A DNA stretch of 40,864 nt from the NCBI GenBank assembly GCA_026418195.1, contig JAOABU010000042.1, positions 1 to 40,864 on the forward strand, read 5' to 3'. Below are positions 1 to 40,864 of this stretch, in pieces; the stretch's first letter is position 1, and every line of letters starts with the position of its first letter. The position numbers and the translations under genes were made by a program. The notes under the pieces were generated by a model. It searched no databases. It was given only the letters and a program-made list of their open reading frames with translations, and was not told where the DNA came from. The DNA comes from Spirochaetota bacterium. GTDB lineage: Bacteria > Spirochaetota > Spirochaetia > DTKZ01.

Positions 1-192
1 GTGTACCACCGGCCCAACGGATGGGACTATATCCCTCCCGGTTCACAGATTCCCAATGGAGAATCCTGAAAGTGGGGAGACTATCACCTTGTCGAATTCT
101 CCTTATATATAAAAAGCATCATGCCCGAACCACTATCTAACACCCCTCATCGAGAACCGTATCGATTCTTCACAAAAGGAGACAGACCATGA
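1..192 (+). pseudogene. 3' end of a GH88-like unsaturated glucuronyl hydrolase gene with in-frame TGA
   Basis: Frame 1 reads as protein from the first base (VYHRPNGWDYIPPGSQIPNG, then ES), meets TGA at 67-69, and continues as KWGDYHLVEFSLYIKSI up to a TGA at 190-192. From memory, GH88/GH105-type unsaturated glucuronyl hydrolases end in a G-E-S-(C/S)-(M/L)-W-G-D-Y-H motif followed by a helix. The homology therefore appears to run through the TGA, which sits where Cys or Ser is expected. The gene may be a pseudogene with one nonsense change, may carry a selenocysteine codon, or may truly end at 69. The readthrough frame ends in an ATGA overlap with the isomerase start at 189, the usual layout of coupled operon genes. 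The 5' part lies outside the window. A polysaccharide lyase/hydrolase role would suit the two sugar enzymes downstream. Confidence 0.5.
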
Positions 193-1010
193 TGGAAAAC
201 TTAAATCGACTCGCGATCCACACGATTACCACTAAACCCTGGCCCATAGAGGAAGCCATCGAGCGGTACGCCAGCGCAGGAGTGAAAGGAATATCCGTAT
301 GGAGGGATGCATTGGATGGACGAAACGTAAAAAAAATCGGCGAGAAGATTCGTTCTAGTGGACTTTCCATCGTAGCCACCGTGCGGGGAGGATTCTTCCC
401 AGCCCTAAGTGAAACGGAACGACAAGCGCGGATCGAAGACAATAAAGCCTTCATCCAGCTCTCTGCCGAATTGGGTTCACCCCTTCTGGTGATCGTACCA
501 GGTGCCCATCCCGGACAATCCCTTGAAGAATCTCGAAGGCAGATCCGAAAAGGAATGGAAGCGATCTTGAAGGAAGCGGAAACCGTAGGCCTGCGGCTTG
601 CGATCGAACCCTTACATCCTATGTACGCTGATACCCGTTCCGCCATCGTGACCCTGGAACAGGCGAACGACCTTTGTCGAGAACTGGAACATCCCCTATT
701 GGGGATTGCCGTCGATGTATACCATGTATGGTGGGACCCCAACCTCCCACGAGAATTAAAGCGAGCAGGAGAACGAAATAAAATCTTCGCTTTCCATGTG
801 TGCGATTGGAAAAGCCCCACCACCGATTTTCTGAACGATCGAGGGTTGATGGGAGAAGGTTGTATCGACATACCCGGTATTCGACGGGATGTGGAAAAGA
901 ATGGGTTTCTTGGATTCATCGAAGTAGAAATCTTCTCCACCCGCTACTGGAGCATGGATCAGCAGGAGTACCTGGAGAAGATCACAGAAGCTTACCGACA
1001 GCATGTATAA
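189..1010 (+). CDS. Sugar phosphate isomerase/epimerase (TIM barrel, AP-endonuclease-2 fold)
   Basis: A 273-residue xylose-isomerase-like TIM barrel, probably a cytoplasmic isomerase or epimerase of a sugar or sugar acid. The expected metal-binding acidic and histidine residues are visible at E140 (in LAIEPLH), D176 and H179 (VDVYH), H203 (FHVCDW) and E246 (IEVE). The start follows a clear AAAGGAG at 175-181. A second ATG directly follows the first, so the start may be one codon later. It overlaps the interrupted glycosidase frame upstream and lies 28 bases before the Gfo/Idh oxidoreductase, so it is most likely in a pectin or glycosaminoglycan sugar operon. The exact substrate cannot be read from the sequence. 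Confidence 0.85.
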
Positions 1011-1038
1011 CTACACCAACGAAAGGAGAGACAAAGGT

Positions 1039-2181
1039 ATGGAAAGAACTGTACGAATACTGATGAACGGAGTCACCGGTCGAATGGGTACGAACCAGCA
1101 CTTGGTTCGTTCTATCCTAGCGATTCGAAAACAAGGGGGAATCCGATTACGGAATGGGGATGTACTGATGCCGGAACCCATTCTGGTAGGTAGGAACGAT
1201 GCAAAACTCAAGTCCCTTGCCACCCAGTACGAGGTGAAGGAATATACCACAAACCTTGATGCTGCTCTTCAGGACCCTCGGAATGAAATCTATTTCGATG
1301 CTCAGGTAACCGAGTTGCGATACCCATCGGTTATGAAGGCGATACAGGCGGGAAAGGCGATCTACTGCGAGAAACCTACTGCTACCAACACTAAAGAGGC
1401 AATGGAACTGTATCGAGCAGCGGAACAGAAAGGGATAAAACATGGTGTGGTCCAGGACAAGCTTTGGTTGCCTGGTCTGTTGAAGCTGAAATACCTGATC
1501 GATACCGGTTTCTTCGGCCGGATTCTTTCTGTCCGAGGGGAGTTCGGATACTGGGTGTTCGACGGATTCCATCAACCCGCCCAGCGGCCCTCCTGGAACT
1601 ACCGGAAGGAGGATGGCGGAGGAATCATGATCGACATGTTCTGTCACTGGCGATACGTGATCGACAACCTATTCGGGGAAATCAAATCCCTCGTTGCCCT
1701 CGGTGCAACTCATATCCCCAAACGAGTGGACGAAAACGGAAGGGAATACACATGTACGGCGGACGACTCTGCCTACGGGATCTTCGAGTTAAAGAACGGG
1801 ATCGTCTGCCAATTCAATAGTTCGTGGGATGTACGGGTACGACGGGATGATCTTTTAGTTCTGCAGGTGGATGGAACAAAAGGAACCGCCGTTGCGGGCT
1901 TACGGGAATGCTGGATTCAGGACGAAGCGATGACACCAAAACCCGTGTGGAACCCGGATATCGACAGTCCGATCAATTACTATGAAAATTGGGCAAAAAT
2001 TCCTTCCCGAGATCCCTATGATAACGCCTTCAAGGTCCAGTGGGAAAAGTTTCTCCGACACTACGCCCAAGATGATCCCTTTCCGTGGAATCTGAAGGAA
2101 GGAGCCAAAGGAGTTCAACTGGCTGAGCTGGGGATGGAGAGCTGGAAAACCCGGAAATGGGTAGAGGTCACGGAACTGTAA
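1039..2181 (+). CDS. Gfo/Idh/MocA family oxidoreductase
   Basis: A 380-residue NAD(P)-dependent sugar dehydrogenase-like protein. The N-terminus ([17 protein letters not shown]) forms the Rossmann strand and glycine-rich loop. The family hallmark E-K-P (IYCEKPTA) is at about residues 109-116. The second half has the alpha/beta dimer domain, with HW in the helix after [13 protein letters not shown] start it at 1039 because GGAGAG sits 8-13 bases upstream; an in-frame ATG at 1003 would overlap the preceding gene without a good ribosome site. Together with the isomerase it would oxidise or rearrange a sugar derived from the upstream glycosidase. The substrate is unknown. Confidence 0.88.
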
Positions 2182-2240
2182 GTTTCTCCTCTGGATACGG
2201 ACTACACATTTGGTGTACAACCTCAGCTATAGCAACTATA

Positions 2241-2624
2241 ATGAATAGGATCCGCGTGTTCGATATAGGAGCCATTCTCATCAGCATCTCAGTGCTAGGG
2301 GCCTTTTCCTATCATGTATATGCGGATCGTGGAGGGGAAGCCGTTGTCTACATCCAGAATCAGTCGAAGGTGTGGATCTATCCTCTATCGAAGGAACAGG
2401 AATTGGACATTCCCGGTCCCCTAGGGAGTACCCATATTCATATCAAAGATGGGGCCGCCTTTGTGGAAAATTCCCCTTGCCGGGACAAGATCTGCATCCA
2501 CATGGGTAGAATTGCTCGAAACGGGGAATGGGTAGCCTGCCTACCCAATCGGGTATTCCTTCAAGTGCAAGGTAAAACTGGAAACAACGGACCAGGAGAA
2601 GAGGTGGATGCCAGCACCTTCTGA
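2241..2624 (+). CDS. eetA: NusG domain II protein, EetA-like
   Basis: A 127-residue protein with one N-terminal membrane segment (about residues 7-26) and an exported NusG_II domain. The domain signature is clear: SPCRDKICIHMG (C80, C85) and ACLPNRV (C100). NusG_II proteins of this size are EetA in flavin-based extracellular electron transfer loci and also occur near Rnf/ApbE systems. The next gene is EetB-like and overlaps it by 17 bases, with fmnB and ndh2 beyond, which supports the EetA call. Translation most likely starts at 2241. An in-frame upstream ATG at 2157 would lie inside the oxidoreductase gene. No Shine-Dalgarno precedes 2241; a TATAGC ends 7 bases before it, so the message could be leaderless, but no good -35 is visible. 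Confidence 0.75.
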   Translation: MNRIRVFDIGAILISISVLGAFSYHVYADRGGEAVVYIQNQSKVWIYPLSKEQELDIPGPLGSTHIHIKDGAAFVENSPCRDKICIHMGRIARNGEWVACLPNRVFLQVQGKTGNNGPGEEVDASTF

Positions 2625-3894
2625 AATCTCTAACGCTTCCGAATCTTCCAAACAGAGGAGTCCAGAGGAGGGTCCCATCGATAGGAGATCTTTCCCTAAC
2701 CGGGAAGAAAAAATCGCCCTCTACGGAGCCTTTTGCCTGTTCCTTTCAACGATCGAGTTCCTCATCCCCAAACCCCTTCCCTTCTTTCGACTGGGCTTAG
2801 CAAATCTGCCTATCTTACTTGTCCTTCGGAAGGAATCCCCCCGATTCATCTTAGCACTCGTGGGGCTCAAGATCTTTGGGCAGGCCCTGGTGAACGGCAC
2901 ATTGTTCTCCTACATCTTTGTGTTTTCCACAGCCGGATCACTGGCTAGCGGAATCACCATGACCATCCTTTCCTTTCTGCCGGCTCGGTACCTTTCCCTG
3001 ATTGGAATCAGTGTGATGGGTGCCTTAGCTAGTAACCTCGTGCAGATCCTTCTAGCCCGGTACTTCCTTCTCGGAGAAGGTGCCTGGCTCATTGGCCCTC
3101 CCTTCCTCGCTCTCGGTACGGTGACAGGAATCCTTCTAGGTGCCATCGCCCTTTCCCTTTCAGAAACCCCGATTCTATCCCCATCCCCTCCATCCCATAG
3201 AGAACCGGATTCCGAAAGGGTTGGACAGAACGAATCCGTTCAGATAGTAGCCCTGAAAGATCCTGTAGATGATCCAATTCCCAATTCAAAGTTCCCTCAT
3301 GATTTTAATCAGTTCCTTCTCCACAGCGTTTCCCCAAGTACACTGTTCTTGGCAGGAGTATTGAGTCTTCCCCCCTTTCTCTTCACCGAATCCCTCTTAG
3401 CTAAAGGTGTGTTGACCGCTTTCTACTTTCTCTGTGTAGCACTGAGCGGAAAACGAATTAAACTCCTTCCAAACCTTATAGCATTTTTGGGTATTACTGC
3501 CACCAATCTAGTAACTCCCCTAGGTCAAGTACTCTTCTATTTCGGAACGTTCCCTGTAACCCTGGGAGCACTTCGTGTAGGAGCCTTCAAAGCTCTTTCT
3601 CTTTTAGGGATGATCGCCCTGTCCCGATTTACGCTCCGCTATTCCGTACCCATGCCTGGACGCCTGGGGGCGGTGCTTGCGCGGATGTTCTTCTACTTCG
3701 AGCGTATCACTGAGCGAAAGGTCAGACTCCGCCGTGCTCATATCTGGGAAGATGTCCAGACTCTAGTCCAGGAAGTAAGCCAAGAGAAAGTCGATCACAG
3801 CCCCCATACAGTCCGGCCATCCCATACGACCTTAGCAGGGTACCTATTCTTGTTTCTTTTCCTTACCATAAGTTGGGTTGCTCTTGTGTATTAA
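2608..3894 (+). CDS. eetB: Gx transporter / heptaprenyl diphosphate synthase component I-like membrane protein, EetB-like, with extra membrane domain
   Basis: A 428-residue polytopic membrane protein. Residues about 34-185 match the Gx_transp (HepPP synthase component I) type, with the typical RLGLANLPIL segment at 61-70 and several hydrophobic helices. This family belongs to the ECF substrate-binding (S-component) clan, and EetB of the Listeria EET locus is of this type. A polar linker (about 186-240, Pro/Ser rich) leads to a second hydrophobic region (about 243-345) and a charged amphipathic part (345-395) that loosely recalls an EcfT/CbiQ T-component, then a last TM at 407-428. The family is usually under 200 residues, so this is about double length. 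The start has AGGAGAAGAGGTGG just upstream and overlaps eetA. The gene ends two bases before the convergent fmnB stop. Confidence 0.75.
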   Translation: MPAPSEISNASESSKQRSPEEGPIDRRSFPNREEKIALYGAFCLFLSTIEFLIPKPLPFFRLGLANLPILLVLRKESPRFILALVGLKIFGQALVNGTLFSYIFVFSTAGSLASGITMTILSFLPARYLSLIGISVMGALASNLVQILLARYFLLGEGAWLIGPPFLALGTVTGILLGAIALSLSETPILSPSPPSHREPDSERVGQNESVQIVALKDPVDDPIPNSKFPHDFNQFLLHSVSPSTLFLAGVLSLPPFLFTESLLAKGVLTAFYFLCVALSGKRIKLLPNLIAFLGITATNLVTPLGQVLFYFGTFPVTLGALRVGAFKALSLLGMIALSRFTLRYSVPMPGRLGAVLARMFFYFERITERKVRLRRAHIWEDVQTLVQEVSQEKVDHSPHTVRPSHTTLAGYLFLFLFLTISWVALVY

Positions 3895-3895
3895 C

Positions 3896-4966
3896 TTACG
3901 GCATTACCTGAAATTCTGCATTCTTTAGTTCAAAGGTTTTTCGGATCCCGCTGGTCAGATAGATCTTCCGGTCTTCTGTAACAAAGATCGCTTCAACCTC
4001 TTCAAGAGATTCAGCCAGTTTCAATCCCTCTTCCCAGCCCAAGGCAAAGAGCGTTGTAGACAGACCATCCGCTTGGATCGATTTCTTTGCCATCACCGTG
4101 ACCGAATCCAATCCATTTCGAATGGGGTATCCCGTTTTCGTGTCCAGGAGGTGGTGATACTTCACACCATCAGGGCCGATGAAGAACCGCTCATAGGTGC
4201 CTGAGGTAACCACTGAAAGATCGGCACCTGGAACAATCGCCAAGTAGGAACCTCGGCTTGTTTCTGGGTTCTGGATTCCGATCCTCCAAGGCCGTCCTTC
4301 TGGGTGGGATCCCATCACAAGTATATTCCCTCCAAAATCGATGATGGCATGCTGTATCCCCTGTTCCCTTAGCACCCGTGCAGCTTCGTCCGCCGCCCAT
4401 CCTTTGGCAATGGCGCCCAGATCCAGGGCGATCCCCTTTTGTTTGATGAACACAGTCCGGTTTCCTGCGTTCAATTCCACCGATCGATAGTCTATAAAAG
4501 CAAGGGCTTCTTGGATCTCCCGGGGTGTAGGTAGTCGTGCATGGTCTGTACCGATCCCCCAGAGGGAAACCAATCTTCCGATGGCAATATCAAAAGCCCC
4601 CTTGCTGAGGGCGGAAAATCGGAGTCCTTCCGAAATCACATGGAACGTCTCTTCCGAAACTCTCACCGGTTTGATCCCTGCATTCCGATTGATCTCGCTC
4701 ACCTCACTAGTTTCGATGTTCACGCTCATCCGATTCTCTATTTCCCGCACTCGTTGGAAAACGGCATCTAGAGCTTTCGTGTCCTTTACCCCATACACGG
4801 TTACCCCACAGGTTGTACCGAGGAGAAACTCGACACGGGAGATCGGTTCTGTTGGGCGGGAGCAGGAAAGGAGAATCCCTCCAAACGTGATACTGAAGAG
4901 TGCAATCGCTAGTAATGGAAAGAATAATGGAATGAACGAGGGCGAAACCCTAGTTTTACTCTGCAT
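3896..4966 (-). CDS. fmnB: FAD:protein FMN transferase (ApbE family lipoprotein), FmnB-like
   Basis: A 356-residue flavin transferase that covalently attaches FMN from FAD to Thr/Ser of exported flavoproteins. The N-terminus is a lipoprotein signal with lipobox ILLSC (C35), so it is anchored outside the cytoplasmic membrane. ApbE motifs are present: DLGAIAKGW (182-190), HHLLDTKTGYP (271-281) and QADGLSTTLFALG (298-310) with the metal-binding Asp/Thr. It lies between eetB and ndh2 on the opposite strand. In EET loci the FmnB homologue flavinylates PplA; no PplA-like substrate is visible in this window. No Shine-Dalgarno precedes the ATG; instead a promoter -10 ends 8 bases upstream (see separate entry). 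Confidence 0.9.
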   Translation of the reverse strand: MQSKTRVSPSFIPLFFPLLAIALFSITFGGILLSCSRPTEPISRVEFLLGTTCGVTVYGVKDTKALDAVFQRVREIENRMSVNIETSEVSEINRNAGIKPVRVSEETFHVISEGLRFSALSKGAFDIAIGRLVSLWGIGTDHARLPTPREIQEALAFIDYRSVELNAGNRTVFIKQKGIALDLGAIAKGWAADEAARVLREQGIQHAIIDFGGNILVMGSHPEGRPWRIGIQNPETSRGSYLAIVPGADLSVVTSGTYERFFIGPDGVKYHHLLDTKTGYPIRNGLDSVTVMAKKSIQADGLSTTLFALGWEEGLKLAESLEEVEAIFVTEDRKIYLTSGIRKTFELKNAEFQVMP

Positions 4967-4974
4967 AGAGGGGA

Positions 4975-5003
4975 GTTGTATCAGTACTTCACATCTTTTT
5001 CAA
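4975..5003 (-). promoter_or_regulatory. fmnB promoter, apparently leaderless
   Basis: On the minus strand TTGAAA is separated by 17 bases from TACAAC, which ends 8 bases before the fmnB ATG. The interval (TCCCCTCT) has no Shine-Dalgarno. Transcription would start at or within a base or two of the ATG. Confidence 0.45.
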
Positions 5004-5011
5004 TATAGAGT

Positions 5012-5038
5012 AATATCAATATTAAAAATATTGATATT
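5012..5038. promoter_or_regulatory. Perfect 12-bp inverted repeat between fmnB and ndh2 (candidate operator)
   Basis: AATATCAATATT at 5012-5023 and its exact reverse complement AATATTGATATT at 5027-5038 flank a 3-base spacer. A further inverted pair, TGTATCAG (4977-4984) and CTGATACA (5041-5048), brackets it. It lies between two divergent starts and is too AT-rich to be a strong terminator, so it probably binds a dimeric regulator controlling fmnB and/or ndh2. Confidence 0.5.
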
Positions 5039-5069
5039 TTCTGATACATTCATCCTTGAGGAGAATACG

Positions 5070-7154
5070 ATGGCTGATAAAACTAGGATTGTGGTACTGG
5101 GGGGAGGCTACGGTGGTGTAGCCGCAATGAAGAAATTGTATAGGAAACTGAAAGGGAACCCCAACATCGAATTCACTCTGATCGATCGAAACCAGTACCA
5201 CACGCTCATGACTGAGTTACACGAAGTAGCAGGAAGTCGGGTGGATCCTGCCTCGGTACAGATAAGTTTCAAGCGTATTTTCAGTGGCACCCGGATCAAA
5301 GTCGTCACTGATACCATTCAGAATATCGATTTCGAGAATAAGCGCCTTCTCTCCAAGAATGCAAAATACGATTATGACTACTTGATCATTGCTGCAGGGG
5401 GAGACCCGGAATTCTTCGGGATCGAAGGGATTCAGGACAACTCCTTCACCCTCTGGTCGTTAGAGGATGCCATGCGGATCCGGACCCACGTGGAAGAGTG
5501 TTTCCGCAAGGCAGCCTGTGAGCCAGATCCCTTTGAACGACGGAAACTCCTCACCTTCGTGATTGCCGGTGCAGGGTTCACCGGTGTGGAGCTGGCAGGT
5601 GAATTGGCTGAACGACGAAGAGTCCTATGTCGACAGTACCATATCGAAGAACGGGAAGTTCGGATCATCATCGTGGAAGCGTTAGGGAAAATCCTTGCCA
5701 TGCTTTCCGACAAGCTCCGGGACAAGGCAGAAAAGTATCTGAAGAAGTTAGGGGTTGATGTGTACTTGAACTCCCCTATCTTCAAGGCCGAACCCCAATG
5801 CGTGATCATCGAGGGGGGCAAGAAGATCGAAGCCGCGACAATCGTTTGGACCGCTGGAATCCATGGTTCGGAACTCACTGCCAAACTAAACCTCACCAAG
5901 GGACAGGAAGCTCGGGGTGAATGTTCCTACGCTTCCTGGGAAGAGGGAATCCATGGGATGTCTGGCTGTCGGTTCGAAGAGGATGAAGTGTACCTGGTAG
6001 GCAAACGGGGGCGCATCCTGGTGAACGAACTGATGCAGTCAGTGGATCACGAAAATGTGTTTCTTGTAGGAGATATCCTCTGGTTCGTCGAGGGAGGTAA
6101 AGTACTTCCCCAGATTGTAGAAACTGCTCTTCAGACGGCCGATGTAGCTGCTGACAACATCATCGCGATGGTGGAAGGGAAACCCGAACGACGCAAGTTC
6201 AAATCCAACTACCACGGGTTCATGGTTTCCATCGGTAGCAAGCATGCGGTTTCCAATGCGGGAGGCATCGAACTATCGGGCTTCTTCGCCATGGCGTTGA
6301 AGCATTTGGTGAATCTCCACTATCTCTGGGGATTGGCAGGTCTTAACGCAGTATGGGGATATTTGACTCATGAGTTCTTCGAAATGAAGGATGGACGATC
6401 CTTTGTGGGAAGTCACCTGGCAGCCAAGATTCCTGTATACTGGGCTGTGCCTCTTCGCTTGTTCCTGGGAGTGAAGTGGTTCCTTGAAGGTGCCAAAAAG
6501 GTTGGACAAGGGTGGCTCAACCCGGGTGAAGGCGGTTTGTTCCACGTGGATCCCTCCAAGATTAAGATTCCAGGTGTCAAGTTCGGAGACGTCACGTCTG
6601 CAGCTTCTGCAGCCGCAGAGACTGCGACAAAAGCAGTTGAAAAAGCTGCTGAGGCAGTTACCGCAGCCACAGGCGCCGCAGCGCAGACGGCCAAACAAGC
6701 CGTAGAGGCAGCTTCAGACGCAGTCAGTGCAGCTACAGGGGCAGCGGCAGGCGCAGCCCAGGCCTGGGGACAAGCCCTTATTTCCACGGACTCCTGGTTG
6801 TATAAAATCTACGAATGGATCGCTCAGCACATCATTGGCATTCATCCTACCGTGGCCTTTTTCATGCAGGTCGGCTTGGTATTGACCGAAATAGGGATCG
6901 GACTCGCCCTATTCAGTGGAACTTTTACCTTCCTTGCTGCAGCCGTCTCCATTGGACTCGGTCTCATGTTTATCATCTCTGCCATGGGTAGTTCTGAACT
7001 CCTCTGGTACATCTTTGCAGCTCTCGTCATGATGGGGGGTGCGGGGCGAGGTTTCGGCCTGGATCACTGGATCATTCCCTGGATCAAGGACTGGTGGAAC
7101 AAACGGAAGATCGCCAAGAAAACTTACCTGTACCTGGGAGAACCCAGAGATTAG
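5070..7154 (+). CDS. ndh2: Type II NADH dehydrogenase with C-terminal Ala-rich linker and DoxX-like membrane domain
   Basis: A 694-residue fusion. Residues 1-430 are a two-dinucleotide-fold NDH-2: FAD loop GGGYGG (11-16), NADH loop GAGFTGVE (167-174) and the FAD-contacting FLVGD (331-335). It oxidises NADH and reduces a quinone at the inner face of the membrane. Residues 456-475 form a hydrophobic helix. Residues 509-567 are almost pure Ala with spaced Lys, Glu and Thr, containing two copies of AV(T/S)AATGAAA exactly 22 residues apart. Residues 594-665 form membrane helices resembling DoxX. Ndh2 of EET loci also carries a membrane C-terminus. The start at 5070 has GAGGAGAA at 5058-5065. Reading upstream of it would run antisense through fmnB. 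The prenyl synthase follows 24 bases later, supporting a role with a dedicated quinone. Confidence 0.85.
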   Translation: MADKTRIVVLGGGYGGVAAMKKLYRKLKGNPNIEFTLIDRNQYHTLMTELHEVAGSRVDPASVQISFKRIFSGTRIKVVTDTIQNIDFENKRLLSKNAKYDYDYLIIAAGGDPEFFGIEGIQDNSFTLWSLEDAMRIRTHVEECFRKAACEPDPFERRKLLTFVIAGAGFTGVELAGELAERRRVLCRQYHIEEREVRIIIVEALGKILAMLSDKLRDKAEKYLKKLGVDVYLNSPIFKAEPQCVIIEGGKKIEAATIVWTAGIHGSELTAKLNLTKGQEARGECSYASWEEGIHGMSGCRFEEDEVYLVGKRGRILVNELMQSVDHENVFLVGDILWFVEGGKVLPQIVETALQTADVAADNIIAMVEGKPERRKFKSNYHGFMVSIGSKHAVSNAGGIELSGFFAMALKHLVNLHYLWGLAGLNAVWGYLTHEFFEMKDGRSFVGSHLAAKIPVYWAVPLRLFLGVKWFLEGAKKVGQGWLNPGEGGLFHVDPSKIKIPGVKFGDVTSAASAAAETATKAVEKAAEAVTAATGAAAQTAKQAVEAASDAVSAATGAAAGAAQAWGQALISTDSWLYKIYEWIAQHIIGIHPTVAFFMQVGLVLTEIGIGLALFSGTFTFLAAAVSIGLGLMFIISAMGSSELLWYIFAALVMMGGAGRGFGLDHWIIPWIKDWWNKRKIAKKTYLYLGEPRD

Positions 7155-7178
7155 GAAGTTGTAAGACTCCGATAAAAG

Positions 7179-8177
7179 ATGTTGCACTTTTGGAAAGATT
7201 ATCCCCATATCCAGCGGGATTTAATAAGGGTACAGGAAATCATGCGGGCCTCCCTACAGGGGAGGGACCCGCTTTTAACCCACACCATTCAGACCCTTCT
7301 AAATCGAAACGGCAAGATGCTCAGGCCGGGCTTTGTTGTACTGGGTGCCCGATTGAAACTGATTCGAAATCACCCCTACCCAGTTCAGAAACCGTTGCCG
7401 GAAAAAATCTATCAGATCGCCGCTGCAGTGGAAATCCTGCACCTAGCCACCCTCATTCACGATGATGTGATTGATCGAGCTCAAACCCGGCGTGGTGCAC
7501 CCACCATGAACGCTGAAATTGGAGATCGAAATGCGGTACTGACTGGAGACTTCCTGTTTAGCCGCTGCTTTTCTATCGTAGCAGACTACGCAACCATGGA
7601 AAATGCTCGCGTGCTGGCCCGGGGGGTATCCCACATCTGTGAAAGCGAAATCGCTCAATCAAAGCGATTCGATCTATCTACCCTTTCGGTACGAAATTAC
7701 CTCCATCGTATCATTGGAAAAACAGCCTTCCTGTTTTCCCTAAGTCTCTTTGTAGGAGCCGAAGAATTGAAAGCTCCCCAAAGCCTCACAACTTCCCTTC
7801 GTCGCATCGGGTATTCCGTAGGAATCAGCTTCCAGATCATAGATGATATACTGGATATCATAGGGACTCCCGACACTACGGGAAAATCCACCGGAGGAGA
7901 CCTCCGAGAAGGGATCTATACTCTCCCAGTGATTCTGGCAGCTTTCGAAAACCGTAACACAGCGCTCGCCCTCTACTCCCCAGAAAACCTCTCCACACCC
8001 TCTGGCTACGAAAAGGCTCGGACCTTCATCCTGTCCCAGGGAGGAGTGGAAAAAGCCCGAGAGTATGCCAAGCGCTACACCGAAAGGGCTTTGCGAGAAG
8101 CATCCCGCATTCCTCCTTCGGAAAACCGAACGGTCCTCATCGAGGTGATCGAGAAACTCCTCCATCGATCGTATTGA
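7179..8177 (+). CDS. dmkB: Polyprenyl diphosphate synthase (DmkB-like)
   Basis: A 332-residue trans-isoprenyl diphosphate synthase that condenses isopentenyl diphosphate units to the side chain of a quinone. Both Asp-rich motifs are intact: DDVID (95-99, within LIHDDVIDRAQTRRG) and DDILD (222-226). The typical GKSTGGDLREG and TLP follow. It lies just after ndh2 on the same strand, as in EET clusters where DmkB supplies prenyl chains for demethylmenaquinone. The partner prenyltransferase DmkA is not in the window. No strong Shine-Dalgarno is near the ATG; GGAAG is about 21 bases upstream. Housekeeping octaprenyl or geranylgeranyl synthase is the alternative. The gene stops one base before the convergent lipoprotein gene. 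Confidence 0.85.
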   Translation: MLHFWKDYPHIQRDLIRVQEIMRASLQGRDPLLTHTIQTLLNRNGKMLRPGFVVLGARLKLIRNHPYPVQKPLPEKIYQIAAAVEILHLATLIHDDVIDRAQTRRGAPTMNAEIGDRNAVLTGDFLFSRCFSIVADYATMENARVLARGVSHICESEIAQSKRFDLSTLSVRNYLHRIIGKTAFLFSLSLFVGAEELKAPQSLTTSLRRIGYSVGISFQIIDDILDIIGTPDTTGKSTGGDLREGIYTLPVILAAFENRNTALALYSPENLSTPSGYEKARTFILSQGGVEKAREYAKRYTERALREASRIPPSENRTVLIEVIEKLLHRSY

Positions 8178-8906
8178 TCAATCCTTCCCTAGAGCCCAGA
8201 GCCGGCCTGAAGCCCTGTACAATTGTGAGGCCAACCATTTCTCTGATCGAAGAGTGCCTAGTTCTTTGATTCGAATCGGGGCATTGAACGCCTCTTCGTT
8301 CGGATGTCTTAAATCCATCCGTTCCTGCACGATCCCTCGACGCACATGGTAATGAATGTATTCTATCTTCCCATCCGAATAGGATGCCACTACAATCCCG
8401 GTGTGGGTGAGCTCATCGTTCCACTTCCCATCCCCATTGGCATCGTACGTATTGTCCCAGAACAACACATCTCCTGGAGAGGGAGGATGTTCAGTGAACA
8501 CAAGGCGATGGAAGAGCGCTATCTGGTACAATCTGCGCACCCCATTCCCTTCATGCCGATCGTACTCCTTTCGTAGATCCACTCCCCCGAGGTAGTAGGC
8601 GGCTAGAACGAATCCTGAACAATCGGAGGGAAAACTCGCCTTTTCGAACGTTAGCTGCGTACGGCCCAATAAGCTTTTTGCCGCTTCTACGATCCGCTTC
8701 TGTACTACAGATTTCGATGGAATAGGAAGAACTTGCCCTCCGAAGGGTACTTCACTTGAGGTTTTTCCGATTCCGGTTCGATTTGATCCACCCATTTCAC
8801 TGGAAGATAGTTTTGTGGGTGCAGGATCCGGTGACCCAACGCAGGAAAGAAATACAGGAAACGTACAAAGAAAAACCAACAGAAAAGGGATGGGCACTTT
8901 CATCAT
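8178..8906 (-). CDS. NlpC/P60-like lipoprotein
   Basis: A 242-residue secreted lipoprotein: signal peptide with lipobox around FLSC (C22), a low-complexity linker to about residue 65, then a cysteine-peptidase fold. The likely catalytic residues are C96 in FPSDCSGFV and H168 in LTHTG, with H185/H187 in YIHYH as third-position candidates. Before the His lies an EF-hand-like acidic loop, DANGDGKWNDE (155-165), which may bind calcium. Such enzymes usually cut peptidoglycan stem peptides. I start at 8906 (MMKVPIP) because a GTG at 8933 would put polar residues before the signal peptide, and because a promoter -10 lies 5 bases upstream. It is convergent with dmkB, so a link to electron transfer is unproven. 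Confidence 0.75.
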   Translation of the reverse strand: MMKVPIPFLLVFLCTFPVFLSCVGSPDPAPTKLSSSEMGGSNRTGIGKTSSEVPFGGQVLPIPSKSVVQKRIVEAAKSLLGRTQLTFEKASFPSDCSGFVLAAYYLGGVDLRKEYDRHEGNGVRRLYQIALFHRLVFTEHPPSPGDVLFWDNTYDANGDGKWNDELTHTGIVVASYSDGKIEYIHYHVRRGIVQERMDLRHPNEEAFNAPIRIKELGTLRSEKWLASQLYRASGRLWALGKD

Positions 8907-8911
8907 GGAGA

Positions 8912-8940
8912 AACATACCGCATCCCTAAACACTCTGCAA
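8912..8940 (-). promoter_or_regulatory. Promoter of P60-like lipoprotein, apparently leaderless
   Basis: On the minus strand TTGCAG, 17 bases, TATGTT, then five bases (TCTCC) and ATGATG. No Shine-Dalgarno fits. The position argues for translation from 8906 or 8903, because the upstream GTG at 8933 lies between -35 and -10. Confidence 0.45.
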
Positions 8941-8964
8941 TCCAGCCTTTATGAATCTCAACTC

Positions 8965-9963
8965 TCAGCGGCGGGCACCTGATAGTAATCGTCGAGCTGC
9001 CTCTGCGATCGCTCTTCCTGAGATTCCATACTTATCGATTACCTTGTAGTAATTTCCACTCTCCCCAAAGGTATCTTCCAGTCCAAGATGATCGAACTTG
9101 AGGGATTTTACACCTGCTGACTTCCATGGATAGTGTTTCAAAAGAAAGGTTCCAATCTCGTAACCCAATCCATTCCGTTTCTGATGATTTTCCGCCACTA
9201 GCACAGCTTTGGTCCTGCGGGCGGATTCTAGAAGTGTTTCTGCATCGAAGGGTTTCACTGAATACATGTCGATCACTTCCGCTTCTATTCCTTCCTTGGC
9301 CAACAGGTCTGCCGCTTCCAATGCCTGGAAGACAATATCCCCATAGGAAACGAGGGTGATATCCCCTCCCCTCCTGAGTACATGAGAACCTCCCAACCGA
9401 AAGGTATCTTTCTCCGTGTACATGTCCCAGAGCGGATCCCGCATGAGCCGGGTAAACACGGGACCCGGGGTCTGCATGGCAATATCAAAGGCTGCCCGAG
9501 CAGAGAACTTGTCGCAGGGGGCCAGAACTTTCATCTCGGGAAGAGTGGACATATAGGCGATATCCTCTGTGGCCTGGTGGGTTACCCCATCGATCGCAGC
9601 GGTCAATCCACCATGGGAAGAAAGGATTTTTACGTTCAGGTGGGGATAACAAATGAAAGATCGTACCACCTCCACTGCTCGCATGGTGAGAAACACCCCA
9701 TAGCCGGAAACAACTACCGTACGGCCATCTGCTGCCATACCCGCTGCAGCAGCCATGGTCCCCAATTCTGCGATCCCCATATTGAAATACCTGTCCGGAT
9801 ACTTATCTCCGAAGAGGTAGGAATAGGTGGAGTACCCAATATCGCTTTCAAACACAACGAACTCATGGTCTATCTCACCGTATTCCACCATTCGTTCGGA
9901 AAAACTCTTTCGCGTAGGAGAATCAGTCTTTCGAAGTTGAACTTTCTCTTTCACGCTCGCCAT
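8965..9963 (-). CDS. Transketolase, C-terminal subunit (pyrimidine-binding and C-terminal domains)
   Basis: A 332-residue protein equal to the second half of transketolase: the pyrimidine-binding domain with SSHGGLTAAIDGVTHQATED and the C-terminal Rossmann-like domain. It works only with the thiamine-binding half encoded upstream (10002-10859), as in archaea and many anaerobes that split the enzyme. The start is placed at 9963, where AGGAGGG lies 6 bases upstream. An ATG at 10005 overlapping the previous stop is an alternative, with a run of G as ribosome site. The complex moves two-carbon units between sugar phosphates, or may act on a special sugar, since the pair sits next to TRAP uptake genes and carries the TTGTATACAA operator. 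Confidence 0.88.
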   Translation of the reverse strand: MASVKEKVQLRKTDSPTRKSFSERMVEYGEIDHEFVVFESDIGYSTYSYLFGDKYPDRYFNMGIAELGTMAAAAGMAADGRTVVVSGYGVFLTMRAVEVVRSFICYPHLNVKILSSHGGLTAAIDGVTHQATEDIAYMSTLPEMKVLAPCDKFSARAAFDIAMQTPGPVFTRLMRDPLWDMYTEKDTFRLGGSHVLRRGGDITLVSYGDIVFQALEAADLLAKEGIEAEVIDMYSVKPFDAETLLESARRTKAVLVAENHQKRNGLGYEIGTFLLKHYPWKSAGVKSLKFDHLGLEDTFGESGNYYKVIDKYGISGRAIAEAARRLLSGARR

Positions 9964-10001
9964 CTGCATCCCTCCTGTTCGTTCCAAGTCCCTTGATGAG
10001 C

Positions 10002-10859
10002 TCATTTCAGACCCCCCTCGATCTCTTGGATCGCTTGGGCCAACTCCTGATCACTTGGTGGCTTCCCATGCCAACCTCGAACATTCTCCATGAAACTCAC
10101 CCCTTTCCCCTTTACTGTCTGTGCGATGATGCAGAACGGTGTTCCCCGATGAGCTTTAGCTTCCCGAAGAGTTGTTAGAATCTGTTCCATGTTGTGCCCG
10201 TCGATCCGGCGGGTGGTCCACCCAAAGGCTTCGAACTTCTTGTCCAGGGGTTCGATGGGCATGATTCGATCCGTGTACCCGTCGTTTTGGAGGTTGTTGT
10301 TGTCGATGATAGCTACCAGATTGTCCAGCTTGTATTTATTGGCACTAGCGGCCGCTTCCCATACTACCCCCTCCTGCATCTCTCCATCTCCCAACAGGGC
10401 ATAGACCTTGTAGCTCTTTTTCAGCCACTTTCCTTCCAATGCCATTCCGATGGATTGGGCAAACCCGATTCCCAAAGACCCTGTCGTAGCGTCTACTCCG
10501 GGGGTTTTAGTGGAAACAGGGTGTCCTTGAAGACGGGACTCAAACTGCCGTAAGGTATCCAACTCCTCTATAGGAAAAAATCCTCTTAAAGCCAAACAAA
10601 CGTACCAGACCGGGCATGCATGCCCCTTGGAAAGCACAAACCGATCCCGATCCGGCCAGCGAGGGTTTTTCGGATCCACATTCAGAATATCGAAGTACAA
10701 GGCTGTCATGATATCTGCAGCGGATAGGGATCCTCCCGGGTGTCCGGATTGTGCTTTATGGATCATCTTCACGATGTGGAGCCTGACCTGTTGGGCCTGT
10801 TTCTTTAAGAACGCTATCCGCTCATCCAATTTAGCTTCTGTACCTACCGTAGTTCCCAT
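10002..10859 (-). CDS. Transketolase, N-terminal subunit (thiamine diphosphate-binding)
   Basis: A 285-residue transketolase first half. It has the substrate-loop histidine in AQSGHPGGS and the thiamine-diphosphate/metal motif beginning GDGEMQEG and ending in IIDNNN. The start is set at 10859 because GGAGGT lies 6 bases upstream. ATG at 10874 is possible but would begin inside the leader, next to the operator. It is first in a two-gene operon with the C-terminal subunit. A strong promoter overlapped by a GntR-type dyad lies just upstream, suggesting that this transketolase is inducible and catabolic rather than a constitutive pentose phosphate enzyme. Confidence 0.9.
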   Translation of the reverse strand: MGTTVGTEAKLDERIAFLKKQAQQVRLHIVKMIHKAQSGHPGGSLSAADIMTALYFDILNVDPKNPRWPDRDRFVLSKGHACPVWYVCLALRGFFPIEELDTLRQFESRLQGHPVSTKTPGVDATTGSLGIGFAQSIGMALEGKWLKKSYKVYALLGDGEMQEGVVWEAAASANKYKLDNLVAIIDNNNLQNDGYTDRIMPIEPLDKKFEAFGWTTRRIDGHNMEQILTTLREAKAHRGTPFCIIAQTVKGKGVSFMENVRGWHGKPPSDQELAQAIQEIEGGLK

Positions 10860-10874
10860 ACCTACAACCTCCAT

Positions 10875-10917
10875 ATTTTGTATACACAATATAGAATACA
10901 AAGCGCTCAGTTGTCAA
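10875..10917 (-). promoter_or_regulatory. Transketolase promoter with GntR-type operator
   Basis: On the minus strand TTGACA (10912-10917), 18 bases, TATATT (10888-10893). Overlapping the -10 and start site is the dyad ATTTTGTATACACAAT (10875-10890 on the plus strand), centred on GTATAC at 10880-10885. It is one of five such sites in the window. The position fits repression. Confidence 0.6.
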
Positions 10918-11025
10918 GGGACAATTAGAGAAACTATGGAAGACCTATCATAATATATAGGATATACTACAATTAAGTGTCCATGAAAGGTGGTCTCCAT
11001 AGTTGATCCACTCCGCATGGATTCC

Positions 11026-11739
11026 TCAGCTATTCACGATCCGTATGTAATCTTTCCATACTTCTAAGGATTTTACAATTTCTTCCCGAGTAGCGGAGAT
11101 ACTTCGAGACCGGAGGGCTCGTAATATAGACCGATGCGCATGGATTGCCTGCTGTAACCCTTCTTTCGTTTCAATGTGCTTTCCCATAGAGGATTGAAAG
11201 ATCCGCATGATGATGTGTCCCAACTGAATGAGGGCTTCATTTCTCGTAATTTCGATGATGGAAGTGTGGAAGGACATATCCACCTTCACCGCTTCCTCCA
11301 AAGGAATCTTCGGCATGTTCAAGAATTGTTCCTGCTTCTGGATGATCTGTTCTAGCTTCTCGAAATCTTCTTCGGTAGCTCTGTTAATTACCAGCTCTAA
11401 AATTCCTAACTCCACCATTTCCCGAAGATCCAACATTTCCTGAGGAGTTTTGATGCGCTTCACCAAGGGGAGAAGGATCGTTTCGAAATGGCTAGGCATT
11501 GTATCGCTGATGTAACTCCCGTCCCCCTGTCTTCGTTCTACGATCCCTAGTACCTGTAGTACTTTCATCGCTTCCCGGATCGAGTTCCGGCCTACGCCGA
11601 CCTGTTCAGCCAGTTCTGCTTCAGAGGGAAGCCGATCCCCCACTTTCAGCTTCCCCGATAGAAAAAGATCTAAAATTTGCTCTATGACGGTATCAGAAAT
11701 GTTGGGCTTATTGATCCGTTTCAATCGAACTGGCGGCAT
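11026..11739 (-). CDS. GntR family transcriptional regulator (FadR/FCD type)
   Basis: A 237-residue repressor-type regulator: an N-terminal winged helix with GDRLPSEAELAEQVGVGRNS and REAMKVLQVLGIVERRQGDGSY, and a helical C-terminal FCD effector domain (about residues 80-230). FCD domains bind sugar acids or carboxylates. The start at 11739 has GAGGG upstream, and the promoter found at 11765-11793 excludes the longer TTG-initiated frame. It is divergent from dctP with only 147 bases between, so it most likely controls the TRAP operon and itself. Operators in that gap differ from the TTGTATACAA sites, so this is probably not the regulator of that regulon. Confidence 0.88.
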   Translation of the reverse strand: MPPVRLKRINKPNISDTVIEQILDLFLSGKLKVGDRLPSEAELAEQVGVGRNSIREAMKVLQVLGIVERRQGDGSYISDTMPSHFETILLPLVKRIKTPQEMLDLREMVELGILELVINRATEEDFEKLEQIIQKQEQFLNMPKIPLEEAVKVDMSFHTSIIEITRNEALIQLGHIIMRIFQSSMGKHIETKEGLQQAIHAHRSILRALRSRSISATREEIVKSLEVWKDYIRIVNS

Positions 11740-11764
11740 ACCATTATCCCTCTTGTAGCCCTCT

Positions 11765-11797
11765 AGTATAGGCTTTCCCTGCGTTTTGGTCAACCAA
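11765..11797 (-). promoter_or_regulatory. Promoter of GntR gene with overlapping TTGGT-N2-ACCAA dyad
   Basis: On the minus strand TTGACC (11788-11793), 17 bases, TATACT (11765-11770). The dyad TTGGTCAACCAA (11786-11797) covers the -35 box and resembles operators of FadR-type regulators, which suggests autoregulation. Confidence 0.5.
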
Positions 11798-11815
11798 TAG
11801 TTGCTTAAATTTCAT

Positions 11816-11854
11816 TTGACATATATCCAAATGTAGGATATGATAAAACCTACA
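11816..11854 (+). promoter_or_regulatory. dctP promoter with embedded inverted repeats
   Basis: TTGACA (11816-11821), 17 bases, TATGAT (11839-11844). ATATCC (11823-11828) and GGATAT (11836-11841) form an inverted repeat within the spacer and -10. TGTAGG (11832-11837) and CCTACA (11849-11854) form a second, interleaved one. Both are candidate operators for the divergent GntR regulator. Confidence 0.55.
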
Positions 11855-11886
11855 ATAAACACTATCACGAGTATAGGAGGAACACA

Positions 11887-12888
11887 ATGCTAAAAAAAGG
11901 TCTTGTTATCGCTCTTTCCTTGTTCGTACTCGCATTTACTGTGTACGGCGGGGGCAAGAAAGAGGAGGTTCAAAAATTGACCCTGAAACTCGGTCATGGA
12001 GCAGCTCCCAACAACCCGAGACACGTGGTAGCCGTTCAGTTTGCCGATTACGTTAAGCAACAATCCAATGGGAACATCACGGTAGAAGTATTCCCTAGCG
12101 AACAATTGGGAAGCGACCGGCAGATGGCCGAGGCTGTTTCCATGGGAGCATTGGATCTAAGCATCAACTCCCAGGGGCCTGTAGCCTATTACAATGAAAA
12201 ACTTCTCGTTCTTGGTTTACCCTTCCTGTTTGCCAAACCAGAACAGGCCTATGCAGTTCTTGACGGCGAGGTAGGAGAACAGATCTCCAACGAACTTGTG
12301 AAAAAGGGGATCCGAGTGCTTGCCTACTGGGAAAATGGGTTCCGCCACATCACTAACAGCAAGAGACCCATCTACAAACCCGACGATCTCAAGGGCTTGA
12401 AGATTCGCACTCCGGAGGACAAGATCACCATTGCTATTTTCAAAGCTCTAGGTGCGAACCCGGCCCCCTTAGCCTTTGGGGAACTGTACATGGCCTTGTC
12501 TCAAGGTCTCTTCGATGGACAGGAAAACCCTGTTACCAACATTTACTATTCCAAACTGTATGAAGTACAGAAGTATCTATCCCTGAGCAACCACAAGTAT
12601 GAAACCTGCCCCATGATCATCTCCGAGAAACTATGGCAGAAGCTTACCCCAGCCAACCAGAAACTCCTAAAAGAAGCTGCTATGAAGTACGCCCAAGAGC
12701 ATCGAAAGCTAAACATCAAAACCAATAACGACTTGATCGAAGAAGTCAAGAAAGCGGGAGTGCAGGTGAATCAAGCGGATGTTGCCGCCCTCCGGGAAGC
12801 TACCAAGTCGGTAAACAAAGAGTTTGAACCTACCTTTGGGAAAGAGTTGATCGATAAAGTCATTAGCGTAGCCGCTTCTGTAAAATAA
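11887..12888 (+). CDS. dctP: TRAP transporter substrate-binding protein (DctP family)
   Basis: A 333-residue periplasmic binding protein. The signal peptide ends near TVYGGG, followed by GKKEE as is common in spirochaetes; there is no lipobox Cys. The mature protein has the DctP pattern, including GLKIRTPEDK and the ELYMALSQGLFDGQENP segment near the substrate-binding arginine helix. It captures a small carboxylate or sugar acid and hands it to the DctQM permease encoded next. The ribosome site AGGAGG is at 11875-11880. A 12-bp hairpin follows the gene, probably protecting this more abundant message. The ligand is not evident; the SDR at the operon end and the nearby transketolase point to a sugar acid or related polyol. 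Confidence 0.92.
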   Translation: MLKKGLVIALSLFVLAFTVYGGGKKEEVQKLTLKLGHGAAPNNPRHVVAVQFADYVKQQSNGNITVEVFPSEQLGSDRQMAEAVSMGALDLSINSQGPVAYYNEKLLVLGLPFLFAKPEQAYAVLDGEVGEQISNELVKKGIRVLAYWENGFRHITNSKRPIYKPDDLKGLKIRTPEDKITIAIFKALGANPAPLAFGELYMALSQGLFDGQENPVTNIYYSKLYEVQKYLSLSNHKYETCPMIISEKLWQKLTPANQKLLKEAAMKYAQEHRKLNIKTNNDLIEEVKKAGVQVNQADVAALREATKSVNKEFEPTFGKELIDKVISVAASVK

Positions 12889-12903
12889 AAAGGAATACCA
12901 GGT

Positions 12904-12930
12904 ACCGTTGGGAGACTGTCTCCCAACGGT
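12904..12930 (+). other. Intercistronic hairpin between dctP and dctQ
   Basis: ACCGTTGGGAGA (12904-12915), loop CTG, then TCTCCCAACGGT (12919-12930): a perfect 12-bp stem. No T-run follows, so it is more likely an mRNA-stabilising or attenuating hairpin than a full terminator. It would allow more binding protein than permease. Confidence 0.7.
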
Positions 12931-12965
12931 TACCCATGTTCCACGTGGGAAAGGATGGAAGTACC

Positions 12966-13472
12966 ATGAACACAGCATTCCATCTATTGGAAACCCTCAG
13001 CGTCAAATTGAATCGACTGAGCGAAATCCTTTTAGGAATCATCGGTAGTGTATTGATCCTGATCGTAAGTATAGGAATCATCTTTCGATATATATTCAGG
13101 CTCCCCTTGACCTGGAGCTACGAACTCTCTGTTGTTTGTTTCATCTGGGTTTCCTTTCAGGGAGCTGCGTATGCTCTGGGTAAGGGAAGCCATGTATCCT
13201 TTGATTTCCTGTTGAAGCTGTTCCCCAAAGCATACTATTTTCGAATAGAAACGATAAAATATCTTTTATTATCTGTGATTCTTTTCGTCGGTTGTATGTT
13301 TGGAACCTTTGTCTTCCTGAATATGGCTCCCCAACGGTATCAAACCATACCGATTTCTTTGGGATGGCTGTATTTGGCTCTGCCCGTAGGGTTCCTCTTC
13401 ATGCTCATCCACACTTTGTACCATTTAGTCAGACATTTAAACGGAAACCAAACAACGAAAAAGGAAGGGTAG
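12966..13472 (+). CDS. dctQ: TRAP transporter small permease (DctQ family)
   Basis: A 168-residue membrane protein with four hydrophobic segments, the DctQ layout. The recognisable segment around FRLPLTWSYELSVVCFIWVS lies in helix 2. It pairs with DctM to import the DctP ligand using a sodium gradient. The start at 12966 has purine-rich GGATGGAAG upstream; an ATG at 12936 lies next to the hairpin and lacks a site. It is third element in the operon dctP-hairpin-dctQ-dctM-SDR. Confidence 0.88.
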   Translation: MNTAFHLLETLSVKLNRLSEILLGIIGSVLILIVSIGIIFRYIFRLPLTWSYELSVVCFIWVSFQGAAYALGKGSHVSFDFLLKLFPKAYYFRIETIKYLLLSVILFVGCMFGTFVFLNMAPQRYQTIPISLGWLYLALPVGFLFMLIHTLYHLVRHLNGNQTTKKEG

Positions 13473-13476
13473 CACC

Positions 13477-14754
13477 ATGGGTATTACACTTCTCCTTGTA
13501 TTTGCCATCCTTATCTGCTTATCCGTTCCCATCGCGTTTTCATTGATCGGTGCGGGAGCGTTGGCTGCCTTTCTGTCTCAAAAATATCCCATCGAGGTGG
13601 TGTTTCACCGCATCACGGGTGGGCTGGATTCTTTCGTGCTCCTTGCCATTCCCTTCTTCATCCTGGCAGGAAATCTAATGAACACGAGCGGCATCACTCG
13701 AAGAATCTTCGATTTTGCGAACGCCTTGGTAGGTAGGATTCCCGGCGGATTGGGGCATGCCAATATCGTAGCCTCTATCATCTTTTCAGGCATGTCCGGG
13801 TCCGCCGTAGCTGATGCGGGAGGGCTTGGGTTGATCGAAATGAAAGCGATGCACGACCAAGGGTTCCCAGATGAGTTTTCCGCTGCCGTGACAGCCGCTT
13901 CCGCCACCATTGGGCCCATCATCCCTCCCAGCATTCCCATGGTGGTGTACGGGGTGATGGCAGAAGTTTCTATCGGGCGCCTCTTCTTGGGCGGTTTCAT
14001 CCCTGGACTCCTCATGGGACTTTCGTTGATGATCCTCGTCTACTACATGGCAAAAAAATACAACTATCCCACTTCCTCCCATTTCTCTATCCAACTGGTT
14101 TGGAAGACGTTTAAAGAATCCTTCTGGGCTCTCCTGACACCCGTTATCATCATCGGCGGGATTCTGGGAGGGATTTTCACACCCACGGAAGCCGCAGTTG
14201 TTGCCGTGCTTTATGCTTTATTCCTCGGATTCGTGGTCTATAAAGAATTGAAACTCAAGGAGCTCTGGGGAATCTTAATCGAAAGCTTTCATACTACCGC
14301 TACCGTCACCCTAATTATTGGGGGAGCGGCCGCTTTCGCGTGGCTTATCGCCATCGAAGGGATTCCGGCTAAACTAGCAACTTACATGCAATCTTTGCAC
14401 TTATCTAAAACGGTCTTCCTTCTCCTGTTCAACATCGTTTTTCTTGTGCTTGGCACCTTCATGGAATCCCTCTCTATCATGGTAATCACTGTACCCGTGC
14501 TCATCCCGATCCTCAAAGTTCTTCAGTTCGATCCTCTCCACATTGGTGTCGTTCTCGTGCTGAACCTGATGATTGGGTTGATCACCCCTCCTGTAGGGAT
14601 GTCCCTGTTCGTAACCAGCAAGATCGGAAACGTAAAATTAGAACGCCTGTATCACTCCATTTTACCCTTCATTGTTCCGCTGGTGATCGTCCTATTCCTC
14701 ATTACGTACATACCCAGCCTGGTAACTTGGCTTCCAGGTCTGGTCTTGAAATGA
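13477..14754 (+). CDS. dctM: TRAP transporter large permease (DctM family)
   Basis: A 425-residue polytopic permease of about 12 membrane helices. Family landmarks are PFFILAGNLMNTSGITRRI near the start, FSGMSGSAVADAGGLG, GPIIPPSIPMVVYG and, in the second half, GGIFTPTEAA and LITPPVGMSLF. It forms the ion-coupled transport channel with DctQ. It begins 4 bases after the dctQ stop, with GGAAGG as ribosome site. The SDR gene follows after 54 bases. Confidence 0.93.
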   Translation: MGITLLLVFAILICLSVPIAFSLIGAGALAAFLSQKYPIEVVFHRITGGLDSFVLLAIPFFILAGNLMNTSGITRRIFDFANALVGRIPGGLGHANIVASIIFSGMSGSAVADAGGLGLIEMKAMHDQGFPDEFSAAVTAASATIGPIIPPSIPMVVYGVMAEVSIGRLFLGGFIPGLLMGLSLMILVYYMAKKYNYPTSSHFSIQLVWKTFKESFWALLTPVIIIGGILGGIFTPTEAAVVAVLYALFLGFVVYKELKLKELWGILIESFHTTATVTLIIGGAAAFAWLIAIEGIPAKLATYMQSLHLSKTVFLLLFNIVFLVLGTFMESLSIMVITVPVLIPILKVLQFDPLHIGVVLVLNLMIGLITPPVGMSLFVTSKIGNVKLERLYHSILPFIVPLVIVLFLITYIPSLVTWLPGLVLK

Positions 14755-14808
14755 ATACACCCCGCGCAGGGGCTCATACACTAAGAAATAGAATTTTGGG
14801 AGGCTAAC

Positions 14809-15570
14809 ATGTTCGAACTAACAGGAAAAACAGCCATCGTTACCGGTGCGGGTTCTCGGAATGGAATCGGCCGAGCTACCGCCCTTGCCTTGGCAAAACA
14901 GGGTGCTGATGTAGCAGTCTGCGATTTGAACCTGGAAGGTGTCCAGGAAACGGCCAAGGAGGTCAAAGCTTTAGGGCGGAGATCCATCGCTTTACAAGTA
15001 GACGTCACTTCTCCGGAATCGGTAGAAAAAGTAGTTCAGACCGTAGTAAAGGAATGGGGCCGAATCGACATCCTTGCCAACATCGCAGGGATCACTCAAC
15101 CGATCAAGGTGATCGATACAACTCCTGCAGATTTCGACCGTATCGTAGCTGTAAACATGAAGGGAACCTTTCTGTTCTCCAAGGCAGTGCTGCCCACCAT
15201 GATGGCCCAGAAGTCTGGTCGCATCATCAATATGAGCTCTGTCTCTGCCAAACGGGGAGGAGGAGTATTCGGAGGCGCCCATTACTCGGCAGCGAAAGCG
15301 GGAATCCTTGGATTCGCTAAAGCGTTGGCAAGAGAAGTAGCTCCCTACAATATCACCGTCAATTCCGTGGCTCCCGGCCTCGTACTCACCGACATTCGAG
15401 GAGGGATCGAACCCGAGGAAGAGCAGAAAAAAATGGCTGCCGATATTCCGTTGAAACGATTAGGGAAGCCGGAAGAAATCGCTGCTACCATCTGTTTTCT
15501 CGCTTCAGACGAAGCTGCCTACATCACAGGAGAAGAAATCGATATCAACGGTGGTTCCCATATGGATTAG
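14809..15570 (+). CDS. Short-chain dehydrogenase/reductase (SDR, 3-oxoacyl reductase/gluconate dehydrogenase-like)
   Basis: A 253-residue classical SDR. It has the cofactor loop TGAGSRNGIG (12-21), D39 after the second strand favouring NAD over NADP, NIAG (91-94), catalytic S144, Y159 and K163, and the C-terminal ITGEEIDINGG. It would oxidise or reduce a hydroxyl/keto group of the compound imported by the TRAP system, with which it shares an operon. Fatty-acid FabG is less likely because no lipid synthesis gene is near. A good GGGAGG ribosome site precedes it and a terminator follows at 15645. Confidence 0.88.
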   Translation: MFELTGKTAIVTGAGSRNGIGRATALALAKQGADVAVCDLNLEGVQETAKEVKALGRRSIALQVDVTSPESVEKVVQTVVKEWGRIDILANIAGITQPIKVIDTTPADFDRIVAVNMKGTFLFSKAVLPTMMAQKSGRIINMSSVSAKRGGGVFGGAHYSAAKAGILGFAKALAREVAPYNITVNSVAPGLVLTDIRGGIEPEEEQKKMAADIPLKRLGKPEEIAATICFLASDEAAYITGEEIDINGGSHMD

Positions 15571-15644
15571 GGTATTACACTCTTACAGGATCCATACCTG
15601 GCATACTGCTTGGACCATTCCATAGAATCATCTGAGGTAAAGAG

Positions 15645-15670
15645 AGGCGAGTTCTACCCTCGCCTTTTTT
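15645..15670 (+). terminator. Rho-independent terminator of the TRAP-SDR operon
   Basis: AGGCGAG (15645-15651), loop TTCTACC, CTCGCCT (15659-15665) followed by a run of T to 15670. The stem and tract are canonical. It lies 75 bases after the SDR stop. Confidence 0.85.
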
Positions 15671-15741
15671 CATCTTTTCTTGTTATCTCGAAGGAACCGG
15701 TATACATTTATGGATAACAATACCCATAAAAGGAGGAGGAG

Positions 15742-16764
15742 ATGAAACCGTTCTTGCGGCTTAGGGTATTCCATCTTGCGTTGGCCGCCCTATTCTTAAC
15801 TGCTAGTTTTTCCTATCCGGAGGAATTAGCTACCAACGCACGGATACATAAAAAATTTAAGCTGTTACCTGGCAAAGCAGATAATCGCTACGTCGTCTAC
15901 GTTCCCTTCGAGGTAACCCGGCCCGGGAGAGTTCGGGTGTATCATCAGTTGACCGGTGGCGACTTTCGGATAGAAGCAACGGGAGGACTCCCCAACTACG
16001 TCCTGGCAGATGCGCGGATTTTCGAAAAAGTCGAGGATTCGGTTTGGGTCAAGATGTGCAAGACAGTGGTAAATTACGTACCTACCCTTAAACTCGAGGC
16101 AGCGGCCCTGAAAGAGATTATCCAGGAGGTGAGGAATCTTCTCGGAAAAGAATCAAAACCGAACTGGTATCATGGCACTCGGGACCTTATAGAAAAGGGC
16201 GAGCCCTTAATCCTTGACGTGGACGACAAAGATCTGCGCACCACGAAAGGAAGGTATGTGGTTATCCTGCGCAACCCATCTCCCGGAGAATACCATGGGA
16301 ACATCTTGATTTCCTTTCCCGGCGACGTGTGGGAGGTAGACGCCGATTTGGAGGCTACCTATGAGAGAAAACCCGATCTAGCCATAGAACGGATTGAACT
16401 CGATCCGGATAACCGGGTCGTCGTGACTGTGGCCAATTATGGGCCAGGTTGGTTGGATAGGGTGCGCTACAACCCCAAGGACGAAGGATCCATTCGCTTG
16501 GAGATAGAAGTGGACGGAAAAAAAGCTCTCTCCGTTCCCATCGCCGAAGTAGACCCGAAGTTTTCCCTCGTTCTTCGCGGGACACCGGTGACGTATCGTA
16601 CGGATATTCAACTAAGAGGACCCGCTCGGGTTTCCGCGATAATCGACTCGGGTGAGGTCGTTGCTGAGCCGGATGAACGGAACAACCGAAAGCGCGAGAA
16701 CCTTACTCCGAAACAGGCTCCGTCAACGACGACCACACCGGGACAGCGGGTAAAACGAGACTGA
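15742..16764 (+). CDS. Secreted protein with C-terminal CARDB-like domain, function unknown
   Basis: A 340-residue exported protein. The signal peptide covers about residues 1-25 and is probably cleaved near SFSYPEE. Residues 30-200 contain beta-rich segments (YVVYVPFEVTRPGRVRVYHQ; GRYVVILRNPSPGEYHGNI) of no family I recognise, perhaps a pre-peptidase-C-like beta sandwich. Residues 214-310 resemble CARDB, a cell-adhesion-related fold: KPDLAIERIELDPDNRVVVT, VANYGPG, and an ending in EPDERNN. The tail is Thr/Pro rich and basic. It has a strong ribosome site (AAAGGAGGAGG) and stands alone between a terminator and a convergent operon. It may bind sugars or surface partners; no enzyme motif is visible. 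Confidence 0.7.
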   Translation: MKPFLRLRVFHLALAALFLTASFSYPEELATNARIHKKFKLLPGKADNRYVVYVPFEVTRPGRVRVYHQLTGGDFRIEATGGLPNYVLADARIFEKVEDSVWVKMCKTVVNYVPTLKLEAAALKEIIQEVRNLLGKESKPNWYHGTRDLIEKGEPLILDVDDKDLRTTKGRYVVILRNPSPGEYHGNILISFPGDVWEVDADLEATYERKPDLAIERIELDPDNRVVVTVANYGPGWLDRVRYNPKDEGSIRLEIEVDGKKALSVPIAEVDPKFSLVLRGTPVTYRTDIQLRGPARVSAIIDSGEVVAEPDERNNRKRENLTPKQAPSTTTTPGQRVKRD

Positions 16765-16808
16765 TTCATCTCTTTAAAGCGATAGGGGTGCTTACCAACT
16801 TATGCTAT

Positions 16809-17774
16809 TCACTTCAGCTGAAATAGGTTTTCCTCCAGGAACTTCCATGTGGCTAGGTAGTCCCCGCTCCCGAAGAGTTTCTTGAACCCCTTTGCGTCCA
16901 GTTCTTCCAACAGGTTCCATAGTTTCTGGGTGATCCTGTTGTTGGCCTCAAAAGTACCTTTAATGTCCCATCGAGTGGGGCTAGTGTCGGAAGTGAGAAA
17001 ATCCTTGTACCCGTACCTCTTTAGGTAGTAGAGAAACTCTGCGTAGGAAAGGAAGTGCTTGGTGCCACAGAAGTAGTCCCAGTCCCACTTCGCATCGTTG
17101 TCGTTAATGTGGATGTAGTAGGGATGGCCGCTCTCTGCCACCAAAGCAACCTCTTCGGCCGGTGTGAACCCACCGTAGGTAGAATGGCCAAAATCAATTG
17201 TTACTCCCATCTCCTTCACCCCAATGTCTTTGATCAACAGCAGGGCTTTCGCTGCTGAATCCACATAACAGGTACCACGAGTCTCACTCGGCTTGTATTC
17301 GATGAAGAGAGGAATATGCTTCTTATACGCTCCCGCTTCCCCGAAGGTCTCGATCAGTCGCTTCCAGGCTTGTGCATAGTCACTCTGGAAGGCGAACTCA
17401 TACCCATCCCCCAAGGGACAGCAGGTAACTTTGTCAGCCCCCACTGATTCAGCGAAATCCTTCGCTTCCTTCATGAATCGCACCGCTTTCTCCCTGACTT
17501 TTTTGTCCGGAGAGGTGACCCCACCGTTTCGGAACTCGGGTTCCGCTTTGATGTTTACGTTGATGGCAGCAAACTCGATCCCATACTTTTTGGCCAGTGC
17601 AAGGGTCTTTTCAGGAGATTCCACCTCGTAGGGGTATACCACCTCCACTCCAGTTGCGCCTTCAATTTCTTTCAGCATCTGAAACTTTTCTTCCAGGGAT
17701 TTGGGTTCATTGTATTCGTGGAACCGATCCTTCGTCTTTCCCAGGAAGGACGTGATAATCGCAAGTTTTACCAT
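16809..17774 (-). CDS. Sugar phosphate isomerase/epimerase (TIM barrel)
   Basis: A 321-residue xylose-isomerase-like TIM barrel. Probable metal ligands are E159 (IEYKPSE), D194 and H197 (IDFGHS) and H222 (YIHINDND), with an acidic residue in LTSDTSP. The start at 17774 has AGAAGGAG upstream and leaves 17 bases to the preceding gene, another barrel of the same superfamily but low similarity. They form one operon behind a TTGTATACAA-controlled promoter. Two different isomerases in series suggest successive epimerisations of an unusual sugar or sugar acid. The substrate is unknown. Confidence 0.85.
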   Translation of the reverse strand: MVKLAIITSFLGKTKDRFHEYNEPKSLEEKFQMLKEIEGATGVEVVYPYEVESPEKTLALAKKYGIEFAAINVNIKAEPEFRNGGVTSPDKKVREKAVRFMKEAKDFAESVGADKVTCCPLGDGYEFAFQSDYAQAWKRLIETFGEAGAYKKHIPLFIEYKPSETRGTCYVDSAAKALLLIKDIGVKEMGVTIDFGHSTYGGFTPAEEVALVAESGHPYYIHINDNDAKWDWDYFCGTKHFLSYAEFLYYLKRYGYKDFLTSDTSPTRWDIKGTFEANNRITQKLWNLLEELDAKGFKKLFGSGDYLATWKFLEENLFQLK

Positions 17775-17791
17775 GGCTATTCTCCTTCTCA

Positions 17792-18733
17792 CTAATTTGT
17801 TTTCTTCAGCGGAATCCCTGCCACCTGTTCTGCCACAAGGGTTTCCACTATCGATTGGAGGAAGCGAAGCCCCCTCCCATATTCCTCTTCGACTTGCCCT
17901 GGGTTACATACGATTTCTAGATCCAGCGAGCCCCTGTATCCTCCAAGGAAAAGGTTTCGAAGGAGATCCTCCCAGGGAACTCCACCCTTACCTGGAGCGA
18001 GGGCTAAGTTTTCCGTTCCCCAATTGTCCTTCAAGTGCGTTCCGTAGATGCAACACTCCCCATCCAGAGTCATTCGAGCAGGGATCAAAGGTAGTATTTC
18101 CTTACTGCTGAATGCGTGTCCCGTATCGAAGTTGTACCCTATCGTAGTACATCCCAATGCAGTACGAAGCTTCAACCATCCTTCAATGCCACTCAACAGG
18201 GAAAAGGGAACGACTTCTAGTGCCATTCGGAATCCAGCTGTCTCCACGATCTCTAGCTGAAGTTTTATCTTTTCCACTAGTCTCTGATACGCATCCTTGT
18301 ACTCCTTTTTTCCCCATACAGAACCCGCAGCAACCTCAAAAGCTGGAATCGGAACAGTGATTACTTTACATTCTGGGAAATTCCCTAAGATTTCCACTAC
18401 TCGTTTCATTTCCTCGATTCCAAAGGGTGACTGCAAGGTTTCCACAGACTTAAACCCATGGAGTAAGAAATGACCGACGAATTGAGTAGGGATAAGGCCT
18501 TCCTCCCTCGCAACAGAAGACAGTAAAGCCCCTCTCTGTTCCCATTCTTCTATTCGATCCACATGATAGATCTCTAGTTGAAATCCATCGAATCCCTGTT
18601 TTCGTAAGTCAGGTAAAGCTCCAGCGATCTGCTCTACCGTGAAATCCGTAGTGAAGCGTGAAAAAAAATAAGCGGGGGATACCCCAAAGGGAATTCCTTT
18701 CCATCCTTGTTCGAACTTTCCTGTCGATTCCAT
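17792..18733 (-). CDS. Sugar phosphate isomerase/epimerase (TIM barrel)
   Basis: A 313-residue TIM-barrel isomerase of the AP-endonuclease-2 superfamily. Visible ligand motifs are E in MALEVVPF, D and H in YNFDTGH, H in YGTHLKDN and E in LDLEI near the C-terminus. It is first gene of the leftward pair. A TAGGAGT ribosome site lies about 11 bases before the ATG, and the promoter and operator described at 18828-18870 lie about 100 bases upstream. It is divergent from the BKACE gene, which has its own operator, so the two operons are probably co-regulated. Confidence 0.85.
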   Translation of the reverse strand: MESTGKFEQGWKGIPFGVSPAYFFSRFTTDFTVEQIAGALPDLRKQGFDGFQLEIYHVDRIEEWEQRGALLSSVAREEGLIPTQFVGHFLLHGFKSVETLQSPFGIEEMKRVVEILGNFPECKVITVPIPAFEVAAGSVWGKKEYKDAYQRLVEKIKLQLEIVETAGFRMALEVVPFSLLSGIEGWLKLRTALGCTTIGYNFDTGHAFSSKEILPLIPARMTLDGECCIYGTHLKDNWGTENLALAPGKGGVPWEDLLRNLFLGGYRGSLDLEIVCNPGQVEEEYGRGLRFLQSIVETLVAEQVAGIPLKKTN

Positions 18734-18827
18734 GTTCCAGCTTTACTCCTACCCTGTTCTCTGCACCATCAGATACGTCTGTGTAATGATCCCAATAGTG
18801 AAAAAAACCAACAGCATTACCATAAAA

Positions 18828-18870
18828 ATACTGTATACAATATCATAAACACAATATATTATTTTGTCAA
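18828..18870 (-). promoter_or_regulatory. Promoter of the isomerase pair with GntR-type operator
   Basis: On the minus strand TTGACA (18865-18870), 17 bases, TATGAT (18842-18847). Directly downstream and touching the -10 is the dyad ATACTGTATACAATAT (18828-18843 on plus), 7 of 8 arm positions matched. Repression geometry is the same as at the transketolase and tctC promoters. Confidence 0.65.
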
Positions 18871-18927
18871 AGACTTTTTCACAACTGCCAGGAAGATTCG
18901 GGAACCTGTAACTGTAGACATACATCC

Positions 18928-18957
18928 TTGATGAGAGTATATTGTACACAATATATT
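18928..18957 (+). promoter_or_regulatory. BKACE promoter with near-perfect GntR-type operator
   Basis: TTGATG (18928-18933), 18 bases, TATATT (18952-18957). Covering the spacer and -10 is TATATTGT-AC-ACAATATA (18938-18955), perfect 8-bp arms with a 2-base centre and the best-formed copy of the motif family in this window. Confidence 0.65.
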
Positions 18958-18987
18958 TTCAGCGTTCTATACGCAGAAGGAGGGATG

Positions 18988-19863
18988 ATGCAACCTAATT
19001 CCAGATCAATCCCAGGGAACTCAACCCAGTGGCAAAGGAAAGTAATCGTTGCCGTCGCTCCGGTAGCCCATGTGGATCACCCTGTCCCCAATGGCACCCG
19101 GAATCCTGTGACTCCTGAGGAAATCGCTCAGGATGTTGTAGACTGCTTTAGAGAAGGCGCTTCGATGGTTCACCTTCATGTGCGGGATCGGACAGGAAAA
19201 CAGGTTTCAGATCTCACTACCTTCACAAAAACCATAGACCTCATCCGAAAGGAATCGGATATCCTCATTCAGGGATCTACCGGAGGTGTCTCCTCCCTCA
19301 CTTTGGAGGAACGGTGCGTATCCGTAGATGAACCCCGCACTCAGCTCGCTTCCCTTAACATGGGTTCCACGAACCTGGGTGAAGGGGTATACGTTAACAC
19401 CCTACCCGACATTCGGTTCTGGGCCCGCAGGATGAAAGAAAAGCAAGTAGTTCCTGAATTGGAGATTTTCAGTCTGGGGATGATTGAAAGTGTATTAAAA
19501 TTAAAGCAGGAAGGGGTGCTGTGTGACCCATTGAACTTCAATCTCTGTGTAGGGTTCGAAGGTGCATTGCCAGCTCGACCGATTCACCTGTTTCATTTTC
19601 TTAACTCTCTTCCTGCGGGTTCACACTGGAGCTTAATCCATGAAGGGATGAAGGATATGTCCCTTCTGCTCATGGCTGTAACAATGGGAGCTTCTGGGAT
19701 TCGAGTCGGATTCGAGGATGGATGCTTTCTTACGCCCAGTAGACCCGCGAAGAGCAACAGGGAACTGGTTAGGCATTTAGTAACGTTGCTTCGCGGGATA
19801 GGTTATGAGCCTGCTACCGTGCAGGAAGCAAAGGAGTTTTTGGGGGTCTTGAAAAACTCTTAG
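18988..19863 (+). CDS. BKACE family beta-keto acid cleavage enzyme
   Basis: A 291-residue TIM-barrel enzyme of the 3-keto-5-aminohexanoate cleavage (Kce/DUF849) family, which cleaves a beta-keto acid with acetyl-CoA. Zinc ligands are present: H62 and H64 in VHLHVRD, and E243 in RVGFED, with R239 at the spacing known for Kce. GSTGG (96-100) and SLNMGSTN are also typical. The second half of the family diverges by substrate, so this one cannot be assigned from sequence alone. The start at 18988 follows AAGGAGGG at 18977-18984; a preceding ATG at 18985 is too close to it. Linked regulators, a TTT transporter and isomerases suggest catabolism of an imported organic acid. Confidence 0.88.
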   Translation: MQPNSRSIPGNSTQWQRKVIVAVAPVAHVDHPVPNGTRNPVTPEEIAQDVVDCFREGASMVHLHVRDRTGKQVSDLTTFTKTIDLIRKESDILIQGSTGGVSSLTLEERCVSVDEPRTQLASLNMGSTNLGEGVYVNTLPDIRFWARRMKEKQVVPELEIFSLGMIESVLKLKQEGVLCDPLNFNLCVGFEGALPARPIHLFHFLNSLPAGSHWSLIHEGMKDMSLLLMAVTMGASGIRVGFEDGCFLTPSRPAKSNRELVRHLVTLLRGIGYEPATVQEAKEFLGVLKNS

Positions 19864-19918
19864 TACCCTGAACCTTGTGGGTAAGGATTCGAGACCCGCA
19901 GGCATACCCTAATGTTTT

Positions 19919-19928
19919 TTGTATACAA
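19919..19928 (+). promoter_or_regulatory. GntR-type operator upstream of the first tandem GntR gene
   Basis: TTGTATACAA, a perfect 10-base palindrome, 6 bases upstream of the -35 box of the following promoter. The right arm continues as TATC, like the other sites. Position upstream of -35 differs from the others, so the effect here may be activation or weak autoregulation. Confidence 0.55.
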
Positions 19929-19934
19929 TATCTA

Positions 19935-19964
19935 TTGACGAATCCTCTTCTTTCCTCTTATACT
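19935..19964 (+). promoter_or_regulatory. Promoter of tandem GntR operon, apparently leaderless
   Basis: TTGACG (19935-19940), 18 bases, TATACT (19959-19964), then six bases (CGGGGA) and ATG at 19971. The predicted transcription start is the A of the ATG. Confidence 0.6.
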
Positions 19965-19970
19965 CGGGGA

Positions 19971-20624
19971 ATGTATAAGGTCGAATTCGAAGATCTAGCC
20001 ACCAAAGTTTATAAAACCTTGAAAAACATGATTATTAGCGGGGAACTGAAACCCGGGGAAAAGCTCATTCAGGAAGATTTAGCGGAGCGACTTGGAGTTT
20101 CCCGAACTCCCCTCCTTTCTGCCTTTGCCAAATTAGCCCAGGAAAACCTGGTTGAAACCATCTCTCGACGTGGGGCCTACGTAAAACGCTTTACAGAACA
20201 AGAACTAGTAGACATCTATGATATTCGAATCCAGTTGGAGCCTCTAGGAGCGGAACGAGCAGCCGTGTACATCACAACTGAAGAGGTTGCCCAACTAGAA
20301 CACCTGTTAAAAGAATACGACGTGGCAACTCAAACGAAAGACATGCACACTCTCAAACAGATCGATTACCAGTTTCATATGTCCATCATGAGAATCAGTC
20401 GAAATCGCCTATTGTATGATATGTTAAGCACCTTCAATGTCATCATTATTAGCAACATTAAAGGCCTATTGAAGCCTCCCGAAAAAAGCGATAGCGAACA
20501 TCATCAATTATTGGATGCATTGAAGGGCAAGAATTCTTTTGAAGCACGGAGGATTATGTACGAACATATCAGTGATTCTCGTGACAATCTGTTGAAGCAC
20601 CTTATACCGTTCGACTCTGAATAG
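19971..20624 (+). CDS. GntR family transcriptional regulator (FCD type), first of a tandem pair
   Basis: A 217-residue regulator: winged helix in residues about 5-75 (GELKPGEKLIQEDLAERLGV, then SRTPLLSAFAKLAQENLVE) and an FCD helical effector domain after it, with metal/ligand-type residues in QIDYQFHMSI and the EHHQLLDAL helix. The start is at 19971, where the promoter -10 ends 6 bases before the ATG; the frame stays open upstream through the operator, so a longer protein is unlikely. It carries its own TTGTATACAA site and is the best candidate for the regulator of that regulon. It is followed by a second GntR 11 bases later, about one-third similar by eye. Confidence 0.87.
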   Translation: MYKVEFEDLATKVYKTLKNMIISGELKPGEKLIQEDLAERLGVSRTPLLSAFAKLAQENLVETISRRGAYVKRFTEQELVDIYDIRIQLEPLGAERAAVYITTEEVAQLEHLLKEYDVATQTKDMHTLKQIDYQFHMSIMRISRNRLLYDMLSTFNVIIISNIKGLLKPPEKSDSEHHQLLDALKGKNSFEARRIMYEHISDSRDNLLKHLIPFDSE

Positions 20625-20635
20625 GAAATAGGAAG

Positions 20636-21295
20636 ATGTCCAAAATTGAAAATAAAATCCTGACAGACTTAGTATACGAAAAACTCAAAATCATGATCGA
20701 TGATGGAGTGCTCACCCCGGGTCAAAAGATCAATAAACTAGAACTCTCTAAAATACTAGGAGTCAGTCAGACTCCCATCAACGATGCTCTCAGTCGTCTG
20801 GCAGGGGAAAAGTTCCTGGAACAGCGGAGTCGGCAAGGGTACTTTGTTCGGGCCTTCTCTGACGAGGAGTTGGTAGCCCTGTTCGAAATGCGGGGAGCAC
20901 TGGAAGGGATGGCCATTCGGCTCTGCTGTGAGAACGCTTCTTCCGATCATATTGAAGAACTAAGCCGTTGTTTCGAAGGATTTTCGTTCCCCTTAAACGA
21001 AAAGACCTACATGGATTATGTCCATGCGGACAAGACCTTTCACGAGAAAATAATTCGCTATTCGGGGAATTCGATTCTATGGGAACTTTCCAGAACTTCG
21101 GGTTACATGATAAAAAGTAACATGAAAGGGTTGACCCGGCCACCGGAAGAAACGTATCCAGAACATGTGGCAATGATCCAAGCCTTAAAGGAGCGGAATG
21201 GGGATAAAGCTCAACAGTTGATGATTCAGCATCACTTGAGATCCCGGAACGTGTTTCGTGCAAAACTTACCAAGAAGGAGCTAAACACAGTATGA
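20636..21295 (+). CDS. GntR family transcriptional regulator (FCD type), second of a tandem pair
   Basis: A 219-residue FCD-type GntR protein. The winged helix has [20 protein letters not shown] and [19 protein letters not shown], followed by an effector domain with [16 protein letters not shown] and EHVAMIQAL. It shares layout and phrases with the preceding gene (for example SNIKGLLKPPE versus [11 protein letters not shown]), so the two arose by duplication. A GGAA ribosome site precedes the ATG. Its stop overlaps the chemoreceptor start by ATGA, indicating translational coupling of regulator and receptor. Confidence 0.87.
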
Positions 21296-22677
21296 AATCA
21301 CTCCGAGGGAAAATTCTTGTCTTGCTACTTTTCATGTCTGTCTTACTAGTAGGAATCACCCTTTTGGGTTTGTATACCTCCTTTTCCTCATTGATCCTGG
21401 TTTCCATCGGATTCCTGCTCGCTTCAATCCTATCAGGCATTCTATTCTCTATCCTCCTTTCTCGGTCTATCCTTCAACCTATCCAGACGATTGCCTCGAG
21501 TCTTAAGGATATCTCGGAAGGGGAAGGGGATCTAACGGTTTCATTGCCCATCCCAAGGAGCAAAGAACTAGCGGATCTCAGTATCCGAGTGAACACTTTC
21601 ATCCAACACCTCCATGACATGATCCTAAGGATGAAGGGTGCCATTGATGAGAACAATCGCATCAGTGAAAAACTTACCACCCAGTCCGATCTCATCGCTT
21701 CCAGTCTTCAACAGATCTCGTCCACCATTCAGCAGATTGGAAACAAGATGGAAACTGTGGATCGCATGATTCAGGACGCCAGGAACCAAACTCAAACCAT
21801 CACCCAACAGACGGGAGACGCAGTAGGCAAGATCGAAGCTCAAGCCACCAGTGTAGAGGAATCCAGTGCAGCGATAAACGAAATGATTGCATCCATCCGT
21901 TCTATGGGAACTTTAGCAGAACATCGGAAACAACAGTTGATCGATCTGATTCAATCAGCCCGAGGCAGTTCCGAAACCATGCAATCCACCATAGACCGTA
22001 TTAAAAGTATTGCCAAATCCACCGCCGTCATCGAGGATCTAATCGAAATTATCCAGTCCGTAGCAAACCAGACCAACATCCTGGCCTTGAACGCTTCCAT
22101 CGAGGCAGCTCACGCTGGAGAAGCAGGCAAGGGGTTTGCAGTGGTAGCAGAGGAAATCGGGAAGCTCGCTTCTACTACTGCATCCAACGTGAAGAGCATC
22201 ACCACTAACCTGAAACAGATCCTCCGAGAAATCAAGGAAGCTTCCCAATTCACCGAGGAGACAAACCAGAAGATGCAACTCATGTCACAGACCATTCAAA
22301 CAGTTTCCGACAGCATGAACGAGTTGATAGCTGGTTTGTCTGAACTGGTGCAGGGTAGTAAGGAAATCACCGACGCCATTGGAGTACTGAACGAAACCAC
22401 CGAAGCTTTGAAGAACGCTGTCCATACTATCTCCACGAGCTCAGTCACCATCGACTCTGCCATGCAGAAGGTAGCTGACCTATCCTACCAGAACAATGCC
22501 GCGTTCGGGGAAATCGTATCAGGTATTCAGGCGGTATCTATCAGCGGGACGGATCTTTCCAAGATCAGCATCGAGAACAATCGGATTAGTGAGCTCATTG
22601 AACAGGATATTCGGCGATTCAAGACCCGCTCATCCTTGAAAGACCGCGAACCTAAGAAGGTTCTAGAAGGTTCCTAA
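21292..22677 (+). CDS. Methyl-accepting chemotaxis protein lacking a periplasmic sensor domain
   Basis: A 461-residue chemoreceptor. Two membrane helices (about 8-28 and 33-57) are separated by only about four residues, so there is no external ligand domain. A HAMP segment follows (58-110), then a long coiled coil with the conserved hairpin tip [20 protein letters not shown] and [16 protein letters not shown]. It signals to CheA/CheW. Without a sensor domain it must sense membrane or cytoplasmic signals, or work with a partner. It is translationally coupled to the second GntR and precedes the tctCBA promoter, so it probably reports on the compound handled by this locus. Confidence 0.92.
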
Positions 22678-22695
22678 GTAGAAACGATTTTCTTC

Positions 22696-22761
22696 TTGAC
22701 AATGCTTCCATCTATGGTATAATCCATTTTGTATACAATATAATCTATATTGTATCCATAT
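22696..22761 (+). promoter_or_regulatory. tctC promoter with two GntR-type operator copies
   Basis: TTGACA (22696-22701), 16 bases, TATAAT (22718-22723): perfect consensus hexamers. Just downstream lie ATTTTGTATACAATAT (22726-22741) on the start site, and a second, degenerate half-site copy ATATTGTATCCATAT (22747-22761), centred about 20 bases further. Two bound dimers on the same helix face would block a strong promoter. Confidence 0.75.
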
Positions 22762-22782
22762 CAATTCCTGAAGGAGGCCTTT

Positions 22783-23790
22783 ATGAAGAAGGTAATGCTA
22801 CTCGGCATGATAGCCATGGTCCTTATTACTGGAATGATGTTTGCTCGAGGACAGGAGGAATACCCCTCCCGGGACATCACCAATATTTTGGTGTGGGCTG
22901 CGGGCGGAGGAACAGACCTTGCGAACCGCCTCGTGATGGCTGAAATGGCAAAGATCCTCAAGGTGAACATAAACGTGGTGAATGTAACCGGTGGTGTAGG
23001 TGGATCGGTGGGAATGTTGGAAGCCTACAGCAAACCGGCCGATGGATATACCCTCTGTGGTCTGTCCGAGTCGATTGTGACTGCCGGTGTTCAGGGTGGT
23101 TGGGATAAACGAGTAAACGTATGGGACTACTTCATTATTGGGGGATCCCCCGATGTCCTATCGGTCAGCCCCAACGCTCCGTACAAGAATCTAAAAGAAC
23201 TCGTGGACGCCATGAAAGCGAACCCCAAAGGAATAAAAGCTGGCGCTAGCGCCTCTGGGTCTATCCACCACCTAAACCTGTTGGCCTTCGAAAAAGGAAC
23301 GGGGGCACAGTTCAACTTCATCCCTTACACAGGGTCTGCCCCCGCCCAGAATGCTGCCATGACTGGGGAAGTGACAGTGGTGATCACTTCCGTGCAAGAG
23401 CAATCCGAGCTCTTGAAAGCTGGGAAACTTCGTCCCCTCGCAATGCTTACCCCCGATCCCTTTAAGTTCGGTGACATTACTATCCCATCGGCCTTTGCCG
23501 ATTATCCTGACCTGGCCAAGTACCTCCCTCTAGAGCAGCAGATTGGGTTCGGCATTCGCCGGGACGCTCCGGAACCTGTGAAAGCCAAACTCCGGGAAGC
23601 ATTCAAGCAAGCCATCAAAGCTGAAGCGGTTCAAAAGTTCGGCCGGGATCGGTTCTTTACGATCAAGGGGATTTATGGAGATGAAGCGAACAAGATCTTT
23701 GACAAACTGGAATCCGTGTTCTCCTGGACCTTGTGGGAACTAGGAGCCGCTAAGGTTGATCCTGCCAAGTTGGGAATCCCGAAACCCTGA
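22783..23790 (+). CDS. tctC: Tripartite tricarboxylate transporter substrate-binding protein (TctC family)
   Basis: A 335-residue periplasmic binding protein of the TctC (Bug) family. A signal peptide spans residues 1-22. Family features are YPSRDITNILVWAAGGGTD near the mature N-terminus, the PADGYTL segment, and FNFIPYTGSAPAQNAAMTG in the domain interface. It captures a carboxylate for TctAB. A strong AAGGAGG site lies 5 bases before the ATG; the frame is open further up but runs into the operator. A hairpin with a T-tract sits after the gene. Bug proteins bind diverse carboxylates, so the ligand is not known. Confidence 0.9.
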   Translation: MKKVMLLGMIAMVLITGMMFARGQEEYPSRDITNILVWAAGGGTDLANRLVMAEMAKILKVNINVVNVTGGVGGSVGMLEAYSKPADGYTLCGLSESIVTAGVQGGWDKRVNVWDYFIIGGSPDVLSVSPNAPYKNLKELVDAMKANPKGIKAGASASGSIHHLNLLAFEKGTGAQFNFIPYTGSAPAQNAAMTGEVTVVITSVQEQSELLKAGKLRPLAMLTPDPFKFGDITIPSAFADYPDLAKYLPLEQQIGFGIRRDAPEPVKAKLREAFKQAIKAEAVQKFGRDRFFTIKGIYGDEANKIFDKLESVFSWTLWELGAAKVDPAKLGIPKP

Positions 23791-23826
23791 CGATTGGAGA
23801 TTGATTAAATTCCCACAAGGATTGAT

Positions 23827-23864
23827 AGAGGAGCCGTACCGAGCATGGTACGGATCCTCTTTTT
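23827..23864 (+). terminator. Intercistronic terminator/attenuator between tctC and tctB
   Basis: A 14-bp stem with one mismatch (left arm 23827-23840, loop 23841-23846, right arm 23847-23860) followed by four T. It lies inside the tct operon, so partial termination would give more TctC than TctAB. Confidence 0.7.
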
Positions 23865-23881
23865 AGGGAGAGATTCGAAGT

Positions 23882-24631
23882 ATGTTGGATAAAACGAAAC
23901 TACGAGGAGCGGATTTCATCACTTCTATTGGATTGATGCTTTTCGGTGTCTGGATTCTGTTCCAGACCTTCAAGATGCCCATGAAAGACACCTATGGGGG
24001 AGTAATAAACGTCTGGTATGTCTCCCCAGCCCTCTTTCCCCTGTTTATCGGAACCGGAATCATTCTTTTAGCGATCAATATTCTGATCCATGCCATAAAG
24101 AATGGAGGCTTTCAGGCATTCAAGGAATCTCTTCAATCAAAAAAAGGGATTCACCTTACAGAAAAAGGGTATCGATTCCTTGCGATTCTCGTTCCCCTTC
24201 TAAGTTTGGTGTACATGAATCTTCCCCGGATCGATTTTTTTCTCAGTATCCTGCTGTTCCTCCTTTTTTTCATCACAGTGTTCTATTTTGACGACTTCCT
24301 CTTATTGAAAAAACTACTGGGTTTCTATTCCATCGAAATGGGTATACTCCTGCTCCTCTTTCTTACAGGTATGGATACGATTCTTACAAAAGCATTTCGG
24401 TATTCCCTAGACATTCTTGCCCTTGGGTTGATTACAGCTCTCTACATCTTTCTTCGGATCCAAATCAGAGGGCAGAACGAGTATACCCGTAAGTTGCGTA
24501 ACGCCTTCATGATCAGCTTGCTGACCCCTTTAATCCTGGTACCGACTTTTCGCTTCTTTCTTCGGGTTCCTTTACCCAAAGAGGGAGGCATCGTAGATCT
24601 GTTATTTATCCTTTACTACGCTTTTCGATAG
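23882..24631 (+). CDS. tctB: Tripartite tricarboxylate transporter TctB family protein
   Basis: A 249-residue membrane protein with about six hydrophobic segments. TctB is normally about 150 residues with four helices; the extra C-terminal helices (about 150-249) make this long, as seen in some spirochaetal transporters. It lies between tctC and tctA on the same strand with spacing of 12 bases to tctA, and has AGGGAGAG upstream. Identity rests largely on context and topology, since TctB sequences are poorly conserved. Confidence 0.75.
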   Translation: MLDKTKLRGADFITSIGLMLFGVWILFQTFKMPMKDTYGGVINVWYVSPALFPLFIGTGIILLAINILIHAIKNGGFQAFKESLQSKKGIHLTEKGYRFLAILVPLLSLVYMNLPRIDFFLSILLFLLFFITVFYFDDFLLLKKLLGFYSIEMGILLLLFLTGMDTILTKAFRYSLDILALGLITALYIFLRIQIRGQNEYTRKLRNAFMISLLTPLILVPTFRFFLRVPLPKEGGIVDLLFILYYAFR

Positions 24632-24643
24632 GGAGGGCTCCCC

Positions 24644-26164
24644 ATGACTGTGTTTCAAGCATTGGTATCTTTTTTCGGTTACCTGGGAACGATCCTCTCC
24701 TCTCCAACGACTCTTCTACTCCTCTTTGGTTCTACGATTCTGGGAATCATCTTTGGCGCCCTCCCTGGATTGACAGCCACTTTAGGTGTAGCATTACTCA
24801 CCACCCTTACCTATAGTCTCGATACGGGTCCTGCATTGGTGAGTCTTCTAGGGATCTATGTAGGAGCCGTGTATGGTGGATCCTACGGGTCCATCATGAT
24901 CAATATCCCCGGAACAGCAGCCGCTGCGGCTACTGCTCTGGATGGGTACCCCAAAGCATTGCGAGGAGAAGCAGGGGTAGCCATTGGGTTGACCACAACC
25001 GCCTCTTTTCTCGGTACCATCGTAGGGATGCTCTTTGTAGTGGTATTCACGCCCATCATCTCTTTCCTGGCCCTCCAGTTTACCTCCTTCGAATTTTTCT
25101 TGTTGGCCTTTTTCGGCATCCTAATCAGTGGTTCGATTTCCACCCCTGACCTGGTGCAAAAAGGGTGGATCGCTGGTTTCTTCGGCCTATTTCTAGCAGT
25201 GGTTGGCCGGGATCCCCTCCAATTCTACCCCCGATTTACCCTAGGATTGCCCCAGTTAGAGGGAGGCATTGAAGTCGTTCCCGTTCTGATCGGTGCCTTT
25301 GGTATTCCACAGATCATCCAGGTCTTAAAGGATCGGTTCGTGACAGCCAAGGCTCAACAGGTTGGACGGGTGATACCATCCTGGAACAAAATCATGCATA
25401 ACATCCCCCATATTATCCGAAGCGCTCTAATCGGGGTAGGGATAGGAGCAGTCCCTGGGATAGGGGAAGATATTGCCGCATGGGTTTCCTACGGTACGGC
25501 AAAAAACACCTCTAAACACCCAGAAATCTATGGCACGGGTTGCGACGAAGGGATCATTGCTTCGGAGACAGCCAACAACGCCTGTATTGGGGGGGCCATG
25601 ATACCTCTTCTTTCATTGGGAATCCCCGGTAGTCCTCCGGCAGCGATGCTTTTAGGGGCTCTGCTCCTGCATGGAATTGCCCCCGGTCCCATGCTTCACG
25701 TAGAGCAACCGACCTTCGTGTTTCAGGTGAGTGCGATTCTTCTGATGGCTTCTGCAGCCATGTACATTTGTGGGATTCTCCTTGCGCCTCAGGTGGTTAA
25801 ACTCCTTCGAGTACCCCCTGCCCTATTCATGCCTATCGTGGCCGTTCTCTGTTTGATTGGTTCCTACGCATTGGGATTGAAGATCTTTAACCTGTACCTG
25901 ATGGTACCTATCGGAATCATTGCTTACTACATGGGAGAACTTGGCTACCCAATCCCTCCCCTTGTAATCGGTGTAATTCTGGGAACGATGGCGGATGAGA
26001 ACCTTCGAAGGGCCCTCATGGTGTCTCAGGGAAGTTTCCTTCCCTTCGTTACCCGCCCAGTTGCCCTGATTCTCCTCATCGTGATCCTTTTAACCGTTAT
26101 CACCAGCACTTCCACGTTCAAGACTTTCAAGGCCAAATGGACAGCAAAAAGAAGCCGTTCTTGA
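24644..26164 (+). CDS. tctA: Tripartite tricarboxylate transporter TctA family permease
   Basis: A 506-residue permease of about 12 helices. TctA landmarks are present: GALPGLTATLGVALL near residue 38, YGGSYGSIMINIPGTAAAAATALDGYP around 90-115, and the second-half GAVPGIGEDIAAWVSYGTAKNTSKHPE and GIPGSPPAAMLLGALLLHGI. It forms the channel of the sodium- or proton-coupled TTT system with TctB and receives substrate from TctC. The stop codon lies within the loop of the operon terminator. Confidence 0.93.
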   Translation: MTVFQALVSFFGYLGTILSSPTTLLLLFGSTILGIIFGALPGLTATLGVALLTTLTYSLDTGPALVSLLGIYVGAVYGGSYGSIMINIPGTAAAAATALDGYPKALRGEAGVAIGLTTTASFLGTIVGMLFVVVFTPIISFLALQFTSFEFFLLAFFGILISGSISTPDLVQKGWIAGFFGLFLAVVGRDPLQFYPRFTLGLPQLEGGIEVVPVLIGAFGIPQIIQVLKDRFVTAKAQQVGRVIPSWNKIMHNIPHIIRSALIGVGIGAVPGIGEDIAAWVSYGTAKNTSKHPEIYGTGCDEGIIASETANNACIGGAMIPLLSLGIPGSPPAAMLLGALLLHGIAPGPMLHVEQPTFVFQVSAILLMASAAMYICGILLAPQVVKLLRVPPALFMPIVAVLCLIGSYALGLKIFNLYLMVPIGIIAYYMGELGYPIPPLVIGVILGTMADENLRRALMVSQGSFLPFVTRPVALILLIVILLTVITSTSTFKTFKAKWTAKRSRS

Positions 26165-26187
26165 GGAACGGCTTCTTTTAAGTTTTT
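26147..26187 (+). terminator. Strong terminator overlapping the tctA stop codon
   Basis: A perfect 14-bp stem (26147-26160 and 26166-26179), loop TTGAG, then AAG and a T-run to 26189. The tctA TGA (26162-26164) lies in the loop, so terminating ribosomes would compete with hairpin formation. Confidence 0.9.
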
Positions 26188-26235
26188 TTCTCTTCCCTAT
26201 AGAAAATTTCCGAATTATCTGCGAAAATAGACAGC

Positions 26236-28026
26236 ATGAAATTCTCCAATAGATTAAAATTATCGTTTGGGATTCTGCTCTCCCTATTCCTGCTGGTAGG
26301 TCTATTGAGTGTAGTGAACCTACTTCGGGTGAATCAGGCATCCCTTCGAATCATGGAGACTGGCACAATCAATACAAATTACGTTGCTGAACTGATCGAG
26401 AAGTTCCTGTCGTACAAGAATCTCGAACTGAAACACATTCTCTCTACCAACAAAGCCTACATGGATGCCTACGAACGACAGATGGAAAAAATCTGGAAGG
26501 AACTGATAGATACCTACGGGGTTTTTGAAAAAGCTTCCTTATCCGAAACTGAACGGACCCTCCTCAATGCCTTCCGACAATCCCTAGACAGCTACCAGGC
26601 TGCCCATGAACAGATTGTCCAATTGTCCCGGAAACTGGAAGAAGGCAAAGGTTCCCTTCTCATTGCACTGAACTCGCTAGACCCATTGAGCGAGCAAACT
26701 CTGCAGATCCTTTCCGACTTGAAGCAGGCGGCCCGGAAAACCGCAGAGCAAACCGTACAGCAAGCCCGTCGAATTTTCCGTTTCTCTTTGGCCTCTATCC
26801 TCGTGGCCCTAGTATCTTCCGTGATCATCACCATTCTCTTTAGTCACTTCCTCATTCGCTCTTTGCTAGGGAACCTCTCCAAGGGAATCGAGTTTGCCTC
26901 TTCCATTGCATTGGGGGATTTAAGCAAAGTAATGGAAGTAGGAAAGGATCCAGAATTGGGCGCCCTCATCCAAGCCTTGAATCAGATGTCCCACCGACTC
27001 AGTGATTTGATCATATCCTTACAAAAGAAGATGGAAACCCTTTCCAATGTGGGTTTGCAATTGAAGGAAAATATGGACAGTACCGCCTCATCGGTAAATG
27101 AAATCCTTCGAAACGTGGAGAAGATCCAACAAGGTGTGGAATCCCAGTCCGCTGGAGTAACGGAAACTTCCTCTGCAATGGAACAGATCCTTCATAACCT
27201 TCAATCCCTCACCCGAATGATTCAACAGCAATCCTCTGCGGTTACCGAATCTTCTGCAGCCATCGAGGAGATGGTGTCCAACATCCGTTCAGTGACAACC
27301 AACGTGGAACGGATGGGGGCCGATTTCTCTGGGTTGGTTGTTGCAGCCAAGTCAGGAAAGGAGAAACTCTCCATCGTGAACAGCCAGATCCAGGAAATCT
27401 CCAAACAATCCTCTAAGCTGCTAGAAACAAATACCGTAATTGCCAATATCAGCGCCCAGACCAACCTCCTTTCAATGAACGCTGCCATCGAAGCCGCCCA
27501 TGCAGGGCAGTACGGAGCAGGGTTTGCCGTTGTAGCGGATGAAATCCGAAAACTTGCCGAACTCTCGGCCATACGAGCGAAGGAAACCAAACAAGATTTA
27601 CGGGGTGTAATCGATGTGATTTCTACTGTGGTGAACTCTTCTTCCGAAGCTGCCATTGCCTTCGACCAGATTTCCAAGAAGATTGAAGATCTCAGTAATC
27701 TGATCTATCAGATCAAGAACTCCATGGTAGAACAGAGCTCGGGAAGCCAGGAAATCCTCACCGCTCTCACCAACATCAACGACATCACCTCTCAGGTGCG
27801 AGAAGCCTCAGGAGAAATGGAGAAAGGTTCATCCGCTATCATGAAAGAAGTAGAGGATCTCATCCAACAAACGGAACTTGTTCGAACCAGCGTGGAACAG
27901 ATCGCTCGGGGTGCCGGTACGATCCAGGAAGCGGTTTCAGCGGTTCAGGAACTTTCCAGCCGCACCAGCAACCTGATCCAGGAGGTTCATAAGGAAACAG
28001 GAGTTTTTAAACTTCGGAAAGTCTAG
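26236..28026 (+). CDS. Methyl-accepting chemotaxis protein with four-helix-bundle-type sensor
   Basis: A 596-residue chemoreceptor. TM1 is at about residues 9-31, an all-helical periplasmic domain of about 150 residues follows (probably a four-helix bundle), TM2 is at about 185-210, then HAMP and a long signalling coiled coil with the tip [18 protein letters not shown] and [16 protein letters not shown]. It senses an extracellular ligand or a loaded binding protein. It stands alone after the tct terminator. No Shine-Dalgarno is visible before the ATG, and I found no clear promoter. It is adjacent to the transporter, which hints at a common ligand. Confidence 0.92.
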
Positions 28027-28053
28027 CGAAAGACCCTAGAAAACGCATATTTT

Positions 28054-29532
28054 CTAAGAATGGACCTTCACTGGCTCCGTTTCTTTTATTTGAAGGGTAC
28101 CTTTCCGAATCCAATCTTCGATCTTTTTCGCTGCTGCCACGGGCTTATTGATAACCGCAGGTCCCGCTACACAACCACCCTGGCAGGCCATGACCTCTAC
28201 CAGATTTCCCTCGGGTTTTGTTTTAACCATTTGACGTAAAAGTTTAATGTTTTGTCGATCCATCCCATCCACCACGAAGGGTTTAACCTCTAGTTCCGCT
28301 GCTAACTCCCTCACCTTCTTCCCTACTGCTTGGGAAACGTTTCCTACGATGGGAAAAGCGCGTGCACAGGCAGAAGGAGTATTCAGTATCAAAGCAGGCT
28401 CACAATGGGGAATATCGATCTCTTTCGCGACCAATAAGGCCCCTAATTCTTCTGTATTCAGCACATAATCCACCATCCCACTTTGCAAAGCTTCTCCTTT
28501 CTTTGCGACGCAGGGACCAATAAATACCAGAAGGCTTTCCGAATTCTCTTGTCTAGCTTTCTCTGCTGCATAGAGCATGGGACTCTTGGTTGTGGAGATA
28601 TAGGGTTTCAGTTCAGGAACATGAATCCCCACACACCTTGTGTACGCAGGACAGCAGGAGGTAGTCATAAAGGTCTCTCCACTATGGATCCGTTCCACTA
28701 ACTCCTTCGCTTCCCGAACAATCGTTTCATCCGCTCCATGAGCGACTTCGTAAACCTGATGGAACCCAAGTGCCCGTAGGGCACTTACAAGCTGCGGGTA
28801 TTCCCCGGGAAACTGCCCCACCATGGCAGGAGCAACCAATGCGATCACTGGCTTATTCGATTGTAAAGCCCGTATCACATCCAAAATCTGGGAGCGTTCC
28901 ACGATCGCACCAAAAGGACATTCGTTCATACACTTGCCACAGTAGATGCATTGAGAAAAATCGATCTGTTCCTTTCCTTGAGGACTCTTCGAAATTGCTC
29001 CTACAGGGCACGCTTCCTCACAGGGGATTGGAACTTTCACAATGGCATGGTAGGGACAAACCTTTTGGCATAATCCGCAATTCACGCAGAGGGAAGCATC
29101 GATCCTCGCTTGCCCATGGATCATCTGAATCGCTTTTTTCGGGCAGTTCCACACACAGGGACGGGCCACGCAGCCCCGGCAAGCGTTCGTCACGAAGTAG
29201 TGGCTCTGAACACAGGCACTACAGGCTTCATCGATCACTGTCAGAACAGGATCCTCCACCTGCACACGATCTAAGGCTTCTTCCGCATAGGAAGAGAGGG
29301 GTCGAAGCTCATCTGATTCCTTTTCCAGAGCAAAGCCTAGCATGGCCATGAGCCTGTATTTGATCACCACTCTGTCATGATGGATACAGCATCGGATCGA
29401 TGGTTTTTCTTTGGGAATCATCTCGAAAGGAATGCGATCGATCTCCTTTGTCAGGGTACCCCTAAACGCCATAGAAGCCACTTTTACCAGCAGTTCCCGT
29501 CGAATATGGGTAGCAGTATTGTTATATAACAT
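28054..29532 (-). CDS. [FeFe]-hydrogenase, catalytic type (group B-like) with extra ferredoxin clusters
   Basis: A 492-residue monomeric [FeFe]-hydrogenase. The N-terminal half has cysteine-rich [4Fe-4S] motifs: CRGCVARPC (118-126), CVNCGLCQKVCP (149-160), CEEACP and CIYCGKCMNECP (195-206). The H-domain keeps all ligands and the proton-shuttle Cys: L1 TSCCP (291-295), L2 GPCVAKK (C341), L3 EVMACQGGC (C450, C454). It makes or uses H2 in the cytoplasm, exchanging electrons with ferredoxin. It is last in an operon with two thioredoxin-fold [2Fe-2S] proteins, a sensory hydrogenase and a phosphatase. A GGAGAG ribosome site lies close before the start. The maturases HydEFG are not in the window. 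Confidence 0.92.
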   Translation of the reverse strand: MLYNNTATHIRRELLVKVASMAFRGTLTKEIDRIPFEMIPKEKPSIRCCIHHDRVVIKYRLMAMLGFALEKESDELRPLSSYAEEALDRVQVEDPVLTVIDEACSACVQSHYFVTNACRGCVARPCVWNCPKKAIQMIHGQARIDASLCVNCGLCQKVCPYHAIVKVPIPCEEACPVGAISKSPQGKEQIDFSQCIYCGKCMNECPFGAIVERSQILDVIRALQSNKPVIALVAPAMVGQFPGEYPQLVSALRALGFHQVYEVAHGADETIVREAKELVERIHSGETFMTTSCCPAYTRCVGIHVPELKPYISTTKSPMLYAAEKARQENSESLLVFIGPCVAKKGEALQSGMVDYVLNTEELGALLVAKEIDIPHCEPALILNTPSACARAFPIVGNVSQAVGKKVRELAAELEVKPFVVDGMDRQNIKLLRQMVKTKPEGNLVEVMACQGGCVAGPAVINKPVAAAKKIEDWIRKGTLQIKETEPVKVHS

Positions 29533-29543
29533 GATTCTCTCCT

Positions 29544-29816
29544 TTATAGAGAAGCCTGCCGCCGAATCTCTTCAACCACTTTCGGAATCGTAGCCGTACT
29601 GATCAGGGTATCGTTTACCTTCACAAAGGGGGCTTTCCCGTATGAGCCTCCCTTACAAAGATTCATACAGGGTGACCCTTCCAGATTGATCCGAGAAGCG
29701 AGAGATTCTTCCAACACTTTCTCGATCCCGAACAATTCGGAAGCTCCCATCAGGTAGCAGGTCGTTCCAGAACAGATGACCACATGAATGTTCCTTGCGT
29801 TTTTTAATAATTCCAT
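29544..29816 (-). CDS. Thioredoxin-like [2Fe-2S] ferredoxin
   Basis: A 90-residue NuoE/HydC C-terminal-like domain. Four ligating cysteines follow the C-x4-C and C-x3-C pattern (CSGTTC at 15-20, then CMNLC at about 50-54). It would shuttle one electron to the hydrogenase encoded 11 bases downstream. Strong AGAGGAG ribosome site. Standing alone, this small domain is typical of [FeFe]-hydrogenase operons. Confidence 0.85.
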   Translation of the reverse strand: MELLKNARNIHVVICSGTTCYLMGASELFGIEKVLEESLASRINLEGSPCMNLCKGGSYGKAPFVKVNDTLISTATIPKVVEEIRRQASL

Positions 29817-29833
29817 ACGTATACTCCTCTCGT

Positions 29834-31021
29834 TCAGATGAATTGGATATGCACTTCTTTTAAGTACCGCTCTTCCAACAACTGAGCGATCCGTTTAACA
29901 ATGTTCCGACGGATTTCCAATTCCATGGGCATCGAAGGATCCTGGTGTGCTTCATTGATCCGAGTTCCCACCACAAAATCCACGATGTCGCTGTTCAATA
30001 GCTGTTCCATCAGAAGGTAGGCAGCATTCTTGGTGGAAGGTCGATGTGTCCTTCCCTGCAGATTCCCATCCAGAAGCTCTGCGGTTTTCCCCAATGTGAG
30101 GATTCCTTCGGTCACTAGATCTGCCCCTTCCATTTCGGAAGCGGGAGGCACCTCAGGATCTATGTTCTGTAAACAGACACGAACCTGTTTTCCCAGTTCC
30201 CTAGCTAGGATGGTAGCGGTAGTACCACCACAAATGATTCTCTTCCCTCTGTATACAGAAAAAATGGAAGCTAATTCCTTGTCCCGTTCGATAGCAACCG
30301 GCGGACCTGTAAGAACAAGGGCGCGCCTAGGATTGCGGAAGTAGAGAACACCGCAGGTGATATCATCCTTTGCCTCTAGGGCATCGTTCCACAGGCTTTT
30401 ACGAACTACCGTATGGGCTAATTCTCGAGCAGACAACGTGGGGTCCCTCTGCACTACCTCCTGTAAAAATTTCTTCACCCCTTCAGTTCCCCAGCCTAAG
30501 GGCATAGCCGGAGTTCCAATTCCCGATTGCACCACCCCATCGGAGAACACGATGATTCGGTCTCCAGGTTTTGCAACAAAAGAAGATAGAGAGATTGTTG
30601 TCTTTCTTCCATATCGGGAAGGGAGACGAGCGACTGTTTTCTGAACTTCAACAATTTCCCCATCTCGGATAAGGACGTAGGGAGGATTATCGTATTCGAG
30701 AATGCGCACCTCCTGGTTTCCCCTTACATCCACAATGGTGAAGGTAGCGTATCGAATCCGACGTTCCGAACAGACGGGTAGGGTTTGATGGATAATCTGC
30801 GCAGCTCGTTCGATGGGTACATTCCCTGCCATACAGGTAATAGCCATCGTGGCAGTCAATGTGGAAAGAACCCCTGCCTTCACTCCACTGCCTAAACCGT
30901 CACTCAACACAGAAATCACTCGATTCTCCGGAAGGATTTTCTTTGAGAGAAAAATGTCTCCTTCCATTCGGTAGCTTCCTTTGGGACACTGGTGATGATC
31001 TACTTCGATGAACGTTTCCAT
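29834..31021 (-). CDS. SpoIIE/PP2C-type serine phosphatase of the hydrogenase cluster
   Basis: A 395-residue cytoplasmic protein. The first ~240 residues are a PP2C/SpoIIE fold with metal Asp motifs SDGLGSG (40-46), VFSDGVVQSG and KDDITCGVL. Residues about 245-395 are a second domain found in hydrogenase-linked phosphatases (ICGGTTATILAREL, with DLVTEGILTLGK). The start ATG shares one base with the stop of the sensory hydrogenase gene (TAATG), so the two are translated together, which suggests that the phosphatase reads the sensor's output. Its targets may be an anti-sigma/anti-anti-sigma pair or the hydrogenase itself. Confidence 0.85.
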   Translation of the reverse strand: METFIEVDHHQCPKGSYRMEGDIFLSKKILPENRVISVLSDGLGSGVKAGVLSTLTATMAITCMAGNVPIERAAQIIHQTLPVCSERRIRYATFTIVDVRGNQEVRILEYDNPPYVLIRDGEIVEVQKTVARLPSRYGRKTTISLSSFVAKPGDRIIVFSDGVVQSGIGTPAMPLGWGTEGVKKFLQEVVQRDPTLSARELAHTVVRKSLWNDALEAKDDITCGVLYFRNPRRALVLTGPPVAIERDKELASIFSVYRGKRIICGGTTATILARELGKQVRVCLQNIDPEVPPASEMEGADLVTEGILTLGKTAELLDGNLQGRTHRPSTKNAAYLLMEQLLNSDIVDFVVGTRINEAHQDPSMPMELEIRRNIVKRIAQLLEERYLKEVHIQFI

Positions 31022-32760
31022 TACCGGCTCTCCTGCCCAAAGGATTGAATGATGGCGTTCAGCATTACCTCGCTTTCTGCTGCATTTTCCCCCAATAGAT
31101 ACGCAATTTTTTGAACGGTAGAAAGCTGTTTTTGAATGATCTTCTCGGCTTGCTCCACAATACGGTCCTTCTGGATGAAGGGAATGGTAATGTCCTGGAA
31201 AATTCCTCCTACGTATCTACCTCGTTCTACAGTAAAGATCGATCCCTTCAGGATCTTTTCCCTATACCGGATATCCTTTTCCAGGATATCTACTCCAGTT
31301 TCCAGTACTGTTACGAACAGATCTGCAAAGGGTACCAGCTTTTTCAAGGATGCTTTTTCCAACCCAGGCTTTGTCTCATACAGCTCTTCTACTTCCCTAC
31401 CCAACAAACGAGCAAAGTTTCGATTACATTCCACGATGAAAAGCCCATCATCCACCACAACCACACCCGTTGGCATAGTTTTCAATAAAGCATTAGCTTT
31501 TTTTTGGGCCAATTTTCTCATGTAGGATAGACACATAGTAGGTTCCGCTTTTTTCATCACGAAGGCTTCGGCGAATTGCCGGCAGGTATCGTATCCACAC
31601 CCTCCACAGTTCAATTCATCTTCTACAGAATACTTTCCTACCTTCGACAGTGCCTCTCGGATCTCCCTGTCACTAATTTTACCTTTGGATAAAGGAGGGA
31701 TCCTCCAACGGTACAATAAGTTCAAACCCGAAGGATCCTCTTCCCTAGAGGAAAATTGTTTGTAGTACTGTTGAATCTTGTTCCATTTCATGAGGGTTCC
31801 ATTCTTTTTTGTACAACCAGGGCCATTCACACACCCTCCGGTACATGCAAGGATTTCCACGAAAAGAGGGGCCTTTAATTGTGAAACCTCTATCTTTTCA
31901 AGGGCTTTTGGAATTTCATGGATTCCTGAAATACTGGTGCACAAGTCCTCGGGAAACTTCTTTCTATTGAGAATTGTTCGAACCATCCCCCCATCCACAG
32001 GGTACAGGGATCCATCCTTACTGTTCCGCGGTACAAAGGGCGGGGAGAAGGAATGGGAAGATTTCAATCCAGGTCCTGATGGTTCCAACGGGAATCCTTC
32101 ATCCGCAAACCAGTTCCTCACTTCGCGGAAAGTTAGGGCAGCATCGATCAATTCAGGGCGAGCATCAGACTCTCGTTTCTTAGCAATACAGGGCCCGATG
32201 AACACCACACCAATGTCCTCTCCATATAACCGCTTCAACAGTTGTGCATGGGCCATCAACGGAGATGACAGTTCCATGAGGTACGTAGATACGGCGGGTT
32301 GATACTTTTTTAGAAACTCAACTACGGTGGGACAAGCGGAAGAAAGGTAGAGCTTCTTCCCTTCATGCATCGCTTCGGAAAGGTCATTTGCCAGGATAGT
32401 GGAAACAGCTTCTGCTCCGAGTGCCGTCTCAGATACACCTGCAAATCCCAGTGTTTCCAGTCCCTTGAACAAACCCGGAAGTTCTGTCTCAGAAAACTCA
32501 CTGACAAAGGACGGAGCTAGGGATACATACACGGTACGTTTTGTAGATAAAACATGCTTAACCTTTCCTACATCATCCCGAACCTTTTTGGCGCCCACCG
32601 GACAAACAGACACGCAGTGTCCACAGAGGATACAGAGTTCTGGAACCACTTCCGCATGGCTATCTACGACTCGGATGGCCTTCACCGTGCATTCCCGTAG
32701 GCATTTGTAACAATCTTGACATTCGGTTCGCTCTGTATAGATCGGATTCAATCTATCCAT
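31021..32760 (-). CDS. Sensory [FeFe]-hydrogenase (HydS-like) with C-terminal PAS domain
   Basis: A 579-residue hydrogenase-like protein. N-terminal ferredoxin motifs: CQDCYKCLREC (14-24) and CILCGHCVSVCP (43-54). The H-domain keeps the four cluster ligands (C143, C191, C306, C310), but L1 reads SSACP (140-144): Ala replaces the proton-relay Cys. A Cys-rich [4Fe-4S] 'Fes' domain (C385, C388, C393, C410) and a PAS domain (about 425-530) follow, ending in a helix. This architecture is known for group C sensor hydrogenases such as Thermotoga HydS, which turn over slowly and report H2. It overlaps the ferredoxin upstream (8 bases) and the phosphatase downstream (1 base). Confidence 0.9.
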   Translation of the reverse strand: MDRLNPIYTERTECQDCYKCLRECTVKAIRVVDSHAEVVPELCILCGHCVSVCPVGAKKVRDDVGKVKHVLSTKRTVYVSLAPSFVSEFSETELPGLFKGLETLGFAGVSETALGAEAVSTILANDLSEAMHEGKKLYLSSACPTVVEFLKKYQPAVSTYLMELSSPLMAHAQLLKRLYGEDIGVVFIGPCIAKKRESDARPELIDAALTFREVRNWFADEGFPLEPSGPGLKSSHSFSPPFVPRNSKDGSLYPVDGGMVRTILNRKKFPEDLCTSISGIHEIPKALEKIEVSQLKAPLFVEILACTGGCVNGPGCTKKNGTLMKWNKIQQYYKQFSSREEDPSGLNLLYRWRIPPLSKGKISDREIREALSKVGKYSVEDELNCGGCGYDTCRQFAEAFVMKKAEPTMCLSYMRKLAQKKANALLKTMPTGVVVVDDGLFIVECNRNFARLLGREVEELYETKPGLEKASLKKLVPFADLFVTVLETGVDILEKDIRYREKILKGSIFTVERGRYVGGIFQDITIPFIQKDRIVEQAEKIIQKQLSTVQKIAYLLGENAAESEVMLNAIIQSFGQESR

Positions 32761-33022
32761 GCCCTAACCCCTTTCGGTCTGACAGAGTTTGAAGGAGCGT
32801 TTTTAGGAGTGAGGGAGTCACTCCACTATACAAGTTCCCATTGATCGTTATAGTAGGACCTTTTTTACAGGATCCTGCACAGAGCTTTCCCCGTACATCT
32901 ACCGTACCATCTAAATGTTCTTTGCGAATATAGTCCTGTAAGATCTCCAGATTTCGTTTATTCCCCCTGCTAAAGCAGGAACTCCCCATGCATACTTCGA
33001 TTACGATCTTTTCTAAGTCCAT
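32753..33022 (-). CDS. Thioredoxin-like [2Fe-2S] ferredoxin, first gene of hydrogenase operon
   Basis: An 89-residue NuoE-like [2Fe-2S] domain. Cluster ligands C11 and C16 (CMGSSC), C48 and C52 (CAGSC). A second copy of the same fold is encoded at 29544, about 25% similar by eye. It probably donates electrons to the sensory hydrogenase, whose gene overlaps its 3' end. It is preceded by a weak AGGG and by the promoter at 33068-33096. Confidence 0.85.
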   Translation of the reverse strand: MDLEKIVIEVCMGSSCFSRGNKRNLEILQDYIRKEHLDGTVDVRGKLCAGSCKKGPTITINGNLYSGVTPSLLKTLLQTLSDRKGLGHG

Positions 33023-33045
33023 ATGTATTACCCTGTGGCATTTTA

Positions 33046-33096
33046 TTGTGATTTATTTCACATCATATATATATCACATTGTTTAATGTGAATCAA
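33046..33096 (-). promoter_or_regulatory. Hydrogenase operon promoter with two Rex/FNR-like dyads
   Basis: On the minus strand TTGATT (33091-33096), 17 bases, TATATA (33068-33073). The spacer is filled by a perfect dyad TCACATT-GTTT-AATGTGA (33074-33091). A second dyad TTGTGATTTATTTCACAT (33046-33063) lies just past the start site. The second one matches TTGTGA-N6-TCACA, as in Rex (NADH-sensing) or CRP/FNR sites. Two sites flanking the -10 suit redox repression. Confidence 0.6.
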
Positions 33097-33125
33097 TACT
33101 CTTTTACATAGATGAAAAGGTTCCC

Positions 33126-33154
33126 TTGCTCAATTCTTACTGTCATGGTAAGAT
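33126..33154 (+). promoter_or_regulatory. Promoter of the class-V PLP enzyme, near-leaderless
   Basis: TTGCTC, 17 bases, TAAGAT, nine bases, ATG at 33164. No Shine-Dalgarno is present. The leader would be two or three bases long. Confidence 0.4.
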
Positions 33155-33163
33155 CAGCCGTGT

Positions 33164-34888
33164 ATGGACCTGTGGACTTTCACTCGATCGCAAATCATTG
33201 GGCGAAACGCATTCTTTCCTACTCCATTTGGGCAACGGTTACTGACCTACGGTGATTACACAGCTTCGGGACGCGGAGTCCGATTCATCGAACGATACAT
33301 GGAACATCTGTTGGAACTGTACGGAAACACCCACACAGAGGACGATGTAACGGGCAACCTAACCACGGAGCGTCTCCACGAGGCAGAGCGAATCATCAAG
33401 AGGCACCTGAACGCGGGTCCCGAATACCACATTATCGAAGCAGGTACAGGCAGTACAGGAGCCATCCACAGGTTACAGCAGATGTTAGGTCTCTACATCC
33501 CTCCAGCTGCCAAGGAACCTTTTCGTTCCATCCTGTTCAATAACGTGGAATCCCCTATTGTAGAACGGATCGAAGCCACCCTAAAGGCCAAAAGACCCGT
33601 TGTATTCGTAGGCCCCTATGAGCACCATTCTAACGAAATCACTTGGCGGGAATGCTATGCAGAGGTAATCGAAATCGAACTGAACGAAGAGGGATTGATT
33701 GATCTACAGGATCTGGAGCGTAAAGTGAGCGATCCAGCCTACGCAGGAAGACTCAAGATTGGTTCGTTCTCTGCCGGAAGTAACGTGACAGGGATCAAGA
33801 CCCCCGTGTACGAAATAGCCCGGATCCTTCGCCGCCATGATTGTCTCGTGTTCTTCGATTTTGCTGCCGTTGCTCCGTATGTGAAAATCGATATCAACCG
33901 GAGCCCAGAAACTGCCTTTGATGCAGTGTTCTTTTCTCCCCACAAGTTTCTAGGGGGGCCCGGGACAACGGGTGTCCTCGTATTCCACGAACGCCTCTAT
34001 CCCAAACACCTACCTCCCACCCTTTCCGGAGGAGGAACGGTAGATTTTGTCAACCTACACGAGCAGGAATACACCCGGGATATAGAAACCCGTGAAAAAC
34101 CCGGCACTCCTGGAATTCTGCAAACCATAAAAGCTGCCCTAGCCATTCAGTTGAAGGAACGACTGGGAATGGAGGCTATCGAGGCAAAAGAGAGAGAATA
34201 CATCCACCGTGCTATCGAGTTTTTTCGTACCATTCCCGAAATCGAGATCGTAGGCAATCCAGATCCTGAACTGCGTATCGCCATCCTTTCCTTTAATATC
34301 CGGGCAGGGGACTCCTACCTCCATCCCCGGTACGTGGTAAAACTCCTAAACGATCTATTTGGTATTCAAGCTCGGGCAGGATGCTCCTGTGCAGGACCTT
34401 ATGGGCATAGGCTCCTCCATATCGATACGAAGAAGTCCCTCGAGTTCAAAGAAAAGATCCTACAAGGAGAACTGGGAATCAAACCCGGATGGGCCCGGCT
34501 GAACTTCCATTTCCTCTTCACTGAGGAAGAGTTCCGCTTCATTCTGGATGCAGTGGCCTTCGTTGCGAAGTATGGGATCTATTTCCTCCCCCTGTACCAG
34601 TTCGATCTTACCACAGGGAACTGGTTCGCCCGCGATTGGAAATGTCCATTACCTCTGTTCGGGATAGAATCTATCTTGTCATCCTTGGAAGAACAGGGTG
34701 TTAAAGACTCTTTCCCGTTCTCTAGCGAACAGAGTTTAACGGAAGAAGAAAGAGTGAGTTATTATCAGCAATACCTGGAGGAAGCTTACAGAAGGGGAGA
34801 AGAATTAAAAGCATTATTTTCCCCCGACCTCCTGTCCACAACACAGAGGGATCTGATTCCCTTCCTCTACTGTCCGTTTCCGGCATAG
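33164..34888 (+). CDS. Class-V aminotransferase-fold PLP enzyme (cysteine desulfurase-like)
   Basis: A 574-residue PLP-dependent enzyme. D232 (FFDFAAVAP) and the Schiff-base K261 (FFSPHKFLGG) are present. Later, AGCSCAGPYG (406-413) places cysteines C407 and C409 where cysteine desulfurases hold their persulfide Cys. Residues beyond 430 form an additional domain of about 140 residues of unknown role. It could be a desulfurase, selenocysteine lyase or another C-S lyase; the extra length and loop differ from IscS/SufS. It is divergent from the hydrogenase operon, which needs iron-sulfur clusters, but no Isc/Suf scaffold lies nearby. Confidence 0.8.
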   Translation: MDLWTFTRSQIIGRNAFFPTPFGQRLLTYGDYTASGRGVRFIERYMEHLLELYGNTHTEDDVTGNLTTERLHEAERIIKRHLNAGPEYHIIEAGTGSTGAIHRLQQMLGLYIPPAAKEPFRSILFNNVESPIVERIEATLKAKRPVVFVGPYEHHSNEITWRECYAEVIEIELNEEGLIDLQDLERKVSDPAYAGRLKIGSFSAGSNVTGIKTPVYEIARILRRHDCLVFFDFAAVAPYVKIDINRSPETAFDAVFFSPHKFLGGPGTTGVLVFHERLYPKHLPPTLSGGGTVDFVNLHEQEYTRDIETREKPGTPGILQTIKAALAIQLKERLGMEAIEAKEREYIHRAIEFFRTIPEIEIVGNPDPELRIAILSFNIRAGDSYLHPRYVVKLLNDLFGIQARAGCSCAGPYGHRLLHIDTKKSLEFKEKILQGELGIKPGWARLNFHFLFTEEEFRFILDAVAFVAKYGIYFLPLYQFDLTTGNWFARDWKCPLPLFGIESILSSLEEQGVKDSFPFSSEQSLTEEERVSYYQQYLEEAYRRGEELKALFSPDLLSTTQRDLIPFLYCPFPA

Positions 34889-34923
34889 ACTAGATAGAGG
34901 CCTTTGTTAGAGCTCCTCACCGT

Positions 34924-37077
34924 TCAAGGAGAGAGAACTACCGGATACCGTAGGGCAAGCTCATCCTTCCCTCCGACCTTCACTTCCAAAGGTACTTCCA
35001 GTCTCCTTCGATCGATGTAACAGAGACCCTCTCCCCCCTCTGCACAGTATGCAATGGCAGTTTCCAAGTGCACCTCCGTAAAGCCGGGAGCGAACTCGAA
35101 GGAAAGACGGATCGGGAACGTAGGAGCCTGCATGCTGAGGGGGGATGCTCCAAGGAATCGACCCTTCCCTTCGCTAAGCCGAACCGCAACTGTGGAAAAC
35201 GCTTCCGAGGTAACTTTATAACCTTTAGGAAGATCAACCCATAGGGACAATTCAATTCGCCCAGGGGAAATCTCTCGTTTCGAAAACCGAAGGGGCGGAA
35301 GAGTCTCGTTGAATAAAAGATCCGATCCAGGGAATGGCCCCACTGTGAGAGGACTTAAAGAACCTCTTGCTCCCTCCCGTGCAGACCATGAATCCTTCAG
35401 GATCAGGGTAGACACCCTCCCTTCGTTTAAATCGAAGATTCTGAGAGCGTGATTATTGGTATCCACAACGTACAACTTGTTCCCTTTAGCATCCAGTCCA
35501 CCGGGTTCATCCCAGCGTGCATCCTGTCCATCCTTGAATCCTGGATCCAGACCCGAGAGTGTTCGTACTACACGGGTTTGAGGATCAATCTCCCGAATCC
35601 TGTGATTGTATGTATCCGCCACATAGATCTTTCCTTGGTGAACCCGTACCCCCAAAGGGTGCTGAAACCGAGCGTTCGGCCCCACTCCGTCCTCTGGACC
35701 AAACTCGAAAAGGCTCTTTCCGCTCCCAGCCAGCGTTACAACCTGTAGATCCTTCGTGGAAAGATCCACATATCGTATAGAACTGCCTTCCGAATCAGCA
35801 AAGTACAATCGCCTATCGGCGCCAAGGGAAAGTCCACTTGGTTGTGCCAGTTCCGCATCCTTCCCTGCCCCATCCAGGTACCCCTCCGCACCGGACCCTG
35901 CCAGAGGCGATACAGCTTGGGTGGAGAGATCCATCTTCCAAATCTGGTGACTTCCTGCCATCGCAATGAATAAGGTCTGTCCCTCCACTTCCACATCCCA
36001 GGGGGAGGAAAGGGCGACAGAGGATCCAATACCAGGAGCAGGAGGATACTCTTGGGATTGTTTCCCTGTCCCTACCAGTGTGGTAACCCTGCGAGAGGAT
36101 AGGTCGATCATACGGATGGCATGGTTTCCCGTATCCGCCACATAGATCGTCTTGCCATCGATGGAGAAGGCGATCCCTTGAGGGAATCGAAACCGAGCCT
36201 GCTCGAAACTTCCATTGGAAAACCCAGCCGCTGGGCCTCCCACACGGTCCAACACCCTCCCCGTAGATTCCTCCACGATCAGGATTCGGTGATTCCCCGT
36301 GTCGGAGAGCACGATTCGGTCAACGGTGGGATGAACCCGTACTTTTCCTGGAAAGCTCAAGAGAGTGGGTTTTCGTGTCTCCGGTTTCAGTACAGCTCTC
36401 CAGGGCCTAGTATCTAAAAGCCCCTTAGAGGCAAACTCTTCCCGCAAGGAAAGAATGATTTCCTTGAACTGGGGGTAGAACCCTTCACCCATCGTGGCAG
36501 CGGACACGTTTCCTGCAGGATCCACGAGGACCAGGGTAGGCCAGGCTCTAGGACCCCACATTTGCCACAGCAGAAACTCTGGATCGTTCACCACTGGATG
36601 GGTAATCTCGTACCGAAGAAGAATGTTTCGAAGGTTCTGCATCCGACCTTCATTGGAAAACTTCGCAGAATGGATCCCGATTACCACCAGTTCGTTAGGG
36701 AACTCCTCCTGTAATCGCTTCAGATCTGGGAGATTGTGGATACAGTTGATACACCCATAGGTCCAAAAGTCTAGTAGAACGATCTTCCCTTTCAGCGTGG
36801 AGAAACGCAACGGCTCCTTCACATTGAGCCATTCCATACCTTCTGGAAACTCTGGAGCTGGATACGTTCCTGCCCAGGATCGTTTCGCCGTGGGGGGCAT
36901 GGGATTCTCTTTAGAAGGTGATTCAGTAGATGATCCCGTAGAACTGGACGGAGGGGAACTCTGAGGAGACTCTTTCTTTCCGAACGCAAAGACCCCAATG
37001 GTGAACAAAAAAAACAATACTACACCTATACCTGCCAGCTGCCCTAGCTTCATCATTCTAGGTAAAAGAATAATCAT
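34924..37077 (-). CDS. NHLRC2-like protein: membrane-anchored thioredoxin domain plus NHL propeller
   Basis: A 717-residue exported protein. A hydrophobic N-terminal segment (about 11-32) anchors it; residues 35-65 are a Ser/Pro linker. A redoxin domain follows (about 70-225) with active-site C109 and C112 in WTYGCINC, typical of the NHLRC2/TlpA type. Six NHL-repeat blades, for example YVADTGNHAIRMIDL and YVADTYNHRIREID, span about 235-560. A C-terminal beta domain (about 600-717) completes the same three-part plan as animal NHLRC2. It may reduce disulfides outside the membrane. The ATG at 37077 is preceded by TATAAT 12 bases upstream and lacks a Shine-Dalgarno; internal ATGs at 37056 or 37053 are alternatives. 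Confidence 0.85.
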   Translation of the reverse strand: MIILLPRMMKLGQLAGIGVVLFFLFTIGVFAFGKKESPQSSPPSSSTGSSTESPSKENPMPPTAKRSWAGTYPAPEFPEGMEWLNVKEPLRFSTLKGKIVLLDFWTYGCINCIHNLPDLKRLQEEFPNELVVIGIHSAKFSNEGRMQNLRNILLRYEITHPVVNDPEFLLWQMWGPRAWPTLVLVDPAGNVSAATMGEGFYPQFKEIILSLREEFASKGLLDTRPWRAVLKPETRKPTLLSFPGKVRVHPTVDRIVLSDTGNHRILIVEESTGRVLDRVGGPAAGFSNGSFEQARFRFPQGIAFSIDGKTIYVADTGNHAIRMIDLSSRRVTTLVGTGKQSQEYPPAPGIGSSVALSSPWDVEVEGQTLFIAMAGSHQIWKMDLSTQAVSPLAGSGAEGYLDGAGKDAELAQPSGLSLGADRRLYFADSEGSSIRYVDLSTKDLQVVTLAGSGKSLFEFGPEDGVGPNARFQHPLGVRVHQGKIYVADTYNHRIREIDPQTRVVRTLSGLDPGFKDGQDARWDEPGGLDAKGNKLYVVDTNNHALRIFDLNEGRVSTLILKDSWSAREGARGSLSPLTVGPFPGSDLLFNETLPPLRFSKREISPGRIELSLWVDLPKGYKVTSEAFSTVAVRLSEGKGRFLGASPLSMQAPTFPIRLSFEFAPGFTEVHLETAIAYCAEGGEGLCYIDRRRLEVPLEVKVGGKDELALRYPVVLSP

Positions 37078-37089
37078 GAGATAAATATG

Positions 37090-37117
37090 ATTATATCAGT
37101 TAAGTAAAGTCAATGAA
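37090..37117 (-). promoter_or_regulatory. Promoter of the NHLRC2-like gene, very short leader
   Basis: On the minus strand TTCATT, 16 bases, TATAAT, then 12 bases before ATG. The 5' leader would be about five bases with no Shine-Dalgarno. Confidence 0.45.
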
Positions 37118-37153
37118 AAGAATTTTCTCAACTTTCCATTAGAAGGTGATAAT

Positions 37154-37501
37154 TTAAAAGGTGATAATTTCGTATCCGTCCTCGATATACCGAGCCATCG
37201 AGGGGTGACCTTTCATATCAGTACCGAAGGGAAGCTTCTGCGCTTCTATGTCTGCCAAAACTCCCATCTTGTAGGAGCAGGCTCGACACACGCAATCGAT
37301 CAATCCCGAGTCCCTCACCTGTACATACAGATCGTGGTAATCCGCTCCTTCCATGGCCAATTCCACTACGGCTTTCGTGGCCGCTCCCTCTAAAATGATG
37401 GCCACATCCATACCCCTCTCTCGCATGTCCAACCCGTTCAACAGAACGTGCACGAAACACATGGGTTCGCCTCGAAATGCAAACAATGCAATCTTTTTCA
37501 T
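37154..37501 (-). CDS. DsrE family-like small protein
   Basis: A 115-residue cytoplasmic protein with the DsrE/YchN alpha-beta pattern: KKIALFAFRGEP, MDVAIILEGAATKAVVEL, and a Cys pair in CVCRACSYKMG (about residues 70-80). DsrE-like proteins form hexamers and often relay sulfur or respond to oxidants; the cysteine here matches the usual active loop. It has GGGAGGG directly before the ATG, too close for a Shine-Dalgarno, and a promoter whose -10 ends 8 bases upstream. It lies 76 bases upstream of the NHLRC2-like gene on the same strand, both being redox/sulfur-type proteins. Confidence 0.75.
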   Translation of the reverse strand: MKKIALFAFRGEPMCFVHVLLNGLDMRERGMDVAIILEGAATKAVVELAMEGADYHDLYVQVRDSGLIDCVCRACSYKMGVLADIEAQKLPFGTDMKGHPSMARYIEDGYEIITF

Positions 37502-37509
37502 ACCCTCCC

Positions 37510-37538
37510 ACTATAAAACCTCTAGGATTCCTGTGCAA
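37510..37538 (-). promoter_or_regulatory. Promoter of the DsrE-like gene, apparently leaderless
   Basis: On the minus strand TTGCAC, 17 bases, TATAGT, then GGGAGGGT and ATG. The G-rich stretch would lie upstream of or at the transcript start rather than in the leader. Confidence 0.5.
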
Positions 37539-37679
37539 GGGAATATGAGTACCCTGAAGCTTGTTGGGAAGATCAGGTAGGATTCCAGGCCGTATCTAAC
37601 CTTCCCATCCCACGCCCCTCGCCTTTATAGGCCGAAATATGGTATAAAGATTACAAGATTCTACCAATAGGAGAAAAGT

Positions 37680-38354
37680 ATGAACCTGGTCTGCCTTGAT
37701 TTGGAGGGAGTGCTAGTACCTGAGATTTGGATCTCCTTCTCCAAGGCTACGGGCATCGAAGAGCTTCGGTTAACCACTCGAGATATCCCGGATTATGATG
37801 CGCTGATGCGGCGAAGAATCAAAATCCTCGCCCAGCACGGGTTGAAGCTATCAGATATCCAACGGGTGATCGAAACGATGGATCCCCTTCCTGGAGCCCG
37901 GTCTTTCCTCGATGCTTTACGGGAAACCACCCAGGTAATCATCCTGTCGGATACCTTCGATCAATTTGCCAAACCTCTTATGCGAAAGCTTGGTTGGCCT
38001 ACCTTGTTCTGCAATACCCTAGTTATTGACAACGATGGTTCAGTAGTGGACTACACTCTCCGACAGAAGGATGGGAAGAAAAAGGCCGTTCTTGGTTTGA
38101 AGAGTCTAGGGTTCTATATTCAAGCAGTAGGAGACTCCTACAACGACATTTCTATGCTGCAGAGCGCAGACAAGGGATACCTATTCCGTCCGCCCGCCCA
38201 GATTCTCCAAGAGTTTCCTGAACTGCCAGTCGCAGAAACTTACGATTCTCTATGGAAACTCCTATCCTCTGATTCCCATTGGCCAGGAACCCCTTCAACT
38301 GGCTCGGTTTCCCTTGGGGCCAAAGGTACTTCCTACAGTTCAATGGGTTCCTAG
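37680..38354 (+). CDS. thrH: Bifunctional phosphoserine phosphatase/homoserine phosphotransferase ThrH
   Basis: A 224-residue HAD-family enzyme. The N-terminus MNLVCLDLEGVLVPEIWISF is diagnostic of ThrH, with nucleophile D7 and E9. Motif II is ILSDTFDQ and motif III/IV is VGDSYNDISML, with AVLGLK as lysine loop. It dephosphorylates phosphoserine and can pass the phosphate to homoserine. The family is about 205 residues; the last 20 residues (after KLLSSDS) are a Ser/Gly-rich tail without homology. AGGAG lies 6-7 bases before the ATG. A -10-like TATAAA is upstream at about 37640 but no convincing -35. Confidence 0.92.
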   Translation: MNLVCLDLEGVLVPEIWISFSKATGIEELRLTTRDIPDYDALMRRRIKILAQHGLKLSDIQRVIETMDPLPGARSFLDALRETTQVIILSDTFDQFAKPLMRKLGWPTLFCNTLVIDNDGSVVDYTLRQKDGKKKAVLGLKSLGFYIQAVGDSYNDISMLQSADKGYLFRPPAQILQEFPELPVAETYDSLWKLLSSDSHWPGTPSTGSVSLGAKGTSYSSMGS

Positions 38355-38357
38355 GTT

Positions 38358-39296
38358 CTATCGGATTAGCACCTGGGAATTCATACGGAGAAACTTTTCC
38401 CGTGCCTTCGGGTATGAATCCCCTCGAGTGTATGCATAAATACTATTCTCCCGAAGAGTCCCTAACTCATCATAGTATCGCACAATGGGATGTTCGATCA
38501 CTCCTCGGATGGTTTCTTTTGGTATCCCTTGTTGTAACAGGTACGTAGCAAAGGAAAGTTCTTCACAGGGAATATGGGTTCCCGCAGAAGAGTATAGGTA
38601 ATCCCTACCATCTAGGATCTGTTCGAACGGTCCTTTGGAATAGTGAAACACTCGGTCCACTGGTACTTCCTGGGGAAGAATCTTTGCATCCCTCAGGGCT
38701 TGTTCCATCTGTTTGAAGATCAGGGCAAAGCTTTCATACCCGATGGAGGTTCGGAACAGCATGACAGCGATGTCCGTTCCCTGCGCATTCTTCTGTACCA
38801 GGGCAGGAATGTCATAGTTCACGATGAATAGGTCTCCATACCTCTTTACCGATTGTCCACTAGTGATAAGCACATCCTCTATGGGAACCCAGAGTGCAAA
38901 TAACTGTTCCGGTGTCCACCCTAGGATCCGCAATGCTTCAAACGCCCCAACAATTCGGCAGGAATCGAAAGATCGGCCGAATCGTTCCTCGAAATCCCGC
39001 TTCATGAACTCAGTGAAGAGCGTTTTCCCTAACACAGCAAACCGCATCCGAACGAGGTAATGCTTCTCTATGATGTGATTCTTCAAGATGAACTCACCTG
39101 GAATATTGGCTAGGTATACGAAAAAAATGCGCTGTTTGTACTCGGGGTTTTTCTGAATGATCTTCAGAAGCAAACTCTCCACCAGGTATCCGTTGGATTC
39201 CGGCCGCAGATACACAAAAATATCTTCTGTGGAAGGATCGACAGATGGGCCTGGATATGGGATCAGCACAGAAGGTAAACCCTTGTCATTCCCCAT
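38358..39296 (-). CDS. Conserved spirochaete protein of unknown function next to pheT
   Basis: A 312-residue soluble protein, no signal peptide or membrane helix. I recognise no catalytic motif. It has alternating alpha/beta segments (DIFVYLRPESNGYLVESLL; IFFVYLANIPGEFIL; DLFIVNYDIPALV; DIAVMLFRT) that resemble neither synthetase nor nuclease families. From memory, an unknown gene occupies this position after pheT in Treponema pallidum, so it may be a lineage-specific conserved protein. It lies 56 bases after pheT, but a promoter of its own sits in the gap, with no Shine-Dalgarno. Confidence 0.7.
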   Translation of the reverse strand: MGNDKGLPSVLIPYPGPSVDPSTEDIFVYLRPESNGYLVESLLLKIIQKNPEYKQRIFFVYLANIPGEFILKNHIIEKHYLVRMRFAVLGKTLFTEFMKRDFEERFGRSFDSCRIVGAFEALRILGWTPEQLFALWVPIEDVLITSGQSVKRYGDLFIVNYDIPALVQKNAQGTDIAVMLFRTSIGYESFALIFKQMEQALRDAKILPQEVPVDRVFHYSKGPFEQILDGRDYLYSSAGTHIPCEELSFATYLLQQGIPKETIRGVIEHPIVRYYDELGTLRENSIYAYTRGDSYPKAREKFLRMNSQVLIR

Positions 39297-39302
39297 GGTT
39301 CT

Positions 39303-39331
39303 ATTATCGGGGGAATCAGAAGAAAAGGCAA
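39303..39331 (-). promoter_or_regulatory. Promoter of the pheT-neighbour gene, apparently leaderless
   Basis: On the minus strand TTGCCT, 17 bases, GATAAT, six bases (AGAACC), ATG. No Shine-Dalgarno. Confidence 0.45.
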
Positions 39332-39352
39332 CAGATAGAGGAAGTTATAACC

Positions 39353-40864
39353 TCACATCAACCAATCCAAACACAACTCCCCAGCTGTGCAGGGCATCTC
39401 AATTCCCCAGTTCTCCAACACTTCGGGAGCTACTTCGCCAATAATTCCAACAGGTCTTCCCCGAACCATTACCGACGCGACACGACCAGGGATGAATCGG
39501 GGGTCCTCTACCTCTTCCAGGGTATACGCAACATTCATATAGTACAGGAGAGCCCCAAGCTGAGCGTTGATCAGGTTGAATCCTGCATCAGATTGGGCAG
39601 AAAGGAAGCCGAGGTGGTTGTAAGTTTTACTACCATACACATCGCTCGGGTCCTTCTTCGCCACCTTTCCTACCTCGAAGATGTGGTGGGGGTATGGAGC
39701 GCTAGCAGACACGCTTTCAGCTTGTAAAAGGGAAGGTAGAATGGAGTTCCGTACAAACTCGTAATTCTCCGACATGGGATTGGCGATCTGTATGAGTTCT
39801 TCACCGGAGATTCTCATCTTTTCGATGAAATCTTTGCGAGAGCCTAAATAGTTGAAAATCATTTCTTGGAACCCCAACCCCACCATCAGGACAACCACTT
39901 TCCGGGCAAAGGTTTCCGCATCCGTCAATCGACCAACCGTGAAGTCCGTAGGGGTAACAGGTTTGAAATGATCCATCCCCATGCCAATCATCACATCCTC
40001 GATGATGTCCACTCCATGAAGGAAATCGTTTCGATACTCAGGGGGATATAGAACGACTTCAGCATCTTTCCTTGCATCACTCCCTTTGCCCTCGGACCGA
40101 ATCTCAGCCCGGTTTCCCATTCGTCTGAGAGCGGTGATGATTTGATCGACGGTGAAGGATTCCCCTAAAAGTTTTTCAATGGCTGAAACAGGTACCCGTT
40201 GGGGTTTCTGGAAATAGAAAGGAGTAATCACCTTTCGACCATATGGGGTGTCGTACGGGTACTGTACTTCTACTGGTAGAATAGTATATCCGAGGTCGGC
40301 AAAATCGCAGGCTACGATGGAAGTAGCAAGGAGGAGAGAATCCATATCTGTTCCTGTCAGTTCGATAAACAACTCAGTATCGCCTGGCTCCACCGCGCCG
40401 ATAGTTGCGCTATTGATGATAGGTGGAAAGCTCAAGCACTCTCCCTTTGAATCCTGAAGGAACGGGAACCTCGAGAATCCTGCCACGATGTGCCCGTACT
40501 CCTGCCCCTTTGGATGTTCCCGGTTGATCTCTAATAGGTTCATCACCCGGTCAAAGCCGAGGGGTTGGAACTTCGTCTGTTCAGGATCCACCGCATCATA
40601 GTGCACAGGGTACTGGATCAGGGTAGATCGATAGATCCCCATGGCAATGGACTTTCGTTTCCTACCATAATTTCCGCACAGCTTTTCCTGTGATTGGATT
40701 AAATCCTCCAGCGTATCGGCATCCACAGGAGGACCTTGCACTGCAAAGGCTGCGATATAGGGCCGAATATCCTTCAACGTAGGATCCACCACCACGGTAC
40801 GGATCCCTTTAGACTCATGCTCTTTCTCGGAAGCCTTTCGTTTGGAAGATCCGTCTTTGCGAAC
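39353..40864 (-). CDS. pheT: Phenylalanine-tRNA ligase beta subunit, archaeal/spirochaetal type, 5' end outside window
   Basis: The frame is open from the right edge and yields 503 residues of PheT. The archaeal/eukaryotic-like short form, also found in spirochaetes, is recognised by VVDPTLKDIRPYIAAFAVQG (B3/4 region), LIQSQEKLCGNYGRKRKSIAMG and, later, the B5 and B6 regions (NDFLHGVDIIEDVMIGMGMD; ending in GIIGEVAPEVLENWGI). It charges tRNA-Phe with the alpha subunit PheS, not in the window. A GTG at 40795 would start too late, inside the conserved part; the real start lies beyond base 40864. It is a housekeeping gene marking the return to core genome at the right end. Confidence 0.95.
   Translation of the reverse strand, partial: VRKDGSSKRKASEKEHESKGIRTVVVDPTLKDIRPYIAAFAVQGPPVDADTLEDLIQSQEKLCGNYGRKRKSIAMGIYRSTLIQYPVHYDAVDPEQTKFQPLGFDRVMNLLEINREHPKGQEYGHIVAGFSRFPFLQDSKGECLSFPPIINSATIGAVEPGDTELFIELTGTDMDSLLLATSIVACDFADLGYTILPVEVQYPYDTPYGRKVITPFYFQKPQRVPVSAIEKLLGESFTVDQIITALRRMGNRAEIRSEGKGSDARKDAEVVLYPPEYRNDFLHGVDIIEDVMIGMGMDHFKPVTPTDFTVGRLTDAETFARKVVVLMVGLGFQEMIFNYLGSRKDFIEKMRISGEELIQIANPMSENYEFVRNSILPSLLQAESVSASAPYPHHIFEVGKVAKKDPSDVYGSKTYNHLGFLSAQSDAGFNLINAQLGALLYYMNVAYTLEEVEDPRFIPGRVASVMVRGRPVGIIGEVAPEVLENWGIEMPCTAGELCLDWLM

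Follow-up and report, generated by a model that had tools for sequence, protein, structure and literature searches.

A probable diverged, PplA-less FLEET-type locus with linked flavin and quinone arms in a diderm spirochaete

We describe five clustered genes of a free-living, diderm spirochaete that probably constitute a diverged locus of the flavin-based extracellular electron transfer (FLEET) type lacking PplA, in which a flavin arm and a quinone arm are linked. The window (the whole 40,864-nucleotide stretch of DNA analysed) corresponds to contig C22 of a draft genome of 3.13 Mb (G000, 98.6% complete). Within 6 kb of it lie eetA, eetB, apbE, ndh2 and dmkB, arranged on mixed strands as three transcription units: eetA-eetB (+), apbE (−) and ndh2-dmkB (+). 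In a profile search, all five open reading frames (ORFs) at 2241–8177 scored above their Pfam cut-offs, bearing out an earlier note, made from the sequence alone, that five gene types of extracellular electron transfer (EET) are packed together here. The same note had called the host a probable spirochaete, and rightly so: uncultured Spirochaeta/Spirochaetales MAGs are its closest named records. Sugar-metabolism-type genes lie upstream of the locus. Downstream of dmkB is a gene for a CHAP/NlpC-P60-like lipoprotein (8178–8933, −; sub-threshold matches to PF05257/PF00877), a frequent neighbour whose homologues are found near ndh2 in loci L012, L013, L049, L050 and L055. Elsewhere in the window (28054–32760), iron–sulphur proteins that resemble [FeFe]-hydrogenase-like proteins flank a SpoIIE-like phosphatase ORF, as judged by eye from the translations.

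The quinone arm would begin with ndh2 (5070–7154, +), which encodes a type II NADH dehydrogenase of 694 aa (NDH-2; Pyr_redox_2, 123 bits) predicted to oxidize NADH and reduce a (demethyl)menaquinone-type quinone. Residues 1–396 are those of a standard NDH-2 (7e-102 and TMt 0.94 against the NDH-2 structure 4NWZ) and are followed by a linker rich in Ala and, at the C-terminus, a membrane domain, with hydrophobic segments near residues 588–639. This membrane tail had no convincing Pfam match, and the protein is homologous over nearly its full length, tail included, to NDH-2 of Fonticella, Clostridium, Anaeromonas and Paenibacillus. In an unrooted tree built by a quick method, the NDH-2 proteins of Spirochaetota and Bacillota formed two groups (separating branch SH-aLRT 98), a clean split that argues against recent transfer into the window’s lineage.

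Adjoining ndh2, dmkB (7179–8177, +; PF00348, 193 bits) encodes a trans-polyprenyl diphosphate synthase, for which the best NCBIfam model, heptaprenyl diphosphate synthase component II, scored under its cut-off. DmkB would supply the quinone side chain, to be attached by a UbiA protein whose gene lies on a different contig. The single ubiA gene of the genome, on contig C28, scores best, below their cut-offs, with DHNA polyprenyltransferase models (1,4-DHNA), and is thus a DmkA-like candidate outside the eet locus. At L015 9519–13466 this candidate is immediately followed by a full ECF transporter operon comprising a PF09819 S-component, a double ATPase and a CbiQ-type T-component; its ATPases are perhaps shared with EetB.

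The quinone head group is probably scavenged, because neither known head-group pathway was found: profile searches of G000 returned neither menB nor MqnA over cut-off, a result that may leave room for a head-group route of another kind. Across 19 genomes of the spirochaete phylum searched in this way, MqnA-type matches occurred in four and menB over cut-off in none, the sub-threshold menB matches being likely ordinary enoyl-CoA hydratases. Almost all of these 19 genomes nevertheless retain NDH-2 and DmkB, and widespread quinone scavenging is possible among them. The quinol might be re-oxidized by an external shuttle, mineral or electrode. A fumarate or urocanate reductase was considered as quinol sink and rejected, because the sole FAD_binding_2 protein of the genome looks like NadB (L-aspartate oxidase) and is encoded between nadC-like and ispE-like genes.

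The flavin arm starts with eetA (2241–2624, +; PF07009, 81 bits), the sole copy in the genome by profile search. Its product is a NusG domain II protein with a single N-terminal membrane anchor (one hydrophobic segment) and a conserved Cys pair (CRDKIC) that is also present in relatives. The end of eetA overlaps by 17 nt the start of eetB (2608–3894, +), which encodes an ECF-S-like putative FAD-export subunit (PF07456, Gx_transp; 111 bits over residues 41–181). When a two-domain EetB model of moderate confidence was used as Foldseek query, the N-terminal domain resembled the RibU S-components 3p5n and 5kc0 (probability 1.00, TMt 0.68, E about 0.1–0.5). Listeria EetB binds FAD and, together with FmnA (ECF-T) and ECF ATPases, is needed for the FAD export that serves FmnB (PMC9973259); by analogy, EetB here would be the S-subunit of an FAD exporter.

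Fused to it is a C-terminal membrane domain (3283–3894, +; about residues 226–428), a candidate ECF-T/FmnA-like part that may act as the T-subunit. EetB–ECF-T fusions are known in other bacteria (PMC9973259), and the domain is encoded by a separate ORF right after eetB in L062, L067, L069, L080, L082, L177, L197 and L209. It has no match in Pfam, matches EcfT weakly by profile (hhalign, probability 60) and is poorly modelled (pLDDT about 60–70), with no ECF-T among the Foldseek matches listed. The earlier note listed PplA, DmkA and the FMN exporter as missing from the window. PplA was indeed not found, in the window or in the rest of the genome, but a DmkA-like UbiA is encoded elsewhere in the genome, and at least part of the exporter is there: EetB would be its S-subunit, and the same ORF bears the extra membrane domain.

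The third flavin gene, apbE (3896–4966, −; PF02424, 320 bits), is single-copy in the genome by profile search and encodes an FAD:protein FMN transferase (ApbE/FmnB) with a lipobox-like N-terminus (LLSC). Its best PDB match was 7ESA (1.7e-88), which is FmnB of Listeria (PMC8906456), followed by the ApbE structure 4IFU (9e-61). This lipoprotein would place FMN onto proteins outside the cytoplasm, here the Rnf/Nqr-type G/C and D/B subunits of three complexes. A PF04205 search of the genome recovered three FMN_bind proteins, all encoded in Rnf/Nqr operons: a canonical rnf operon on contig C69 (L016 9252–14131), an nqrBCDEF set on contig C65 (L017 8475–12329; contig positions 38474–42328) and a divergent rnf-like set, also on C65 (L018 2893–7937). 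Against an action of ApbE on these subunits, the motif is altered in two of the three of G/C type, reading ITASTITS and, in the G subunit of the divergent C65 set, ISGATNTF. NqrF of the nqrB-C-D-E-F operon scored above the nqrF equivalog cut-off, and upstream, in the place of NqrA, is a mannitol-dehydrogenase-like ORF. NqrA was not found in the genome, and a complete Na+-NQR was rejected for that reason. To find three Rnf/Nqr-type complexes in a single genome seems unusual.

As apbE is single-copy, any flavinylation of the Rnf/Nqr subunits would be done by the ApbE of the window, an action that we infer from their motifs. The flavin arm most likely matures the Rnf/Nqr complexes, because their G/C and D/B subunits are the sole recognizable acceptors. 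The earlier note had looked to an exported FMN acceptor somewhere in the genome; acceptors do exist, but all three FMN_bind proteins are Rnf/Nqr subunits and a PplA-like protein was not found.

That the only acceptors found belong to Rnf/Nqr also speaks for a different, rather unlikely account, by which two unrelated modules happen to be neighbours: eetA-eetB-apbE for flavin export and Rnf/Nqr maturation, and ndh2-dmkB as a plain NADH:quinone oxidoreductase unit serving redox balance or protection from oxygen. In Clostridia, eetB is colocalized with Rnf genes in 572 genomes (PMC9973259), and ApbE of those eetA-eetB-apbE clusters serving Rnf has the same kind of acceptors available to it as here. 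In addition, apbE of the window lies on the opposite strand, and most spirochaete ndh2-dmkB pairs are without eetA, eetB or apbE nearby (each missing in 31–36 of 44). Unlike the clostridial clusters, however, the spirochaete genes sit with ndh2-dmkB and not with rnf; the rnf/nqr genes are on contigs C65 and C69 and the eetA-eetB-apbE module on C22. The sole eetA and sole apbE of the genome thus lie away from the rnf loci, and the eet and apbE genes of relatives neighbour those for NDH-2 and PplA-like proteins. An affiliation with Rnf-associated families only, which the earlier note had named as the finding that would count against it, was therefore rejected.

Gene neighbourhoods across the phylum weigh further against two unrelated modules. 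Among 393 genomes of the phylum, a scan revealed long NDH-2 in many Spirochaetia. We compared 44 spirochaete neighbourhoods chosen by NDH-2, so every linkage rate given here for another gene holds only where NDH-2 is present. DmkB adjoined NDH-2 in all 44, and also near NDH-2 were ApbE (13), EetA (9), EetB (8), UbiA (6) and a PplA-like protein (9). Clustering by chance is not credible given that DmkB is always adjacent and that EetA, EetB or ApbE are also present in 8–13 of the 44. Linkage of ndh2 with eetA, eetB or apbE recurs across several spirochaete families (L050, L055, L062, L067, L069, L080 and L082) and in Bacillota, where ndh2-eetA-eetB-dmkB is the gene order of several loci, apbE, ubiA or pplA being nearby, and one (L165) has all seven genes, ndh2, eetA, eetB, dmkB, apbE, ubiA and pplA. 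No rnf gene was seen in the 44 spirochaete neighbourhoods, although these were selected by NDH-2, and the same clusters are joined by PplA-like proteins. The FLEET-type locus is thus widespread in Spirochaetia; a limited search of the open literature found no report of FLEET in Spirochaetes.

The Listeria monocytogenes FLEET locus, lmo2634–lmo2641, reads fmnA-dmkA-fmnB-pplA-ndh2-eetAB-dmkB, and most descriptions of FLEET come from Gram-positive bacteria with a single membrane. Both the Listeria locus and that of the window have ndh2 with a membrane tail, dmkB, eetA, eetB and an FmnB-like apbE, the likeness of ndh2 being drawn from its homologues in FLEET loci of Firmicutes other than Listeria. 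They differ in that the spirochaete DmkA-like UbiA is encoded on another contig whereas Listeria dmkA is in the locus, that spirochaete eetB is fused to an extra membrane domain and apbE is on the opposite strand, and that the spirochaete host is diderm, with PplA, menB and MqnA not found in its genome. The description of this DNA as a Listeria-type EET locus therefore holds for descent, the genes being FLEET-type by homology, but not for PplA or a quinone head-group pathway, neither of which was found. We refrain from calling the locus a complete EET system of the Listeria type, because PplA, a usual component, was looked for and not found.

That search used PF04205 and two alignment models on G000; the two alignment models also failed to find a PplA-like protein in three genus mates, among them G002 (97% complete). 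A PplA-like gene could have been missed in the draft. The nine genomes of our order-level search belong to a single family, and within this family the sister genera G006, G007 and G008 do have a PplA-like protein, that of G008 being encoded between eetB and apbE and bearing the motif DMITGATDT. The PplA-like proteins of G006 and G007 (L118 3670–4143 and L132) are single-domain, and these drafts have no long NDH-2. Across the phylum, alignment-model searches found PplA-like proteins at E < 1e-20 in 35 of 51 NDH-2-positive genomes, and the lipoprotein also surfaced in blind clustering of NDH-2 neighbours. Each of these lipoproteins has between one and three FMN_bind-like domains, which end in the motifs DxxSGVSIHV, DxITGATDT or DxVTGAT. 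Their Pfam FMN_bind scores are partial or full, and FMN-binding-domain structures are among their matches; HutF_N, Caleosin and similar weak Pfam matches were taken as chance. In L113 (G146, contig C205), a gene for a two-domain PplA-like protein adjoins separate eetB and T-domain-like genes, an arrangement that links the flavin exporter to PplA-like proteins; ndh2 is on another contig of that genome. The loci of Sphaerochaeta halotolerans 4-11 (L166) and of the MAGs L177, L197 and L153 share the NDH-2 family and DmkB with the window, and L177 and L197 share EetA, EetB and ApbE as well. All four carry an FMN-binding lipoprotein of one to three domains, which was not found in the window’s genus. 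The locus of Alkalispirochaeta alkalica DSM 8900 (L157), by contrast, contains no PplA.

The apparent absence of PplA from this genus, set against its presence in the three sister genera, together with the failure to find quinone head-group genes, would fit a locus in decay, with ndh2-dmkB as a relic. We consider this very improbable: every ORF is intact, and NDH-2 is 97% identical to that of a genus mate and 80% identical to that of G008. Also kept is a perfect 12-bp inverted repeat, AATATCAATATT-AAA-AATATTGATATT (5012–5038), in the divergent promoter region between apbE and ndh2. It is the single such site in the window and did not occur in shuffled sequences, and is thus not expected by chance; single-stranded, this part of the DNA gives a better fold than shuffled versions of itself (z −2.8). 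The repeat is kept in two genus mates, being identical in L012/L151 and changed at one position in L013/L152, and is absent from L014 and in G008. It is operator-like, and we regard it as a putative operator.

Alternatively, the locus may work as an EET locus without PplA, with NDH-2 reducing quinone and electrons leaving to flavins, metals or electrodes through quinone shuttles, free flavins or an unrecognized periplasmic reductase. We hold this only tentatively, as a possible extension of the homology to FLEET loci. In Lactococcus, every genome has the FLEET locus but not its pplA gene, yet L. lactis produces current; likewise, a pplA deletion mutant of L. plantarum gives wild-type current, which makes PplA unnecessary for anode reduction in that species (PMC8837199). 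L. plantarum is, moreover, a quinone auxotroph that carries out EET with external DHNA (PMC10746273). The window’s locus, with FLEET genes and no PplA as in Lactococcus, may work like that form, with the difference that L. lactis makes its own quinones (PMC8837199) whereas no known route was found in the spirochaete genome. Against a working EET locus are also the failure to find a PplA-like protein anywhere in the genus, the lack of a detected DHNA pathway, and the finding that iron reduction by lactic acid bacteria went with ndh2 and pplA together (PMC8837199). Electron export to flavins or metals by the host, as the earlier note suggested, is on these grounds possible.

A more specific scheme would have a quinone-auxotrophic diderm running a PplA-less FLEET chain in which NDH-2 reduces a scavenged naphthoquinone and flavinylated periplasmic Nqr/Rnf subunits, including those of nqrBCDEF without NqrA, replace PplA as the flavin exit for electrons bound for external acceptors; we think it improbable. 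Our preferred reading stays with the diverged, PplA-less FLEET-type locus and its two linked arms, in which FAD exported by EetB would serve ApbE and NADH electrons would enter a probably scavenged quinone.

The same NDH-2, DmkB, EetA/EetB and ApbE families occur across free-living Spirochaetia, often with multi-domain PplA-like lipoproteins, which raises the question of whether two-membrane spirochaetes respire external acceptors by a FLEET-type route. That head-group genes are apparently lacking in most NDH-2-positive genomes tested suggests a dependence on the quinones of neighbours. Some spirochaetes with FLEET-type genes are already in culture, so the question is open to bench work.
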